A stretch of 64,000 nt of DNA from Sulfolobales archaeon. GTDB lineage: Archaea > Thermoproteota > Thermoprotei_A > Sulfolobales > NBVN01. Shown here in pieces: positions 1 through 64,000 of this stretch (position 1 is its first letter; every line of letters starts with the position of its first letter). The stretch covers positions 124,001 to 188,000 of the forward strand of contig JAOAKQ010000001.1 of the NCBI GenBank assembly GCA_026419835.1, written 5' to 3'. The notes beneath the pieces are model-generated. The model saw only the letters and a program-made list of their open reading frames with translations, searched no databases and was not told the DNA's origin. Made by a program: the position numbers and the translations under genes.

Positions 1-2
1 TA

Positions 3-701
3 CCGTGGGTTATTCCACACGCACTATACGGACAGAGAAGGTCAGCGCAGGAAGGTATCGAGGTTGTAACGGCTATAGGCGTACCCATAGACATAGCTTC
101 GTTTACTGATGTCTTCGCTAGAATACTCACCTCCGGAGCTCAGTACATCACCTGGCAGTTCTCCGGTACTGAAGACTACGTATTCGCTAGAGACTACTAC
201 CTAGGTCAAGTCTCTCTACTAGCTGTAGGTGGTGGTACTTACGCCATGCTCGACATATTCTACAACCAGACGATGGGTGCTGCCGAAGGACTTATATGCA
301 TTTCCTGGGGCTTCCCAACGGCAATTACGCCTAAGACTATGGAGTTCTACGAGAAGTACAAGAAGCTAGTGGGCGCAGAACCCATATTCACGACCTGGTA
401 TGCTTACGATTCTGTATACATATGGGCTGAAGCGGTTAGAAAAGCTGAGTCCTTCGATACTGATAAGGTAATTAAGGCCCTAGAGACATCGACCTTCGTT
501 GGGACTGCTGGAATCTACGAATTTACTAGAAGTCACACAGCTAAACTAGCTCCGGAGAGAATATACCCGGTATACTTCCAGTGGCAGAGAGGGAGGAGAG
601 TAGTTATCTGGCCCTTCAAAGCGGTAGAGTACGGAACTAAGCTGCTATTCCCAAGATTAGTTGATGGTAGAAGAGTGTGGATAGAAATTCCTTGGCCTTA
701 G
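3..701 (+). CDS. Branched-chain amino-acid type ABC transporter substrate-binding protein (5' truncated)
   Basis: C-terminal 232 residues of a LivJ-type (Peripla_BP_6) solute-binding protein. The frame is open back to base 3, so the gene starts outside the window; the ATG at 246 is internal, because homologous-looking sequence (GAQYITWQFSGTED) precedes it. The family is usually about 400 residues and works outside the membrane, delivering ligand to the permeases. Typical family segments are the TWYAYDSVYIWAEAVRKA helix and the VYFQWQ strand near the end. It is followed 11 bases later by LivH, so it heads or belongs to the livHMGF operon. The ligand cannot be read from sequence. The acyl-CoA genes downstream favour an organic acid over an amino acid (inference). 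Confidence 0.88.
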   Translation, partial: PWVIPHALYGQRRSAQEGIEVVTAIGVPIDIASFTDVFARILTSGAQYITWQFSGTEDYVFARDYYLGQVSLLAVGGGTYAMLDIFYNQTMGAAEGLICISWGFPTAITPKTMEFYEKYKKLVGAEPIFTTWYAYDSVYIWAEAVRKAESFDTDKVIKALETSTFVGTAGIYEFTRSHTAKLAPERIYPVYFQWQRGRRVVIWPFKAVEYGTKLLFPRLVDGRRVWIEIPWP

Positions 702-711
702 GGAGACCGTA

Positions 712-1566
712 TTGGAGGAGTTTAAGTATATACTTATTTTTGGCCTACTTCACTCACTAACATACCTAGTTTTCTCTCTCGGTTTCTCACTTATTTTTGG
801 TGTCGCTCGGCTACCCAATCTCTCGTACGGAGCTCTGTACGTTTTCGCGGGATACGCAACCTACATTTTTCTCACTCAACTAGGTCTAGACTTCAGCTTA
901 GCAGTAATTGCTTCAACACTACTTACCGCTACCACTAGTTTCGCAGTTGGAGAGTTCACCATTAAGCCGGCTATGAAGTTCCCTGTGAGTGTCTTTATAA
1001 CTACGATGGCTGTTGCCTACATTTTTGAAGAATTCTTCAGAATTCAGATGGGTTTGAGACCGGTTACGCTCCCACTCTACTCTGGAACGACTACGGTAAT
1101 GGGGGTTCCAGTAAGTAATCACTGGCTTCTCGTAGGATTGGTTAGCTTGCTTATGGTACTAGCCCTACTCCTATTTCTATTTAAAACAAGTATAGGGAGG
1201 GCTGTAAGAGCCGTTGCTGAGAGCTGGGAGGAGTCTATGAGGCTCGGAATAAACCCGCTGAAAGTTCTGAGAGTTACCTTCCTGCTATCCGGAGTCTACG
1301 CAGCTTTAACCGGTATCCTGCTAACACCACTTAAAGCCCTAACACCAGGTAGTGGATGGACACCCCTATTCACAGCTTTTGCTGTAGTAGTTATGGGAGG
1401 TATAGGTAATGTTCTAGGAACGGTTATCGCATCACTTATATACGGCTTCACGGAGCAGCTCGTTACCTACATGCTGGGAGGAGGTATAGCTAGAGTTGTT
1501 CCACTAGTTCTAATAGTGCTAGTTCTCGTCTTCAGACCCCACGGACTTTTCGGTAGAGGTGAGTAA
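712..1566 (+). CDS. livH: LivH-like ABC permease
   Basis: Inner-membrane permease of the branched-chain amino-acid (HAAT) family, 284 residues, close to the usual length, with about eight hydrophobic segments. The N-terminal GLLHSLTYLVFSLGFSLIFG and the late motif VVMGGIGNVLGT are typical of LivH; the EAA-like coupling loop is near RAVAESWEESMRLGINP. It starts with TTG at 712, shortly after the binding protein, and overlaps LivM by 8 bases, showing translational coupling. It pairs with LivM to form the channel. Confidence 0.9.
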   Translation: MEEFKYILIFGLLHSLTYLVFSLGFSLIFGVARLPNLSYGALYVFAGYATYIFLTQLGLDFSLAVIASTLLTATTSFAVGEFTIKPAMKFPVSVFITTMAVAYIFEEFFRIQMGLRPVTLPLYSGTTTVMGVPVSNHWLLVGLVSLLMVLALLLFLFKTSIGRAVRAVAESWEESMRLGINPLKVLRVTFLLSGVYAALTGILLTPLKALTPGSGWTPLFTAFAVVVMGGIGNVLGTVIASLIYGFTEQLVTYMLGGGIARVVPLVLIVLVLVFRPHGLFGRGE

Positions 1567-2596
1567 GCTGGTTTTCGCGAAACCTTCGAAAATCAAGAAA
1601 GTGAGGAAACTACTACCATCTCTTGCGGTAGTTGCTATCTACCTCGCACTACCGATCATGGGCTTGAGCGGGTTCTGGATTGACGTTCTAACTAGAGTAA
1701 ACATTTTTTTACTGATAACTCTCTCCCTAGACCTATATTCGGGGACGACTCTCTACTTAAATCTCGGAGTACCGTTTACTGTAGGAGCTTCAGCCTACGC
1801 TATAGCCCTTCTAAATAGGTACCTAGGTATTCCAGTTGAGTACGCTATTCTACCATCAGCTGCGATCTCAGCGGTCTTAAGCTTCGCTATCTTCATCCCG
1901 AGCTTGAGGGTAAGGGGTGCCTACTTCTCGATACTATCACTACTTCTACCGATAATCCTAGCTGGGCTAGTTACGTCACAACCATTCTCGCTATACCTGG
2001 GTGGTGAAGGAGGTATCTCCTACCCCCCTCTATTCTTTTCGTACGCTAGAACACTACCAGCTAGAGAAAGACTATTCTTTCTCTCAGCATCGTACTTCTA
2101 CATATCAGCAGCAGTAGCTATAGTTGCTTACGTTATCTGCTATAAAGTAGCGTACTCAGACTTCGGCTTCATGATGAGGTCCATAGGTCAGGACGAGCTC
2201 CTAGCGGAAGCTTCCGGTATCGACACCTTTAGAGTTAAGCTTGTGGGATTTACGGCATCGTCTTTTCTCTCGGCTGTAGCCGGAGCTCTCTACGCAGCTA
2301 TGAGACCTCCAGTTACTGCCGACGTATTTATTCCAGCGAACACGCTAGTTCCTTCACTAACGGCGGTAATTCTAGGTGGTATGGGGACTGTAGTAGGGCC
2401 AGCTATAGCTAATCACCTAACTCTAATTACATACGAGGTTCTGTGGGGCGTTCTAGGCAGGTGGAGAATTATCCTATACATGTGCCTCCTCATAGTGCTA
2501 GTTTTGCTGAGACCTCAGGGATTTGTATTCTACCTGTACCTAAGACTAAAGCGCGCAGTCTCGACGAAGATCTCTAGGCTTTTTGAAGGTGCTTAG
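1559..2596 (+). CDS. livM: LivM-like ABC permease
   Basis: Second permease of the HAAT transporter, 345 residues with roughly nine to ten membrane spans. The segments LNLGVPFTVGASAYA, RSIGQDELLAEASGID (coupling loop) and VILGGMGTVVGPAI are typical of LivM. It starts with GTG inside the last codons of LivH and ends 2 bases before LivG, so the four genes are one operon. It forms the membrane pore with LivH. Confidence 0.9.
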   Translation: MSKLVFAKPSKIKKVRKLLPSLAVVAIYLALPIMGLSGFWIDVLTRVNIFLLITLSLDLYSGTTLYLNLGVPFTVGASAYAIALLNRYLGIPVEYAILPSAAISAVLSFAIFIPSLRVRGAYFSILSLLLPIILAGLVTSQPFSLYLGGEGGISYPPLFFSYARTLPARERLFFLSASYFYISAAVAIVAYVICYKVAYSDFGFMMRSIGQDELLAEASGIDTFRVKLVGFTASSFLSAVAGALYAAMRPPVTADVFIPANTLVPSLTAVILGGMGTVVGPAIANHLTLITYEVLWGVLGRWRIILYMCLLIVLVLLRPQGFVFYLYLRLKRAVSTKISRLFEGA

Positions 2597-2598
2597 CT

Positions 2599-3315
2599 AT
2601 GGGTAAGCTACTGATCTGTGATAACGTTACTAAGAGGTTCGGCGGTCTCGTAGCTGTAAATAGGGTTTCAGTCGAAGTTTCGAGAGGAGAGTTACTTGGG
2701 TTAATAGGTCCCAATGGATCTGGAAAAACCACTCTCGTAAACCTGATCTCCGGAGTGCTCGCACCTGATGAGGGTAGAGTGCTCTTCGAAGGTAGAGACA
2801 TAACTAAGCTTAAACCACATGAAAGAGTAGCCCTCGGAATTTCGCGAATATTTCAAGGTATGAGAGTATATCCATACCTCCCAGTTTACTACAACGTAGA
2901 GCTATCAGCACGCTCGGTATTTAAGGATGCTAAGCTAGCGAGATCTAAGACCATCTGGGCTTTAACAACAACTAAACTACTAGCTGAAACCCTAGAACTA
3001 CCCGCTAACCTAACTCCGTACAAGATCAAGATGGTTGAATTAGCGAGAGCTCTCGTTACTAACCCAAAGCTAGTACTTCTGGACGAGCCATTCGCAGGAC
3101 TTTCCCCAGAGGAAGTCAGTGAAGTAATTGAAATAGTAAGAAAGCTAAATGGAAACGGGTTAACGTTTATTATCGTAGAACACAAGCTGAGGTACTTGAT
3201 GAAGATAGTCGGAAGAGTCGTGGTGCTTAACGAAGGTAGGAAAATTTTCGATGGAGCTCCCAGTGAAGCTGTAAATAATGAAGAAGTTTCTAGAGTGTAC
3301 TTCGGGGTGGTGTAG
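2599..3315 (+). CDS. livG: LivG-like ABC ATPase with an altered signature motif
   Basis: Cytoplasmic ATPase of the HAAT transporter, 238 residues, a little shorter than most LivG proteins. Walker A GPNGSGKT (residues 37-44), a Q-loop (SRIFQG) and Walker B LVLLDEP are intact. The ABC signature, normally LSxGQ just before the ARAL helix, reads LTPYK here (3010-3024), so the signature glycine is missing. The partner LivF has a normal LSGGE. In a head-to-tail dimer one of the two ATP sites would therefore be degenerate, as in other asymmetric ABC pairs (inference). Starts with ATG two bases after LivM. Confidence 0.88.
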   Translation: MGKLLICDNVTKRFGGLVAVNRVSVEVSRGELLGLIGPNGSGKTTLVNLISGVLAPDEGRVLFEGRDITKLKPHERVALGISRIFQGMRVYPYLPVYYNVELSARSVFKDAKLARSKTIWALTTTKLLAETLELPANLTPYKIKMVELARALVTNPKLVLLDEPFAGLSPEEVSEVIEIVRKLNGNGLTFIIVEHKLRYLMKIVGRVVVLNEGRKIFDGAPSEAVNNEEVSRVYFGVV

Positions 3316-4020
3316 CTGCACCTACTTGAAGTCGAAAACCTAACTTCAGGATACGGTAAGGCCGTAGTTGTAAACCGTGTTAGCTTCGCAGTTGATAGAG
3401 GGCAGACCATTGGAATAGTCGGACCTAACGGTGCCGGTAAAACTACTTTAATAAGGACCGTGCTAGGCTACTTGAAGCCTTCTAGTGGTAGGGTTCTGTA
3501 TAAAGGAGAGGACATTACCGGACTTCCTGCGTATAGAATAGCTAGACTTGGAATAGGTTACGTACCTGAGAGAGGGGGGATATTTAGGTCTCTAACGGTG
3601 CGTGAAAACATAGAACTAGCCCTTAGCTCATCTAAATTTGGAAGAGATAGAATTAGAGAAGTCGTAAAACTCTTCAAGATCTTGGAGGAGAGAGAGAACC
3701 AGATCGCTAGGACGTTGAGTGGTGGAGAACAGAAAATGCTGTCGATAGCTATGGCTGTACTAATAGCTGACGAGCTCATGGTGTTAGACGAACCTTCCTC
3801 CGGACTGGCACCCGTTATGAGAAGGAAGTTAGTAGACACATTTAAGCGCGTAGAGAAAGAGCTCGGAATATCGCTTATCGTAGTAGAGCAGGACCCGACG
3901 GTCATATTAGAAACGGCAGATACCGTTCATGTGATGGAGATGGGGTCTATAGTTAAAAGTGGAAGAGCTCAAGACGTTATAAAACCCGAAGTACTCAAAG
4001 AGCACTATCTAGGCGCGTAA
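3316..4020 (+). CDS. livF: LivF-like ABC ATPase, CTG start
   Basis: Second ATPase of the HAAT transporter, 234 residues, the usual LivF length. The first ATG/GTG/TTG in frame (GTG at 3460) lies downstream of Walker A, so a start there would give a dead protein. The frame is open back to the LivG stop TAG (3313-3315), and the next codon, CTG at 3316, gives the expected N-terminus (HLLEVENL then SGYGK). GGGGTGG just upstream can serve as ribosome-binding site. Walker A is GPNGAGKTT, the signature LSGGE, Walker B MVLDEPSSGL. It is in the same frame as LivG, with one TAG between them. I infer initiation at CTG, probably helped by coupling to LivG termination. Confidence 0.83.
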   Translation: MHLLEVENLTSGYGKAVVVNRVSFAVDRGQTIGIVGPNGAGKTTLIRTVLGYLKPSSGRVLYKGEDITGLPAYRIARLGIGYVPERGGIFRSLTVRENIELALSSSKFGRDRIREVVKLFKILEERENQIARTLSGGEQKMLSIAMAVLIADELMVLDEPSSGLAPVMRRKLVDTFKRVEKELGISLIVVEQDPTVILETADTVHVMEMGSIVKSGRAQDVIKPEVLKEHYLGA

Positions 4021-4135
4021 AGGAACCCGCAGACCTCGGTTCCTCTGTGGAGAGCTGTGAGTTTGCTTTAGTGAATATCAAGTGTAAACTTCGATTTACT
4101 TAAGGTTGGAACGACATGATGTATCTAGGGTATGA

Positions 4136-5128
4136 ATGTCTAGGCGGTTTGCAACTATAGTATCTACTGGAATTTACGTACCTCCAACCGTGATGACACC
4201 TGAAGATTTCGAGAAGAAAACTGGAGTTAGGGTGGACCCTCTATTCATAGAGAGAACGGGTATAAAGGTGAAGAGAGTGTCTCCACCGGAGGAGACACCA
4301 GCGACTATGGCTGCTAGTGCCGCTAGAACGGCTCTCGAGAGAGCTGGCCTCACAATTAAAGACATAGATATGATTATAGTTGGTACGGACACTCCCGAAG
4401 CTATATCCCCGCCAACGGCACCTAAAGTACAGCACATTCTCGGAGGCAGTCCGCATGAAATACCGGCTTTCGACGTAAACGCGTCGTGCGCCAACCCTGT
4501 CTACATGCTCGAGCTAGCTTCATCTATTATTGCTGGAAACCCGAAGTATAGAAACATTCTAGTGATAGGAGTCTACGCTATGACTAGATTCTTGAGGTGG
4601 AAGTACATGTGGGAGTGGATATTCTCTGATGGTGCTGGTGCTGTGGTGCTCTCCGCTTCAGATGAACCCGGCTATCTGGGTGGAAAACTACGTGCTGACG
4701 GATCCTATTGGGATTACTGGGGTATCTTCTTTGGTGCATGGAAGCCCGCTACCGAGCAAGTAGGAGATGAAAACTTACCGTACCTAGACCTCAGAAAAAC
4801 ATATCCACCAGTTAATGATCAGTACTGGCCTGCGCTAATAAGAAGCGTTGTGAGTCAGGCTGGTATAGGTTTTGACGATATATCTCAGGTAATATTTACT
4901 CAAGTTAGACTGAAAACCATACTTGACGTAATGAAGAACCTCAACCTACCCGAATCGAAGACACACTGGATTATGAATAAGTACGGATACACCGGGTCGG
5001 CCTGCGTCTACATGGCTCTTCACGATGCTATTGAAGTGGGTAAGGTAGAGAAAGGTAAGGTAGTCGTGTTTGTAGCTTCAGGTGTTGGCTATCAGCAGGG
5101 GGCCGTAGCTTTTAGATGGACTAGCTGA
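4136..5128 (+). CDS. FabH/KAS III-like condensing enzyme, catalytic His and Asn missing
   Basis: Thiolase-superfamily protein of the ketoacyl synthase III / HMG-CoA synthase kind, 330 residues, near the family length. The nucleophile is Cys118 in FDVNASCANP. In FabH the triad is Cys, His (in PHQAN) and Asn (in GNTS). By position these are IFTQVR (Thr255) and KYGYTGSAC (Tyr285), so His and Asn are both replaced. The protein could still form an acyl-enzyme but is unlikely to decarboxylate malonyl-ACP. Acyl transfer or a non-decarboxylating condensation is more likely (inference). It heads the acyl-CoA gene block; HMG-CoA synthase proper is less likely. Confidence 0.8.
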   Translation: MSRRFATIVSTGIYVPPTVMTPEDFEKKTGVRVDPLFIERTGIKVKRVSPPEETPATMAASAARTALERAGLTIKDIDMIIVGTDTPEAISPPTAPKVQHILGGSPHEIPAFDVNASCANPVYMLELASSIIAGNPKYRNILVIGVYAMTRFLRWKYMWEWIFSDGAGAVVLSASDEPGYLGGKLRADGSYWDYWGIFFGAWKPATEQVGDENLPYLDLRKTYPPVNDQYWPALIRSVVSQAGIGFDDISQVIFTQVRLKTILDVMKNLNLPESKTHWIMNKYGYTGSACVYMALHDAIEVGKVEKGKVVVFVASGVGYQQGAVAFRWTS

Positions 5129-5227
5129 AAGCGGATTAGTGGAACTCGGACTACTTCACTCAAAGTTAACACACGTTAAATATACTCTCTATAAGGCATA
5201 CCGCTAACTTCTTCTTGGAATATCGGT

Positions 5228-6523
5228 ATGTCTGATGATGTAGTATCGAAGATTCTTAAGGAACCTAGGAAGAGCGCTCCTCTCTTAGTGCCTGCTCTAG
5301 CGGGACCGCTATCTGGTATTCGGATAGTGTCGTCTGGAATTTTAATAGCGCAGCCCTTCGCAGCGTACATGGCCGCTCTCTGGGGAGCTGAAGTAATTCA
5401 TGTTGAGAGACCTGGTGGAGATACCTACAGGTACTCACCTCCGTTCATCGAGAAGGATGGGAGAAGAGTCAATACGTGGTGGGCTCAGGAAAGGAGGAAC
5501 ATGTTCTCCGTAGTCATCGATCTTAAGAAGGAGAAGGGGAGGGAGATATTCCTGAGACTTCTTAGACATGCCGATATATGGATGGAGAGCTCCATGCCCG
5601 GTACGTACCAGAAGCTCGGTATTACCGATGAGCTGGTTCGAAAGATAAACCCGGAGATTGTTATAGTCCACATCTCGGGCTTTGGGCACTTCGGCGACCC
5701 CGACTACTTAGGCTTACCAGCTTACGATGCCATAGCTGCGGCTTTCAGTGGTTGGATGAGCATAAACGGCTTCCCAGACACGCCTCCATATAAGCCCTAC
5801 CCGTATACTGGTGATTACCTAACCGCACTGCACGCACTAGCGGCAGCACTCGCAGGCTACATACACGCTAAGAGCACTGGTGAGGGAGTAACTATAGACG
5901 TGGCTCAGTTTGAGTGCATAGCTAATGTATTCGGCGGTCTCTGGATTCAGACAGCTGTGCTAGATAGAGTTCCCACGAGGCAGGGCAATAGAGACATATA
6001 CTTCCAGCCGTACGATATATTTGAAACTAGAGACGGACAGTACGTATTCATAGGAGCTCTAGGCTACGACGTCTTCAAGAGGTTGTGCGACGCTATTCAG
6101 CTTAACTTCGAAGAGTGGAGAGACGTTCACTACGCTCCTGGTATGCACTCCGATAAAGGAAGAGTGTTCGACTCTATCCTAAGATCCTGGGTAAAGCAGC
6201 GTACTAGTGACGAAGTTATAGATACGCTGAGGAAGCACAGCGTTCCGTGCTTTAAGGTCTACACACTTAAAGAAGCTCTAGAAGACCCTCACTACAGAGC
6301 TAGAAATGACTTTATTGAATGGGTAGACAGTAACTTGGGAGATAGAGTGAGAGGCTGGGGAGTAGTGCCTAAGTTTGTAATGAAAAACGAGCCAAATGTT
6401 TGGAGAGGTTCTCCTAAGCTAGGACAGGATTCTAAGCTCGTTCTATCGAAACTCCTCGATTACGGAGAAGAATATATAGAGAAGCTGCTAAAAGAGAATG
6501 TAGTGTGCTGTAGGTGGGAGTAG
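5228..6523 (+). CDS. CoA-transferase family III (CaiB/BaiF type)
   Basis: Protein of 431 residues in the formyl-CoA transferase/CaiB/alpha-methylacyl-CoA racemase family, which move CoA between carboxylic acids through an Asp-bound acyl anhydride. Family segments include RPGGDTYRYSPPF near residue 61, SVVIDLKKEKG near 94, the LPAYDAIAAAFSGWMS region, and YTGDYLTALHAL, where Asp196 is the likely catalytic residue. It starts with ATG at 5228 and overlaps the hydrolase gene downstream by 10 bases. With the transporter upstream it is the likely activation step that turns an imported acid into its CoA thioester (inference). The real substrate is unknown. Confidence 0.88.
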   Translation: MSDDVVSKILKEPRKSAPLLVPALAGPLSGIRIVSSGILIAQPFAAYMAALWGAEVIHVERPGGDTYRYSPPFIEKDGRRVNTWWAQERRNMFSVVIDLKKEKGREIFLRLLRHADIWMESSMPGTYQKLGITDELVRKINPEIVIVHISGFGHFGDPDYLGLPAYDAIAAAFSGWMSINGFPDTPPYKPYPYTGDYLTALHALAAALAGYIHAKSTGEGVTIDVAQFECIANVFGGLWIQTAVLDRVPTRQGNRDIYFQPYDIFETRDGQYVFIGALGYDVFKRLCDAIQLNFEEWRDVHYAPGMHSDKGRVFDSILRSWVKQRTSDEVIDTLRKHSVPCFKVYTLKEALEDPHYRARNDFIEWVDSNLGDRVRGWGVVPKFVMKNEPNVWRGSPKLGQDSKLVLSKLLDYGEEYIEKLLKENVVCCRWE

Positions 6524-7347
6524 TGCCTTTCCTAGAATCTGAGGGTGTTAAAATCTACTTCGAAGTAGGTGGAGATGGAGAACCCGTGGTACTTCTAAAT
6601 GGTATATTTATGAGTACCGCTAGCTGGTTACTTCAGAAAAACCACCTAGCTAGGCTAGGCTATAAGGTAGTACTTCACGATATGAGAGGTCAGTGGAACT
6701 CGAGTAAACCTGAGGACGAGAGTTTGTACAGTCTCGAGGCGCACGCCGAAGATTTAAAGAATTTGCTGAATTACTTAAGCATAAGAAGAGTTCATCTCGT
6801 TGGAACTTCTTACGGTGGTGAAGTTGCTATGCTGTTCGCCGCTAAGTACCGGGAGTACGTTAACGACTTAACGGTAATTACTTCAGTAAGTGAGATTCAC
6901 GAAGACCTTAGGCTTACGGCTATGCGGTGGCTTGAGGGAGCTCTATCTCTAGATGTAGAGAAGTTCGTACTCTCTTGGATTAACGATGTTTACTCGGAGA
7001 GGTTCATAGTTAAATATGGAGCTGGGTTACTGAGTAGGTTAGTAGACACCTTCTCTAGAGGTTTTAGTTTGGTATCAGCTGCCTACCTCCTTAAGTCTTT
7101 TCTTAAGCTACAGGATGCGCCGTTAACACCTCTACTGAAAAATATCGAAGTACCAACACTAGTGATTTCAGCTGAAGAAGACCGAGTGAAACCACCAAAG
7201 TACTCGAAAATTATAGCGAGAGAAGTACCTAACTCAACCTACGTAGAGATTAGAGAAGCTGGGCACGCGGTCATACTGGAAAAACCCGACGTAGTTAACT
7301 ACCTAATGACGGGTTTTATCCGCAGCAACTCCATTAACAATAGATGA
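6514..7347 (+). CDS. Alpha/beta-hydrolase fold protein
   Basis: Hydrolase of 277 residues with the full triad: Ser99 in GTSYGG (nucleophile elbow), Asp223 in EEDRVKPP, and His251 in EAGHAV. The oxyanion segment is NGIFM near residue 29. The layout resembles 3-oxoadipate enol-lactonases and related ester or lactone hydrolases. It starts with GTG inside the CoA-transferase gene, so the two are translated together. A thioesterase, lactonase or esterase role in the same acyl pathway is likely, but the substrate cannot be told. Confidence 0.85.
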   Translation: MGVVPFLESEGVKIYFEVGGDGEPVVLLNGIFMSTASWLLQKNHLARLGYKVVLHDMRGQWNSSKPEDESLYSLEAHAEDLKNLLNYLSIRRVHLVGTSYGGEVAMLFAAKYREYVNDLTVITSVSEIHEDLRLTAMRWLEGALSLDVEKFVLSWINDVYSERFIVKYGAGLLSRLVDTFSRGFSLVSAAYLLKSFLKLQDAPLTPLLKNIEVPTLVISAEEDRVKPPKYSKIIAREVPNSTYVEIREAGHAVILEKPDVVNYLMTGFIRSNSINNR

Positions 7348-7444
7348 ACTTTAACGTTTTGCAGAATACGTACATATTCCACATTCAATTAGATGTCGGT
7401 AGAAAACTAATTAATCTACAAGAAATCTCTGCACGGGCTGAGTT

Positions 7445-8164
7445 GTGCGCGTTGGTATATTCGATATAGTTCAGTACGATTGCCCAGTTGTGTGGCTTAC
7501 CGAGCACGTTAAGGATTCCAACATACTGGTTGTAGGTGCTAACGTAGCGGAAATACGGAAAGGCTACGAAAAAATCTACGTAGTTGTACTTGGAGATAGC
7601 GATACTGTGAGTAAGGCGCTCGAGAAGCTCGGATCGATAAAGTGTGTGAAGAGTTACGAAATACTTCAGAAAAGAAGTAGGTACGCAAAGATCGGTATGC
7701 TGATAAGGAAGACTAATACTATGGAAGCTGTAGTAGATTACGATGCTATGCCTTTAGCTATCTGGGTAGCTATTAATGGATTTGAGCGGTGGACTCTAGG
7801 TTTTCACACCGCTAAGCAGCTTCGGGAATTCATTAAGACTGTTTCTGAGCGAGACTACATCGAGAAGTACAAGCTCGTGGAGCTACCTGAGTACATTCTA
7901 TCTGTAAACTACTTCAATATGTTTTCACAACTCGGTGAAAACCTAGACAGGATTACTAGTAAGCAAGTAGAACTTCTTGCGTCAGCTGTTAAGCTAGGCT
8001 ACTACGAGTGGCCTAGAAAAATAAATATCAGTCTCCTAGCCAAGAAGTTAGGTACCTCAAGAGTGGCCATAGCTAAGACCCTTAGAAGAGCTGAGAAAAA
8101 CGTTCTAGAGATGTTTCTAAAACTACTTGAGAGCGAATCACGCACCGGCAGTAAGCTAGGGTAG
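7445..8164 (+). CDS. Bat-type HTH transcriptional regulator
   Basis: Protein of 239 residues. The C-terminal part, about residues 178-235, matches the HTH_10 domain of the bacterio-opsin activator family: a helix beginning ITSKQVELLASAVKLGYY, then the recognition region LLAKKLGTSRVAIAKTLRRAE. The N-terminal 170 residues should be a sensor region but I do not recognise the fold. Starts with GTG. Its place between two blocks of acyl-CoA genes suggests it controls them in response to a substrate (inference). Bases 7348-7444 upstream hold its promoter region. Confidence 0.8.
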   Translation: MRVGIFDIVQYDCPVVWLTEHVKDSNILVVGANVAEIRKGYEKIYVVVLGDSDTVSKALEKLGSIKCVKSYEILQKRSRYAKIGMLIRKTNTMEAVVDYDAMPLAIWVAINGFERWTLGFHTAKQLREFIKTVSERDYIEKYKLVELPEYILSVNYFNMFSQLGENLDRITSKQVELLASAVKLGYYEWPRKINISLLAKKLGTSRVAIAKTLRRAEKNVLEMFLKLLESESRTGSKLG

Positions 8165-8271
8165 CCGCTACGTGGGCGGCAGCCACAGCTGCATCGCGAA
8201 TATTTAACGTGAATGTAAACATAGGTAACCTTAAGAATGTTTAGTAGCTGCAGGTAAATACTGGGAGAGAA

Positions 8272-9423
8272 ATGAAGGTAGGAATTGTTGGTGCGTATAG
8301 TGTGAAATACGAACTTAGGTCTGAGAAAGAAGCGTGGGAGCTTATCGGGGAGGTAGTTCGGGGTACTTTAAAATCCGTTGATAAGGGGATCAGTAGTAAG
8401 GACATAGACTTCGTCGTGGTTTCGAATTTCTCGGATAGGTTTGGAGGTATACTCCACACAGCACCGTACGTAGTGTCACTCGTAGGTAATCCGAGTGCTA
8501 GAGGACTTAGAGTTGAGAATGCCTGTGCTTCGGGTGGTACGGCTCTCTACGTTGCCTGGAACTTGGTGAGGACCGGACTAGCTGAGAACGTTCTTGTAGT
8601 AGGTTATGAGAAGATGAGCTACCAGCCCACGAGTGCGGAAGCTAACGAAGTGCTCATGGCCGCCGGCCACCCCGATGAGGTAGTTCTGGGAGCTCCCTTC
8701 GTATCTCTCTACGCTCTAATAGCTAAATCCTACATGGATAAGTACGGTGCTACGGAGGAGGACCTGGCTCTCGTAGCCGTTAAGAACCACGAGAATGGTT
8801 TAAGAAATCCTCTAGCGGCTATGCGAAGAAAGATCACAGTTGAAGACGTTCTGAAGTCTCCCTACATATCGTGGCCCCTGAAGCTCTACGACTCCTCGCT
8901 CATATCTGATGGAGCTGCTGGCTTTATAGTTAGTAGAGAACCTAGGAAGTTCACTGATACACCGGTCTACGTAGAGTCTGTGAGCTTAGTTCACGACACG
9001 CCGGGAGTATTTGAGAGACCCGATATAACTGAGTTGAGAGCTATGAAGTACGCAGCTGAAGAAGTCTTTAGAGCGTCGGGTCTCGGTATTAGCGATATAG
9101 ACGTTCTAGAAATACACGATGCGTTCACGATATCTGAGCTAATTGCCTACGAAATGCTGGGGCTAGCTAGAAGAGGGGAGGGAGCTAAGATACTTAGAGA
9201 AGGAGTAACCGCGTTCACCGGAGAGAAGCCGGTGAATCCGAGTGGTGGATTAAAGTCGAAGGGTCACCCAATTGGTGCCACGGGGGTTGGAATGGTGGTG
9301 GAGCTCTACTGGCAGCTTAGAGGTGAGACTGGCGATAGGCAGATTAAAGACGCTGAGAGGGGCTTGATGGAGAACCACGGAGGCACCGGGGGAACGGTAG
9401 TAGTAGCGGTTTTCTCTAGGTGA
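8272..9423 (+). CDS. Thiolase, SCP-x type acyl-CoA acetyltransferase
   Basis: Thiolase of 383 residues. The acyl-carrying Cys85 is in VENACASGG. The EIHDAFT block follows near residue 284 and the GHPIGATG block near 330. The C-terminus reads ENHGGTGGT rather than the CxGGG of bacterial biosynthetic thiolases, which places it in the archaeal SCP-x/sterol-carrier type. Such thiolases normally work with a DUF35 OB-fold partner encoded next door. Here the next gene, 4 bases on, carries only the OB part, fused to a reductase. The enzyme cleaves or forms 3-oxoacyl-CoA; direction is not readable. Confidence 0.9.
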   Translation: MKVGIVGAYSVKYELRSEKEAWELIGEVVRGTLKSVDKGISSKDIDFVVVSNFSDRFGGILHTAPYVVSLVGNPSARGLRVENACASGGTALYVAWNLVRTGLAENVLVVGYEKMSYQPTSAEANEVLMAAGHPDEVVLGAPFVSLYALIAKSYMDKYGATEEDLALVAVKNHENGLRNPLAAMRRKITVEDVLKSPYISWPLKLYDSSLISDGAAGFIVSREPRKFTDTPVYVESVSLVHDTPGVFERPDITELRAMKYAAEEVFRASGLGISDIDVLEIHDAFTISELIAYEMLGLARRGEGAKILREGVTAFTGEKPVNPSGGLKSKGHPIGATGVGMVVELYWQLRGETGDRQIKDAERGLMENHGGTGGTVVVAVFSR

Positions 9424-9427
9424 TTCT

Positions 9428-10396
9428 ATGGTTTGGAAGCTAGTTACGTACACGGAGCTCTACACTCCAGTGCCACCCTACAAGACGATGTTTGCTATAG
9501 GTGTAGTTGAAGATGAGAAGGGTAGTAGAGCTATTGTTAGAATAGACCGCAAGTACTTCGGTAGATTAAGAACCGGCATGGTTGGAGATGTAGTTGATGA
9601 GTGGACGGTGTTCGGCACTGTAAAGAAGTTCATTCCGAAGGAGGAAGTTAAGATACCTAGAGTAGCTATAATAACTGGGGGTTCTGGAGGCATAGGCTCC
9701 GCTATAGCTATAGAACTAGCTAGAGCTGGGTACTCCATAGCTCTATCGGACGTGGTCTACAGTAAAGATACGGAGAGAACTCTTGAAGCTGTAAGAGCTC
9801 TAGGAGTAGACTCTGCGTTCGTAACGATCGATGTTTCAAGTAGAGAATCCGTTGAGAAGGGGATCGGCGAGGTAATCGGTAAGTTCGGGAGAGTGGATGT
9901 CCTAGTAAACAATGCCGGAATAACTAGGGACGCCTACATACAGCGAATGACACCGGAAGACTGGGATGCCGTTATAAAGGTGAACCTGGCTGGAGCTTTC
10001 TACTGCTCTAGAGCCGTAGTGCCGCACATGATTAGGTCTGGAGGCGGGGTTATAGTGAATATATCGTCTATAGTCGGTTTAGTCGGAAACGTGGGGCAAA
10101 CAAACTACGCCGCTTCAAAATCCGGTCTCGTAGGTATTACTTACACTTTAGCCAAAGAACTAGCTCCCTACGGGATAAGAGTCGTAGCTATAGCACCGGG
10201 CTTTGTGAAAACTAGAATGGCGCTAGCCGTACCTAAGTCTATACTCAGAGACTACTTGAAGAGGTCTCCAATACCTAGGCTGATCGAACCTGAGGAGGTA
10301 GCTAAGCTAGTTAGACACGTAGTCGAGAACGAGGCTTTAAACGGAGTGGTGATACCGATCGATCTCGGACTCGCAATATCTTCACCTAAAGCATAG
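9428..10396 (+). CDS. DUF35 OB-fold fused to short-chain dehydrogenase (3-oxoacyl reductase type)
   Basis: Two-domain protein of 322 residues. Residues 1-74 look like the C-terminal OB domain of DUF35 proteins (LVTYTELYTPVPPY, then the RTGMVGDVVDE turn and the KKFIP end) but lack the N-terminal rubredoxin-like zinc ribbon. Residues 77-322 are a complete SDR: TGGSGGIG (83-90), NNAG (161-164), Asn186, Ser213/214, Tyr227 and Lys231. It should reduce 3-oxoacyl-CoA or oxidise 3-hydroxyacyl-CoA with NAD(P). It starts 4 bases after the thiolase. The OB domain probably docks the reductase on the thiolase so the 3-oxoacyl-CoA passes between active sites (inference). Confidence 0.87.
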   Translation: MVWKLVTYTELYTPVPPYKTMFAIGVVEDEKGSRAIVRIDRKYFGRLRTGMVGDVVDEWTVFGTVKKFIPKEEVKIPRVAIITGGSGGIGSAIAIELARAGYSIALSDVVYSKDTERTLEAVRALGVDSAFVTIDVSSRESVEKGIGEVIGKFGRVDVLVNNAGITRDAYIQRMTPEDWDAVIKVNLAGAFYCSRAVVPHMIRSGGGVIVNISSIVGLVGNVGQTNYAASKSGLVGITYTLAKELAPYGIRVVAIAPGFVKTRMALAVPKSILRDYLKRSPIPRLIEPEEVAKLVRHVVENEALNGVVIPIDLGLAISSPKA

Positions 10397-10473
10397 AGCT
10401 CTCAAATCGGATCCGAGTTATTTTTCTGTACATGCTTAATGACTAGCTTAAGAAACCTGCACTGGGGAGTTAG

Positions 10474-10812
10474 TTGAGTAGTAAGAAGTTGGTTAGATAC
10501 AGGAACTGCGATGTTGAGCGAATAGTAGCTGTAGTACCTAGAGGACATAGGCACCTGAGAATGATTGTTGAGCTTCCCGACCAAGTCATAGTGCTTAGCG
10601 AAGCTACCGTAGCGGCTATTGTTAGAGCGTATATAGACGTGGTAACTCACCCAACTAGAAGAGCTGTTGAACTAGTAGTAAGAAGGTATCAGTCTAAGGA
10701 GGTAAAGCCTGCGTACTCAGAGTGCCAGTTAGTTGAAAGCTCAAGCCGGGATGAAGAAGTTCAGAAAATATGGGAAGAGCTAGCATCTAGAGTAGAGCGA
10801 CCGGAGAAATAG
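10474..10812 (+). CDS. Hypothetical protein, 112 residues
   Basis: I do not recognise this protein. It is soluble and basic in its first half, with strands around IVAVVPRGHRHLRMIVEL, a helix AAIVRAYIDVVTHPTRRAVE, and an acidic C-terminal tail ending ELASRVERPEK. The TTG start at 10474 has GGGGAG eight bases upstream. It converges with the membrane protein at 10818 and follows the SDR fusion by 77 bases. It may be a small archaeal conserved protein. No function is proposed. Confidence 0.6.
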   Translation: MSSKKLVRYRNCDVERIVAVVPRGHRHLRMIVELPDQVIVLSEATVAAIVRAYIDVVTHPTRRAVELVVRRYQSKEVKPAYSECQLVESSSRDEEVQKIWEELASRVERPEK

Positions 10813-10817
10813 TGGAC

Positions 10818-12149
10818 TCACCTACTTCTCAAGATGGCTAGTAGTTCGGTAAGTAGTATTACGATCAGTAGAAAGTTTCTCACCGCCGCAAACCACTGAA
10901 TGGGTGAGTCTATAGTCCACGGACTAAACGTAACCTCCACTGGAAGACCCATCTTCCTGAAGTAGTACCTGAGCTCCGCGTCGCTAAAGAAGAAGAACAT
11001 TATGGAGAAATTCATCGCATCAGCTACTGCGTAGATTACTCGACTTACCTTACTAAAGAAAATTAGTACTAGTGGAGAGAATAGTAGAACCATTTGAGGA
11101 GTGAAGACGTAGTTAAGCGAGACCACTCCGAGAATAGAGATAGCCGATAACCTGTAGATTAGGACTCCATTCGCGCAGCTCTTAGCTATGGTTACAAATG
11201 CTAAAGCTATAGCTAGAGTAGAAATTGAAGTCATCGCTAGAAATCTGTGGAGCTGGTCGCCTATATCGTGCACTACTACTAAGTAGAGGCAGTTCTCGCA
11301 GTACCACGTAGAGTGGTGAACTAGAAAATCTAGGAACCCTCTCGGTGATAGCAGTAGTAGAGCTAGGTAAGGTACGGAACCAAACAATACGAGACCCGCT
11401 AGAAAACTGATGAGAACCCGAAGTTTAACATCTTTCTTAAACTTCATCGCTAGTAGCGATATGAATAGCGTGTACGCTATAGAGACCGTCAGGAGCTTCG
11501 TAGCTATAGAGAGCCCGAGGAGCGCCCCGGAGGTGAAGTACCTTCCCCTACGGAACGCAATTAAAGCTCCCAGAGCTAGAGCTACGCAGATCACATCCCA
11601 GTTGTAAATTGCGTAGAGCACGGTCGACGGTAGGATGAGCCACATCGCAGTTCTTGCTATACCAAGCTCTCTATCCACAGCTACTCCGAGTCTATACATA
11701 AAGTACGTGGAGGCGAGCAGAGACATGGTGAGAAGTAAGGCGTTTAGTAGGTAGTGAAGCTCCGCAATTCTACGCAGAGCGCTCTGCGTAGCTGGACCGA
11801 TGCCACTATCTCCGAGTACCGCTGAAATAGAAGAACAGGTAGTGAAATACCATAGCAAGCCTATGAGAGGAGGGTACTCAAACATGTAGTCTACGTACGG
11901 TGCTGGACAGACGGGTTTTCCCTCTAGTAGTGGTCCGAGCTTATCCGCACTGTACCAGAGTTTGAGCTGAGATTCGTGAGTGGACGCGAACCGTGGGTAG
12001 AAAACGCCGAAGACTATGTCGGTGTACATAAGTCCGAAGTTACCTAGAGGCGGTGGATTGTACGGAAGATGAAGGTACGTAGAGATAGCGCCTATAGTTG
12101 TAGATAAAAGTAGCAGTGCTAGGTAAGGCTTCACTAAGTAGCGCGGCAC
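10818..12149 (-). CDS. Polytopic membrane protein, probable GT-C type glycosyltransferase
   Basis: Protein of 443 residues with about ten to twelve hydrophobic segments and a large first extracytoplasmic loop that holds GNFGLMYTDIVFGVFYPRF and a conserved-looking FEYPPLIGLLWY. This layout, with acidic residues in loop 1 and the EYPP motif, is that of dolichol-phosphate-sugar dependent mannosyltransferase-like proteins (DUF2029/GT87 kind). It likely transfers a sugar to a lipid or protein on the outer face of the membrane. Starts with GTG. Family assignment is from overall look, so moderate confidence. Confidence 0.6.
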   Translation of the reverse strand: MPRYLVKPYLALLLLSTTIGAISTYLHLPYNPPPLGNFGLMYTDIVFGVFYPRFASTHESQLKLWYSADKLGPLLEGKPVCPAPYVDYMFEYPPLIGLLWYFTTCSSISAVLGDSGIGPATQSALRRIAELHYLLNALLLTMSLLASTYFMYRLGVAVDRELGIARTAMWLILPSTVLYAIYNWDVICVALALGALIAFRRGRYFTSGALLGLSIATKLLTVSIAYTLFISLLAMKFKKDVKLRVLISFLAGLVLFGSVPYLALLLLSPRGFLDFLVHHSTWYCENCLYLVVVHDIGDQLHRFLAMTSISTLAIALAFVTIAKSCANGVLIYRLSAISILGVVSLNYVFTPQMVLLFSPLVLIFFSKVSRVIYAVADAMNFSIMFFFFSDAELRYYFRKMGLPVEVTFSPWTIDSPIQWFAAVRNFLLIVILLTELLAILRSR

Positions 12150-12331
12150 ACCTTGAATCGCTCCCTAAATACACCTGCCTCACGTACTTTAAAGCGATGT
12201 TGTTTAAAGCCGTGAGAACTTGTCGCGCAGCAACTTAAGCTAGGTATTGCTAATAAAGGCCGAAGCTTAAGTCGGAAGAAGATGATGCAAATAATAGTGT
12301 CCTCACTAGTTGAGACTAGGGATTGTGAAGC

Positions 12332-13171
12332 GTGGGCAAGTACAGAAAGTACAGAAAGCGAAGGAAGCTGCTGAAGAGAAAATTTAGAAACACTGTGATC
12401 GCTCTAAGTATGGCATTATCTATTCCGTACGCGCTCTTAGCTATGTACGGTTTCATACCGATACCGGGCAGCGTCTTAGATATCTCCATAGACGCTTCGA
12501 GAACGATTAACGCTACGCTCTTTCGAGTTACTTACTTAGCTACTACGAACGAGAGTTCACTGGCGAAACTCCAGATCAACGATGTGATCGCGGATTTTAA
12601 CATTCCCGCTGGAGGAAGAGGTGCTGTGAGATTGGGATTGAGCAAGCTCGTAGAGGTGAAGAACCAGGAAGTTGTCCAACCTAAGATCACGGTCTACACA
12701 TCTGATAGTAGTGCGACCTACCCAGTACCACCTATAAATATGTCTATGATAGGGCGGAGTGAGGACTTTATTCTATCTCACTATCCTCTAGAACTCTACT
12801 TCGTGTTCGTAACTCAGCTATGTAACGTGACGGTGCTCACTAAATCTGATGGAGCGGTAGTAGATGAAGCTTCACTACTGTACCGCCATAGCGAAGAAGG
12901 AAGTAGCTACATGCCCCTAGTTTGCAGAGGAAGCACTTGCGAAGGATTCTTAGAGAACAGGTGCGTATTATCGTACGATATAGAGTCCTCTCTGAGCTAC
13001 CTCAACTTCCTTAGAGTTAGGTATAGTGGTGGTAGAGCCGTTCTGAGATTTGCGGACAATCTATGGATACTGGCGCTACTGTATGCCGCAAGCGTTAGTG
13101 GACTTCTCTTGGCGTATAGAAAGAGTTCAGTAAGTATGGTGAAGAAGGTTAAGAGTAAAGCCAGCACCTGA
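12332..13171 (+). CDS. Membrane-anchored hypothetical protein
   Basis: Unrecognised protein of 279 residues. It begins with a very basic stretch (KYRKYRKRRKLLKRK) encoded in part by a tandem 9-base repeat, then one membrane helix (about 20-42), an extracytoplasmic beta-rich domain of about 200 residues with four Cys (including C-R-G-S-T-C), and a second helix near 247-268 with a short basic tail. Starts with GTG. Its 3' end overlaps the convergent DppF-like gene by 23 bases. Possibly a cell-surface protein. Confidence 0.65.
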   Translation: MGKYRKYRKRRKLLKRKFRNTVIALSMALSIPYALLAMYGFIPIPGSVLDISIDASRTINATLFRVTYLATTNESSLAKLQINDVIADFNIPAGGRGAVRLGLSKLVEVKNQEVVQPKITVYTSDSSATYPVPPINMSMIGRSEDFILSHYPLELYFVFVTQLCNVTVLTKSDGAVVDEASLLYRHSEEGSSYMPLVCRGSTCEGFLENRCVLSYDIESSLSYLNFLRVRYSGGRAVLRFADNLWILALLYAASVSGLLLAYRKSSVSMVKKVKSKAST

Positions 13172-14090
13172 CTTTTCTCCTTCTGCCAAGTTCTATAAGA
13201 GGTGGTATCCTTCTACACCTATCCTCTAATCTCAGATAGCAGTGAGCATAGAACGGACACGTTCTGGGATCGATCGTGAATACCTCCTTAACCTCCTTCA
13301 GCTTAATAGAGTCTACGAGCTCTCGAGTGTAGGGATGTAGAGGATTTCTTAGTACATCGTACGTAGTGCCTTCCTCTAGTACGAGACCTGCCATTAGTAT
13401 TGCTAGTCTATCCGCTAGGTGGGAGACTACCTTAAGGTCGTGGGAAACTAGTACACTAGCAAATCCGAAGAGGTCTTTTAGTTCCTTCAAGAGAACCACT
13501 ATATGTGATTGAGTAACCGTGTCGAGAGCTGATGTAGGTTCGTCAAGCAGGAGTATTCTCGGCTTAGTAGCTATAGCTCTAGCAATAACAACTCTCTGCA
13601 GCATTCCTAAGCTAAGCTCGTGCGGTAGTAAATCTACTACATCTAGAGGTAGGTCCACTGATTCAATAAGTGTAGGTAGCATCTTAGTAATCTCCTTTCT
13701 CGATAGCCCAGCCGCCTTTAGTGGTTCCGCAACTATATCTCCTACTTTGAAGCGGGGATTAACAGCCGCTAGAGGATTTTGAGATACGTAGCCCATTTTC
13801 CTTAAGATATTCTTTCTCGTCTCCCTATCTACCTTTAGAATATCTACATCATCAATCTCAATACTTCCACTAGAGGGACTTACGAACCCCATAATAGCTT
13901 TGAGTAAAGTCGATTTACCGCTACCACTAGCACCTACAATCCCAAATACTTCACTTCCCGAAACATCGAAACTAACCCCTCGAAGTGCGTAAATCTTCTT
14001 TTTCTTGGAGAGAAGACCGGAGGATAGGCTGTACTCCACCCAGATATCGCAAACGCGAAGTACGGGCTTCGCTAGAGCCTCTTCCAGCAC
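13149..14090 (-). CDS. Oligopeptide-type ABC transporter ATPase (DppF/OppF-like)
   Basis: ATPase of 313 residues. Walker A is GASGSGKS, the signature LSLGMLQRV, Walker B ILLLDEPTSALD, and the H-loop SHD. The C-terminus carries the peptide-transporter extension with CPFYAHCYLRLEDRC, the Cys-rich oligo_HPY region. In many family members this cluster holds an iron-sulfur centre. Starts with GTG at 14090 after GGGAGGT and overlaps its DppD partner by about 19 bases. Last gene of a five-gene operon reading on the minus strand. Confidence 0.9.
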   Translation of the reverse strand: MLEEALAKPVLRVCDIWVEYSLSSGLLSKKKKIYALRGVSFDVSGSEVFGIVGASGSGKSTLLKAIMGFVSPSSGSIEIDDVDILKVDRETRKNILRKMGYVSQNPLAAVNPRFKVGDIVAEPLKAAGLSRKEITKMLPTLIESVDLPLDVVDLLPHELSLGMLQRVVIARAIATKPRILLLDEPTSALDTVTQSHIVVLLKELKDLFGFASVLVSHDLKVVSHLADRLAILMAGLVLEEGTTYDVLRNPLHPYTRELVDSIKLKEVKEVFTIDPRTCPFYAHCYLRLEDRCRRIPPLIELGRRRKVRCWLYS

Positions 14091-15013
14091 CTTACCTCCC
14101 TTTCGCTACCTAGTTTAAATAGAGGGGGCCTCTCTAAGCACTTATCGCTAGTATACGGACACCTAGTGTAGTAAACACACCCACTCACATACTTTCTCCA
14201 CTTCTGACCTACCCTCTGCAATCCGGCTGACGCTATTAACTCAGTAGTGTACGGATGGAGAGGTTCTCTAAGTACATCTCTAACTCGACCGCGCTCTACG
14301 AGCTCACCGAGATACATGACTACCATGTCTTCACAAATAACCTCAGCTATTGAGATATCGTGAGTTATTACGATAAGAGACATCTTTAACTTCCTACTGA
14401 GGTCCTTTATGAGGTGAACGATGTAGCCACGTAAGTACGCATCTAAGTTACTAGTTGGTTCATCAGCAACAACTATAGATGGTTTAGGAGCTAGAGCCAG
14501 GGCTATTGTGACTCTCTGGCACATCCCACCGCTCAGTTCGTGCGGATACATGCTTAGCACGTCTTCACTTAGACCCACAGCTGATATGAGCTTTAGAGTT
14601 TCCTCTTTCAGAGCAATCCTATCTCTAATGCCGCGAACTTCTCTGAGTACGTCTTGAAACGCTCGGTCGATGCGGACGTACGGGTTGAGTGAAGTAGCTG
14701 GATTCTGCGGTATTTTAGTAACTACCCTACCTCTAATTCTATCAGCACCCACTACTCTAGAATCTCTAATTACTTCCACGCCTTCAACAACTAGTCTTCC
14801 CGATACTCGAACGTATGGCGGTAGTATTCCAGCTATCGCGTTACCTAGAGTTGACTTACCGCTACCACTCTCACCGACTACGCACAGAGAACTACCTTTC
14901 ATTAATTTCAAGCTCACATTTCTTACAACCCAGGAGACTGAGTCTAGGTCTTCGTAACCTAAACTGAGGTCTTCAACTTCCACGGAAACTTCGCTCTTCT
15001 CGGCTAGAACCAC
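14072..15013 (-). CDS. Oligopeptide-type ABC transporter ATPase (DppD/OppD-like)
   Basis: Second ATPase of the transporter, about 313 residues. It has Walker A GESGSGKS, signature LSGGMCQRV, Walker B IVVADEPTSNLD, and a C-terminal Cys cluster (GCVYYTRCPYTSDKC). Two GTG codons can start it, at 15022 and 15013. The first lies inside the ribosome-binding sequence GGAGGTG, so I chose 15013, which has the correct spacing. It works with the DppF-like protein to drive uptake. Confidence 0.88.
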   Translation of the reverse strand: MVLAEKSEVSVEVEDLSLGYEDLDSVSWVVRNVSLKLMKGSSLCVVGESGSGKSTLGNAIAGILPPYVRVSGRLVVEGVEVIRDSRVVGADRIRGRVVTKIPQNPATSLNPYVRIDRAFQDVLREVRGIRDRIALKEETLKLISAVGLSEDVLSMYPHELSGGMCQRVTIALALAPKPSIVVADEPTSNLDAYLRGYIVHLIKDLSRKLKMSLIVITHDISIAEVICEDMVVMYLGELVERGRVRDVLREPLHPYTTELIASAGLQRVGQKWRKYVSGCVYYTRCPYTSDKCLERPPLFKLGSEREVRCWKRL

Positions 15014-15900
15014 CGCATCCACCTCCTTCTTAAATTTGGACTACTTTCTTCACTAATAGAATCTCCGATCAGTATAAACCCTAGTGCCGCTATGATTAAG
15101 AAGAATCCTGGAAATAGGCTCATCCACCAGTAGGTCGTTATGTAGCGGAATCCGTATCCAACCATAATTCCCCACTCGGGAGTGTCGAGAGAAGCCGCGA
15201 TACTGCCTACGAGGAAGTTTATAGTTGCTACTTCAAGGAGTATTGAAGACGAGTCCACAATAGACTGCATCACCACCGTTGGAGCTACGTTAGGTAGTAT
15301 GTGGCGAAAAGCTATGTAGATTCTTCTAAATCCCAGAGCTTCACTAACCTTGATGAAATCTAGTTCCCGTATCTGCCTACTCAACAAGTAGGCTATTCTA
15401 GCATACCAAGCCCACCAAGTCGCTATTAAAGATGCGGCGACCACGTAGAGACTCGGTCCGGCAATGACTGAGAGAGCGGCCGCTACCATAGCTGGCGGCA
15501 GCAGTATGAATAGCTCAATAGCGTAGCTTATTGCGACTTCGTACACACCTCTTAGATATCCCGCTAAAATACCTAGAACGATACCAAGTACTAAGCTACC
15601 AAGGATCACTACGGTAGTTTGAAGAAGGGAGTACCGAGAACCTATAAAAACCCTACTAAGCACGTCGCGACCGACCACATCTGTACCGAATAGATACCTT
15701 ACCGATGGTGGTTGAGGACCTCTCTGCCTCGCGTCGTCAGTTACTATTCCCTCTCCTTCCTCAGGATACGGCACTAATACCGGACTCAGAAGCGCAATGA
15801 GAGCTAGGGAAGTCAGTATAGCTACCCCAGCTTTGAAGTCTACTCTATGCCAGCAGCGCCTGAGGACGCTGTTTCTAGCGCTACTATATCGTTTAGTCAT
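15004..15900 (-). CDS. Oligopeptide-type ABC permease (DppC-like)
   Basis: Permease of 298 residues with an N-terminal helix, a short extracytoplasmic part that includes the typical YLFGTDVVGRDVLSR segment, then five further spans. The coupling loop is near EALGFRRIYIAFRHILPNVA, as in DppC/OppC. It starts with ATG that overlaps the stop of DppB and overlaps the ATPase downstream. It forms the pore with the DppB-like protein. Confidence 0.9.
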   Translation of the reverse strand: MTKRYSSARNSVLRRCWHRVDFKAGVAILTSLALIALLSPVLVPYPEEGEGIVTDDARQRGPQPPSVRYLFGTDVVGRDVLSRVFIGSRYSLLQTTVVILGSLVLGIVLGILAGYLRGVYEVAISYAIELFILLPPAMVAAALSVIAGPSLYVVAASLIATWWAWYARIAYLLSRQIRELDFIKVSEALGFRRIYIAFRHILPNVAPTVVMQSIVDSSSILLEVATINFLVGSIAASLDTPEWGIMVGYGFRYITTYWWMSLFPGFFLIIAALGFILIGDSISEESSPNLRRRWMRWF

Positions 15901-16907
15901 ATTCTAACCCTCGGGTCCAGCTTTTTCTGTATTAAATCAGTAGCGGTATTTACGATGACCAAGGTCAGTGATGCCACGAAGAATACCGCTACGATGAGTG
16001 GGTAGTCGCTTCTGAGCAGCCCCTCTACGAGAACTCTCCCCACACCCTCCCTCATGAAGATTATTTCAACAACTGCCGCTTCTACGAAGCTGTAGACAAA
16101 GCTCATTCCCGCGATTTGCACGACCGCTGGAATAGTTCCTCGTAGAGCGTACCTAGCTAGAATAACCCGCCTTGAAATACCGAGAGATATTGCCTCGATG
16201 ACGTAGTCTTCGTAGAAGCGCTCCGATAAGCTGTACCTAACGTATCTTGCTATTGAAAAGAGTGGGTATACAGCAACGACTAGCGCTGGTGGAATAAGTC
16301 TTACCAGAGCGTCCAGGAAGATATCTAGTCTGGGCGTAAACAGGGAGTCCAGCAGGTAGAAACCGGTTATTTCTTTGATCTCTACGGAATACCTGGGGTC
16401 CAGTCTTCCGAGTGGTTGTAGTCCGGTGAGGTAGAATACGAGAACTAAGATGAGTGCTAGCCAGAATCTAGGTATGCTTATGAATGTCGATGATGCTATC
16501 TTCAGAAGTAGGTCTACCCTACCCCCCCTTCTCAGCGCCATGAAGGTACCTAGCGCCAGTCCGAGTGGAATCGCGAATACGTAGGAGAACGTAAGTAGTT
16601 CCACGGTAGCTTTAAAGGATCTAAAAACTACCACTTGTATCGGTTGCTTGAACGCTATGGACACACCCCATTCTCCAGCTAGAAATCTGGTTATGAACTG
16701 CGCTATTTGAATGTAGAGTGGTTGGTCTAGGCCCAGCTCTCTCTCAGCTTGCTTAATGGCTTCTACAGCTCTAGGTCCTCTAGGCTTGCCAGCCCACACG
16801 TAGGCTGGATTTCCTGGAGCTACGTAGACCAGTACGTAGATAATTGCGAGCAAGCCTAGAATAAGGGAAACCCCAAGCAACGTCCTCCTGACGTAGTAGC
16901 TCGCCAT
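15897..16907 (-). CDS. Oligopeptide-type ABC permease (DppB-like)
   Basis: Permease of 336 residues with six membrane spans. The N-terminal YYVRRTLLGVSLILGLLAII and AKxELGLD-type stretch (EQAERELGLDQPLYIQ minus the usual variation), the coupling region EAISLGISRRVILARYALR, and the end FFVASLTLVIVNTATDLI are those of DppB/OppB. Starts with ATG at 16907, 17 bases after the binding protein, with which it is co-transcribed. Confidence 0.9.
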   Translation of the reverse strand: MASYYVRRTLLGVSLILGLLAIIYVLVYVAPGNPAYVWAGKPRGPRAVEAIKQAERELGLDQPLYIQIAQFITRFLAGEWGVSIAFKQPIQVVVFRSFKATVELLTFSYVFAIPLGLALGTFMALRRGGRVDLLLKIASSTFISIPRFWLALILVLVFYLTGLQPLGRLDPRYSVEIKEITGFYLLDSLFTPRLDIFLDALVRLIPPALVVAVYPLFSIARYVRYSLSERFYEDYVIEAISLGISRRVILARYALRGTIPAVVQIAGMSFVYSFVEAAVVEIIFMREGVGRVLVEGLLRSDYPLIVAVFFVASLTLVIVNTATDLIQKKLDPRVRI

Positions 16908-16924
16908 GGCTACACATCAGCAAT

Positions 16925-18544
16925 CTAGTGTACTTCAACAAACTGGAATAAAATTACGTACATGTATGTAGGATTAAGCGCTCCATCTCTAATCCTAACG
17001 TTCGGTCTAGTAACGTAGGTCTGAATCACAGTCCAGAGAGATACGGCCACAGCTTCTTGAAACACCATACGCTGAGCTTTTCTGTATAACTCGAGAGCTT
17101 TCCCGTAATCCACTCCTTCTAAGCTATAGGCGAGGTCGAGAAGCTCGTCTAGCTCCTTGTTGCAGTACCCAGACCAGTTCCACTCAATAGAATCGCAGCG
17201 AACTAGGTAGAGGTAGTCGTAGGGAGTTGGGTACGTCGGCCACCAATCGTTTATGATTAAGTGCGGTGCTTCCTCCGGATTCCTCCAAACAGCCGCTCCG
17301 TACTCTTTAACCGTTTCCCACGGGTAGCTACGTATCGCTAGCTTAATGCCTAGCTTTAAGAGCTCCGATTTTAGTAGCATAGCGAATATTTCCTCTTCTT
17401 CGTAACCCGCCGTTACCACGATTTCGATCTCCGCTCCACTACCTTCGAGGCCGGCCTTCCTCAAATACTCTCTAGCGAGACCTAGGTCGTGCTTGAACCT
17501 CAGCCCATCGACGTACCCCGGGTATCCGTAGGGTATGATACCGCTACCCGGAATACCGTGGCCGTACAGGGCTCTATCAATGAGCTCATCCCATGGAATA
17601 GCGTGTAGAATAGCTAGTCTAAACTCCGTTATGTTGGTAGGCCACCTACGCGTATTTAACATCAAGATGTAGCTGTAGTACGTGTGCTGCTTGATCAGCT
17701 TAAAGCCTTCGCTAACTAGAGATCTTATCTCAGCTTTTGGAATAGCCATAGCTATGTGAATGCTCCCACCTCTCAAACCCACTACTTGAGTTACCGGGTC
17801 GCTAACGATCTTGATGACTACGAGATCGGGGGCTCTGGGATTGCCTACCTCGGCCCACCCCCACCACTTCTCAAACTTTCTCAGCCTAACCTCGCTCACG
17901 GGGTCGTAGTACTCTATGTAGTAAGGACCGCTCCCAAGGCTTCTACCACTCTCAAACCAGGACCTAATGGACTTATCGGTTAGGTTCCTAGCTTTCGAGT
18001 ACTCCAGCACCCTGGGACTGTATACGTAGGCACCGTACGAAGCTGATGCTATTAAGTCTAGCGGAGCGGGGTACTTAAGTTTAAACCCCACAGCGGTCTT
18101 GTTTACGGTAACCACATCCTCCAGAGAACTCCAGATGTAGCCGGGGCCCAGACCGGCCTCATCGTACATAGCCTTAGTTCTCAGTATACTGAATCTAACG
18201 GCTTCCACCGTTAGCGGAGTACCGTCGTGGAAAACCACGTTACTTCTCAACTTAAAGACCCAGAATGTCTCGTTTACCTTAGCCCAACTTACGGCGAGAG
18301 CCGACGTGAACTGGTTTGTTAAAGGATTGTAGTAGAGAAGAGGTTCGTAGACAGAACCTAGAACTACTATTCCAGTATCGAACTCTACGCTTGGGTCTAT
18401 ACCAGTAATAGCATCTCTGTAGGCATAAACAACTACCCTAATTTGAGGACCTACGGTGTACGTGAACGATAAAAGAACGAGTACACTTACAACTAAAAAA
18501 ACTGCGAGACCGGCCGTGAGGAGCAGTCTGCGGTTGAACCTCAT
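16925..18544 (-). CDS. Peptide/oligosaccharide ABC transporter substrate-binding protein
   Basis: Family 5 solute-binding protein (SBP_bac_5), 539 residues, with an N-terminal membrane anchor or signal (about residues 7-28) after a short basic start MRFNRRLLL. Family landmarks: YEPLLYYNP near 68, VFHDGTPLTVEAVRFSI, then SGPYYIEYYD, and late the EWNWSGYCNKELDELLDLA block. It has no lipobox Cys at the start. Such proteins in archaea bind peptides or oligosaccharides, and the sequence does not tell which. First gene of the minus-strand dpp-like operon. Confidence 0.88.
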   Translation of the reverse strand: MRFNRRLLLTAGLAVFLVVSVLVLLSFTYTVGPQIRVVVYAYRDAITGIDPSVEFDTGIVVLGSVYEPLLYYNPLTNQFTSALAVSWAKVNETFWVFKLRSNVVFHDGTPLTVEAVRFSILRTKAMYDEAGLGPGYIWSSLEDVVTVNKTAVGFKLKYPAPLDLIASASYGAYVYSPRVLEYSKARNLTDKSIRSWFESGRSLGSGPYYIEYYDPVSEVRLRKFEKWWGWAEVGNPRAPDLVVIKIVSDPVTQVVGLRGGSIHIAMAIPKAEIRSLVSEGFKLIKQHTYYSYILMLNTRRWPTNITEFRLAILHAIPWDELIDRALYGHGIPGSGIIPYGYPGYVDGLRFKHDLGLAREYLRKAGLEGSGAEIEIVVTAGYEEEEIFAMLLKSELLKLGIKLAIRSYPWETVKEYGAAVWRNPEEAPHLIINDWWPTYPTPYDYLYLVRCDSIEWNWSGYCNKELDELLDLAYSLEGVDYGKALELYRKAQRMVFQEAVAVSLWTVIQTYVTRPNVRIRDGALNPTYMYVILFQFVEVH

Positions 18545-18636
18545 ATAGTTCCATGGAAACTCTCGGATAGTGCTTAAAAACCTTATAGATGCTAAAATCA
18601 GAGAGTGCTACCTACTTTCACTAGATAGCGCCCTAG

Positions 18637-18801
18637 CTACGACTCCGCGTAGCTCTTTACGCAGAGTTCAACGCATTCTTGAAAAGCCTTACCAGAAAAA
18701 CCTATTTCAGCACACTTCTCTCTACATACTCTAACTACGTGGTCCCTACTATACGAATTCGCGCTGATGCTAAGCACCAGTAAGCTACTTATTGAAAACA
18801 C
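18637..18801 (-). CDS. Candidate twin-CX3C small secreted or membrane protein
   Basis: Open frame of 54 codons inside an otherwise empty 384-base gap (18545-18928). It starts with GTG at 18801 or, 8 codons later, GTG at 18777. The N-terminus is hydrophobic (FSISSLLVLSISA). The rest has VCREKC, 12 residues, then ECVELC: two CX3C pairs on what should be two amphipathic helices. A TATA-like CTATTTAAG lies just upstream and fits a leaderless start at 18777. Codon choice (AGA, GTA, GTT) matches the neighbours. The spacing resembles twin-CX3C helix-hairpin proteins, but no homology is claimed. The rest of the gap shows nothing I can identify. Confidence 0.4.
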   Translation of the reverse strand: MFSISSLLVLSISANSYSRDHVVRVCREKCAEIGFSGKAFQECVELCVKSYAES

Positions 18802-18928
18802 TTAAATAGGGCTCTCAGCACGCGAGCGTGTCGGCCGCGTGATGGCGGGACCTAGCTACACCTTTGAGGAACTCATGGAGTGATCGAGCTAGAGTAGAAA
18901 ATGGGACGTGCATTCGCATGCTACTGCA

Positions 18929-19759
18929 TTAACCTGCGCTTAGCTTATACGTTCTTGAATACATCTTCTCCGACGCGAGGTCGAGTTCTATTATAATGGC
19001 TGCTTGCTGAGGTACTTCACCTACATTTGGGTCACTAAGGTACGATAGTAAGGAAGATGAGAAGAACGCTTTAGATTTTTCAAACTCCTTCACTAAGACC
19101 TTGTAGTATTTGATGGCGGGCTCGCTCCACGTCTTCCGCTCCGATAAGTAGAAAGTAACGGATGAGATCAACTTCCTTCCGTCGAAGAGTGCTGTAAGAG
19201 TGTTCATAGCCGTTTTCGTGTACCTAGCCGCAGTTTTTAGAGCTTCAGCGAGTTCTTCAGCACTAGCACCACTCAGATACCTGTATACGTACTCTCCGAG
19301 GTAGTACGTATCCGTAGTGTCGGGGAGCTTAGCTACTCCTAGTACTCTGGCTAGACTATCTGAATCTACAACACCGTTATGCGCAATCCACATTTCAAAA
19401 CCCTTCCAGCTGTAGTATATGGGGTGGGTATTACCGATCTTCACAGAACCCTCCGCAGATTTTCTTGAGTGAGCTATTGCCACACCGACCTTAACCTCCC
19501 TCAGAACGTTCTTGAAACTCTCAACTCCAGCTAGGTCGCTGTACACTGGTGCGGTAGTTCTGTAGTACGTTGAAGTACTCACACCGCTTTCTCGAATACC
19601 TACAGCGGCGAATCCCCACCCATCACCGTGGTTTTCGCACTTACTACGCTTTAGGTAGTCCGCTAGTACGAGGTCGCACTTACTAGCTTCAACGAATGAG
19701 TCGATATAGGGGGAGAGCTCAGCTAAGTTAATACCTAGTAGCATGAGCAGTCTGCACAT
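18929..19759 (-). CDS. Class II glutamine amidotransferase domain protein
   Basis: Protein of 276 residues in the stand-alone class II (Ntn) glutamine amidotransferase group (GATase_4, YafJ-like). The reading frame opens with a TTG four codons earlier (19771), but the ATG at 19759 gives MCRLL, putting the catalytic Cys second so it becomes N-terminal after Met removal, as this family needs. Other landmarks: HGDGWGFA, the SRKSAEGSVKIGNTHPI segment and WIAHNGVVD. It releases ammonia from glutamine; the acceptor is not known. It stands alone on the minus strand. Confidence 0.87.
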   Translation of the reverse strand: MCRLLMLLGINLAELSPYIDSFVEASKCDLVLADYLKRSKCENHGDGWGFAAVGIRESGVSTSTYYRTTAPVYSDLAGVESFKNVLREVKVGVAIAHSRKSAEGSVKIGNTHPIYYSWKGFEMWIAHNGVVDSDSLARVLGVAKLPDTTDTYYLGEYVYRYLSGASAEELAEALKTAARYTKTAMNTLTALFDGRKLISSVTFYLSERKTWSEPAIKYYKVLVKEFEKSKAFFSSSLLSYLSDPNVGEVPQQAAIIIELDLASEKMYSRTYKLSAG

Positions 19760-19873
19760 TCTCGACCCCAAGATACGAGATTTAAGCTAGATTTATTCGT
19801 ATGTATTTGAGAGAAGGTAGATATAGTAGAGAAAAACTATTTAATTAGAGATTGATTAGAGTAAGCGCTGGTG

Positions 19874-20059
19874 CTAACCCCTCTTCTTACTTCCCATGAA
19901 TACGTAAACGGTCGTACCGCAGGTTGGGCAAGTTCCTCGAATAGCTCTTCTACCGTTCTTCAGTATTACTTCTTCCGGACTCTTTAGTTCGCTCTTAGCT
20001 CGGCACTTAACACAGAAACCGGTTACCGGTCCCTTAACTGGGCCCACAACTTGCGCCAT
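19874..20059 (-). CDS. Small zinc-ribbon protein (DUF5679-like)
   Basis: Protein of 61 residues with two CxxC pairs, CVKC near residue 16 and CPTC near residue 44, linked by EEVILKNGRRAIRGT. This layout is that of the short archaeal DUF5679 zinc-ribbon proteins, whose role is unknown; binding to nucleic acid or to a protein partner is likely. Starts with ATG. Its promoter region is shared, back to back, with the AhcY gene. Confidence 0.8.
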   Translation of the reverse strand: MAQVVGPVKGPVTGFCVKCRAKSELKSPEEVILKNGRRAIRGTCPTCGTTVYVFMGSKKRG

Positions 20060-20149
20060 GGCTACCCCTCGTGTACGAGCTCTCGTGGGAGCTTAAAAGG
20101 TTTCTTCTACGCATGAGACACTAAATCTCCGGAGATCTACACTTAGTTA

Positions 20150-20161
20150 TTATATATTTAT
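20150..20161 (+). promoter_or_regulatory. TATA box of ahcY
   Basis: A strong A/T block (TATATATTTATA) centred 28 bases before the AhcY ATG. The expected transcription start is close to 20178-20182, so the mRNA would have almost no leader. An AGAGGTGG sequence at 20174-20181 would sit at or just inside the 5' end. Confidence 0.6.
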
Positions 20162-20182
20162 ACAGCTAATCTTAGAGGTGGC

Positions 20183-21436
20183 ATGGGAACTAGGATGTTC
20201 AAGGTTAGAGACATATCCCTAGCTACTCAAGGAGTTCACATGATCGAGTGGGCCGAGAGAAACATGCCTGTACTTATGAGAGTGAGAAGCGAGTTTAGAG
20301 AAGCTAAGCCGCTAGCTGGAGTTAGAGTTGGAGCAGTTCTCCACGTAACAAAAGAAACCGCCGTGCTTGTTAGAACGCTAGTAGCTGGTGGAGCGGATGT
20401 ATGGCTAGCCGCTTCAAACCCTCTATCAACACAGGACGAGGTGGCGGCGGCTCTCGCTGCGGAGGGAATCAAGGTTTTCGCGTGGAGGGGTGAAACCGAG
20501 AGTGAGTACTTCTGGTGTATAGAGAGAGTAGCAAGTTCGAAACCCGACGTAGTGATAGACGATGGAGCGGACCTCCACGTGTTTCTACATGAAAAAGCAC
20601 CGGATATTGCTAGTAGAGTTACTGGAGGTACTGAGGAAACAACTACGGGGGTTGTAAGACTTAGAGCTCTGGAGAACTCGGGAGAACTTAAGTACCCCGT
20701 GATAGCTGTAAATGACTCGAAGACCAAGTACCTCTTCGATAATAGGTACGGGACTGGGCAGTCAACTCTAGATGGCATTATGAGAGCTACGAACGTCTTA
20801 ATAGCTGGTAAGATCGTTGTTGTCGCTGGGTACGGCTGGGTAGGTAGGGGTATTGCTCTAAGAGCTAGAGGACTGGGTGCTAGAGTAGTTGTAACTGAGG
20901 TAGACCCTGTGAAAGCTCTAGAAGCCGTTATGGACGGCTTCGAAGTAATGCCCATGTCTAGAGCCGCTAGAATCGGCGATATCTTCATCACCGCTACCGG
21001 TAACGTAGACGTTGTTAGAGCCGAGCACATGCTCTCAATGAAGGATGGAGCTATACTCGCTAACGCAGGGCACTTCAACGTTGAAATAAGTGTTTCAGAC
21101 ATCGAGAGCATAGCTGCATCGAAAAGAACCGTTAGAGCTAATGTAGTAGAGTACCTACTACCCAATGGGCGGAGACTGTACCTACTAGCTGAAGGTAGGT
21201 TGGTGAACCTGGTGGCAGCGGAGGGACACCCAAGTGAAGTAATGGATTTAAGCTTCGCGAACCAAGCTCTAGCCGTTAAGTACCTCGTAGAGAATCGAGG
21301 TAGAATCAGTGTCAGAATTCACAAGCTACCTGAAGATATAGATAGCACTATAGCTAGAATGAAGCTGGAGTCTATGGGTATAGAGATAGATGCGCTAACC
21401 GATAAGCAGATTGAGTACTTGAAGTCCTGGAAGTAG
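20183..21436 (+). CDS. ahcY: Adenosylhomocysteinase
   Basis: S-adenosyl-L-homocysteine hydrolase, 417 residues, the usual archaeal length. It splits SAH into adenosine and homocysteine using bound NAD, which keeps methylation reactions running. Landmarks: the N-terminal [15 protein letters not shown], the [11 protein letters not shown] segment, VAVNDSKTK-type catalytic Lys/Asp region ([13 protein letters not shown]), the NAD-binding [10 protein letters not shown], and [19 protein letters not shown] near the end. Its neighbours are unrelated housekeeping genes. The downstream SAM hydrolase (40780-41610) shows a second route of SAM turnover in this genome. Confidence 0.96.
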
Positions 21437-21530
21437 CTCTACCTACCGACTGTGTTGGAAACTGAAAAAGCTTTAACCTACAGCATCTCTAGTGTGTGGA
21501 GAATGCCGGGAGCTGAGTAGGTGTCTACCG

Positions 21531-23249
21531 TTGGATACTGAGGGCGTGGTGAACAGGTACTACCGGCTAATTACACTAACTCCTAGTAGAAAGACCACTT
21601 CAATCATTCTACTGGCAGTTACTGTAGCAATATACTTACTAGCCACCTCACCTCCAGCCACAAACCTCGGGGTCTACGTCGAAGCACTTACTCTATACTC
21701 TCTAGAAGTACTACTTTTTACAGCGTCTCTACTACTATCCTCTAAGCGAATACGGCTCTTCAACTTCAAGAGGTCGGTTAACTTCGTAACGGCCACTATG
21801 CTAATGACACTACCGGCAGAAGCCGTCTTGAGTAGATCTGCCGATCTTAGAGGACTGGGGCTGTCGGTAAGCCCGGGTTTAGTGATCTTCATTCTCGCCG
21901 GACTCTACGAACTTAGATTTGCCGCTCTACTATCTCTATACCCGGTAGTAGCTGTCTTAGTAGCTGAGAGTCTAGTGTTGAAGTACGACATACTCAAGAC
22001 CACTGTATTGGTGACATCTACAGGCTTATTCTCTCTCGTGATCGGAGTTCTAGCTCTGCACCTAATTGAACGCTTAGGAAGAAGTAGGGGTGTGTCTCCA
22101 CTTAAATCCGTTAGGGCCTTCATGAGAACTTGGCTAACTGGAAACCACGAAGATCTCGAGGATCTCATTAGAAGTTTCGGAGTGGTTGATAAAGTACGTA
22201 TTAGAACGCTGGTCTTCAAACTGGAGCGGGGTGAACCTATAGCGCTAGTTTTTCCGGATATTCACTTCGGTCCATTTAGAAACGTGGGTTCATCCAGATT
22301 TCTGTATGCTCTAGAAGAAAACTTAGAGCCGTATATGGAGGTCTTCGTTTTCCACACACCGGGTTCTCACGAAAGAAACATCGCGACTTCATCGGAAAGC
22401 TATGAAGTCGCAAAGGCCGTTGCTTCCTCTATAAGAAGCTACTACAACCAGCTATCAGGCTACGGTATGTGTAAACCTGAAGTCATAAGGGATGGTGGGT
22501 GGGAGGTTCACGCGCTGAGAGGTCCTACGTCGCTAGTGTACTTCTTCACTAACATACAGCAAGGTAGCGACGACCTGCCCTTCAGCATCTGGAGGAAAGC
22601 TGAGGAAGTTCTCAAATCGAGGCAAGAGCTGAACTTAGTAGCTGTAGCGGATTCCCACTCAGCTAAGGGACCCCCAGTTAGAGATAGCAAGGAGCTACTC
22701 AACCTAATCGAAAAAATAGGAAGTATGGATAGGTGCGCTGAAGAAGATTTCTATGTAGGTTATGGTGAAGTTACTGGAGTAGGGTGCCGCGAGCTCTGCT
22801 ACGATAAAGTGAAGGTGTTGAGTTTTCGATTTAGCGATGGAGAGAAGTATGCAGTGGTGTATCTCTACGGTAACAACGTCGACATAAAGACCAGGGACAA
22901 CATTGTTAACTTAATGAAGAAGCTGGGCTACAGCGAGTCGCTAGTTGCTACTCCGGATGACCACAGTTGCGCCGCATCGTTTAAAGAGAAACCCTACTAC
23001 GTGGTTTCGGGTTGCTCTAACCTCTACGACGCTATATCGAGAGCCGCTGAAATAGCCTCTGAAAACGAGTCTAGAGCTGAGTACGTTACTCTTGAAAACA
23101 TATTCCACGAGGTCGAGCTAGCTGGGCAGAATGTCTGGAAGCTTACTTCACTAATCGAGGACCTTGGGAGGACGACTATACGCGCTCTCTTCACAACTAT
23201 AGTGCTAGTTAACGCTCTAGCCGTTCTACCGATGGTTTTAAAGCTCTAG
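21531..23249 (+). CDS. DUF2070 family membrane protein
   Basis: Archaeal DUF2070 protein, about 572 residues. The N-terminal 200 residues hold six or seven membrane spans; a large soluble domain follows with FPDIHFGPFRNVGSSRF, then FHTPGSHERN and VAVADSHSAKG, motifs typical of this family; one span closes the protein. The frame opens earlier, at GTG 21492, but that would add a Cys-rich stretch without a ribosome-binding site. TTG at 21531 has AGGTGT at good distance, and GTG 21546/21549 are also possible. Function unknown; the His/Asp-rich motifs suggest a metal-dependent activity. Confidence 0.82.
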   Translation: MDTEGVVNRYYRLITLTPSRKTTSIILLAVTVAIYLLATSPPATNLGVYVEALTLYSLEVLLFTASLLLSSKRIRLFNFKRSVNFVTATMLMTLPAEAVLSRSADLRGLGLSVSPGLVIFILAGLYELRFAALLSLYPVVAVLVAESLVLKYDILKTTVLVTSTGLFSLVIGVLALHLIERLGRSRGVSPLKSVRAFMRTWLTGNHEDLEDLIRSFGVVDKVRIRTLVFKLERGEPIALVFPDIHFGPFRNVGSSRFLYALEENLEPYMEVFVFHTPGSHERNIATSSESYEVAKAVASSIRSYYNQLSGYGMCKPEVIRDGGWEVHALRGPTSLVYFFTNIQQGSDDLPFSIWRKAEEVLKSRQELNLVAVADSHSAKGPPVRDSKELLNLIEKIGSMDRCAEEDFYVGYGEVTGVGCRELCYDKVKVLSFRFSDGEKYAVVYLYGNNVDIKTRDNIVNLMKKLGYSESLVATPDDHSCAASFKEKPYYVVSGCSNLYDAISRAAEIASENESRAEYVTLENIFHEVELAGQNVWKLTSLIEDLGRTTIRALFTTIVLVNALAVLPMVLKL

Positions 23250-23267
23250 ACTAGTCTACGTGGGAAA

Positions 23268-24587
23268 ATGAAGCACTCGGTCATAATTAAAGACCCCGTT
23301 CATGGCTACATCAAGATATACGAACACGAGAAGTGCTTAGTAGATACCGCACCACTTCAAAGACTTAGGAGAATTCTGCAGCTCTCCACATCCCAGTACG
23401 TCTACCCCTCAGCGACACACACTCGCTTCTCGCACTCACTCGGAGTAATGCACGTAGCCGGTGTTTTTGCTGAGAGTCTGTACTCTGAAGGAATTGAAGA
23501 ATCGGAGAAGCTCAGACTCTACGCGATCTCTAGACTAATCGGCCTTCTTCACGATGTAGGTCACGGACCTTTCTCACACACATTCGAAGACCACGTCCTG
23601 GTTCGCTACGGATTGAATCACGAAGTACTGGGCAGTAGAATACTGAGGGAGCACCCAGAGATAGTTAGGTGCTTCGAGAAGTGCGTAGAGAGAGAGTTCA
23701 ATGTAACCCTCGAACAAATATCGAAATCTATTGAAGCACCGGTAGTAGAGGAGTGGCCACTGAAATCCAGGGTCGGTGAGTACAGTGAGAATTCTCTGTA
23801 CTACGTAATTAAGGGTCCGTACAGTGCCGACATAGTTGACTACCTCCTCAGAGACTCCTACTACACCGGAGCGAACTACGGACTAGGTCTAGACTGGACT
23901 AGGCTAGCCTACCACTCCAGAGCTGTAGGTGATACTATAGCGCTGGAGTACAAGGCTCGCGACGTCCTAGACCACGTACTTCTCGCCAGGCTATACATGT
24001 TCAAGACCGTCTACTACCACAAAACCTCCAGAGCTTTCGATAAGGTCCTCGGGGACGTACTTCAGAAATCCGAGCAAGTACTCAAAATACCGGAAGCACT
24101 GGAAAAACCTGAACTGTACATAGAGCTAGACGACAACTACGTACTGGCGAATCCCGAAGTTAGGAAACTAGAAGAAGCGAGGTACTTACTACGCCGCGAA
24201 GTTCCCTACAAGCTAGTTTACGAAATCATACAGCCTCTAGAGAGAGTTTCAGCAGCTCTAGTGAAAGCTGGGAAGAACCTTATTGAGAAGATAATGAGTG
24301 AAGTATTTACCGAGCTCGTAGGTGCCTCAGACCCCAGCGCGGTCTTCGTCGACAGTTCTAGACTTCCAACAAACCCCATGTTTGAAGAAGCTGAGATAAG
24401 TATTCTCAAGCCGGATGGAAGCATTGTGAAGATGCCTATAAGAGAGACCGTGGCCGGTATAATACCTCGCGAAGTAAGCTTCTTTAGAATTTACCTCCAC
24501 AGAAAGTACCTGGAGCACTTGGATAGGTTGAGGAGTCACGTAGTTTCTCTATTTGGAAGCTCGCCGGAGCTGCGCCCATTCTACTAA
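23268..24587 (+). CDS. HD-domain phosphohydrolase (dGTPase-like), copy 1
   Basis: Protein of 439 residues with an N-terminal HD domain: DPVHGYIKI, RLRRI, ATHTRFSHSLGV, then the metal-binding HDVGHGPFSH (His-Asp pair), and DYLLRDSYYTGANYG with the last Asp. These are the motifs of the SAMHD1/YfbR-like dNTPase branch, which removes the triphosphate from dNTPs or another phosphate. The C-terminal half is family-specific. A paralogue with the same motif order is at 26222-27475, only three genes away. It follows the DUF2070 gene by 18 bases. Confidence 0.88.
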   Translation: MKHSVIIKDPVHGYIKIYEHEKCLVDTAPLQRLRRILQLSTSQYVYPSATHTRFSHSLGVMHVAGVFAESLYSEGIEESEKLRLYAISRLIGLLHDVGHGPFSHTFEDHVLVRYGLNHEVLGSRILREHPEIVRCFEKCVEREFNVTLEQISKSIEAPVVEEWPLKSRVGEYSENSLYYVIKGPYSADIVDYLLRDSYYTGANYGLGLDWTRLAYHSRAVGDTIALEYKARDVLDHVLLARLYMFKTVYYHKTSRAFDKVLGDVLQKSEQVLKIPEALEKPELYIELDDNYVLANPEVRKLEEARYLLRREVPYKLVYEIIQPLERVSAALVKAGKNLIEKIMSEVFTELVGASDPSAVFVDSSRLPTNPMFEEAEISILKPDGSIVKMPIRETVAGIIPREVSFFRIYLHRKYLEHLDRLRSHVVSLFGSSPELRPFY

Positions 24588-24591
24588 GTAG

Positions 24592-25731
24592 CTAGCTAAC
24601 GTCCTCGAAATCTATCTTCAGCTTCTTAGCTAATTCGTAAGCTCTATATAGTTCCTCTCTAGTTAATCTACGAGATATATCTGGGTACTTATCTGGATAT
24701 CTTAGAACTAGGTACTCAGGTCTGTACTGCCCCATAACGTTAATTAGTGCTGTAGGGCAGTTCGAGGCAATCCACTCAAGTACGGGTTTCGTACAGCAGT
24801 CTACGTGGTTAGGCATTACTAAGTGTCTTATTATTATCGGGTCCTCCGAATCGCAGACCGTCTTGTGGTTTCTCGCTACTACGTCGAAGTAGTTCTTAAC
24901 GAGTGAGAGACGAGCCGCGCAGGAGTTATTACCGTACTTAAAGTCCGGTAGCCATATATCGATTACATCGAGAAGTATCTTCATAGATTCTTCCGTTAAG
25001 TACATGTTGCTATTCCACAGCTGAGGTACGTTGCTCTTCAAGTACTTGAAGGAGTTGAGTATTGTGTAGATATTCGGTGTCGGCTCACCACCAACGTGGT
25101 TTATGTTTCTAGCTCCTTCAACTCTTAAGTAGTCTTGAATTGAAGCTAGTTCTTCAGCGGTAACTCCAATACCACTATGCGGGTACTCCTGGGATATGTC
25201 GTGGTTCTGGCAGAAAACGCATCTGAAGTTGCACGACCCGTAGAATATCGTTCCACTAGGTACGAGTGGTGGTTCTTCACCTACGTGTAGGAAGTAGGAC
25301 GATACGTAAGTCTCGTTAGCAAGACGGCAGAAACCTCTCGAACCCCCCAATCTGTTGACCCCACACCTCCACTCGCAGAAGTGGCACTTCTCCATAATTC
25401 TCCTAGCGATCTCTACTTTAACGTCTAGGTAGCTTACCCTTGGTTTGTCGAGCTTCGATACCTCGGATAGCGAGAGCTTGCCGTCTCTAGCTTGATTTAG
25501 GAGTTTCTTAAAATCTCTCGATAAGCTATCGTGAAGTTCCCACAGCTCCTCAAGACTTCCTCTACTTAGATCGCTGTCAGCGCCTACGTACCTAGCCAGA
25601 ACAAACTTAGCGGGAGACTTGTTTACCATAACGCTGTGGTACCACGAGAGCTTCTCTTTTACAACCTTACTTCTCCAAACCGCTATAGAGTCCGGTCTTA
25701 GGAGCTCCCAGTACTTAATTCCACTCACCAA
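24592..25731 (-). CDS. Radical SAM protein, PflX-like (COG1313)
   Basis: Iron-sulfur protein of 379 residues. The radical SAM cluster motif is CNFRCVFC (CX3CX2C) near residue 169. An earlier Cys group, CHFCEWRCGVNRLGGSRGFC, about residues 116-135, probably binds a second cluster. The NHVGGEPTPN motif (SAM binding) follows. This arrangement is that of PflX, a homologue of pyruvate formate-lyase activating enzymes with no known glycyl-radical target in most archaea. It lies between two HD-domain genes, on the opposite strand to the first. The physiological substrate is not known. Confidence 0.85.
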   Translation of the reverse strand: MVSGIKYWELLRPDSIAVWRSKVVKEKLSWYHSVMVNKSPAKFVLARYVGADSDLSRGSLEELWELHDSLSRDFKKLLNQARDGKLSLSEVSKLDKPRVSYLDVKVEIARRIMEKCHFCEWRCGVNRLGGSRGFCRLANETYVSSYFLHVGEEPPLVPSGTIFYGSCNFRCVFCQNHDISQEYPHSGIGVTAEELASIQDYLRVEGARNINHVGGEPTPNIYTILNSFKYLKSNVPQLWNSNMYLTEESMKILLDVIDIWLPDFKYGNNSCAARLSLVKNYFDVVARNHKTVCDSEDPIIIRHLVMPNHVDCCTKPVLEWIASNCPTALINVMGQYRPEYLVLRYPDKYPDISRRLTREELYRAYELAKKLKIDFEDVS

Positions 25732-25798
25732 AGCTGTGTCTCAAGATAGCTCTTAAACTTTAAGTACCAGCTTATACTCACACAATCGGCAGCTGCTC

Positions 25799-26245
25799 AT
25801 GTCAGAGTGCTCTATTAGGGATTTCAAACCTGAAGATTTGCAGAGAGTTTGTGAAATAGAGCTCAGCTCGTTTTCCCATCCATACCCATGCCAGCTCTTT
25901 CTAGTCTACCACTACCTATTTCCAAGTCTCTTCCTAGTAGCTGAGTGTGGTAGTAGAGTGGTTGGATACGTCGTAGGTGTCGTGGAGAACGGCGATAAGG
26001 GTCACCTAACTTCGATAGCTGTTGATAGAGAGTACAGAGGTAGGGGTCTAGGTAAGAGTTTAATTAGAGAGTTCGAGGTTAGAATTAAGTCCTCAGGGGT
26101 TTTCAGAGTATATCTCGAGGTTTCGGTAAGAAACGAAGTAGCTATCTCTCTATATAAGAAGCTCGGATATCGAGTAGTTGGAGTTCTCCGCGAGTACTAC
26201 CCGGATAGGGAGGATGCTTACCTAATGCTTAAAGAACTTGAGTAA
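25799..26245 (+). CDS. GNAT N-acetyltransferase, RimI/Ard1-like
   Basis: Acetyltransferase of 148 residues. The acetyl-CoA binding motif A is VDREYRGRGLGKSLI (R/Q-x-x-G-x-G), followed by LEVSVRNEVAISLYKKLGY (motif B). The layout is that of RimI/Ard1 N-alpha-acetyltransferases, which in archaea acetylate the N-termini of many proteins. It starts with ATG and its last 24 bases overlap the convergent HD gene. Confidence 0.87.
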   Translation: MSECSIRDFKPEDLQRVCEIELSSFSHPYPCQLFLVYHYLFPSLFLVAECGSRVVGYVVGVVENGDKGHLTSIAVDREYRGRGLGKSLIREFEVRIKSSGVFRVYLEVSVRNEVAISLYKKLGYRVVGVLREYYPDREDAYLMLKELE

Positions 26246-27475
26246 AGCCGCTTTCACTTCATTGACGTACTCCGGAAGAACGTAGAGTCTAGTGAAGCAT
26301 GTGTGTGAGGGTACGTACCTCATTATGCTCTCCTCGACATCAAATACTGTCCGCTCACCGCCTTCAACTATAACTTTAACAGGCTTCTCCGCTGTGTACA
26401 CTGGGACCGCATCGACGAAGAGTGCGACCTTAGGTGGTGTTAGCGATACTTCAGATTCTATGAAAGCTCTTAGCTCACTAGACCTACCAGCAAGATCTCT
26501 ATGACTCCAGCACATTCTAACGTTATTCACTACCGCTTTATAGCCTCTTCTATTGAGTAACTTCGATACTAAGTCCTCAGCTTCAGGTGAGAGTATCTTC
26601 TTACTTAAAGCGGAGTTGAGCAAGCCCAGCACTAGGTAGTCGTCCCAGAGGTAGTAGTGGCCCTCCTTGATAGCTCTTAGAATTCCCTGGGGGCTCATGT
26701 AGGCTTCCAGCACATCTCTCAGCTCTCCGTACTTCAGCAGCTCCGAGTAGATGTTCCTCAAGAGGATCTGGTAGCCGGTAATGGTCTTATGGTAGTAGAC
26801 GGCCTTGTACATGTGTAGTCTAGCTATGTAGAAACTCTCGAGAGCGTTGAGTGCTTTAAGAGGAACGGCAATCCCAGATGCGCTGGGAGTTAGAAGTAGT
26901 GCGAGTCTGTGGAGGTCTATTTTTCCGTAAGCAACACCTGTGTGGTGAGCATCTCTAGGTAGGTAGTCTAGTCTATCTACATCCACATCACTAGATATTA
27001 GATCGTTGAGAACTCCCGAGCTACTCCTACTTCTCAAAACCGACACTACCTCACTAACACCAATTCCGTACTTTCCTAGAACCTCGTTTAACTCCGGGTC
27101 GTGGGTAACGACCATTTCAACGAGGTCTCCCGATTCAAGACCCCACTGCTCCGTGATTAGAGGTTCTAGCGAGTGGGAGTAGGGTGCGTGACCTATATCG
27201 TGAAGTAGAGCGCACACCTTAACTAGAGAAACATCGTCCTTACTTATGTAGCCGTCCTCACTAAGTCTCTGAGCTACTAGTTCAGCTATGTACATAGAGC
27301 CCAGCGTGTGGGAGAACCTGGTGTGCATCGCGCCCGGATATACGTACCAAGCGAAAGGAAGCTGCCTGATTCTCCTCAATCTCTGGAAGACCTTAGTTGA
27401 AACTATGTCCCTGAAAACACCGGTGAGCTTAATGTACCCATGAAGCTCGTCGTAAACATACACGGTTTTCTCCAC
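26222..27475 (-). CDS. HD-domain phosphohydrolase (dGTPase-like), copy 2
   Basis: Protein of 417 residues, paralogue of the gene at 23268. It repeats the same motifs: DELHGYIKL, RLRRIRQL, AMHTRFSHTLGS, HDIGHAPYSH, and LPRDAHHTGVAYG, so all metal ligands of the HD domain are present. Nucleotide or phosphoester hydrolysis is likely. The sequences are clearly diverged, so the duplication is old. Confidence 0.88.
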   Translation of the reverse strand: MEKTVYVYDELHGYIKLTGVFRDIVSTKVFQRLRRIRQLPFAWYVYPGAMHTRFSHTLGSMYIAELVAQRLSEDGYISKDDVSLVKVCALLHDIGHAPYSHSLEPLITEQWGLESGDLVEMVVTHDPELNEVLGKYGIGVSEVVSVLRSRSSSGVLNDLISSDVDVDRLDYLPRDAHHTGVAYGKIDLHRLALLLTPSASGIAVPLKALNALESFYIARLHMYKAVYYHKTITGYQILLRNIYSELLKYGELRDVLEAYMSPQGILRAIKEGHYYLWDDYLVLGLLNSALSKKILSPEAEDLVSKLLNRRGYKAVVNNVRMCWSHRDLAGRSSELRAFIESEVSLTPPKVALFVDAVPVYTAEKPVKVIVEGGERTVFDVEESIMRYVPSHTCFTRLYVLPEYVNEVKAALLKFFKH

Positions 27476-27551
27476 AGCATCAACCCAGAATACTTCGCAA
27501 GCAACCTATATACTTGCAGACATGCTGTAGACCCGACGCCACGCAGACCTC

Positions 27552-27741
27552 GCAGGAAGCATTGAGAGCACATCTCTACCGTACGTATATTCAGCTACAT
27601 CTAACTACCGCAGAGCTACACAAACATCTTCAACCTATCGTAGTTATCGTGTATAGCTCTAGCAATGGTAACCCACCGCTCCAGCGTCATTAGGGAGCTA
27701 TCGATCTTCATTAAGTCTAGATACGAGAGCCTGGCAGCATC
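27552..27741 (-). pseudogene. L-asparaginase relic, middle part
   Basis: Reading the minus strand leftward from about 27741 gives ARLSYLDLMKIDSSLMTLER then WVTIARAIHDNYDR, the IDSS-MTPEDW block of type I asparaginases. After a frame change near 27632 it continues as EDVCVALR-stop-LDVAEYT and then VLSML. This lines up with VVLHGTDTMAYT and LSFML of live enzymes, with the catalytic HGTDTM destroyed. The N-terminal part is next door in the opposite direction (27742-27875). The 27476-28026 gap holds nothing else I can support. Confidence 0.8.
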
Positions 27742-27875
27742 AACATACTGGTAGTAGGAACTGGAGGAACTATTGCGAGTGTTCTACTGAGAAGGGTGTT
27801 GCTCCCGAGTACGGTGCTCGCAGAGTTATTGAAGAAGCTGTAGGTACCACCGTTCTTCAGAACCTTAGGCTCCAC
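27742..27875 (+). pseudogene. L-asparaginase relic, N-terminal part, inverted
   Basis: Reading the plus strand from 27742 gives NILVVGTGGTIASV, the N-terminal signature of asparaginases with the catalytic Thr in GTGGTIA. After a one-base frame change near 27784 it goes on with TEKGVAPEYGARRVIEEAV, then decays and stops at 27876. No start codon is nearby. The next block of the same protein is on the minus strand, starting at the same point. So the relic holds an inversion with a breakpoint near 27735-27745. An intact asparaginase-like gene (GatD) is at 52407-53750 but belongs to a different branch. Confidence 0.82.
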
Positions 27876-28026
27876 TAAGTCAAGCATCCACACCCTCTAC
27901 TACGATACGCTAATATGTAGTTAGAGTAGCGGTGAGAGCTAGCCAGTAAGCTATGCTGAAGAAGCTGTAGAAACCGAACTACCTGAGAAAGCTCGTTGAG
28001 CTACGGAGTAGGTCTTCGCAGATTCA

Positions 28027-28281
28027 CTAAGGTAGCACCACGGCTAGAACAACGAGAACTACTCCGAGAACTGCTATACCTAGAGCTAGATTCTTTATCT
28101 TAATATTCCACAGAAGTTTTCCTAGCTTCACTAAGCCGTAGGCTGCGTAGAGTACAGATACAACTAGCAGTATCGTTAACCCAGCGGTAGCGGCTAGCCT
28201 AGCTGGACTTACGTGCGCAAATAGCTTAGTGAGAGGCTCAACTATTCCATTGAGTGCTTCAGTAAGAGCCTCCAAACCCAC
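28027..28281 (-). CDS. Small membrane protein, 84 residues
   Basis: Unrecognised protein with an amphipathic N-terminus and two membrane helices, about residues 28-52 and 64-84, joined by a short basic loop (KLLWNIKIKN). GTG start at 28281. It lies between the asparaginase relic and enolase. The codon use looks normal for the genome and the hydrophobic pattern is strong, so I think it is real. No function is proposed. Confidence 0.6.
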   Translation of the reverse strand: MGLEALTEALNGIVEPLTKLFAHVSPARLAATAGLTILLVVSVLYAAYGLVKLGKLLWNIKIKNLALGIAVLGVVLVVLAVVLP

Positions 28282-28391
28282 AGCTATTCCCGGTAGCGAG
28301 CTAATCTACCAGTTACTTTTAAAGCTGGAAGCACAAGAGCTAGCGCGTACCTTATTGAGTAGGTGGAGACCCCGCTTTACCTCGGTGAAGC

Positions 28392-29669
28392 CTACTTAAA
28401 CGCTCTCCTACCTGCGTACACGGCGTCTCCGGAGAGGTAGTCCTCTATTCTGATTAGCTCGTTGTACTTAGCCGTTCTCTCACCTCTAGCTGGAGCACCC
28501 GTCTTTATTAGCTTGGTTTCGTAGGCGACAGCTATGTGAGCTATCGAGACGTCCTCGGTTTCACCACTTCTATGGCTTACTACAGCCCTACCCCCACCTC
28601 CTCTCAGCACTTCAATAGCTCTCTCCGCCTCGGTGAACGTCCCGACCTGGTTTATCTTGATTATAGCGCCATCGACAACACCTTCGGCGAGGTACCTAGA
28701 TATGGTCTCGGCGTTCGTAACCGTTAGGTCGTCACCTATAACTAGAGCCCTACCCTTCAGCCTGGACTTCAGCTCCCGGAAGTACTCAGGTCTATCCTCA
28801 GCGAACGGGTCCTCGATACTGACTACCGGGAACTCCTCAACTAGTTCGACGTACAGCTCTAGGAGGTCCTCCCCGCTCACCCTCCTACCGTCTACCGCGT
28901 AGAAGCCCTCCCGATAGATCTGAGATGCCGCTACGTCAATAGCTAGTAAAACGTCCTCCCCAGCTCTATAGCCGGCGTTCTCGATAGCCACTACGATGGC
29001 TTTCAAAGCTTCCCTCGCTTCCCTCATGGGTGGTGCGAACCCACCCTCATCGCCGACGTTGATCGACCCGGGTCCGTAAGTCTTCTTCAAGTACTCCCTC
29101 AGAGTCTTGTAAACTTCGACAGCTACTCTAATAGCTTCAGAGAACGTCGATGCTGATACCGGTACCACCATGAACTCCTGGAAGGATAGCTCGTTTCCCG
29201 CGTGAGCTCCTCCGTTAATGATGTTGAGTAGGGGGACTGGGAGAACTCTAGCTCTCCTACCCCCAAGGAACTCGAAGAGCGGTACGCCGGCGGTGTCGGC
29301 AGCCGCACCTACTACGGCTAGAGAAGTTGCTGTCGTTGCGTTACTGCCCAGCCTGGACATGTTCTGAGTTCCATCGACTTCCACTATCTTTCTATCTACA
29401 TCTCTAAACCTGTAGGAACTCAACCCAACTATGGCTGGAGCTATGTACTTATTAACGGACTCGACGGCCTTCTCAACACCCCTACCTAGAAATCTCCTAC
29501 CACCATCCCTAACCTCAACGGCTTCTCTAAGACCTCTCGATGCGCCGGCGGGCGCTATCCCCCTTCCGAAGCCCCCGCCCTTCGTTACCACGTTTACTTC
29601 AACGGTGGGGTCTCCTCTTGAGTCCAGGACCTGCAGAGCTCTTACGTAGTCGATTACGAACTCCGACAC
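28392..29669 (-). CDS. eno: Enolase
   Basis: Phosphopyruvate hydratase, 425 residues. It interconverts 2-phosphoglycerate and phosphoenolpyruvate in glycolysis and gluconeogenesis. Landmarks: ARQVLDSRG-type start (ALQVLDSRGDPTVEVNV), NIINGGAHAGN, NVGDEGGFAP, SIEDPFAEDRPE, VIGDDLTVTN, KINQVGT and SHRSGETED, which together carry the Mg ligands and catalytic Lys. GTG start. The translin-like gene ends 4 bases upstream, so the two form a transcription unit. Confidence 0.97.
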   Translation of the reverse strand: MSEFVIDYVRALQVLDSRGDPTVEVNVVTKGGGFGRGIAPAGASRGLREAVEVRDGGRRFLGRGVEKAVESVNKYIAPAIVGLSSYRFRDVDRKIVEVDGTQNMSRLGSNATTATSLAVVGAAADTAGVPLFEFLGGRRARVLPVPLLNIINGGAHAGNELSFQEFMVVPVSASTFSEAIRVAVEVYKTLREYLKKTYGPGSINVGDEGGFAPPMREAREALKAIVVAIENAGYRAGEDVLLAIDVAASQIYREGFYAVDGRRVSGEDLLELYVELVEEFPVVSIEDPFAEDRPEYFRELKSRLKGRALVIGDDLTVTNAETISRYLAEGVVDGAIIKINQVGTFTEAERAIEVLRGGGGRAVVSHRSGETEDVSIAHIAVAYETKLIKTGAPARGERTAKYNELIRIEDYLSGDAVYAGRRAFK

Positions 29670-29672
29670 GTG

Positions 29673-30341
29673 CTACACCTTCTTCACTGCTGAATCTCGC
29701 TCCTCGGATATAAGGCTCCGGCTGGAGGTGCCGGCGGCTCCTCTACAGGCTCTCTCCAGCTTCACCCTAGACTCTATATCAATTAGGAGAACCCTCCAGT
29801 CGTCCAGCACCTTCCTGTACACGTCGAGCTTTCTGCGAAGACCGGGAACGACGTGGTCCGCGAAGTCCAACTCGGAGAGCTCCTCGTACACCCCCTCAGC
29901 TAGCTCGAAGTACCTGAAGCTCTCAACGTACTCCTCCCTCCTTAGAAGCTCTAGAGAAACCCTCTTCAACTCACCTATTAAATCGAGAGAACCGAGAATG
30001 TAGGGTATTGGGTGAACCCCGAGGTCTCCGAAGCCCACGAGCTTCTTCTCGAAAACCGCCGAGTACAGCTGAACGCTCTCAACGTACTCAGCTACTACCG
30101 AGTAGTAGAGATTTGAGTAGAGTAGCTCCGGGTAGTTAGATACTTTACCCACTAGCGAGTGGTAGACATCACTCAGCTCTCTTAAAGCCCTATCTGCCCC
30201 GTCCCTGCTACCTCTCAGAGTGCTTGAAATAGCTCTTCTCGCTAGGCTGGAGAGCTCTCTTCCAGACCTAACCACCTCTTCTCTAACTGCTTCAAGCTTC
30301 AGTAGCCGGTCTCTGATCTCACCGGTATTGAGCGTACCCAA
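29673..30341 (-). CDS. Translin family protein
   Basis: All-helical protein of the translin family (COG2178), which binds single-stranded RNA or DNA. The C-terminal half carries the family pattern: YILGSLDLIGELKRVSLELL, then a helix with AEGVYEELSELD, then PGLRRKLDVYRKVLDDWR. The frame is open to 30461, close to tRNA-Gly, but that start would add about 40 unrelated residues. TTG at 30341 has GGTGGTAG just upstream and gives a protein of normal length, so I prefer it. A C-terminal tail rich in Ser and Arg is family-unlike. Followed by enolase after 4 bases. Confidence 0.78.
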   Translation of the reverse strand: MGTLNTGEIRDRLLKLEAVREEVVRSGRELSSLARRAISSTLRGSRDGADRALRELSDVYHSLVGKVSNYPELLYSNLYYSVVAEYVESVQLYSAVFEKKLVGFGDLGVHPIPYILGSLDLIGELKRVSLELLRREEYVESFRYFELAEGVYEELSELDFADHVVPGLRRKLDVYRKVLDDWRVLLIDIESRVKLERACRGAAGTSSRSLISEERDSAVKKV

Positions 30342-30447
30342 GCTACCACCAACTACAGCTCCAGATCCGCGGCTAAAGACTTCGAGAAAGCACTGTGAGC
30401 GAGTGTTAGCGAGTTCGTGAGTAGGCTGTGGCTGACGGCTGACAACG

Positions 30448-30458
30448 TTTTTATACTT
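30448..30458 (+). promoter_or_regulatory. TATA box of tRNA-Gly
   Basis: TTTTTATACTT centred about 25 bases before the first base of tRNA-Gly, the spacing expected for an archaeal promoter. Confidence 0.6.
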
Positions 30459-30477
30459 CAATACCTAACCTCTTCTG

Positions 30478-30553
30478 GCGGCGGTCGTCTAGCCTGGTCT
30501 AGGACGCCGGCCTTCCACGCCGGAGATCCCGGGTTCGAATCCCGGCCGCCGCA
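30478..30553 (+). tRNA. tRNA-Gly (TCC anticodon)
   Basis: Full cloverleaf of 76 bases. Acceptor GCGGCGG pairs with CCGCCGC, with A as discriminator. The anticodon stem CCGGC/GCCGG encloses loop CTTCCAC, giving anticodon TCC. The T arm has CCGGGTTCGAATCCCGG. There is no intron and no encoded CCA. Confidence 0.96.
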
Positions 30554-30662
30554 TTTCCTGGGAAGCTACTTCTCGAGAGCGCGTAGTTGAACTACCAGCG
30601 TTCCCGAGTTCTTTATCGAGATGTCGAGGCTATATGTAGTGGTGCGACTTGTTTAGATCGGT

Positions 30663-32015
30663 ATGAAAGAACCGTATAGAGTTGAGTGGGTGGACGTAGC
30701 CGCTCTCATCGATGCTGTGCTAAGAGCTGAAGCCGTTAAGCCGGTTCAGCAAGCTAAGAGGGATGCCTTCAGAGCTTATGGTGTTCTAGGAACTAGGAAG
30801 GACCCTCCGCTAACCGCTATATTCTACAGCATTATGCTTAGGTTGGGTCTACTCGATAGAGTAATACAGGACCTAACCGGCGTTAGGAACCCCCTACTAC
30901 TCGACCCGAGGTTGAGGGCTGCTTTAAGGGTATTCACCTACCTAGAGCTCTACGCGAAGGATAGGGTAGCGTATAGTAGGAAGCTGGAGTGCTTGAAGAG
31001 AACGGCTTCGTGGCTAACCTCCAAATCGCACCCGTACGTAGGTATGTGGTTCGTAGACGTAGTCAAGGGGCTCTCCAGCTACGCGTTCATCCCCAAATCT
31101 GTTGAAGACGAGCTGATCGCGAAGTACCTACTCCCACCTTGGTACGTAAAGAAGGTCTTCGAGCTAGTAGGTGAGGAGGAGGGAGATAGAGTTCTGAGAG
31201 CTCTCGCGGAGAGACCCAAGATCAGCGTCAGAGTGAACGTCCTGAAGACAACGGTTCAAGAAGTCGTTGAGAAGCTGAGGAGCGGCGGGAAGAACCCGGA
31301 GGTTTCTCAAGTAGTTCCAACGGTCATCAAGTTCAGTGGACCGTACAACTTCGATAAGTCGGAGCTGTTCAGGAAGGGCATGATAGTGGTCCAGGAAGAG
31401 CCTGCGGCCCTAGCGAGTCTAGTACTGAACCCGAAACCTGGCGAGGTCGTCGTAGATCTCGCAGCCGCGCCCGGGGGTAAGACGGAGCACATGGGCGAGC
31501 TCATGGGTAACCGGGGGGTTATACACGCTTTCGACGTGGACGGGGCTAGGATGAGGAGGCTGGAGGAGCTAGTTAGGAGAGCTGGTGTATCCATAGTCAA
31601 GACCTACGTCAGAGATGGTAGGGAAGCGCCTAGATTACTTGGAGAGGGGGTCGCCGACAAGGTTCTAGTGGACCCTCCGTGCACTTCGGATGGAACACTG
31701 GCTAAGAACCCGGACCTGAGGTGGAGGCTCGTGGAGAGCGACGTAGCTAAGCTAAGCCAGCTCCAGTACGAGCTCCTGAAGGCCGCTGTGAAGTTGGTTA
31801 GGCCCGGCGGGTACGTTCTGTACACCACCTGCACACTCCTAAGAGAAGAAAACGAGGACGTGATAGCGAAGATCTTGGAGAAGGAGAGGGGTAAGGTAAA
31901 GCTAGTACCTCTCGAAGGACCCTACGGCGCGGGCTTCCTACCGGGCACTATGAGGGTCTGGCCACACATACACAAAACCATAGGCTTCTTCTACGCACTT
32001 CTACAGAAGGTCTAG
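30663..32015 (+). CDS. RNA cytosine-C5 methyltransferase (NSUN/RsmB family)
   Basis: SAM-dependent m5C RNA methyltransferase, 450 residues. The N-terminal 130 residues are helical, NusB-like. The catalytic half has the SAM site DLAAAPGGKTEHM, then VDPPCTSDGT, where the Cys of PPC acts in release, and TTCTLLREENE, whose Cys attacks C6 of cytosine. Both catalytic Cys are present. The NusB-like N-terminus favours rRNA as target, but tRNA cannot be excluded. Starts with ATG after a 109-base gap from tRNA-Gly. Confidence 0.92.
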   Translation: MKEPYRVEWVDVAALIDAVLRAEAVKPVQQAKRDAFRAYGVLGTRKDPPLTAIFYSIMLRLGLLDRVIQDLTGVRNPLLLDPRLRAALRVFTYLELYAKDRVAYSRKLECLKRTASWLTSKSHPYVGMWFVDVVKGLSSYAFIPKSVEDELIAKYLLPPWYVKKVFELVGEEEGDRVLRALAERPKISVRVNVLKTTVQEVVEKLRSGGKNPEVSQVVPTVIKFSGPYNFDKSELFRKGMIVVQEEPAALASLVLNPKPGEVVVDLAAAPGGKTEHMGELMGNRGVIHAFDVDGARMRRLEELVRRAGVSIVKTYVRDGREAPRLLGEGVADKVLVDPPCTSDGTLAKNPDLRWRLVESDVAKLSQLQYELLKAAVKLVRPGGYVLYTTCTLLREENEDVIAKILEKERGKVKLVPLEGPYGAGFLPGTMRVWPHIHKTIGFFYALLQKV

Positions 32016-32103
32016 CCCCCGACCCTACTAACTAGGTCGGGCTGCGAGTAGGTTATCGGATAGAGAACTCTCTAAACCTACGTGTAGAAGCCCGGCTAGT
32101 GAA

Positions 32104-32316
32104 CTACTGACCGCTAGCCGCCGCTTTCGCCTTTCTGGGTACTGAGGATGGGGGTATTACGGTAGGTACCGGTAGCCCAGCCTCCTTCCTCTTCCTAATC
32201 CAGAACTCCCTCCTATTCCTCTGCCTCGGAGGGAAGTTTCTCTTAGGTCTCGCCGGTATCTTAGGCGTAGCATTCCTCACCTTCCCAGCTCTAGTCATAG
32301 ATCCGTGCGTCGGCAT
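32104..32316 (-). CDS. rps30e: Ribosomal protein S30e
   Basis: Small basic 30S protein found in crenarchaea and eukaryotes. The start at ATG 32316 gives [20 protein letters not shown], the family N-terminus; the frame is open nine codons further but that is not part of the protein. It is 70 residues, longer than the usual 50-60, because of a C-terminal tail ([18 protein letters not shown]). A TATA box (TTTATAAGC on the minus strand) is about 35-40 bases upstream. Confidence 0.9.
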
Positions 32317-32361
32317 AGGACTACACCTAACTCTACTAAGCAAACAAGCTTATAAAACCCC

Positions 32362-32484
32362 TACTACAGCACCACGTAAATCAATAACACCATAGAACTC
32401 AGCTACCACAACACACATCAAGAAAACCTACTCACCCAAATCACCACACAACACCTAAATCTACCTCCGCGCTAATCGATAGAT
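32362..32484. other. Gap with extreme strand bias
   Basis: About 120 bases between the S30e promoter and the broken secreted-protein gene. The plus strand is nearly free of G (mostly C and A). I see no gene. On the minus strand it has GTGATTT, TTGATGT and CTGA, which weakly resemble C, C' and D boxes of a C/D guide RNA, but the match is too loose to call. Confidence 0.3.
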
Positions 32485-34724
32485 TTATCTTCTTTTTCCT
32501 ATTCTGAATACTTCTATTGCTTGTATGTCTAGTCCTGGTATATCTACTGCTACGCACTTGAAGTTCGGTTCTACTGGATTCTGTTTTCCATATTCATAAT
32601 CCTTTAATATTCCATCTAGTGGTGATGCTATAGGTGAAATACCATTTCCAGGTAGAATGTAGACTCTACCATATCTCCCTTCTCTAAGAGGTCTTAATAA
32701 ATCATCGGGTAGTCCGAAGAATGCTCCATTTATAGACAACGCATATCCTGCTGGAGCGTTTATATAGTGCTCCAACCAGACTACTGGAAAGTAAACAATT
32801 CCAAAAGCTTTAAAAGCTATAGGATGATAGATTAAATTATTTTCTTTGTCTCACCCACCATATTCTGCACCATATCCATGAATAAACTTAATTAAATCCC
32901 AGTACCTGTAGTTCCTAGATAGATAACCCTCTATACCCGCGTCATAGTTTGCTAGTAGATATATATCCAATCTTCTAATCATTGTTTGATTATCGATAGA
33001 TCTTAGATGAATTTGATAGAAGTCTTCGACACTCAATCCACCATACCATTGCTTATGTCCTTCCCCCAATCCATGCCAACCTCTATCTCCAACCCAACCA
33101 TGATAATGGTCTCTATACTCTGTTTTTAAACCACTTATAGCTTCATCTAACCCATCTGGATAGTTTCTTAGTACTTCTTCATATAGTTTCGGCATGTTTT
33201 GTAGGAAGTACTTCATTCCTTCCATTCCCCAGTAGTAGTCTGGTTTTACTTTGAATCCTGTTCTTCCGTACTCTAGATTTCCTATGTACCAGGGCATGTG
33301 CCAGAATAGTCTTAAAGCAATTACCCTATCGTTTTCATCGGCAATCATTTCTCTTAACAAGGTCGAGTTATACCATGGAAAAACGGTTAATCTTTTAGAA
33401 ATGTTCCCCGCTTGAGGTGTTGATGTGTAGAAGTAGTTCCAGTAGAGTACTATAACCTCACTCCATACGACCTCGTCGTTTGGTTTGTAGTACTCCCTCA
33501 TATCCCTCCTCCAGACGTGGGCCAAGCCCTCTAGAATATCTAGAGCGTTCTGCTGAACCTTTAGGCTGAAGCCCAGGTACATCTCAGGATACCTCAAAAC
33601 CTCCGGGGTTCTCCTGAGGTGCTCGACTAGCATCCAGATGTCTCTGGGGATGTTCTTGTTGGTGATGTAGATTGGTTGCTGCTCCTCTAGGTCTACGAGA
33701 GGAACTATTTTGATTGGTTTGAAGTAGACTATATCGTCATTTATTATTGTAGCGTTACCTAGTAGCCAGGCAGCTTCTTTTCGTGTCTAGGTAGCTTGGT
33801 GATCTCGGTTCCTCTCGGAGTGTAGATGCTGATGCCTCTGTAGATAGCGATAGAGTAGTTTCCGAAAGCGTTGACCAGGTCTCTCGATGCGGACTTGACG
33901 CCGTAGCTCCCCGCCTCGACGTCGAGAACTTTAACGTAGTCGCCTAGACCGTAGTGCTCGAATAGCTCTACGGCCGCGCTGATTAGATCGAACCTATCGC
34001 TAGTGGAGGCATCCGCCAGCCTCGAATCTCTGAAAGAATCTCTGAAAAATACGTCGTGTAGCTGACTAAAGGTAGCTGGATTTCTCTCAGTACTTCAAGC
34101 TTCGCAGCAGTACCTCCCTATTCCTGTAGAAGTAGTACTCTACGTAGCTTCTAAAGCTATCTAAGAACCTCCTAGCGATTTCGGTAGGTACGCCACCACT
34201 TCTAGCGAAATCTAGAAATAACTCTTCGAAAGTTGGAGGTCTGGACGTTGTCGGTGTAGTTGGAGTTGTCACCGTTCTAGTTGGGGTTGTTCTAGGAGTT
34301 GGCGTAGGGGTAGGTGTCGGTGTGGTTGGAGTCGTCCTGGTCGGCGATGTTACCGTAGGTACGGCGGTAGTTCCAGTAGGTACTGTAGGGGTAGGTATTG
34401 GTGAAGTAGTTAGTGAGGTAGATACTGGGGCTACCGTAAGAGTTAGCGTAGTAGCTGGAATAGGGGAGATTACTATAGGTGCGGGAGTGGTAGCTACGTA
34501 AGTACCCGCAGGTACCTCGCTGATGGTGGTCGGGTGAGTGGTCGCCGCTTGAGACAGGTCTTCGCGCACACCAACCGTAGTCCAAGTAGTAGCTACCTCC
34601 CTGGGAGTGCTGAAGGCAGCTCCACCTTTTCTGTAATAGGTATTTCTATGAGGCCGCTGCCGACTAGACCACCAATGACTAGTAGAGCGAGTACCGCAAT
34701 CAGAACTCTCCTAGCTTCAGGCAT
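32485..34724 (-). pseudogene. Broken gene for a large secreted Thr/Pro-rich protein
   Basis: Joined reading frames give a protein of about 740 residues that I do not recognise. Order: start ATG 34724 with signal or anchor helix (RRVLIAVLALLVIGGLVG); frameshift near 34625; a linker of some 100 residues rich in Thr and Pro; domain with FEELFLDFARSGGVPTEI; stop or frameshift near 34088; a segment with FEHYGLGDYVKVLDVEAGSY and ISIYTPRGTEITKLP; frameshift near 33782; then AWLLGNATIINDDIVYFKPI and a long domain with HGWVGDRGWHGLGEGHKQW; in-frame TGA at 32851-32853; and a last 122 codons to 32485. A TATA box (ATCTTATAAG) still stands about 35 bases before the ATG. The left half is clearly more A/T-rich than the right half. 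Confidence 0.8.
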
Positions 34725-34838
34725 GGGACCGCCGTAGAGATGTCGTCGGAGAACTTATAAGATTTAACGTAGAGAACCGCTAAACCAGTGTGAGCTAACT
34801 CCGCAAGCGCCTAGCACATCTACCTAGTACCGGCAAAC

Positions 34839-35000
34839 CTACCTAGACTCCTCCTTCGCTACTACCCTGTACTTAACGTACCTATCTACCGGAGAAAACC
34901 TCGGTGGACTAGCTACGGACGTTTTGCTACCGCATACGGGGCAGTGCTCTTTTAGAGTGTACCTACCACAGTTGGAACACTTCCTGATGAGGAACCTAAC
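34839..35000 (-). CDS. nop10: Nop10, H/ACA snoRNP protein, GTT in start position
   Basis: Protein of 53 residues with RFLIRKCSNCGRYTLKEHCP and then VCGSKTSVASPPRFSPVDRY, the complete Nop10 sequence pattern with a CxxC/CxxC zinc ribbon. Nop10 joins Cbf5, Gar1 and L7Ae in pseudouridine-guide RNPs. The Met of the family falls on GTT (34998-35000), which overlaps the aIF2-alpha stop. The frame is closed by TGA three codons upstream, and no ATG, GTG or TTG exists before the first Cys. GAGGGTG is seven bases upstream, correct for a ribosome-binding site. So either GTT is used, coupled to termination of aIF2-alpha, or the base is an error or variant of GTG. Fourth gene of the L44e-S27e-aIF2a operon. 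Confidence 0.88.
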   Translation of the reverse strand, partial: VRFLIRKCSNCGRYTLKEHCPVCGSKTSVASPPRFSPVDRYVKYRVVAKEESR

Positions 35001-35796
35001 CGAGCTTCACCCTCTCGAAGCTGAGGCTTACGTTAAGCTTCTTGCTCAGCGCTCCAGCTCTCTCCAGGATCTCGGCTAGCTTCGCCTCCAGAACCTTGTA
35101 GTCGGTCCCCACGAGCTCAACTCTGTACTTCGGAGCTCCCTCGGAGTAGACTCTGAGCCTGATCTCCTCATCCTCGCCCTCGGCTTGTATGGACTTGAGA
35201 ACCTCTCTAATTCTGTAGATCCCGTCCGGTTCGTACGTAGTTAGAGTTAGCCTGCCGTCGATCCTAACTTGCTTAGGCTTTATGTGCTTAGGGATCTCGT
35301 TCATGAGCTCCGAGACCCAGGCGTCCGGTACTCCGGCACTTCTAAGAACTGAGTCACCCATAGCCGAGGCGTCCTCAAAAGCCGCTAGAACGTCCCCGTA
35401 AGCTTCCTCCAACCTCCACCACACCTCCGAGTAGGCTTCCTCCAAGCTCCTACCGAGCTTCTTGGAGACTATCTCCAGTATCTTCTCAGCTCTCTTAGTG
35501 CGCTTCCACTCCTTAAGCTTCCTCTTTCTCTCCACCTCGACAACTCTCTTTAAAGATACGTCTACCTGGTTCTTCTTTCTATCTACTCTAATAACTTTAA
35601 CAACAACCTTCTGCCCCTCCTTAACCACCTCCCTAATGTTCTTCACCCACTTACTGCTGACTTCATTCCAGGGGAGGTAGGCTTCGAGGTTCCCGTACTC
35701 ATCTAGCTTAACGTAGGCACCCAGGTCGAAAACCCTATCCACGGTAGCTACGCAGAGCTCGTTTATCGAGGGCAGAGGCTCCCTCCTTCTAACCAA
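34996..35796 (-). CDS. eif2a: Translation initiation factor aIF2 subunit alpha
   Basis: 266 residues, usual length. The N-terminal S1 domain (residues about 10-85) has CVATVDRVFDLGAYVKLDEY and VKVIRVDRKKNQVDVSLK. A helical middle domain and a C-terminal alpha/beta domain (RIREVLKSIQAEGEDEEI, VELVGTDYKVLEAKL) follow. With the beta and gamma subunits it brings initiator Met-tRNA to the ribosome. It is 5 bases downstream of S27e and overlaps Nop10 by 5 bases, the conserved archaeal order. Confidence 0.95.
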   Translation of the reverse strand: MVRRREPLPSINELCVATVDRVFDLGAYVKLDEYGNLEAYLPWNEVSSKWVKNIREVVKEGQKVVVKVIRVDRKKNQVDVSLKRVVEVERKRKLKEWKRTKRAEKILEIVSKKLGRSLEEAYSEVWWRLEEAYGDVLAAFEDASAMGDSVLRSAGVPDAWVSELMNEIPKHIKPKQVRIDGRLTLTTYEPDGIYRIREVLKSIQAEGEDEEIRLRVYSEGAPKYRVELVGTDYKVLEAKLAEILERAGALSKKLNVSLSFERVKLG

Positions 35797-35801
35797 GCCC
35801 C

Positions 35802-35999
35802 CTACCCCAGGACCCTAACGACCTCACCGAGAATCTTGGCCTTACCTCCAGTAGGTACCGCTAGAAGAGAGCTGCAGACAAAGCACTTAACTGGAAATGT
35901 TGCGTAGTCGAAGACCACCTGCTCGTTCCCGCAGGAAGGGCACTTAATTCTTATGAACCTACTCTTCGGTATGGGTATCAGTACCTTCCTCTTCTTCAT
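35802..35999 (-). CDS. rps27e: Ribosomal protein S27e
   Basis: 65 residues with a zinc ribbon: CPSC near residue 20 and CFVC near 39, plus [20 protein letters not shown], typical of S27e. Part of the 30S subunit. Its ATG overlaps the L44e stop, and aIF2-alpha follows after 5 bases. Confidence 0.95.
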
Positions 36000-36283
36000 T
36001 TCACCACCTCAACTAGATCTACCTTCTTAATTCTAATACCTTTCCTCTGCTGGATGTAGCCGCACTTACCGCACTTCAACTTCAGAACTACCTTCTTAGT
36101 TACCTTAGCCAGCCTCTTCTGCTCAGGCTTCCTCTTACTCCCGTAGCCCTCCTGCTTACGCCTATACCTACGCTCACCCTCAGCTAGAGACCTCCTCTTA
36201 CCGTGCTTATAGATACTCACACTGTGGTCTGTGTGCGTCCCGCACCTAGGGCAGTGGACCCTCACTACTTTAGGTACTCTCAA
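35996..36283 (-). CDS. rpl44e: Ribosomal protein L44e
   Basis: 95 residues, with [21 protein letters not shown] and C-terminal KLKCGKCGY, so the four zinc-binding Cys are present. It lies near the E site of the 50S subunit. First gene of the L44e-S27e-aIF2a-Nop10 operon. A TATA-like GTTTTTAAGTTTA lies upstream on the minus strand, in the gap that also holds the tRNA-Lys promoter. Confidence 0.95.
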
Positions 36284-36419
36284 AGCCTACTCCTCTAACT
36301 CAGTATCTGAGTAAACTTAAAAACTACACTCAACCACACAATAAGTAAAACAAAGAAACCACTAACCACACTCAAGCACGCAAAGCTTTTAAGCTATGGC
36401 ACCAATAGATAGCAAGAAA

Positions 36420-36509
<90 letters not shown>

Positions 36510-36786
36510 CAAACAGAAACCTACTAGGTCGAGTAAACGACTGATCTACGAACTAGAGGCACCTACGTAATGAAATTGAGAAGTCGTAGGTTATCGCAAC
36601 CCAACCCAGGCTTGGCCGGTCCTAGATCAGGTTGTTTATTGAGATAGGTTAACCAGAGTCAGAGTAGTTAGCCGAGCTGTAGTTCTTATCTTAGAGAATA
36701 CCGTGGCGATGCCTAAGACGAGGAGTTTCACAGCTATCTAGGTGATGTAAGGAGAGTACGCGGTCTCACTAGGTTCCTCGGATCTA

Positions 36787-36860
36787 AGCCGCCGGCGGGA
36801 TTTGAACCCGCGACCACCGGCTTACGAGGCCGGCGCTCTACCGTGCTGAGCTACGGCGGC
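36787..36860 (-). tRNA. tRNA-Thr (CGT anticodon)
   Basis: Cloverleaf of 74 bases on the minus strand. Acceptor GCCGCCG pairs with CGGCGGC, and the discriminator is T, as usual for archaeal tRNA-Thr. Anticodon stem CCGGC/GCCGG with loop CTCGTAA gives CGT. There is no intron and no encoded CCA. The gap 36511-36786 between this and tRNA-Lys shows no gene that I can support. Confidence 0.95.
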
Positions 36861-36863
36861 TCC

Positions 36864-36947
36864 TTATTTTTAACCGCCGAAAAGCTTATAAGCTACGATA
36901 TGGATTTTATTGTAGAAGTTGAAGATGGTTAAAAATAAGCTTTTCGG
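36864..36947. promoter_or_regulatory. Divergent promoter with inverted repeats (tRNA-Thr / TFB)
   Basis: A perfect palindrome, GCTTATAAGC (36884-36893), lies about 25 bases before tRNA-Thr on one side and about 65 before the TFB ATG on the other, so it can serve as TATA box for both. Two 12-base blocks nearby each recur as their reverse complement: TTATTTTTAACC (36864-36875) at 36927-36938, and CCGAAAAGCTTA (36877-36888) at 36936-36947. The second copies end 9 bases before the TFB start codon. CGAAAA before GCTTATAA looks like a BRE, so the downstream copy is a BRE/TATA-like site in reverse at the TFB start. Confidence 0.55.
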
Positions 36948-36955
36948 TGAATTAA

Positions 36956-37885
36956 ATGGTTTCTGAAGGTGGGAGTCAGGGACCTTTAGAAGAGAAGTGC
37001 CCGCCAGATAAGGTAGTGTTCGATGAATCTCGAGGTCAGTACGTTTGCTTAGAGACTGGTGAGGTTATAGAGGAGAGAGTTATCGATCAAGGACCTGAGT
37101 GGAGGGCCTTCACATCTGATGAAGAGAGTAAGAGAGCTAGGGCTGGCTCACCTCTATCACCTATGATACACGACGGTGGTTTAACGTCAGTCATAGACTG
37201 GAGGGATAAGGACGCTACTGGAAAGAAGCTGGAGATGAAGAAGAGATTGGATGCTATGAGGTGGCGTAAGTGGCAGCTCAGAACTAGGATTCAGAGCTCT
37301 ATAGATAGAAACATAACTCAGGCAGCTGTAGAACTAGAGAGAATAGCGGACCAGCTAGGATTACCTAAATCTATTAAAGAAGAAGCTGTCTCCATATACA
37401 GAAGAGCTATCGAGAGGGGGATAGTTAGAGGTAGGTCCGTGGAGGCGGTTGCCGCAGCGGCGCTGTACATAGCCTGCAGAATACATAAAATACCTAGACA
37501 ACTCGACGAAATCTCGAGTATAACGAAGGCAGATAAGCGGGAGATCTCGAGGTGCTACAGAATGCTGGTCAAGGAACTAGAAGTAAAAGTACCTCCAACG
37601 GACTCAGCGGACTACGTACCCAGAATAGTGTCAGCTCTCGGACTTAGCGGTAGAGTGGCTAAGAAAGCCGTAGAGCTGCTGGAAGAAGCTAGAAAACTAG
37701 GTATAACCGCTGGTAAGGACCCAACCGGTGTAGCTGCGGCAGCTGTCTACGCAGCCGCTCAAATGCTCGGAATTAGGAGAACTCAGAAAGATATCGCGGC
37801 GGTAGTGGGGGTAACTGAGGTAACAGTTAGAAATAGGTATAGGGAGCTCGTTAGAAGTCTGAAACTCCAGCTACCGGAGGAGTAG
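36956..37885 (+). CDS. tfb: Transcription initiation factor TFB
   Basis: 309 residues, the standard TFB length. N-terminal ribbon (residues 14-40), B-finger linker with [17 protein letters not shown] and RWRKWQ, then two cyclin repeats ([20 protein letters not shown]; and [20 protein letters not shown]). The recognition helix [12 protein letters not shown] near the end contacts BRE. The ribbon keeps only the first Cys of each pair (CPPD and CLETG), as in Sulfolobus TFB1, so this is a family trait and not decay. It recruits RNA polymerase to TBP-bound promoters. Confidence 0.96.
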
Positions 37886-37928
37886 AGTACTATAAAACAA
37901 GTTGTTTTATGCTCAATAAACTTTCACT

Positions 37929-38261
37929 CTACTCGGACTCTATAGTTATGATGTTATCTGGCGGTATACCGAGTTCTTCAACCAGTATTTGCTTAACTCT
38001 AGTCTTCTGATTTCCCTGCAGCTCTATGTGGTTATCCTTGACGGTACCACCAACAGCTAGCTTCGACTTAAGTCTCGAAGCTACCTCCTTGAGGTTGTAG
38101 ATATTGCTATCCAGTCCCTCTATTACAGTAACCTCCTTACCGAATTTTCTCTTCTCAACCCTGATCTTAACGATTTGTTGTTCGGAACTTATCTGAACGC
38201 ATAGTTCTTCAGGAAGTCCTCCACATACTGATTCTAAACTTAGCTTCCCCCTACCTTCCAT
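37929..38261 (-). CDS. SUI1/aIF1 family translation factor
   Basis: 110 residues with the SUI1 fold: KIRVEKRKFGKEVTVIEGLD, then KSKLAVGGTVKDNHIELQGN, the conserved GG-T-V-K loop that enters the P site, and a final strand VEELGIPPDNI. It checks start-codon selection on the small subunit. Its role matters here because some genes nearby appear to start with codons other than ATG, GTG and TTG. Convergent with TFB. Confidence 0.92.
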   Translation of the reverse strand: MEGRGKLSLESVCGGLPEELCVQISSEQQIVKIRVEKRKFGKEVTVIEGLDSNIYNLKEVASRLKSKLAVGGTVKDNHIELQGNQKTRVKQILVEELGIPPDNIITIESE

Positions 38262-38317
38262 TCCACACCCTACTTCACATAAAAATCGTGGTTGTGCTTA
38301 TAAAGTTTTACTATTGT

Positions 38318-40168
38318 CTAGCTTAGAGGTACTCCCAGCTTCTCGAACGTTGGAATTACGTAGCTTAAGCCCAGCTTTTCGAGCGTGGACTTCCTGGGAA
38401 CGCCGTTCTCATCCCACCCCCTCATGCTGTAGTAGTGCCTCAGCATCGCCATGTAGCCATCGGTATCTAGCTTCGAACCTCTCAGCGGGCCTTTAGTTAG
38501 TGGTTGAGTGAACCACTTAGCTGGAGGTACATCTAGTTCGTAACTCCACCCACAGCCTACCGCTGCGTACTCCCTCACCCAGAAGGACCTTATGAGAGAG
38601 TAGATTCTGTTCGCAACCTCGTATATCCTATCCCACGTATAGGTAACTCCGGTAGCCGCTGTCAGTAGCTTGGGGTAGTAGTCCAGGTCTAGACCTACCT
38701 CAACCCACGGAAGTCTGCAGGTCACCAGGGACTCGAACATACCTCCCCTAATGTTCTGCATCCAAACCAGTCTCTCGACTTTCTCTAGAGCGTAGCTGAA
38801 CCTACCCATCTTAACCTCTGTAGCAATAAACCACGCATCCTTGTGGTGAGCCCCTATGGGTGACGTAGCGTACGCTAAGGCCATTCCGGGCGCTGCGTGG
38901 CAGTCGTACGCAGAAACCTCTAATCGCTTAACGTGCACGGCGTACTTCAGCGCCTCACCCCTAATTCTATCGGCAGCACCGGCAACACCTTCAGCTAGGA
39001 GGTCCCCCAGACCTTCTCTATAGGCTATCTGCCTAGTTAACTCCTTAATTCCGGAGTAGTCCCCCCACTCAATTCTATCCTTCAACAACCCCTTCTCACT
39101 TAACTCCATCGCAAAGCCGATAACGCTCCCCAAGCTTATGGTGTCTATACCGTAGAGATCCGCTAAGAGATTTATGTGAGCAACCTTATTTAGCGGTGCG
39201 AGACCTATGTTGGAACCAAGCATAGCTACGTTCTCGTAGTCCAGCTCCGCTTCACCGGATTCCGTTGAAGTTACGTACTTAACTACGTTACCGCAGGGCA
39301 TGTTGCAGTTCGGGCACCCCTTGATTCTGACCTTCATGGACTCCATGATGTACCCATCGATACCCTCCCAGTACTCGAACACACCCTCGCTGAAGTTGTA
39401 AGTTGGTAGAACGGAGTTCTTCTGAGACCACTCAATAGTAGCCATAGTCCCCTGCCTAACCCAGAACTCGTAGAGCTGGGACTCCTTAACCTTCCTATAG
39501 GCTTCAGAGCCTAGCTTAATTAGCTCACCGCGGTCGGCTGGTTCAGGTCTGGAGCAGCCTTTCACAGCTACAGCCTTCAAGTTCTTAGAACCCATGACGG
39601 CACCTATACCCGGTCTTCCAGCGGACCTACCGAACTCACTTATTACAGTAGCAATCTTCACCAACTTCTCTCCAGCTGGACCTATAGAGAGTACGGATAC
39701 TCTCTCACCCAGCTCCTTCTTCAACCTCCTCTCGGTCTCTAGTGTTGTGAGCCCCCAGTAGTCTCTCCCATTTCTAAATTCAACACCCTCGCAGCTTATG
39801 TAGAGAACTGTCGGTTCCGGGGACTTCCCCTTGATGACTACGGCGTCAACACCTAGATTTCTTAACTCAACGGCAACTCTAGTTCCTATATTACCGTCTC
39901 CGTAGCCCCAAGTGAGCGGAGACTTAGATGCTACAACCATCTTACCCGAGGAAGGTAGTGGGAAGCCTGTTAGAGGACCTACCGCGAGGATTAGGTGGTT
40001 CTCCGGTGAGAGAGGGTCTACGCCGACTGGGTTGAGGTCCCACAGTAATCTAACCGCTAGACCTCTACCACCGATGTAGTTATGCAGGTAGTCGATTGGG
40101 GTCTCAAGGTACTGGTACTTCTTGTTAGTTAAGTCTATGTATAAGTACTTTCCAGACCAACCTCTCAA
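38318..40168 (-). CDS. aor: Tungsten-containing aldehyde:ferredoxin oxidoreductase
   Basis: 616 residues, the usual length of AOR. Landmarks: N-terminal GGRGLAVRLLWDLNPVGVDP and PLTGFPLPSSGKMVVASKSP (pterin-binding domain), FGRSAGRPGIGAVMGSKNLK, the 4Fe-4S ligands in GCPNCNMPCG (CX2CX3C), and the late VTCRLP Cys. It oxidises aldehydes to acids and reduces ferredoxin. TTG start with GGTGAT upstream. It is followed downstream by an SUI1 gene and preceded by the RpiB-like gene, neither functionally linked in an obvious way. Confidence 0.94.
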   Translation of the reverse strand: MRGWSGKYLYIDLTNKKYQYLETPIDYLHNYIGGRGLAVRLLWDLNPVGVDPLSPENHLILAVGPLTGFPLPSSGKMVVASKSPLTWGYGDGNIGTRVAVELRNLGVDAVVIKGKSPEPTVLYISCEGVEFRNGRDYWGLTTLETERRLKKELGERVSVLSIGPAGEKLVKIATVISEFGRSAGRPGIGAVMGSKNLKAVAVKGCSRPEPADRGELIKLGSEAYRKVKESQLYEFWVRQGTMATIEWSQKNSVLPTYNFSEGVFEYWEGIDGYIMESMKVRIKGCPNCNMPCGNVVKYVTSTESGEAELDYENVAMLGSNIGLAPLNKVAHINLLADLYGIDTISLGSVIGFAMELSEKGLLKDRIEWGDYSGIKELTRQIAYREGLGDLLAEGVAGAADRIRGEALKYAVHVKRLEVSAYDCHAAPGMALAYATSPIGAHHKDAWFIATEVKMGRFSYALEKVERLVWMQNIRGGMFESLVTCRLPWVEVGLDLDYYPKLLTAATGVTYTWDRIYEVANRIYSLIRSFWVREYAAVGCGWSYELDVPPAKWFTQPLTKGPLRGSKLDTDGYMAMLRHYYSMRGWDENGVPRKSTLEKLGLSYVIPTFEKLGVPLS

Positions 40169-40248
40169 GATATCACCAACTACTGCACATTCGTAGCAAT
40201 AAATACCTTATTTTGATGTCTCGCAGCTACCTACGTCAGTCTACAGGT

Positions 40249-40704
40249 TCATTCCCTCCTAGTAGCTCTATCTATCTCCTTGAGCTTCTCTATGTTAGGT
40301 ACTTCTGAGGGGTCCGGATTTTCAACGGAGATCCAGGCTTCGAGTATTTCACGAGCAACTACTTCAGTAGTCAACCTACCGCTTAGCGCCAATACGTTGG
40401 CATCGTTCCACAGTCTAGCTCCGCGAGCTGTCTGAGGATCTGGGCACAGAGCGGCTCTAACTCCGCGAACCTTGTTAGCTACTATAGAAACCCCCGTACC
40501 AGTGTAGCACACTACCACGCCCCACTCAGCCTCTCCCCTAGCTACTGCCTGAGCGACTGAGTAGGCTACGTCGGGCCACGGCTCTGGTTTACCGGTTCTT
40601 AGTGAGCCAACTACCTCAACTTCATACCCTCTCCCCCTAAGGTATTCAACGGCGGATCTCGCACAAGGATACAGATCGTCTGAACCAACAACTACCTTCT
40701 TCAC
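40249..40704 (-). CDS. RpiB/LacAB family sugar-phosphate isomerase
   Basis: About 151 residues of the RpiB fold: KKVVVGSDD start, YEVEVVGS, VVCYTGTGVSIVANKVRGVR (the GTGxS-A-N-K-G loop of RpiB), RLWNDANVLALSGR, then a helical tail. Cys (VCYTGTG) as the acid-base residue is in place. The frame runs on to 40737, but GTG at 40704, after GGTGGGC, gives the family N-terminus. It may isomerise ribose 5-phosphate or another aldose phosphate. Position beside a SAM hydrolase and a nucleoside-type transporter fits sugar salvage from nucleosides (inference). Confidence 0.83.
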   Translation of the reverse strand: MKKVVVGSDDLYPCARSAVEYLRGRGYEVEVVGSLRTGKPEPWPDVAYSVAQAVARGEAEWGVVVCYTGTGVSIVANKVRGVRAALCPDPQTARGARLWNDANVLALSGRLTTEVVAREILEAWISVENPDPSEVPNIEKLKEIDRATRRE

Positions 40705-40779
40705 TCCGGCCCACCAGTATGGGGTGCTCTGAAACAAAAAATCGCTGAATTGGTTCAGCGAGGCGTTTCAGTAGCACAT

Positions 40780-41610
40780 CTACGTCGGGCAGAGCTTTAC
40801 GAAATCTCCTCTTCCCACCTGAAGCAGCTTCTCAGCGGACCCTAAGTTAACCGCTAGTTCAGCTAGTCCGAAGCTATTTTCGTAGAGAACTAGCTGATTC
40901 TTCGGAACTGCAGAGAAAACTCTCTCAACTACAGCCGAGCACCTCCTCAAGCCGGAGACTACCTCTACTCTACTACCGAAATCTAGCCCTAGAACTCTCT
41001 CTACTCTCCTAAACCACTCGGAGAGCATTAGATTACCGAACTTATCTACGTAGACTACGCGTAGCTTAAGACACTCACCAACACTTTCAGAATGCATGGG
41101 GAGCCCGCTCCTGACCAGGCTTTCTCTACTTACTAGAGAACCGACGTCCTCGATGGGAGTGCCGCAAGCAATCCTAGCGGCTACTGGAGTAAATACGTCC
41201 CTACCGTGAAAAGAGTGTGATACAGGTTTCCTAAAGAACTCCTCCCTATCTAGAACTACGGCGAGCTCTACACCGTCGTCCTCAGCGGCTGGTACTAGAA
41301 GACCGTTATCAGGTCCAACGAAGTAGTAGTTTCTACTCGCAATAGCTACAGGTCTTCTAGTACCACCGACACCCGGGTCTACTACAGCAACAAAAACAGT
41401 TCCCGGCGGGAAGTACCTGTAGGTTAGTAGTAGCAGTAGAGATCCGTAGTCGATATCGAACGATGGGATGCTGTGAGATATATCGACCAAGTTAGCTTGA
41501 GGGCATATGCTGAGAGCTACTCCCTTCATACACGCTACGTAGGGATCGGTAGTGCCGAAGTCTGTGAGGAGCGATATAGTGCCGCACGCTTTCTTCATAG
41601 CTTTCGACAC
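40780..41610 (-). CDS. SAM hydroxide adenosyltransferase (DUF62)
   Basis: 276 residues. The family splits S-adenosylmethionine to adenosine and methionine with water as nucleophile, and is related to fluorinase and chlorinase. Landmarks: LLTDFGTTDPYVACMKG, DISHSIPSFD, VDPGVGGTRRPVAI, GPDNGLL and HSFHGRDVFTPVAA with the Asp-Arg-His set. The ATG is at 41610. It directly follows the nucleoside-type ABC operon (41677-46689), so adenosine handling may link them (inference). Confidence 0.9.
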   Translation of the reverse strand: MSKAMKKACGTISLLTDFGTTDPYVACMKGVALSICPQANLVDISHSIPSFDIDYGSLLLLLTYRYFPPGTVFVAVVDPGVGGTRRPVAIASRNYYFVGPDNGLLVPAAEDDGVELAVVLDREEFFRKPVSHSFHGRDVFTPVAARIACGTPIEDVGSLVSRESLVRSGLPMHSESVGECLKLRVVYVDKFGNLMLSEWFRRVERVLGLDFGSRVEVVSGLRRCSAVVERVFSAVPKNQLVLYENSFGLAELAVNLGSAEKLLQVGRGDFVKLCPT

Positions 41611-41676
41611 TAGTTACTAGAGCTAGTTAATTAACTTTCAGAAACTACGAGCGGAGTGCTGGGTCTGGAGCACTAC

Positions 41677-42603
41677 CTACGCCTGCTCCTCTATAAAGAA
41701 AGCCCGCCCTAGGGATTTAGGGTCTAGGAGGGTTACACTCTTTCTATGAGTAATCGATACGACTACCATAGCCGCTATAGATATAGCGTAAGGGGCCGAA
41801 GTAGATACTTCAACTGGTAGGCCAGCACTCTGGAGGTAGGGAAGTAAAACGTAGGCTAGTGAGAAGAATACCGATACGATGGCTATTAGTGGGGGGTATC
41901 TCCACCCAGCAATAGATATCGCGTAACCTAACCAGCCGTGGTTCAATCCCTGGCCCTGAGACCAGCCACCAACTCTCCATAGAGTAAATAGAGCGCCGCC
42001 GAGACCTATTAGCATGCCACTCACTAAACCGGAGAGAAATCTAGCGCGCACTACGCTAATACCGGTCTGGCCCACCAACCTCGGGTCTTCACCAACGGCT
42101 CTCACTAGAACTCCTAGTTTAAGCTTGTAGAGAACTAAGTGCACTACCGCAACTACTAGAACCACCAGTAGGTATACGAAGATAGCGCCGCTCTGAGCAA
42201 CACCTATGTACTCAACTCTTACCCTGTACAGACTAAACGAAACCCTCCCAAGGTTTCCTACGATAGCCCCCAGACCGTAGCCTACGAACATAAATGACAA
42301 ACCTACAGCACCCTGACTAACTGGTAGAACTGTGTTCAGTGTTGTGTAAGCGGAGTAGAGAAGTGCTGTAGTTATCGCCGTGAACACCACCGAGAGGAAT
42401 GTAGCTAGAGTACCTGGTTGGAGAGCTATCGAGAAGTATATTGCGTACGTATAAGCTAGTGAAGAACTTAAAACAAACAAACCATCGATGGCGAGATTCA
42501 GAATACCTGACCTCTCCACGATAGTACTTCCAATAGCTGTGAAGGTGTAGACAGCGTACGCAGATGCTAGCGTCGGAATGAGCCACTCGAGAAGCTCCTT
42601 CAT
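41677..42603 (-). CDS. Nucleoside-type ABC permease (YufQ-like)
   Basis: Permease of 308 residues with eight to ten spans. ERSGILNLAIDGLFVLSS near residue 30 and VRAVGEDPRLVGQTGISV (coupling loop) are typical of the BPD_transp_2 permeases that work with BMP-type binding proteins. It overlaps the YufP-like gene by 4 bases and forms the pore with it. Confidence 0.88.
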   Translation of the reverse strand: MKELLEWLIPTLASAYAVYTFTAIGSTIVERSGILNLAIDGLFVLSSSLAYTYAIYFSIALQPGTLATFLSVVFTAITTALLYSAYTTLNTVLPVSQGAVGLSFMFVGYGLGAIVGNLGRVSFSLYRVRVEYIGVAQSGAIFVYLLVVLVVAVVHLVLYKLKLGVLVRAVGEDPRLVGQTGISVVRARFLSGLVSGMLIGLGGALFTLWRVGGWSQGQGLNHGWLGYAISIAGWRYPPLIAIVSVFFSLAYVLLPYLQSAGLPVEVSTSAPYAISIAAMVVVSITHRKSVTLLDPKSLGRAFFIEEQA

Positions 42604-43730
42604 CTAGCAACCACCAACTTCACGGAGTACTCTTTCGTAATCCTGATTACGGTGTAAACCGCTAGAGTAACTCCGATAAATATCTGAGAGAAGGCGAAAG
42701 CCGATACTCCGGGAGGCAGCAGTCCTTTGAGGGACATCTGCATTCGATAGCCGAAACTACTTAAAGCAGAAACTATTAGCGCTGAAGGAAGTACTAACTT
42801 GAGGTCTCTAAACGAGAGCCAGGCAACCAAAATAGCCGTATACCCGTAGAAACCAGTTTTACCATCACCTATGTTATACGCTAAGCGGTAGTCGTATCCT
42901 AGAAGTCTTAGAGCGCCGGCTAGACCGGCTATGAAGCCACTTATAGCGGATACTAGGACGATCGTCTTCTTTTCATCGCGACCTGAAGACCTCAACGCTA
43001 CGGGATTCGAACCCAGAACCTTTATTTCAAGACCTAGCCAAGTACGCTCGATCAGTAGGTAGGCACCGATAAAAACGATGGCAACTGCCGCAACCACTTC
43101 ATACCTTAAAATTTCGAAGCCAGGAATGACGGTTAGTTTCGATGATTCGGGTATTAGATCGGTCCTTATGTAGCCGTAGGTATACCTACCCTTCCACGGA
43201 CCCGCAGTTAGGTAGTCGGATATGCTGTAAGCTATGTAGTTCATTAGGAGCATTACGGGTACTTCACCAATCTTAGTGTAGGCTTTGAGAACCCCGGGGA
43301 GTAGAGACCATAGCGAACCAAGAAAACCTCCTAGAGCTACCGCTAGAAGCTTAGCTACTCCAGCGGTAGTACCGTCGCTGCCTAGAAGCATGCTGCTCGC
43401 TGGGGAGAACATCACTAGGTAGATAGCTCCTAGCATACCTAGTACGTACTGACCTTCAGCACCTACGTTCCAGAAAGACCCGTAAAAAGCTACCGAAATC
43501 GCCGTACCTAGGAGAGATAGAAATAGGAGAGGTTCCAGTAAGCCGGCGTACGAAGCTAGAGTACTGTAGAAAGTACTGAAGAAGCTAGCAGGATCCAGCT
43601 TCGTGAAGAACCAGATTAAAACGTATGAAATAACTAGACCCAGTAGTAGTGAGAGCGATAGTATGGCTGGTGTCGATGTGGATACGCTCTTCTTATAGCG
43701 CTTAGTAACTACTAGCGAGATTTTCACCAA
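42600..43730 (-). CDS. Nucleoside-type ABC permease (YufP-like)
   Basis: Permease of 376 residues, with the N-terminal long helix and NVGAEGQYVLGMLGAIYLVM, then VLGSNPVALRSSGRDEKKT (coupling loop) and LAGALRLLGYDYRLAYNIGD. This is the longer of the two permeases of BMP-type systems. It starts right after the ATPase stop. Confidence 0.88.
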   Translation of the reverse strand: MVKISLVVTKRYKKSVSTSTPAILSLSLLLGLVISYVLIWFFTKLDPASFFSTFYSTLASYAGLLEPLLFLSLLGTAISVAFYGSFWNVGAEGQYVLGMLGAIYLVMFSPASSMLLGSDGTTAGVAKLLAVALGGFLGSLWSLLPGVLKAYTKIGEVPVMLLMNYIAYSISDYLTAGPWKGRYTYGYIRTDLIPESSKLTVIPGFEILRYEVVAAVAIVFIGAYLLIERTWLGLEIKVLGSNPVALRSSGRDEKKTIVLVSAISGFIAGLAGALRLLGYDYRLAYNIGDGKTGFYGYTAILVAWLSFRDLKLVLPSALIVSALSSFGYRMQMSLKGLLPPGVSAFAFSQIFIGVTLAVYTVIRITKEYSVKLVVAR

Positions 43731-45248
43731 CTACATCACCATCAACTTCTCCAGAACTTCCCGCTCTACAGATTCTCTAGTGAACGTACCCACGATCCTA
43801 CCTCCACTTATAACGGCTATGGAGTCACTAACTCGGAGTACCTCATCTAAGCTCTCGCTGATGTATATTACTGAGAGATTGGAAGACTGCGATAGTTTTC
43901 TAATAGCACTGGTGAAACTAGAAACGAATCTCTCATCTAGAGACCTAGATGGATTGAGCACAACGAGTACTTTTTTAGCGAATTCAAGTTCTCTAGCTAT
44001 TGCGAACCTCATCACATTTCCACCGGAGAGAACCTTAACTGGAGTCTTAGGCGATGCGGCAGCAATTCCGTACTTCTCTATAAGCTCCCTAGTTTTTGAA
44101 GTAAGCAGTTTTAGTGGAAGAAAAAGCCTACCGCGAATAGCTAGAGCTAGGTTCTCTACTAAGCTAAGGTCTCCCGAGAGGTTGTAGTAGAGGGGTGCTT
44201 CTGAAATAAATCCAACACCAGCAGCTCTTATTACCTCAGGACCCCTGTTAGTTACATCAAGTCCATCTACGTAGTACCTACCACTCTTAACGGGTCTAAG
44301 ACCTACTAAGACTTCAGCTAGCTCTCTCTGTCCACTACCGGAGATACCAACAATCCCCAAAACTTCACCAGGCTTAACACTTAGCTCGACATCTTTAAGA
44401 ACTGGACCTCCATTCTCGCTAGCGGTCCAAACTCTATCCAACTTAACCACAGCTCTCCTATTTTCAGTAATTGAAATACTCGATAACGCATTCTTGAGTA
44501 GTTCAGAAGCCGAATAGTCTTCTCCGAACATAAGCCTCCTCACGTAATCCACATCGAACTCCGCTCTTTCGAGAGTTCTAACTACTCTCCCGGAGCGTAG
44601 AACCGTAACTCTATCCGCTACATCAACTGCCTCAGATACCTTGTGCGTTATTAGCAGAACGGTCCTACCCTCACTTTTCATTTTTCTTAGATAGCCGTAG
44701 AATCTCTCCCTAATTGACGTAGGTAGGTAGGTAGTTACCTCATCTACTAGAAGTACTCTAACCCTTAGGAGAGACGCTCTCACTAACTCAACTACCTGCC
44801 TCTGCGTGTAGCTTAGTTCGCTCACTCTAGCTTCGGGATCTACCGGAGATCCGATTCTTCGGAATTCCTCTACTACTAGGTCCCTAATACTACTAGTCCT
44901 CGCGAAAACTCCGTAGGACCTCATAACCATTAGAACGTTCTCAACGACTGTGAGTCTCTCAATTAAATTCGGGGTCTGAGGTATGTAGTATATACCGTAG
45001 CTAACGGCGTCTATCGGATTCAGCAACTTCACACTCTTTCCTAAAATCTCGATGTAGCCTTCGTCCGGTGTGTAGATACCCGCGATGATCTTAGCTAGAG
45101 TAGACTTCCCAGATCCGTTCTCCCCTAGGATTGAGTGTATTTCACTCGAGTATAGCTCTAGAGAAACTCTATCTAAAGCTAGAACTCCGGGGAATCTCTT
45201 AGTCAAACCCACAACTCGAAGAATAAGCCTACCAGGAGGAAAAAACAT
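43731..45248 (-). CDS. Nucleoside/sugar ABC ATPase, double (YufO-like)
   Basis: 505 residues with two ATPase halves. First half: GENGSGKST, signature replaced by LSYTQRQVV, Walker B VLLVDEVTTYL (Glu-Val in place of Glu-Pro). Second half: GISGSGQRE, a modified Walker A without the Lys of GKS, and LSGGNVMRF. Such loss in the second half is usual for sugar-type (RbsA/MglA/YufO) ATPases. The frame is open to 45326, but ATG at 45248 has a perfect GGAGGTGA nine bases upstream and removes the 67-base overlap with the binding protein. Confidence 0.9.
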   Translation of the reverse strand: MFFPPGRLILRVVGLTKRFPGVLALDRVSLELYSSEIHSILGENGSGKSTLAKIIAGIYTPDEGYIEILGKSVKLLNPIDAVSYGIYYIPQTPNLIERLTVVENVLMVMRSYGVFARTSSIRDLVVEEFRRIGSPVDPEARVSELSYTQRQVVELVRASLLRVRVLLVDEVTTYLPTSIRERFYGYLRKMKSEGRTVLLITHKVSEAVDVADRVTVLRSGRVVRTLERAEFDVDYVRRLMFGEDYSASELLKNALSSISITENRRAVVKLDRVWTASENGGPVLKDVELSVKPGEVLGIVGISGSGQRELAEVLVGLRPVKSGRYYVDGLDVTNRGPEVIRAAGVGFISEAPLYYNLSGDLSLVENLALAIRGRLFLPLKLLTSKTRELIEKYGIAAASPKTPVKVLSGGNVMRFAIARELEFAKKVLVVLNPSRSLDERFVSSFTSAIRKLSQSSNLSVIYISESLDEVLRVSDSIAVISGGRIVGTFTRESVEREVLEKLMVM

Positions 45249-45258
45249 GCTCACCTCC

Positions 45259-46689
45259 TTATCTAACACCCAGGTACTTAACCCAAGATACGAACCAATC
45301 CATATTCCAGAGATCTGCGTGCCCAAGTCTCAAACCAGTGGGTATGCTCACTCTATCTGACTTTCTGCAGTACTCCGTGAAGGCCTTGTCCCCAGTGTAC
45401 CTACACCAACCTTCTAGAGGACCTACGAATGGGTCGAAGATCGTAGAAACTAAGTACCTCTTCTCTCTACCTCCAATACCTACGTAAGTAGTGTTCTCTA
45501 GTTCGTGAGTTATAGCTGAAAACTGCAGTGACTGTAGCAGGGGTGCGCTCTTCATCTGCTCATATCTCCTCATAACGAGGTCGTACACAGATACTCTCTC
45601 ACCAGTTAGTTTATCTCTAACTACGACGTTCTTTAGCTCAGGTACGTACTTCGGATTCACCATCATCACGGTACCGTTCTCGAAGACGTGCGCTCCCAGC
45701 TCAACAGCTCCAGTATTGAGGAGGTACCAGTAGTCTACGTGCCTAAGGTTAGCTGCGTTCAGTACTCCACTTCTAATCTTAACCAGTATGTCAGCGTATA
45801 TTACCTCCCACCTAACTAACTGCCCTGACACAACAGCATCGGGTCCGTACTCGTACATAGGTGCGTAGTGCCCGAAAACATACACAGCCTTCCCCTTTCT
45901 GTGGAGTTCCTGAGCGAACTCAACTATAGCTGAGCTATCCTCGGTAAACGCAATTACATCAACACCGAACACGTCAACTAAGTACCTAGCCGCATCTACA
46001 GCTTTATCTGGCGCGAACCACGCACCTATCTCAACTACGTAAACCTCCACACTCTTACCTAGCTGCTCACCTACTTCTCTAGCACCTATAGCGAAAGCGT
46101 TGATATGCCTAATTACCTCGGGTATTGTGAATGCGGCAACGTACCCTATCTTCCCCGACTTAGTTAGAGCGCCGGCCATTAGTCCGTTTAAGTAGTATAT
46201 CTGGTAGAGGTCTGCGAAGTAGGTACCCATGTTATCCCACCTCTTATAGCCACTGCAGTGGAAGAACAGTACGTTGGGGTACTTCAAGGACGCTTCGTAG
46301 GTCTTATCCATGAAGTCGAAGGAAGTTGTGAAGATCACGGTGTACCCAGCTCTAACCAGTTCATCAATTCGCGAAAGCAGCTCAGCTTCACGTACTGACT
46401 CATAGTAGGTAGTTTCAAGCCACTGCTTAAAGAGATTCTCTACAACCCTCCTACCTAGGTCGTGCATGTAGGACCACCCTAGATCGCCGATGGGACCGAC
46501 GTATATCCAAGCGGCTCTAACCTTCTCTGGGATAGAGATCGGTATGGGCGTTGTGACAGTTCTAACTACCGTAACCGTTACTGGAGGACCGGGTCTAGCG
46601 ACTTGAGTAGAACCTGCGAAAAACCCTACTAATCCAGCTACAACGGCAGCAGCAACTACTAGAGCGTAGACAGCTCTAAACTTCACCAT
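45259..46689 (-). CDS. BMP/PnrA family substrate-binding lipoprotein-like protein
   Basis: 476 residues with an N-terminal signal or anchor helix (YALVVAAAVVAGLVGFFAG), then a short Thr/Val/Pro linker and the BMP domain: AAWIYVGPIGDLGWSYMHDL, FTTSFDFMD, FHCSGY, KIGYVAAFTIPEV. BMP proteins bind purine nucleosides in studied bacteria. The C-terminal 80 residues are longer than usual. First gene of the operon that ends with the SAM hydrolase. Confidence 0.88.
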   Translation of the reverse strand: MVKFRAVYALVVAAAVVAGLVGFFAGSTQVARPGPPVTVTVVRTVTTPIPISIPEKVRAAWIYVGPIGDLGWSYMHDLGRRVVENLFKQWLETTYYESVREAELLSRIDELVRAGYTVIFTTSFDFMDKTYEASLKYPNVLFFHCSGYKRWDNMGTYFADLYQIYYLNGLMAGALTKSGKIGYVAAFTIPEVIRHINAFAIGAREVGEQLGKSVEVYVVEIGAWFAPDKAVDAARYLVDVFGVDVIAFTEDSSAIVEFAQELHRKGKAVYVFGHYAPMYEYGPDAVVSGQLVRWEVIYADILVKIRSGVLNAANLRHVDYWYLLNTGAVELGAHVFENGTVMMVNPKYVPELKNVVVRDKLTGERVSVYDLVMRRYEQMKSAPLLQSLQFSAITHELENTTYVGIGGREKRYLVSTIFDPFVGPLEGWCRYTGDKAFTEYCRKSDRVSIPTGLRLGHADLWNMDWFVSWVKYLGVR

Positions 46690-46791
46690 GTATTACACCA
46701 AAACTAATTCACACAGAGCTTATAAAACTTTTCCGCGAACCATTGGAAAATGCTTGGGTAGGCTTCCGAGCTTTAATTCAGTTAAGTTAAA

Positions 46792-47022
46792 CTACTTCAC
46801 TGAGATTAATGTTCTTCTTCGCGAAATAGTGAGTCCCTCGTCTAGAAGGCGTGTACTTATTGCTTTAACTGGGCACAGTACCTCACAACCTCTACAGTAG
46901 ATGCAGTTTTCTTGATCTACCTTTAGGTGCTTATCGGTTATCTGAAAAACTCCCGTTGGACAGTTCTCTACACAGAGACCGCAGAGATAGCAAGCATCGG
47001 AAACCCTAATTTCCACCTTCAA
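46792..47022 (-). CDS. Ferredoxin, two [4Fe-4S] clusters
   Basis: Small iron-sulfur protein with two CX2CX2CX3C motifs, CYLCGLCVENCP and CIYCRGCEVLCP, and a short C-terminal extension. It passes low-potential electrons. The frame is open to an ATG at 47046 that would overlap the upstream gene by 41 bases without a ribosome-binding site; TTG at 47022 after GGGAGG is more likely, giving about 76 residues. It is coupled to the KaiC-like gene, and the two may work together. Confidence 0.85.
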   Translation of the reverse strand: MKVEIRVSDACYLCGLCVENCPTGVFQITDKHLKVDQENCIYCRGCEVLCPVKAISTRLLDEGLTISRRRTLISVK

Positions 47023-47815
47023 CTCGCGTAAGCCTCCCGTGCTCATCGAGCTTAGACTTAATTAAGCGCACTAGCTTATCCATATCTACCGGAAACACTC
47101 CTCTACTCGTTACTGCGTACGGTATCCAGAACGGGTTCGTCGGCGCCCCCCTCAGCTTCTTAATTAGTAATTCCTTGAGTGGTATACCTATCTTTCTTAA
47201 GTCTTCGTTAATTCTAGTGTATATAACTCCATCGAATAGGTGCTCTATATTTCTCTCTATAGATACCATCTCGTCGGTATCTGTGTGAAGAACCATGATG
47301 CTGAATATCTTTCTTAGCTTAGATACGTGAGCTCTAATAGACTTTACCAGCATAACTATCTTAGGTATGTCGTGAAAGTAGAATAGGTCATTTAGAGAGT
47401 CTATAATTAGAACTCCGGAGTTCTCTAGCCTAAGCTCATCGATAGAGCTCAGTATGGAGTACACCAGCTCATCAATTTTCTGTACGTTGATGCTCTTCTT
47501 AGAGTAGTTTGAAACTACGTGTCTACCGGTACTGTAGGTATAGCCATCTATGATGTACAGCAGCCCCTTCGAGTAGAAATCCCTCCCCGGCCAGCTAAAA
47601 CTCTCGAGCTGCTCAACGAACGATTCAGGAGAGTCGTCTAGCGCAATATAGATACACCTCTCACCTCTAAACATGAAGTTAGCCGCTATATGAGCTATTA
47701 GCGCAGACTTACCAGTACCTGATTCACCAGCTACTAGCAGAGTTGATGAACGTAGAGCGCCTTCAGGAGCGCCGATATCTAGAGGTTCTATTCCGAAGGT
47801 AACTCGAAGACTCAA
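47006..47815 (-). CDS. KaiC/RadA-like ATPase
   Basis: 269 residues with a single RecA-type core: Walker A GESGTGKS (about residues 31-38), YIALDDSPESF, Walker B GVLIIDSLNDLF, and TDTDEMVSIERNIEHLFDGV as in KaiC-type archaeal ATPases. It lacks a second domain and the RadA N-terminal region. Signalling or complex assembly is more likely than recombination. TTG start at 47815. Overlap with the ferredoxin gene suggests co-translation. Confidence 0.83.
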   Translation of the reverse strand: MSLRVTFGIEPLDIGAPEGALRSSTLLVAGESGTGKSALIAHIAANFMFRGERCIYIALDDSPESFVEQLESFSWPGRDFYSKGLLYIIDGYTYSTGRHVVSNYSKKSINVQKIDELVYSILSSIDELRLENSGVLIIDSLNDLFYFHDIPKIVMLVKSIRAHVSKLRKIFSIMVLHTDTDEMVSIERNIEHLFDGVIYTRINEDLRKIGIPLKELLIKKLRGAPTNPFWIPYAVTSRGVFPVDMDKLVRLIKSKLDEHGRLTRVEGGN

Positions 47816-47914
47816 ACTAGCACCACACCTAGATGCTAAACCACCTATTATTTTCGAATATCTCGACCTATATTAATCTCATTAAAAGCTCTCTGAGGGG
47901 TTTAGGAGGTGAAT

Positions 47915-48697
47915 ATGCTGTTCATTGCTGGACCGGCTGGTTCAGGAAAATCTCTACTTACTTCAACGCTATCTACTTGGATCGAGAGATTTGAGTACTC
48001 CGTGTGTAAGGTAAACCTGGATCCAGCCTCGGAACTCCTGCCCTACGTACCGGATGTCGATGCTAGAAGGTACGTAAACGCCAGGGAGCTGATGATTAGG
48101 AGAGGGCTGGGACCTAACGGCGCTCTACTAGCTAGTATGGACGAGCTGCTGAACTACGTTGTAGACATAAAGACGGAGATAGAGGATTGTAGAGCTGACT
48201 ACGTTCTAGTAGACCTACCCGGACAGCTCGAGGTTATAGCCTTCAGATTGCTGGGCCCCAGACTACTCCACGAACTAGCTGAAGGAAGTAATGCTGCGGT
48301 AATCTTCCTCATAGATGCTAGGCTGGTCTCAAAAATGTACTCTGCGTACTCTCTTCTACTACTCGCTCTATCTACTATGTACAGACTTAACCTACCGATG
48401 GTTCTAGCTGTAAATAAGATAGACCTCGTAGTAGACCTTACCGCGTACAGCGATAGGAAGCTCTACGAGAAGCTTTACGAAGTACTGCCGATCTACAAAC
48501 TACTATCAGAGTACGGCGAGTGTCCATCAATAATTGCGAGCGAGGGTTTTCTAAGCACATCGATTTCAATACAGCTATGCGAAATCTTTAGGCAGTCTAT
48601 AAAACCACCTACACCTATTTCAGCGCGAGAAGCTGTGGGTCTCGATTCTCTAATAGCTGAAGTAGAGAACGTGGTGGCTACGTACAAGGAAGGCTAG
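47915..48697 (+). CDS. GPN-loop GTPase
   Basis: 260 residues. P-loop GPAGSGKS at the start, then GLGPNGALLAS, the Gly-Pro-Asn insertion that names the family, DLPGQLEV (G3) and AVNKIDLV (G4). Eukaryotic relatives assemble RNA polymerases; the archaeal protein probably acts as a dimer in a similar way. Two starts overlap: GTG at 47909 lies inside the ribosome-binding sequence GGAGGTGA, so ATG at 47915 is the better start. Confidence 0.92.
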   Translation: MLFIAGPAGSGKSLLTSTLSTWIERFEYSVCKVNLDPASELLPYVPDVDARRYVNARELMIRRGLGPNGALLASMDELLNYVVDIKTEIEDCRADYVLVDLPGQLEVIAFRLLGPRLLHELAEGSNAAVIFLIDARLVSKMYSAYSLLLLALSTMYRLNLPMVLAVNKIDLVVDLTAYSDRKLYEKLYEVLPIYKLLSEYGECPSIIASEGFLSTSISIQLCEIFRQSIKPPTPISAREAVGLDSLIAEVENVVATYKEG

Positions 48698-48812
48698 CAC
48701 ATCAGGGTGGAGGCGGTTCATTGTAGATCTACCGTAACGTGGTTACAGTACCTCTACGCACTTAAAGTAAGCTGGTGAAACCGCTTTAAAAGCTAGAATA
48801 CACCTACGAACA

Positions 48813-49718
48813 CTACCTGAAGTACGGTTCTCTTACTTCAACAGCCCTAGCTATTGCTTTTACGAGCTCTACCTCGTTTCTCGCTTTAATTAGCGGTTTT
48901 AGGTCTATGTAGGGATCTCCATAGAGACACAGCTTTATTCTCCCATCAGGTCCTATGCGTATTCTCGAGCACCCAGCACACATTAAGGGGTTTCCATAGC
49001 CCTTTATTACGTAGATCCTGCTACCTGATGGAAGAGTGTACACGGTTCTATTCTGAAATGGCTCTACACTCTTCCCGATGCTTACATTCTCTAGATACTC
49101 AATTACACTATCTAAATTTACGTGCAGCTTTTCGTATACCTCCCTACTTACTCCAAGTGGTATGAGCTCTATTAAGTTAACGTCTAATCCACTACTTGAA
49201 GCAAAATCTAGTAGGTCCGCCACTTCACCTAGATTAGGCTTTAGAACTAGGTAGTTTATCTTGAGTTTAATTCCGCACTCCAGAGCTTCTCTAACTCCAG
49301 CTAGAACTCTATCTAATGCGTCGGAGCCCGTTAGAGCTGTGTAAACATCTCTCCTAAGAGAGTGTAGAGATACGTTTACGTGGTCTACTCCAGCTCTAGA
49401 TAGAGGTTTTGCGAATTCTTTCAGTAGGTAGCCATTAGTAGTTATGGATGGAATACCTCCGTATTTTCTAATTGATTCAACAACTTCAACTACACCTCTA
49501 TAGAGCAGTGGCTCACCTCCAGTTATCTTATAGAACTTAAACCCGAGCTTGACCACCGCGCTCACCAGGAAATCCCAGTCTTCCGGAGAAAGCTCCTCAT
49601 CCGAGCTGTCGAGTCCTTCTCTGTGGCAGTAGATACAGGAGTAGTTACAGCGATTGGTTACAGATAGACGAACGTGTGTCGCCGCTCTACCAAATCTATC
49701 TCTAAGCATTAGGAGCAT
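48813..49718 (-). CDS. moaA: MoaA-like GTP 3',8-cyclase
   Basis: 301 residues of the radical SAM family. N-terminal CNYSCIYCHREG (CX3CX2C), SAM motif ITGGEPLL, and a C-terminal cluster in MCAGCSRIRIGPDGRIKLC. That second cluster is diagnostic for MoaA, which starts pterin cofactor synthesis from GTP. The tungsten enzyme AOR in this window needs that cofactor. The ATG at 49718 is followed by another at 49709; either may be used. Confidence 0.92.
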   Translation of the reverse strand: MLLMLRDRFGRAATHVRLSVTNRCNYSCIYCHREGLDSSDEELSPEDWDFLVSAVVKLGFKFYKITGGEPLLYRGVVEVVESIRKYGGIPSITTNGYLLKEFAKPLSRAGVDHVNVSLHSLRRDVYTALTGSDALDRVLAGVREALECGIKLKINYLVLKPNLGEVADLLDFASSSGLDVNLIELIPLGVSREVYEKLHVNLDSVIEYLENVSIGKSVEPFQNRTVYTLPSGSRIYVIKGYGNPLMCAGCSRIRIGPDGRIKLCLYGDPYIDLKPLIKARNEVELVKAIARAVEVREPYFR

Positions 49719-49903
49719 CCAATACCTATAGTATTGCGAGGTATATTATGCGTTAAGATACCGCACTGCTTCCACATCTGGGAGCGCGCCTACTTTCCAA
49801 GACTTCAGTTCACAATACTTTCAACCACCTCTCTCAGAGTTAGTACCACTTTTACCTAAGTAAATAGCTAGTATCACTGCCGCCATCTACGCGGAGATAG
49901 GTC

Positions 49904-50497
49904 TTGAAGTGCCCGCACTGCGGAATTGAAAATTCACTAGTTTGGGATGAGAATAGAGGTACCGTTGTATGCTCCGAGTGCGGTATGGTCGTAGACCTCA
50001 TATACGTCAATAGCAGAAGAACTTCAGAATTTGCGGTAGAACCTCCGGGAAGGAAAGTTTCGACTAGTACAGAAAGTTTCGGAAAGCTTGATGTAGTATC
50101 TCAAAAGTACCTAACTATACTAGGAGAAGTGAAGAACAACTCAAGTTTCTACATAGATAGCGATTCCTTCAATAAGTACCTAACGCTGGGGAAGAGAGTT
50201 AAAGTTATAAGAAAGAGAGTTAGAGTACCCGAGGACGAGTACTTAAAGAGGATAGTCTCGATTATGATTAAGTACCCGAAGCTGTGCTCAAGAACGGATA
50301 GAGCGAAATATGCGATAGCTGCGATAGCGTACACGCTGACTACGAACGGCAGTATAAGCGTATCGAAACTCTCTAAAGAACTAGGTCTCAGTAAAACCCA
50401 CATTGCGAGACTACTTCGCGTAGTACTTGAATCACAGAGTTTTCTAAGTGAAGTAAGAAGCGTATCGCAAGCGACTCTCGCAGTATCTTCTCAATAG
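49904..50497 (+). CDS. Truncated TFIIB-like protein (zinc ribbon plus HTH)
   Basis: 197 residues. The ribbon is complete (CPHC near residue 3 and CSEC near 24), better kept than in the main TFB of this window. A linker of some 75 residues follows, then one helical region with RTDRAKYAIAAIAYTL and an HTH ending SKELGLSKTHIARLLRVVL, like the end of one cyclin repeat. The second repeat is missing. TTG start with GAGATAGG upstream. It could modify initiation or compete with TFB (inference). It is not a full TFB. Confidence 0.75.
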   Translation: MKCPHCGIENSLVWDENRGTVVCSECGMVVDLIYVNSRRTSEFAVEPPGRKVSTSTESFGKLDVVSQKYLTILGEVKNNSSFYIDSDSFNKYLTLGKRVKVIRKRVRVPEDEYLKRIVSIMIKYPKLCSRTDRAKYAIAAIAYTLTTNGSISVSKLSKELGLSKTHIARLLRVVLESQSFLSEVRSVSQATLAVSSQ

Positions 50498-50530
50498 AGT
50501 TGGAGCTCAGTTTTTACTGGAGTAAGCTAC

Positions 50531-52438
50531 CTATCTAGCAAGGAATTCCTGAAGTTTTCTTCTAACCAAGGTATTGACTAGAGCTCCATCAGCTCTACCT
50601 CTAACTACGGACATAACCCTACCCATCACCAAGCTAACGGATTTTTCGAAACCTCTAGATTTAATTAAGTCCGCGCTGGACTTCAGTACATCGTCCACTA
50701 TCTTCTCGAGCTCCTCTACTCTCAGTACTCTATAGGACCTCAGAACGTCTTCAAAGCTAGATCCCGAAGCAATGGCTTTAATGGCTTCTGGAATAGCTTC
50801 CTTAGCTATCTCACCCCTACCTACGGCGCTCAGAATCTTAACTAAGTCTGAGTAGCTCACTCTATCTACATCAATACCATCCCTCCTTAAAGACTTCATG
50901 TGAACCATTAAGGTAGAAGCAATCACCTGGGGGCTAACGACGCTCTTCAACTCTTCGACTAGGTCTAGGTAGAGATGTAGGGAGGGGTCTCTAACAAGTT
51001 GAGATGCTAACTCTCGCGATACTCTATGTTCTTCAACTAGAATTCTGAGGACGTCTTCAGGTTTAGGTACAGCTATCTTCTCAGCATCTTTCAGTATGGA
51101 CTCATCTATTTTCAGCGGACGTATATCGGTTTCTGGGTACATTCTAGCCGCACCTGGCTGCGGGCGAAGATACCTGGTAGTACCGTCTGGGTTAGCGGCC
51201 CTAGTCTCCTTAGGTACGCCTACGAAAGCTTGCTTCAGCCTCTGGATAACGGCTTTTAAAGCTCTCTCAGCTCTCTCGTAGTCACTTACTACTAGTATGA
51301 AAGCATCTCTATCTCTACCTAGACCCATGTACCTATAGAGAGACTCTAAGTCCTTCTCCGAGATTCCGTAAGCTGGAAGCTCATCGCTGTGAATAATTCC
51401 ACCGACACCCCCCCAAGCTTTGGCGTAGTCGGATAGCTCCGTACCGAACCTCCTACCAGGGCAGACATCCCTCCCTAGTATACCCCTAAAACCTGGAAGC
51501 GGTAGAGCGTAGACCCTCATACCCCTATCTAGGCTAGACCTGATCAGCCTACTTCCGCAATCCTTCAGAACCTCGGACACGTCGGTAAAGAACTCCGGCA
51601 CGTCGTCCGGCTTCAACCCCCTCGCACAGAGCTCTTCCCTTATACCTAGCAGTGAAAGCTGTCTAAGCACTTCGTAAGCTACGACTTTAGGTATGAGCTC
51701 CAGTTTATCGACTCCCTTAATTTCAATTCTCTCCCCATTCTCTATAGATATATTTAAATCCTGCCTAATAGTACCTATACCTCTCTTAACTCTCCCACTC
51801 AACCTCATTATAAGTCCTATCCTATACGCTACTCTAAGAGCTTGCTCGGGGGTCTTGATATCTGGAGCCGTACTTACCTCTATTAGCGGAATACCGAGTC
51901 TATCGAGATTGTAAACTACGTAGTCAGATTCTTCAGCGACTTTCCTAGCCGCATCTTCTTCTAGGGCGATAGTTTGAATTCCAACCCTCCCGTCTTCATC
52001 TTCAACATAACCACCGAGAGCTACGATAGCCGTTCTCTGAAATCCGGCTGTGTTGGATCCGTCTACAACGATCTTCCTCATTACGTAAACCTCGTCAACG
52101 GGTCTAGCGTTTAGAGCCCTCGCAATCGATAGGGAAACCACTAGGGCTTCTCTATTAATATCGTGAGGAGGTTCCTCGTCTAGCTCCACTAGGCATACGT
52201 GACCTTCAGGAACTCTGTAAACTATCTTCCTACCTCTAGCAATCTCGTATAGAGCCGCCGGGTCTATTTCACCCAGCTCAGACTTACTCAACCACAGATT
52301 GCGGACTACTTCTCGGTACCTCACATCTTCAGGTGCTAGCTTAGCGGGACAGTTACAGAATAGCTTAAACTCACTATCCAGCTGCTGATGTACTTCTAAC
52401 CCAACCTTAAGCCTCAGCTTCCCGTAGTCGATCTCCAT
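50531..52438 (-). CDS. gatE: Glutamyl-tRNA(Gln) amidotransferase subunit E
   Basis: 635 residues, usual length. Landmarks: KVGLEVHQQLDSEFKLFCNC, the EEPPHDINREA segment, IEVSTAPDI, IRQDLNISI, the GatE-only insertion GRDVCPGRRFG, ARMYPETDIRP, and the C-terminal helical tail (LVNTLVRRKLQEFL). With GatD it turns Glu-tRNA(Gln) into Gln-tRNA(Gln). It overlaps gatD by 32 bases. Confidence 0.96.
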   Translation of the reverse strand: MEIDYGKLRLKVGLEVHQQLDSEFKLFCNCPAKLAPEDVRYREVVRNLWLSKSELGEIDPAALYEIARGRKIVYRVPEGHVCLVELDEEPPHDINREALVVSLSIARALNARPVDEVYVMRKIVVDGSNTAGFQRTAIVALGGYVEDEDGRVGIQTIALEEDAARKVAEESDYVVYNLDRLGIPLIEVSTAPDIKTPEQALRVAYRIGLIMRLSGRVKRGIGTIRQDLNISIENGERIEIKGVDKLELIPKVVAYEVLRQLSLLGIREELCARGLKPDDVPEFFTDVSEVLKDCGSRLIRSSLDRGMRVYALPLPGFRGILGRDVCPGRRFGTELSDYAKAWGGVGGIIHSDELPAYGISEKDLESLYRYMGLGRDRDAFILVVSDYERAERALKAVIQRLKQAFVGVPKETRAANPDGTTRYLRPQPGAARMYPETDIRPLKIDESILKDAEKIAVPKPEDVLRILVEEHRVSRELASQLVRDPSLHLYLDLVEELKSVVSPQVIASTLMVHMKSLRRDGIDVDRVSYSDLVKILSAVGRGEIAKEAIPEAIKAIASGSSFEDVLRSYRVLRVEELEKIVDDVLKSSADLIKSRGFEKSVSLVMGRVMSVVRGRADGALVNTLVRRKLQEFLAR

Positions 52439-53750
52439 GGTACCACCTCGGAAATATCTCTACACTCTGAGGACTCCCTAATTCATTAACCATGTTGGAT
52501 ACGAGCTTCGACTTGATCTCGCTCGGACTATCCTCCGGGAAGTTCCCGAGAAGCCACGATAGCTTAACGAAAGCTACCTCCGGAATCATATCGTCTACAG
52601 GCACGACGCCAGCTTTAAGAAGCTTGCGGCCGGTTGTGTAGACATCTAAATCTACGCGGCCGAAGATCGTCTGAGTTGCCATTGCCACGACAACACCAGA
52701 ATCTGTAGCTCTTCTAATACTCTCAACACACTCTTCTCTTACATGGCCCAGTCCTGTGCCCTCTACGACCACTCCTCTATAACCTCTATCTACTAGGTAA
52801 TCGAAGATCTCGCAGTCTATTCCAGGGTAGGACTTAATGATCGATACCTTACTGCTGAATCTGCTCAGTATGCGCACATCGGAACTCCTAGTCCTAGGAA
52901 GATATCTTCTATTTAGAAGCTCGAACTTTTTCTCTCTAACGTAGACTTTGGCTAGAGGTACATCGTTGATCGACTGGAAAGCATCTCTCCTACTCGAATG
53001 CATTTTCCTAACTCGAACGCCTCTGTGTATAAGAGTGTAGAGGTCGTCGGTAGTTCCGTGCATGGCTACCACTACTTCAGCAAACGGAGCGTCTCTAACT
53101 ACTATCGGACAAGCTCTTAGATTGTATAGAGCGTCTGTGCTCGGTCTATCGCTACTTCTTTGAGCACCGACTAACACCACCGGGTTTCCTAGGTTTCTCA
53201 GCGAGAAGGCTAGTGCGGCAGCTGTGTACGACATCGTGTCAGTACCGTGAGCTACTACTACACCATCAGCACCAGACCTCAGGTACTTGCCGACTTCTTC
53301 AGATATCCGGGACCAGTCCTCCGGAGTCATGTTTTCACTAAGCTTTCTCATGAAGTCTACTACAACTAGCTCACTAGATAGTTCTTGAAAATCCGGAGCG
53401 AACTCCACTAGGTCGCTGGCGTTTAGAGCCGGCCTCACGGCACCGGTTTCGTACTCCACCTTACTGACAATAGTTCCTCCAGTACTAACGAAAGCTATTT
53501 TAAGATTTCCACCACCTCTAAATACAGTTACTTTACTGGTTTCTTCTGAAGTAGCTGGCTCGAGATACTTCTCCACTAGAACTTCAACAACCGCATCTTC
53601 AAGAGATACACCTACGTTATACCCACTTGAAAGCTTTATTACTAAGTGATTCTCGGAGGTAAACTCCGTGGAGGGAAGTACTACTCCCTCAATCACTAAA
53701 CCCCCTCTTTTAACTACTCTAACTAGGTCTCCCGGTCTTACATCAACCAC
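52407..53750 (-). CDS. gatD: Glutamyl-tRNA(Gln) amidotransferase subunit D
   Basis: 447 residues. An N-terminal domain of about 85 residues precedes the asparaginase-like core: VSTGGTIVSKV with the catalytic Thr, NMTPEDWSRI, VAHGTDTMSYTAAAL, LVGAQRSSDRPS, and GTGLGHV. It releases ammonia from glutamine and passes it to GatE. The starting GTG at 53750 follows a normal spacer. This live gene is different from the decayed asparaginase at 27552-27875. Confidence 0.96.
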   Translation of the reverse strand: MVDVRPGDLVRVVKRGGLVIEGVVLPSTEFTSENHLVIKLSSGYNVGVSLEDAVVEVLVEKYLEPATSEETSKVTVFRGGGNLKIAFVSTGGTIVSKVEYETGAVRPALNASDLVEFAPDFQELSSELVVVDFMRKLSENMTPEDWSRISEEVGKYLRSGADGVVVAHGTDTMSYTAAALAFSLRNLGNPVVLVGAQRSSDRPSTDALYNLRACPIVVRDAPFAEVVVAMHGTTDDLYTLIHRGVRVRKMHSSRRDAFQSINDVPLAKVYVREKKFELLNRRYLPRTRSSDVRILSRFSSKVSIIKSYPGIDCEIFDYLVDRGYRGVVVEGTGLGHVREECVESIRRATDSGVVVAMATQTIFGRVDLDVYTTGRKLLKAGVVPVDDMIPEVAFVKLSWLLGNFPEDSPSEIKSKLVSNMVNELGSPQSVEIFPRWYHGDRLREAEA

Positions 53751-53885
53751 TCAGCATCACACCGCTAAGTAGAGAGTGCCGAGCATATTAACCGTGGATC
53801 CACGGTGTACCGTAAGCCAGCGCGGTATGAGCGTGATCCTTAAATGAAGGCAGTATTTAGCTTAAAAACTCGTTGCGCAGGCTAT

Positions 53886-54134
53886 ATGGGTAGCCGAACT
53901 GTGGGTAAGGTGTACACATCGCTGATTAAGAGAACCGCTAGAAAACTGCTAGAGATGCATCCGGGTGAAGTATCGGAAGACTTCGAGAGAAACAAGGAAC
54001 TGGTATCTAAGTACGTAGACGTGAAATCGAGAAAGCTTAGAAATCAAATAGCTGGTTACTTAACTAGGTTGGTTAAGCTATCTAAGAAAGCGGAGGTTCT
54101 TCCTCAAGAAGCGGAGGTTTCTGATGAAGGTTAA
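53886..54134 (+). CDS. rps17e: Ribosomal protein S17e
   Basis: About 82 residues; the core VYTSLIKRTARKLLEMHPGE with NKELVSKYVDVKSRKLRNQI and AGYLTRLVK matches S17e of the 30S subunit. Start is uncertain: ATG 53844 has GAGCGTGATCC upstream but adds 14 unrelated residues; ATG 53886 and GTG 53901 fit the family better, GTG 53901 giving the common MGKVYT. A TATA-like TTAGCTTAAAAAC at 53855-53867 is about 25 bases before 53886, which fits a leaderless mRNA. The 3' end overlaps the MoaD-Cgi121 gene by 11 bases. Confidence 0.88.
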   Translation: MGSRTVGKVYTSLIKRTARKLLEMHPGEVSEDFERNKELVSKYVDVKSRKLRNQIAGYLTRLVKLSKKAEVLPQEAEVSDEG

Positions 54135-54876
54135 GATAGAGCTCTACGGCTTCTTGAGGAGCTTACTCAACTCTAAGGAAGTACTTATTGAGGTTCCCGA
54201 GAACTCCACTCTAAGAAAGGTGCTCTCCGTAGTCTACGAACGAATACCCGAGCTCCGCGAAGCTGTGGAGATCGGTGGAAGTCTCAAACCGTACTTCATG
54301 CTGTTTATTAACGATGTGGATTACGAACTTCTTAACGGATACGAATACGTGGTGAGAGATGGCGATGTGATACAGCTAGTTCCAGTAAGTCACGGCGGGT
54401 CCATCGAACCTCTGGAAGAGTACATCAATCAGATAAACTCGATGAGAGTTTCCGTATGCTTAGTTAATGAGGAGCAAGCCGAAGAGCTACTCAGTAGAGT
54501 AGACGGTGTTAGCGATTCCTGCGTAGCTCAAGTACTACCCTTAAAGTACTACTACGGAAAGAACTACTCGGCATTAGTAGCCTACCTAGCACTACGCTCA
54601 CATAGACTAGGGCTCAGCGTAAGTAGAAAGAAGTCGCTAGAATTTCTACTGTACTACTTCGGAGATAGGCAGATAAGTAACGTACTTAAACTACTGAAAA
54701 ACGAGCGCTCTAGAGAGTACGTAGCTATCTACGCGTGCCTACCGGAGGCTGCTGAATCCGAAGATTCCTTCTCGAAAGCCCTAGCTAAGTGCGATAAAAC
54801 TCCGGAAGAACCTCAGAAAGTACCTGAAGAAGTACTTGAAAAACTAGCGTCAGGTATATTTAAAATACTCTCGTAG
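54124..54876 (+). CDS. MoaD/Urm1-like ubiquitin-fold domain fused to KEOPS subunit Cgi121
   Basis: 250 residues in two parts. Residues 1-92 read as a MoaD/ThiS/SAMP-type beta-grasp protein: VKIELYGFLRSLL, LRKVLSVVYERIPELREAV, VRDGDVIQLVPVSHGG, ending in the di-Gly that carries sulfur or an isopeptide bond in that family (Gly91-Gly92). Residues 105-250 match Cgi121: QVLPLKYYYGKNYSALVAYL, SLEFLLYYFGDRQISNVLKL, then a final helix EEVLEKLASGIFKIL. Cgi121 is part of the t6A-forming KEOPS complex and binds tRNA. The di-Gly is internal here, so it works either uncleaved or after cleavage. An internal ATG (54442, residue 107) could also give Cgi121 alone. TtuA/NcsA lies 2.3 kb away. Confidence 0.85.
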   Translation: MKVKIELYGFLRSLLNSKEVLIEVPENSTLRKVLSVVYERIPELREAVEIGGSLKPYFMLFINDVDYELLNGYEYVVRDGDVIQLVPVSHGGSIEPLEEYINQINSMRVSVCLVNEEQAEELLSRVDGVSDSCVAQVLPLKYYYGKNYSALVAYLALRSHRLGLSVSRKKSLEFLLYYFGDRQISNVLKLLKNERSREYVAIYACLPEAAESEDSFSKALAKCDKTPEEPQKVPEEVLEKLASGIFKILS

Positions 54877-54886
54877 CCACACTACT

Positions 54887-54900
54887 CTAAAACTTATAAA
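54887..54900 (+). promoter_or_regulatory. BRE/TATA promoter of the Glu/Trp microprotein
   Basis: CTAAAA followed by CTTATAAA, a good archaeal BRE/TATA pair, just after the MoaD-Cgi121 stop. The expected start of transcription is near 54921, about 13 bases before the ATG at 54934. Confidence 0.6.
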
Positions 54901-54933
54901 ACTGAAGTAGAGGAATTATTTGAGTGACCTCAA

Positions 54934-55017
54934 ATGCTATTCGAGGAAGAGGAGTGGTGGGAGGAAGAGGAGGAGTGGTGGGAAGAGGAGGAAGAGTGGG
55001 AGGAAGAGGAGGAATAG
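54934..55017 (+). CDS. Microprotein of 27 residues made of Glu and Trp
   Basis: ATG CTA TTC then only Glu and Trp codons: MLF, then runs of E broken by WW, WW and W in a near-repeating pattern (EEEEWW, EEEEEWW, EEEEEWEEEEE). It ends with TAG at 55015-55017. It has its own BRE/TATA promoter at 54887-54900, and ATG is the first start codon after the predicted transcription start. GAGTGA upstream is a weak ribosome-binding site. CACCACTCCTC just after the stop (55018-55028) is the reverse complement of a stretch inside the gene (54950 region), which could fold, and T-rich DNA follows. Charge is about -20. The function is unknown; an RNA-mimic or chaperone-like role is only a guess. Confidence 0.6.
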   Translation: MLFEEEEWWEEEEEWWEEEEEWEEEEE

Positions 55018-55107
55018 CACCACTCCTCTTTTGTAAAACGTTTTTGCATTTAAAGCTCGATTTACGCTGTATGATAGCACCTCACTGAGGTTCTAGAGGG
55101 GTGCTCC

Positions 55108-56928
55108 TTGGTTAGAGTTGCGTCTATAGATAGAGGTCTGTGCAATCCGAGGAAGTGCCAGCTAGAGTGCGTTAGGTTCTGCCCGATCAATAGAACTGGG
55201 AAGAAGGCCGTCGAGGTACCTCAGGACGTTGGTAAAGCAGTTATATACGAAGACGTCTGCGTAGGGTGCGGTATTTGCGTTAAGAAGTGCCCGTTTCAAG
55301 CTATTGCGGTAGTGAACCTACCTGACGAGCTAGAGAAGTACGTTATCCACAGGTACGGGCGGAACGCATTTAAGCTGTACGGACTTCCGGTACCTCAAGA
55401 AGGAAGAGTGGTCGGTGTCATCGGTAGAAACGGAATCGGAAAAACTACGGCCGTTAGAATACTAGCTGGTGAAATAGTTCCCAACCTAGGTGCGCTGAAC
55501 TCGAGTCCGAGCTGGGACGAGGCTCTGAAGTTCTTCAGAGGCTCCGAACTCTACAACTACTTCTCGAAGCTCGTAAACAAGAAGATCAGGGTAGTTCACA
55601 AGATACAGCACGTAGACGCTGTAAGAGTGTATGTTAGAGGTTTCGTTAGGGAGGTTCTAGAGAAGATAGATGAGAGAGGTCTTCTAGGTGAGCTCGGGAA
55701 GTTCCTGAACTTAGAGCTGGTGCTAGATAAGAAGATCTCTACGCTAAGCGGTGGTGAACTACAGAAAGTAGCTATAACGGCGGCTCTACTTAGAGATGCC
55801 GATGTCTACGTATTCGATGAACCAGCTAGCTATCTAGACGTCAGGGAAAGACTTAGAGTAAGTAGAGCTATAAGAAGGTACGTACCGAGTGGAGCCTACG
55901 CAATAGTCGTAGAACACGACCTAGCCGTGGTGGACTACATCGCAGACCTCGTCTCGGTGGTCTACGGAGAACCCGGAGTTTACGGAGTATACTCGAAAGT
56001 ATACTCCGTTGGTTCAGGCATTAACCACTTCCTCGGCGGCTACCTACCAGCCGAGAACATGAGGATAAGGTCCGAACCAGTAGTCTTCAGCGCGAAACCC
56101 GAGCAGCGAGTGCTTGAACTAGAGCACAGGCAGGTGTACCTGACTTGGCCGGAGATGTCTAAGTCGCTAAACGGATTTACACTGAGCGTCAACCAGGGGG
56201 AAATACGCGTAGGTGAAGTAGTGGGTGTTGTAGGTCCAAACGGCATTGGAAAAACTACGTTCGCTCGCTTAATAGTAGGTGAGATAGAGCCTGACGTAGG
56301 CTACGTTCCATTTAGAGGGTTGAGAATATCGTACAAACCGCAGTACATTAAGGGGGAGGAGTTTCCGTGGGAATACGTTGGTGAAGCTCTAGACAGTATC
56401 TCTAAGGAGGGAATAGCGTCTAGTGAGTGGTTTGCTGAGGAGGTAGTTAGGAAGTTCAAGCTCCACAAACTAAAGGAGAAGAAGATTAAAGAACTAAGTG
56501 GGGGAGAGCTGCAGAAGTTCTCGATAGCCATAGCTTTAGCTAGAGATGCTGAACTCTACGTACTCGACGAGCCATCAGCTTTTCTAGATGTAGATGAGAG
56601 GCTAGCTGTAGCTAGAGCTATAAGAAAGATAATCGAGGGGAGGAAAACGGCCTGCCTAGTCATAGACCACGACATCATGTTAATAGACTACATATCCGAT
56701 AGACTCATAGTGTTCTCAGGTGAACCTGGAGCTAGAGGCTTGAGTATAGGACCCGTAGATGTGAGAAGAGGTATGAACGCCCTCCTAAGAGAGCTTGAAG
56801 TTACGTTTAGGCGGGACGTAAAGACCGGAAGACCCAGAGTTAACAAGCCAGATTCCTATCTAGATAGGTACCTCAAGAGTATAGGAGAGTACTACTACAT
56901 GAAGCCCGCGGAAGATAAGGAGTCTTAG
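55108..56928 (+). CDS. Ribosome recycling factor ABCE1 (Rli1)
   Basis: 606 residues, normal length. N-terminal ferredoxin-like part with CQLECVRFCPINR and CVGCGICVKKCPF for two 4Fe-4S clusters. First ATPase: GRNGIGKTT, LSGGELQKV, FDEPASYLD. Second: GPNGIGKTT, LSGGELQKF, LDEPSAFLD. It splits ribosomes after termination. TTG start at 55108. The preceding gap contains the microprotein and its promoter. Confidence 0.97.
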   Translation: MVRVASIDRGLCNPRKCQLECVRFCPINRTGKKAVEVPQDVGKAVIYEDVCVGCGICVKKCPFQAIAVVNLPDELEKYVIHRYGRNAFKLYGLPVPQEGRVVGVIGRNGIGKTTAVRILAGEIVPNLGALNSSPSWDEALKFFRGSELYNYFSKLVNKKIRVVHKIQHVDAVRVYVRGFVREVLEKIDERGLLGELGKFLNLELVLDKKISTLSGGELQKVAITAALLRDADVYVFDEPASYLDVRERLRVSRAIRRYVPSGAYAIVVEHDLAVVDYIADLVSVVYGEPGVYGVYSKVYSVGSGINHFLGGYLPAENMRIRSEPVVFSAKPEQRVLELEHRQVYLTWPEMSKSLNGFTLSVNQGEIRVGEVVGVVGPNGIGKTTFARLIVGEIEPDVGYVPFRGLRISYKPQYIKGEEFPWEYVGEALDSISKEGIASSEWFAEEVVRKFKLHKLKEKKIKELSGGELQKFSIAIALARDAELYVLDEPSAFLDVDERLAVARAIRKIIEGRKTACLVIDHDIMLIDYISDRLIVFSGEPGARGLSIGPVDVRRGMNALLRELEVTFRRDVKTGRPRVNKPDSYLDRYLKSIGEYYYMKPAEDKES

Positions 56929-57153
56929 AAAGGAGTCTACTCCGCCCCCCCACATTAATCGGAGCAAACAGTGTCTGAGTGTAGATATGGTTGAAGGTGA
57001 CGTTTTCGCACTGATTTCTATACTGTCACTACCGCTAAGTGAAAAGTGTTTAGCTACTTGGAGCTGCTTAACTAGGTGCTTTCCTTTCAATTCTATCGTT
57101 TAGATTCCGTGTCTTTATTGTCTAAGGATCTACAAGTTTTATCTTGGGAGTAA

Positions 57154-58101
57154 TCAGAAGGGTAGCCTGGAGTTTACTCCAATCTTACTCAGCAGATCGC
57201 AGAGTACGCACACACTCCTACCGTAAGCTGTTGGAGAGCCGCATACGGAGCACTGAGGTAGCTCTACGAGATTAGAGGCCTTCTTTAGTAGTTCCTTCTC
57301 GATGTAGCTATCTATAGCTTCGAGTACTCTAAGGAGGGAACCGGGCTTGGAGCGCTCCACTTCGTATAGGTAGTCACGTAGTACAGCCCTCAGAGTCGGC
57401 CTGAACCTAATGTAGGGACACTCAGCTTCCTGAAACTTGAAGCCTCTCATAAAGGCGTAGGCCGACGTCTCCCATTCGTATATCTTTCTAAGAGGTTTAA
57501 CTCTCTTAATAAAGTACCTACTTAGCGTAGAGCTGAGTGGGTGGTTCTGTATTAGCCTACCCTCATCGCCTCGCAGTAAGTTCATTAGGTAGGTCTGAAC
57601 TTCGTCATCTAGATTGTGGGCTGTCACTACCTTATCGTAGCCTAGAGTTCTCGCGTGGTAGTTTATTATTCTCCTCCTCAGTACACCGCAGTACGTGCAG
57701 GGACTTGTTTCTAGTTTCCTCAATCTATCTAGAGAAACTATCTCGTCGAGACTATACCCTGTGAACTCCTTAAAGGAAGTTAGGTGGAGGTCTATTCCGT
57801 AGTTTCTAGATGCCTCAACTATCCAAGCTACGTCATCGACTCTATTGTAACCTTCAACACCCTCGACTACAGTCACTATACCTACCTTACTCACGTCGTG
57901 AATATCCTTTACAATATCTAGGAGTACGAAGCTATCCTTCCCCCCCGAGAGAGCTAGAAGTACTCTATCGCTCGGTGTAATCATTCCGTACCTAGCTACC
58001 TCGTTTCTAAATCTGGTGACTAGGTCTTCTCTAAAGCACTTATCGCACAGTACTCTACCACTATGCCTCTGCAGTACTCTACCACTAGCCCTACCACACA
58101 C
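57154..58101 (-). CDS. tRNA 2-thiouridine synthase (TtuA/NcsA/Ncs6 family)
   Basis: 315 residues. PP-loop LALSGGKDSFVLLDI, catalytic Cys pair SPCTYCGVLRRR and EAECPY, and a C-terminal zinc finger CSVCGS/CVLC. Family members thiolate U34 or U54 of tRNA using sulfur from a ubiquitin-like carrier (TtuB, Urm1, SAMP2). The N-terminal finger normally has CxxCG; here the protein starts ATG-TGT-GGT (MCGR), so the first Cys is missing. Just upstream TTTGCAATGTGTGG would read L-C-N-V in another frame, so two bases of a TG repeat may have been lost (start region 58085-58115). The carrier could be the MoaD domain of the neighbour fusion (inference). Confidence 0.88.
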   Translation of the reverse strand: MCGRASGRVLQRHSGRVLCDKCFREDLVTRFRNEVARYGMITPSDRVLLALSGGKDSFVLLDIVKDIHDVSKVGIVTVVEGVEGYNRVDDVAWIVEASRNYGIDLHLTSFKEFTGYSLDEIVSLDRLRKLETSPCTYCGVLRRRIINYHARTLGYDKVVTAHNLDDEVQTYLMNLLRGDEGRLIQNHPLSSTLSRYFIKRVKPLRKIYEWETSAYAFMRGFKFQEAECPYIRFRPTLRAVLRDYLYEVERSKPGSLLRVLEAIDSYIEKELLKKASNLVELPQCSVCGSPTAYGRSVCVLCDLLSKIGVNSRLPF

Positions 58102-58215
58102 ATTGCAAAGTCTTACCGTGCCCCGTAGAGGACTTCTCTAGCTAGCTTTTATCTTGAAAAAGAGGGCTTTACTAAAGCTTTTATTGAGTTCTCAAAGCGT
58201 AGGTTAGGGTGCGGT

Positions 58216-58458
58216 ATGAAGGCAAGACCGTACGTTAAGCCCCCGGCACTAATAAAAGATAGAGGGTTGGTAAAGAACTTGAGGGTTGGGAGAGGTTTCA
58301 GCATATGCGAACTCGAGAAAGCAGGTCTCGACCCGGAGACTGCGAAATCTCTGAAGATATACGTAGATACTAGGCGGAAAACTTGCTACGAGTGGAACGT
58401 TAAGATACTTCAGGAACTTTTGAGTAAGCTCAGTAGCTCTAAAAGTACTCAGACATGA
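58216..58458 (+). CDS. rpl13e: Ribosomal protein L13e
   Basis: 80 residues, with VKPPALIKDRGLVKNLRVGR, then GFSICELEKAGLDPETAKSL and YVDTRRKTCYEWNVKIL, as in crenarchaeal L13e of the 50S subunit. ATG start. It is divergent from TtuA, with the promoter region between 58102 and 58215. L13e is limited to crenarchaea and relatives plus eukaryotes, which helps place the organism. Confidence 0.92.
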   Translation: MKARPYVKPPALIKDRGLVKNLRVGRGFSICELEKAGLDPETAKSLKIYVDTRRKTCYEWNVKILQELLSKLSSSKSTQT

Positions 58459-58559
58459 AGAAATGCTGGTGAGTACGCCGCTTAGCTAGGAGAGCTGCGA
58501 GTACTTAGAGAGGAGAGATCGTGGGGTAGAGTCTGCGTGAATGAGTAGGCTTAAGGTCT

Positions 58560-58862
58560 CTAACTACTGCTTTCAGCTACTTCTCTAGTTGAGCTACTCT
58601 CAGCTCGAGGAGCGGCCCCGACTATGTCTATCGCTATACCATCGCTTACTTCGAGAGCTCTATAGAGCTTCTCACCGAGTTTAGTTAATCTATAGACTCT
58701 GTAGTTTCCCTTCGATACTAGGGGCTCCACAATTCCAAGTTCTTCAAAAACGTGTAGAGCTGCGAGAACTTCGTACCTAGGCAGGCCAGTAGCTACTACG
58801 ATGTCTCCGGGTGTGAAGAGTTTTGCGTACATAGCGTCTAGTAGTTTTTTAACTCTATTCAT
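58560..58862 (-). CDS. Winged-helix DNA-binding protein
   Basis: 100 residues. Helices MNRVKKLLDAMYAKL, TPGDIVVATGLPRYEVLAAL (recognition region) and a wing KGNYRVYRLTKLGEKLYRAL are those of a small archaeal winged-helix regulator. The C-terminal tail is rich in Ser and Ala and lacks structure. It is divergent from the pilus operon (58991 on), so it may regulate it (inference). Confidence 0.75.
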   Translation of the reverse strand: MNRVKKLLDAMYAKLFTPGDIVVATGLPRYEVLAALHVFEELGIVEPLVSKGNYRVYRLTKLGEKLYRALEVSDGIAIDIVGAAPRAESSSTREVAESSS

Positions 58863-58990
58863 GTACGACCCGCACTTCTGCTGGGTACTGTCTATCTTTT
58901 AAGTAGTAAAACACATAGGTAGGCAAGCACTCAGCTCAGCTCGAACTACTGGAGCCGCGCACTGCGAACTCTTTATAAGTAGCCCTACTA

Positions 58991-59455
58991 TTGGGAACCT
59001 ACGTGCCTAGTAGAAGGGTTAGGAAGGGAGTTAGCGAGCTAGTTATCGTACTAGCTCTAGTAGCTATAGTAATACCTATAGTAATGATGCTTCAAAGCTG
59101 GCTCTCAAGCAGGGTCGGGAATTTAGAGAACGTGAATGTAGTTCAGCCACTAAGCGGATACCTCGTAAGTAGAAGCTACGCAGACGGTAGGGAATTCATT
59201 ACGATTGGCTTGAGAAATCAGGGTCAGACCACCTACATGATACAGGACTTTAGAGCTATACTAGACAATGGAACGGTCGTTGGTGGAACCTCAATATCTG
59301 TACGCGATATTTCGAATAGAGAGATAAAACCCGGTAGCGATAGAGTGCTCACAATCGTAGTCACCACCGGATCAGCTAGAGTAAGAGGAGTTGTAGTAGT
59401 AACGAGTGAAGTAACTACGAATAGACTACTAGAGGTAGTAGTAAACCTAGGGTAG
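58991..59455 (+). CDS. Type IV pilin-like protein
   Basis: 154 residues with a class III signal: basic VRKG, then VSELVIVLALVAIVIPIVMM, so PibD-type peptidase would cut after Gly13 and leave VSE at the N-terminus of the helix. The rest is a beta-rich pilin domain (FITIGLRNQGQTTYMI, a C-terminal VVVTSEVTTN strand). It is the first gene of the pilus operon. GTG or TTG starts lie near ATG-less codon 58991 (TTG). Confidence 0.85.
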   Translation: MGTYVPSRRVRKGVSELVIVLALVAIVIPIVMMLQSWLSSRVGNLENVNVVQPLSGYLVSRSYADGREFITIGLRNQGQTTYMIQDFRAILDNGTVVGGTSISVRDISNREIKPGSDRVLTIVVTTGSARVRGVVVVTSEVTTNRLLEVVVNLG

Positions 59456-59496
59456 GAGGCTCAACTCTAAGACTTCCTAGTTTAAGGTGTTTTTAG

Positions 59497-61977
59497 TTGG
59501 AAGTTCTCCTCACTTACAATGTCGGGCTCTCATCTGTAACCATACTGAAGAATCCATCCGGAAGCTACTACTACCTAGTTAGCGATATAGAGCCGGATAG
59601 GTACGAAGCTATCGCTAAGCTGGTAGGTAGAGTGCTGGAGCGCCTAGATCCTCGAAAAAGCGTAGGTGTATACGATATAGCTAAAACCGCGCACGCGTAT
59701 CTAAGAAATTGCGACCTGGAGTTAATTACGTACGTAGTTAACAGGGAGTTGAAGTATAAGAAACTTCAAGTACTTCTAGACGACCCCTACGTAGAGGATA
59801 TATCGATAGTTGGACCGGGACCTGTATGGGTGAGGCACAAGTACGTAGTAGAGAAAGACCCGGTAGCGGACTACATCGAGACCAACATAGTGATAGGTAC
59901 GTACGAAGAGTTCATGAACTACATGGAGTTAATTGCGGAGAAGTCGGGTAGGGTAGTCAATAGAAGAAACCCAATTATAGACTTCACACTACCAGAAGAA
60001 GATGGAGGTCACAGAGTACACGTAGTTCTTCCAGATGTAGCATACTCAAGTGGAGAGATCGTAATTAGAAAAAAGCTGCACCACGCGCAGGTAGATCTCG
60101 ATACCCTAGTAGAAAACGGCATGGTCCCACAGCATGTTGCTGAGTTAATAAAGACTGTCATTAGAAGAAATGGGTCGGTAGTAATTCTCGGACCCCCGGG
60201 GTCTGGTAAGACAACTCTACTCAAAGCAATACTGTACTCAGCTATACCTAAGTTCTGGAAGATAGCTGTAATTGAGGATACACCGGAAGTCGATATACCG
60301 AAAGACTCCAGCTGGGTTAGGTACACAGTTCCAACTAATGTGTGGGGATCTGAGAGAGGTATAGACCAGATGTCACTAGCTAAAGCAGCTCTCAGAGCGT
60401 CCGTTAGTAGGTTTCTGGTAATAGGTGAAACTAGGGGAGCTGAAGCGAGAGTACTCGCACAGGCAATGAATATGGGTTTAGGGGGTCTGTGCCTACCCGC
60501 TGACCAGCTCGTACTAGCTAGAGTAGATGGAAGAATAGACCTCTACGAAATCAGGTCTATCGTAGAGAAAATTGTGAGAGAAGGACCCGGTAGGGTTGAG
60601 GTAGTGTCTATAGGACCGAAACTCGAACCTATATGGCGGCCTGTATCAGCAGCGATCGTTAAGAGCGGTAGTCGCAGATTCGCTAGAATTGAAGTAGATG
60701 AGGGAGCTGTTCATGAAGTACATGAAGACCATAACGTGGTGGTTGTTGACGGAGAATCCGGCCTCGCTCTTAAGAAAGCTAGAGAACTTAAGCCTGGGGA
60801 CCTACTCCTATCTCTCCAGTCTCTACCTAAACCAGCTAGAGAAAGAAAGTTCATAGACATACGGGAGATTCTGAGTGAATACTCAAATAACTCTGAGAAC
60901 TCGGCAGTCGCAGATTTTCAAGAAGTGAAATCAACCGTAGTGGAGGGCCTAGACCTCTCCACACCAAAACTTCTAGAGCTTAGCGAAGAACTGGGATACG
61001 CGCTCGGACTGTACGTAGCTACCGGTGGTATTGAGGAAGACCCCCTGGGTAGCTCAGCGAGTGCGTACTTTAGTGTCGGTAGAGCTATCTCCAGTAGGGT
61101 AGTTGAAGCACTAAAAAAGCTTGAAGTAGAGAAAATCGAGATAGTATCAGACTCTACTCGAAATAGTGTTGTTAGAGTAAGAGCGAGATCTCGCGTACTA
61201 CTATCTGTACTCTTAAGTACCGTCGGTAGAGGTACTGGCAGTTCTTTGAAGAAGGTACCACTCAGACTACTTATTGAGTCGCCCGAAGGATTTAGAGTAG
61301 GTTTTCTCAGAGGTTACTGCGATGGTGTAGGACTTTACGACAGTATGGATGAAGACGGTGCGATCGAAATCCGCGCGTATAGTAGAGAGGTAGCTGAATC
61401 ACTATCTCTCATTCTTAGAACTCTTAAAGTGTCTTCATCCGTTAAACCCCGTCGCTCGGAAAGTAGGGAACTCTATGTAGTTCGCGTAGATAGGGATGTA
61501 GATAGATTCCTACGTATCGTAGTAAGAGGTGAGGTAGGGGTTTCTGAGGTAAGTGGTGAAGTCCGCAAAAATCTGGAGGGAGTTGAAGAGCTCGCGCTAC
61601 TAAGAGTTCGAAGCGTAGATTTTGTTGAGAAGGATAGTCCGCTGTACGATATTGAAGTACCGGGAACCCACCTCTACGCAGTCTCAAGTTCTCTCATACT
61701 AACTCACAATACTACATTTCACGCTGGGTCGCCCGAAGAAGCTATTGTCAGACTCACTTCACCTCCAATAGAGTTAACACCGCAGCAGCTATCTATGATA
61801 TGGCTATTCGTAACCCTCGGCTTCGTAGAGAACGGGGGTTTGAAGAGAGTTGTTACTAGAGTAGATGAACCTGTGCTCAAGGCGGGAATGCTACTTCTCA
61901 ACACTATATACAAGTACGGTGAGAACGTAGACCTAGACACGCTCTTTAAGAGATTTTTGAGGGTTAAGGAATGGTAA
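59497..61977 (+). CDS. Type IV pilus/secretion ATPase (FlaI/VirB11-like) containing an intein
   Basis: 826 codons; the mature ATPase is 419 residues after removal of the intein at residues 332-738. Host protein: GPPGSGKTT (Walker A), an IEDTPEVDIP block, MSLAKAALRASVSRFLVIGE (Walker B and Glu), then GLGGL joined to TTFHAGSPEEA (His box), and a C-terminal VVTRV region. It hydrolyses ATP to push pilin out of the membrane. TTG start at 59497. Overlaps the membrane gene downstream by 7 bases. Confidence 0.92.
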   Translation: MEVLLTYNVGLSSVTILKNPSGSYYYLVSDIEPDRYEAIAKLVGRVLERLDPRKSVGVYDIAKTAHAYLRNCDLELITYVVNRELKYKKLQVLLDDPYVEDISIVGPGPVWVRHKYVVEKDPVADYIETNIVIGTYEEFMNYMELIAEKSGRVVNRRNPIIDFTLPEEDGGHRVHVVLPDVAYSSGEIVIRKKLHHAQVDLDTLVENGMVPQHVAELIKTVIRRNGSVVILGPPGSGKTTLLKAILYSAIPKFWKIAVIEDTPEVDIPKDSSWVRYTVPTNVWGSERGIDQMSLAKAALRASVSRFLVIGETRGAEARVLAQAMNMGLGGLCLPADQLVLARVDGRIDLYEIRSIVEKIVREGPGRVEVVSIGPKLEPIWRPVSAAIVKSGSRRFARIEVDEGAVHEVHEDHNVVVVDGESGLALKKARELKPGDLLLSLQSLPKPARERKFIDIREILSEYSNNSENSAVADFQEVKSTVVEGLDLSTPKLLELSEELGYALGLYVATGGIEEDPLGSSASAYFSVGRAISSRVVEALKKLEVEKIEIVSDSTRNSVVRVRARSRVLLSVLLSTVGRGTGSSLKKVPLRLLIESPEGFRVGFLRGYCDGVGLYDSMDEDGAIEIRAYSREVAESLSLILRTLKVSSSVKPRRSESRELYVVRVDRDVDRFLRIVVRGEVGVSEVSGEVRKNLEGVEELALLRVRSVDFVEKDSPLYDIEVPGTHLYAVSSSLILTHNTTFHAGSPEEAIVRLTSPPIELTPQQLSMIWLFVTLGFVENGGLKRVVTRVDEPVLKAGMLLLNTIYKYGENVDLDTLFKRFLRVKEW
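60490..61710 (+). mobile_element. Intein in the pilus ATPase, 407 residues
   Basis: Begins with Cys in CLPADQLVLARVDG (block A) and ends LILTHN before Thr, the classic His-Asn plus Thr splice junction. Block B is near HEVHEDHNVVVV. The middle has two LAGLIDADG-like helices: LGYALGLYVATGG (around 60990) and FLRGYCDGVGLY (around 61305). The first has Thr where the catalytic Asp is expected, the second keeps Asp. So splicing should work, but the homing endonuclease is probably dead. The insertion lies two residues before TTFHAGS, which is a nucleotide-binding and hence highly conserved site. ATPases of this family (KlbA) are known intein hosts in Euryarchaeota. Confidence 0.92.
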
Positions 61978-63404
61978 GTTCGGTCAGCCTACTCAAGCTA
62001 CCTGCGCTCAGAGTCTTAAGCAATTACCTGGAGCTTCTAAATAAATCGAGAGTAGCTAGAGGTAGGTCTCGGATAGAAGCCGGTGAGCTCGTTTTCTACG
62101 TACTCAAGATATCTACTTTACCTACCTTCCTACTACTGCTATCTTCATACGCGATATCGGTACACCGCGGAGAATTCACTTTCTTCTACTATGCAATTCC
62201 ACTAGCTCTTCTACTCTTCATTACATTACCGCTAGTGCTAGAGCTTCTAAGCTACTCTAGCTACGTGAAGAATTTGAGAGAAGACATTGCTTACTTCATG
62301 GTAGTAGATGGTGTGTGCCCCGGTGATGACTTGATTAGAGATCTGGAGGAGGACTCCGACACTATATGCTCATTTCTTCCAGCACTATGTAGTGAAAGCT
62401 CCAGGCTGAGGTTGTTCATGAAGTTCTTCCCGGGTACTAGAGGTATTAGAGAGTACGTGCTTAGAGCTCCCAAACCTATGAAGAAGTTGCTGCTTGAGTA
62501 CGTAGTTACTCGCGAGAGTGCTGGCTTCGGTAACTGGATATACGGTAAGTTCCAAGACTCTCTCCGCGAGATCAAGGTTTCAACTAGAAACTCTCTGGAG
62601 CTTAAGACAATTCTAAGTTTAACTACTGTCGTATTTAGCGGTCTAGCACCGTCACTCATAGCGCTAACGGCTCTAGTAAGCGGTCAGGAAGTACTCTACC
62701 TATACCCTATAACGACCTTACCAGCTATAGCTATGGCCATCTCAGAGAGCTCTGTACCCAGAGTGCTCAGACTACCATCGGGGAGCGGGAGGATTAAGAC
62801 GGTGGCGGCTCTACTGCCACTATCTCTCACACTGTACCCAGTGCTAGGATTGAAGAACTCGGTAGCCATAGCCGGACTGGTCTTTCTAAGCTTTGGAGTC
62901 GTTGTGAGCGCGGAGCTCGTCAGAGCCTACCTAGAACTCGTTTCACTACCTTCACAAATAGCCGTTCTAGCCGATAAGCTACCTTACTCAAACAAACCCA
63001 TTGAACTGGTTAGAGAAAGTTTAGGTAGAGCTCTCGGTAAGAGTATCTTTACTTCAATCTGCTACTACATGCTACTAAAAGCCGTTAAGGGGGGTGGCAT
63101 AGATTCAGCGAAAATCATGGCTTTCAAGGACGTGGTCGAAGAACTGTTCTCCCTACTGAAGCAAAGCGCTGTCGTTAGAGCTCTAGTTCTAGCTACAGCC
63201 ATCCTCCTACCTCTAATCTCGGCGTACTCAATATCCCTAGCGGAATCTGTGAATTCAGCTACTGGAGTACTGTACACCTACTGCTTCACGTCATCACTCT
63301 TCTACAGTGCTGTAGCTACGCTAGCGGTCTTCGGAAGTCTTGAGAATACCCTACTGTTGGGACTAGTTATGATTGAACTCTACGTACTAGGTGTTACTCC
63401 ATGA
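61971..63404 (+). CDS. Pilus membrane platform protein (FlaJ/TadC-like)
   Basis: 477 residues. Hydrophobic helices near residues 38-60 and 67-88, a large cytoplasmic part, then four or five helices from about 205 on, with SLPSQIAVLADKLPYSNKP and a cytoplasmic helix KAVKGGGIDSAKIMAFKDVV before the last three spans. The order matches the two-part T2SF membrane proteins, which sit in the membrane over the ATPase. Its start overlaps the ATPase gene and its end overlaps the next ATG. Confidence 0.8.
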   Translation: MVSSVSLLKLPALRVLSNYLELLNKSRVARGRSRIEAGELVFYVLKISTLPTFLLLLSSYAISVHRGEFTFFYYAIPLALLLFITLPLVLELLSYSSYVKNLREDIAYFMVVDGVCPGDDLIRDLEEDSDTICSFLPALCSESSRLRLFMKFFPGTRGIREYVLRAPKPMKKLLLEYVVTRESAGFGNWIYGKFQDSLREIKVSTRNSLELKTILSLTTVVFSGLAPSLIALTALVSGQEVLYLYPITTLPAIAMAISESSVPRVLRLPSGSGRIKTVAALLPLSLTLYPVLGLKNSVAIAGLVFLSFGVVVSAELVRAYLELVSLPSQIAVLADKLPYSNKPIELVRESLGRALGKSIFTSICYYMLLKAVKGGGIDSAKIMAFKDVVEELFSLLKQSAVVRALVLATAILLPLISAYSISLAESVNSATGVLYTYCFTSSLFYSAVATLAVFGSLENTLLLGLVMIELYVLGVTP

Positions 63405-64000
63405 AAACTCCCGTAGCGGTCAAGGTCATTAAGCTGAGCAGCCTACTAAAAGACATCGGCGACGTCGAGAAGGTGGAGCTAGCTAGGAGTACTTCGGGAA
63501 AGCCAGCTCTTAAAGTTTCCGCGAGCGGCTACACCTACATCTACAGTCTCGTTGACGGAACTTCTAGAAGAATATCTCTGGGTACCGCAGACAGACCTCT
63601 AGAGCTAGGTGACGTAGCTATTAGGCGCGGTGATGGCGATGTAGTGCTCACCGTTAGAGGTAAGGTATTTAGAGGTTGGGGGTTCGTCGATGCTTACGAG
63701 ACGTCTACCTACGTAGCTGTATGTAGAAGAAGTAGGTGTGTTACCGGTATAATCGACCTAGTTGATGGCGAGACGAAGCTCTACAGTCTGGATGTACCGG
63801 AATTGCGCACTCTCAGTAAAGAAAGTGTAGTTAGCGTTGGGTACGGAGGTTTCTCGATGAGCGGTAGATCGGTAACCGTATCTACATCAGTAAACGGTGT
63901 TGAAGTACTTCCAGGTTTCTTCAAGTACGTTGCTAGCTGTTCTTCTGGAGACTACCTAGTAGATAGGGAGGGTTTTCTAGTTAGAGTTAGAAAGAGTTCT
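63401..64000 (+). CDS. Hypothetical protein of the pilus operon (3' truncated)
   Basis: Open from ATG 63401, which overlaps the platform gene by 4 bases, to the window end: 200 codons with no stop. The protein is rich in beta strands and Ser, Gly and Arg, without a signal peptide or membrane helix in the visible part (KTPVAVKVIKLSSLLKDIGD at the start). Strand pairs such as GYTYIYSLVDGTSRR and TVRGKVFRGWGFVDAYE suggest a beta-propeller-like fold. I do not recognise it. Its position suggests a pilus accessory protein. Confidence 0.75.
   Translation, partial: MKTPVAVKVIKLSSLLKDIGDVEKVELARSTSGKPALKVSASGYTYIYSLVDGTSRRISLGTADRPLELGDVAIRRGDGDVVLTVRGKVFRGWGFVDAYETSTYVAVCRRSRCVTGIIDLVDGETKLYSLDVPELRTLSKESVVSVGYGGFSMSGRSVTVSTSVNGVEVLPGFFKYVASCSSGDYLVDREGFLVRVRKSS

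Follow-up and report, generated by a model that had tools for sequence, protein, structure and literature searches.

Gene organisation of the locus

The window analysed here, the whole stretch of DNA of 64,000 nucleotides, comes from an archaeon of the uncultured genus g1, which belongs to family f1 of a crenarchaeal order. In it a ubiquitin-like domain and a KEOPS subunit are encoded by a single gene. The features of the locus are as follows.

53886 to 54134, forward strand: ribosomal protein S17e gene (NF002242, E 1e-26), the first gene of the conserved operon
54124 to 54876, forward strand: Urm1-Cgi121 fusion gene, one uninterrupted ORF of 250 codons (250 aa)
54124 to 54399, forward strand: Urm1/ThiS-type ubiquitin-like (beta-grasp) domain, residues 1-92 (PF09138, PF02597, Foldseek)
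54391 to 54399, forward strand: His90-Gly91-Gly92, with a predicted cleavage point after Gly92 (invariance in fusions; low pLDDT)
54400 to 54873, forward strand: Cgi121 domain (KEOPS subunit), residues 93-250 (profiles of relatives, structure, tRNA-binding positions)
54934 to 55017, forward strand: Glu/Trp micro-ORF of 27 aa, directly 3' of the fusion gene
55108 to 56928, forward strand: RLI/ABCE1 ribosome-recycling ATPase gene, a conserved neighbour
57154 to 58101, reverse strand: NcsA/TtuA-family tRNA thiolase gene, a possible user of a Urm1 thiocarboxylate

The S17e ORF opens at 53844 with its likely start at 53886, and an S17e gene is located 5' of Urm1 in nearly all relatives. The fusion gene shares its first 11 nt with the end of the S17e gene, and a ribosome-binding-like GGAGGT is present just 5' of the fusion gene. 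A promoter and terminator scan of the region, of a kind that does not cover archaeal promoters, found nothing. As the first-pass annotation had noted, the thiolase gene lies 2.3 kb from the fusion; it is on the opposite strand with the RLI/ABCE1 gene in between, and the four long relative loci (L001-L004) all preserve the order fusion - RLI - thiolase. Matches of the thiolase to NF047749 (E 2.5e-42) and NF049949 (E 1e-41) are both far under the cut-offs and therefore do not distinguish NcsA from TtuA.

The first-pass annotation had placed a fusion of a ubiquitin-like protein (Ubl) and Cgi121 at 54124-54876, and its coordinates, domain boundary and Gly-Gly are all correct. The AlphaFold2 model of the fusion (mean pLDDT 87.8) has two folded domains, and residues 90-92 (His-Gly-Gly, HGG) are its lowest-confidence segment (pLDDT <50), predicted to be flexible. 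A separate internal start for Cgi121 was rejected, as a scan of the junction revealed no conserved in-frame start. The intact full fusion is found in five further species of the genus at 50-76% identity, so that all six species with an assembled locus carry it; the seventh genome (G134, 79% complete) lacks a match to S17e as well as to the fusion, which indicates that the locus is missing from that assembly and makes it uninformative. The window's own assembly is fragmented (107 contigs, 84% complete), which could suggest that two genes were joined by an assembly or frame error, a risk that had been named beforehand. This is refuted by the same uninterrupted frame in the five congeners, which are separate assemblies, and in further lineages, and we give the idea practically no weight. 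The window gene is thus confirmed as one intact Urm1-Cgi121 fusion with a divergent Cgi121 half.

The ubiquitin-like half

The N-terminal half matches Urm1 (PF09138; E 5e-10, 40 bits, cut-off 21.8) and ThiS (PF02597; E 1.6e-7, 32.2 bits, cut-off 22.5), and both matches end at Gly92. Foldseek retrieved SAMP1 (3po0) and Urm1 (6yuc, 4wwm, 2ax5) for the first domain, with a probability of 1.00 for 3po0, 6yuc and 4wwm. The SAMP1 equivalog NF041918 scored 41.1 of 60 bits, below its curated cut-off, and the domain is not filed as SAMP1. Gly91-Gly92 is intact in the window protein and is followed by 158 more residues. Urm1 needs an exposed Gly-Gly in order to function, and the pair would be free only if the chain were cut.

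Other ubiquitin-like proteins in the same genome are a MoaD-MoaE fusion, one protein ending in SGGC and a second free-Gly-Gly protein ending in PPAGGG. Presence of the latter means that the fused Urm1 is not the sole possible sulfur carrier. The SGGC-ending protein (G000:C30:323338-323574, L135) extends one residue past Gly-Gly and would need trimming too. A MoeB/UbaA-like, E1-like enzyme (G000:C30:1817-2503; ThiF, E 8.5e-71) is, judged by its sequence, a candidate for the cognate E1 of the fused Urm1.

Overlapping adjacent genes fuse easily and, with other ubiquitin-like proteins present in the genome, the N-terminal half could be a mere appendage of Cgi121 devoid of any role. However, this half is at least as conserved within the genus (49-81% identity) as the Cgi121 half (49-73%), and its HGG is invariant across all the fused lineages. 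A neutral fusion therefore seems very unlikely.

The Cgi121 half and the KEOPS complex

Searching the window's C-terminal half with PF08617 (CGI-121) gave no match, and no Pfam family matches residues 93-250; on the window protein the NCBIfam KEOPS Cgi121 model NF011465 reached E 3e-7 and 30.5 bits, under its 40-bit cut-off. Matches to SpoU, amidase and poliovirus-receptor families were weak and not above chance, and these assignments were rejected. Aligned relatives (L011, L015, L016 and L057) pass PF08617, and orthologous fused or adjacent proteins pass PF08617 or NF011465. A profile built from the C-terminal halves matches Cgi121 chains in the PDB (E 6e-12 to 4e-9), and Foldseek matched the second domain to Cgi121 structures 1zd0, 4xah, 7kjt_H, 3enp and 8up5_C (probability 0.99-1.00, E 8e-4 to 4e-3). 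Profile searches on each half, as proposed in the first-pass annotation, thus bear out both domains, the first directly above cut-offs and the second through the profiles of its relatives and through structure. Residues 93-250 are a divergent rather than a typical Cgi121. A Pfam CGI-121 search of the window's own genome missed the fusion gene, a caution that such searches under-detect Cgi121 across the order.

In Thermococcus kodakarensis Cgi121, the substitutions K59E, Q74A and I75E impair nucleic-acid binding, and these residues bind the 3'-CCA of tRNA (PMC10989989). Alignment together with the spacing of the three residues places R168, Q183 and I184 of the window protein at the positions of K59, Q74 and I75. 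Residue 168 is K or R within the genus. Over the fused copies, Q is present in 30/31 and I in 31/31, and the first position is basic (K/R) in 16/31. The window's genome also encodes Kae1 (TsaD), with a gene for a Bud32-type kinase (read by eye) beside it, and Pcc1.

Conservation of the HGG motif at the junction

HGG is present at the junction in all of the 31 Cgi121 fusions, which come from several lineages, and in 36/36 fusions of Urm1 to a phosphoribosyltransferase. Residues on both sides of the motif vary. Pairwise identity among the 31 Cgi121 fusions is 1.00 over HGG, drops to 0.46 one residue further on (mostly Ser) and is 0.10-0.22 at positions 2-8. Some unfused Urm1 copies have lost the motif (HHG in G121, HPG in G168 and YGG in G069) and no fused copy has, which also holds for the lists before filtering; this indicates that the Urm1 fold does not need HGG. 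Preservation of HGG inside a variable linker would therefore be best explained by a function at a chain end.

Urm1 ends exactly at HGG in most of the relatives with separate genes. Some other copies carry tails of 1-14 residues past the motif, showing that precursor forms occur apart from the fusion.

Association with a JAMM protease gene

A single JAMM gene (PF14464; G000:C19:337064-337393) with the E, HTH and SxxD residues is present in the window's genome, on the same contig as the fusion. Its best NCBIfam match, 'desampylase', is weak (22.9 bits). All seven genomes of the genus have a PF14464 JAMM above the cut-off. We surveyed the 109 genomes of the order with a readable Urm1 end, counting Gly-Gly as masked in a fusion or a tail. 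JAMM is found in 55/59 genomes with a masked Gly-Gly and in 8/50 with a free one (42 without). Counted by genus, JAMM is present and absent in 19 and 1 masked and in 2 and 25 free cases, respectively; within family f1 the corresponding figures are 10 and 0, and 3 and 13. The four masked genomes without JAMM are 74-87% complete.

The raw Fisher p value of 2e-17 by genome ignores shared ancestry. The gene tree contains two supported independent contrasts of masked Gly-Gly and JAMM, too few for a sign test. The link is thus a strong co-occurrence that is not significant with phylogeny considered, and it may reflect shared ancestry. Genus g8 is placed with g1 by the gene tree (support 85/95) and combines a JAMM gene with a free Gly-Gly; this fits an order of events in which JAMM came first and permitted the fusion.

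The MoaD-MoaE fusion was considered as the sole reason for JAMM and rejected. The trend holds in genomes that carry a MoaD-MoaE fusion and in those that do not. In Sulfolobaceae and in several genomes of family f8, MoaD-MoaE is fused yet there is no PF14464 JAMM above the cut-off. It follows that another protease can exist or that PF14464 can miss divergent ones. The MoaD-MoaE fusion and Urm1 conjugates are other possible JAMM substrates in the window's genome.

Distribution and origin of the fusions

The usual arrangement in relatives, both elsewhere in the order and in further classes of the phylum, is S17e - Urm1 - Cgi121 with Urm1 and Cgi121 adjacent and separate, and the window fusion was derived from this gene order by stop loss. 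A survey for the fusion in other archaea, as suggested by the first-pass annotation, located it in further species, genera and classes: genus g1, genera g3 and g4 of the same family, one genome of another family (G006), one of another class (G367), G535 and about eighteen genomes of the thaumarchaeal-type family f15. The labels 'thaumarchaeal-type' and 'Sulfolobaceae-like' rest here on gene context and protein length rather than on stated taxonomy.

The gene tree requires seven changes of state. A single origin of the g1 and g3/g4 fusions was rejected by an AU test in which they were held together (p 0.012, with the groups chosen after the tree was seen), and the fusion probably arose in three separate lineages of the crenarchaeal order. 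G139, which is unfused with one extra residue, nests within g3/g4 and could be a re-split of a fusion. The window fusion clusters with crenarchaeal copies that are unfused, apart from the thaumarchaeal-type clade, and probably has an origin separate from the thaumarchaeal-type fusion.

In several of the split relatives (L016-L019, L024 and similar loci), the Cgi121 ATG lies inside the His-Gly-Gly codons of Urm1 (cATGGaGG) with an 11-nt overlap in another frame, which shows how easily both genes can be joined. Family f3 (L113-L117, L200-L233) has at the S17e locus a Urm1-phosphoribosyltransferase fusion followed by a Cgi121-like gene; in one example (L116, 703-1512, forward strand) the partner matches PF00156 (E 2e-25) and is nearest to xanthine phosphoribosyltransferase. 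Two members of f3, G026 and G029, have only a 4-residue tail past HGG.

A gene of about 130 aa follows Urm1 in the Sulfolobaceae-like loci L111, L112 and L120-L122. It has Cgi121 profile matches of E about 1e-4 to 1e-9, and all the top fold matches of its low-confidence model are Cgi121 (E 0.04-0.4). From sequence and model it looks like a very divergent Cgi121 and, by its position, it is probably arCOG07188.

Comparison with known systems

Makarova and Koonin described in 2010 that all Thaumarchaeota have a Ubl-Cgi121 fusion beside S17e, and they proposed a role in tRNA modification or KEOPS regulation (PMC2948915). The thaumarchaeal protein has the same two domains with S17e alongside, and the thaumarchaeal-type fusions found here share the domain order and the junction HGG as well; the window fusion differs in its crenarchaeal order and its probably separate origin. 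The same report described the Sulfolobales neighbourhood S17e - Urm1 (arCOG00540) - arCOG07188 - HerA, which resembles the window in the gene order around the Urm1-type Ubl but in which Urm1 and the next gene are separate. It considered both Sulfolobales and Desulfurococcales to lack Cgi121 (PMC2948915). Later work has dealt with Cgi121 of S. islandicus (PMC10989989) and, contrary to the 2010 report of absence, our survey suggests that Cgi121 often adjoins Urm1 in both groups. The idea of a Ubl-Cgi121 protein is thus known since 2010, and what is new is the fusion in a crenarchaeal order, the HGG invariant in 31/31 copies as against the diverging residues after it, and the link to a JAMM gene.

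In the open-access literature searched, we found no discussion of cleavage of a Ubl-Cgi121 fusion. Precedents exist for other fusions and precursors. M. tuberculosis MoaX, a MoaD-MoaE fusion, is cut between Gly82 and Ser83 and requires the cut to work (PMC4326299), and DRJAMM of D. radiodurans cleaves MoaD-MoaE (PMC8832034). Like the window protein, these fusions combine a Ubl with internal Gly-Gly and a partner, and MoaX is cut after the second Gly and before Ser, as predicted here for Gly92-Ser93; their partner is a Moco synthase subunit instead of a KEOPS subunit. A Caldiarchaeum JAMM cleaves SAMP precursors, and Rpn11 cleaves a ubiquitin precursor after Gly-Gly (PMC6043591). These Caldiarchaeum precursors are likewise archaeal Ubls with residues beyond Gly-Gly, but a short tail is removed there whereas a protein of 158 aa follows in the window.

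Possible processing of the fusion protein

The invariant HGG, the Urm1 copies with short tails, the JAMM gene and the published precedents lead us to consider it probable that the fusion is a precursor, which is cut after Gly92, probably by JAMM, into free Urm1 and Cgi121. The two-domain chain would be translated and then cut just after Gly92 (Gly92-Ser93). Released Urm1 would be adenylated by the E1-like enzyme and either serve as a sulfur carrier, with the NcsA/TtuA-type thiolase encoded nearby as one possible user, or modify proteins. Released Cgi121 would join Bud32 in KEOPS and present the 3' end of the tRNA so that t6A can be made. The fusion may then do the job that translational coupling does in relatives, providing equal amounts of both proteins, and would in addition make activation of Urm1 dependent on a protease. 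Among the three functions offered by the first-pass annotation, the precursor cut at Gly92 is therefore the one that gains support. Delivery of the carrier to tRNA by the intact fusion is less likely, as its C-terminus would remain blocked, and regulation of KEOPS through a ubiquitin-like tag is a speculative option.

Alternatively, the chain could stay uncut, with Urm1 as a permanent arm of KEOPS. This arm would stabilise the Cgi121 half or draw thiolation partners to the tRNA that Cgi121 holds, and HGG would be retained for binding a partner and not for being cut. The anticodon region of tRNA is where both pathways place their modifications, the CCA-binding residues are kept in the Cgi121 half, the thiolase gene is a conserved neighbour, another free-Gly-Gly protein is available for sulfur chemistry, and fusions arose repeatedly. 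However, an internal Gly92 lacks the free carboxylate that adenylation requires, HGG does not vary although the residues on both sides do, and Urm1 copies with tails of 1-14 residues could scaffold no partner, while JAMM is nonetheless present in most of their genomes. We regard such a scaffold as unlikely. Somewhat less likely still is a regulated partial cleavage in which intact and cut forms would both be functional, with their balance linking the supply of Urm1 to KEOPS status or to stress. The cut of MoaX is incomplete, being in its authors' view perhaps slow or regulated (PMC4326299), and oxidative stress induces DRJAMM (PMC8832034); but many close relatives manage with two separate genes, which argues that an intact form is not generally needed.

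The 2010 description of the thaumarchaeal fusion did not settle whether the link between Ubl and KEOPS takes the form of a single protein or of two. Repeated and probably independent fusions, the invariant Gly-Gly and the JAMM link make this question directly testable. They also suggest, as a general rule, that archaeal Urm1 genes with non-terminal Gly-Gly occur where a JAMM protease is available.

In eukaryotes, ubiquitin is made as fusions with ribosomal proteins and freed by a protease. The window protein is similar in having a Ubl as the N-terminal part of a translation-related protein; the partner and the protease class differ, and cleavage is proven for the eukaryotic fusions and predicted for the window. 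A more speculative proposal, to which we attach rather low confidence, is that the fusion is the archaeal counterpart of these proteins. It would represent a supply line for Urm1 in which release by JAMM is tied to the synthesis of a translation-related protein, the partner is swapped by lineage (Cgi121, a phosphoribosyltransferase or a short tail), and JAMM gates tRNA thiolation or urmylation together with t6A synthesis. If the processing proposed here is true, production of a Ubl from a translation-related precursor would not be a eukaryotic peculiarity.

Other open reading frames of the neighbourhood

The peptide of the micro-ORF directly 3' of the fusion gene, MLFEEEEWWEEEEEWWEEEEEWEEEEE, consists almost entirely of Glu and Trp, and a literature search on such Glu/Trp micro-ORFs found no paper. 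Among the fetched loci of this neighbourhood, similar micro-ORFs of about 23-51 aa are present in 85 genomes of several families. Besides the window, the loci are L001-L010, L014, L018, L020, L022, L025, L026, L028, L030-L033, L060, L118, L119 and L240-L317. They are located after Cgi121 or S17e and before RLI or thermosome genes, often with GGTG or GAGGTG on their 5' side. Glu accounts for 1662/2153 codons (GAA 874 and GAG 788, freely mixed) and Trp for 466, a composition that is partly selected as the filter favours these two residues. Where peptides are identical between genomes, 487/487 nucleotide differences fall at third codon positions, an outcome that the restriction to identical peptides makes inevitable.

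Further downstream, an ORF of 826 aa for a type IV secretion/pilus-like ATPase (59497-61977, forward strand) contains an apparent intein, read by eye. The insert starts with CLPADQLVLARVDGRIDLYEI and ends with SLILTHN before TTFHAGSPEEA.
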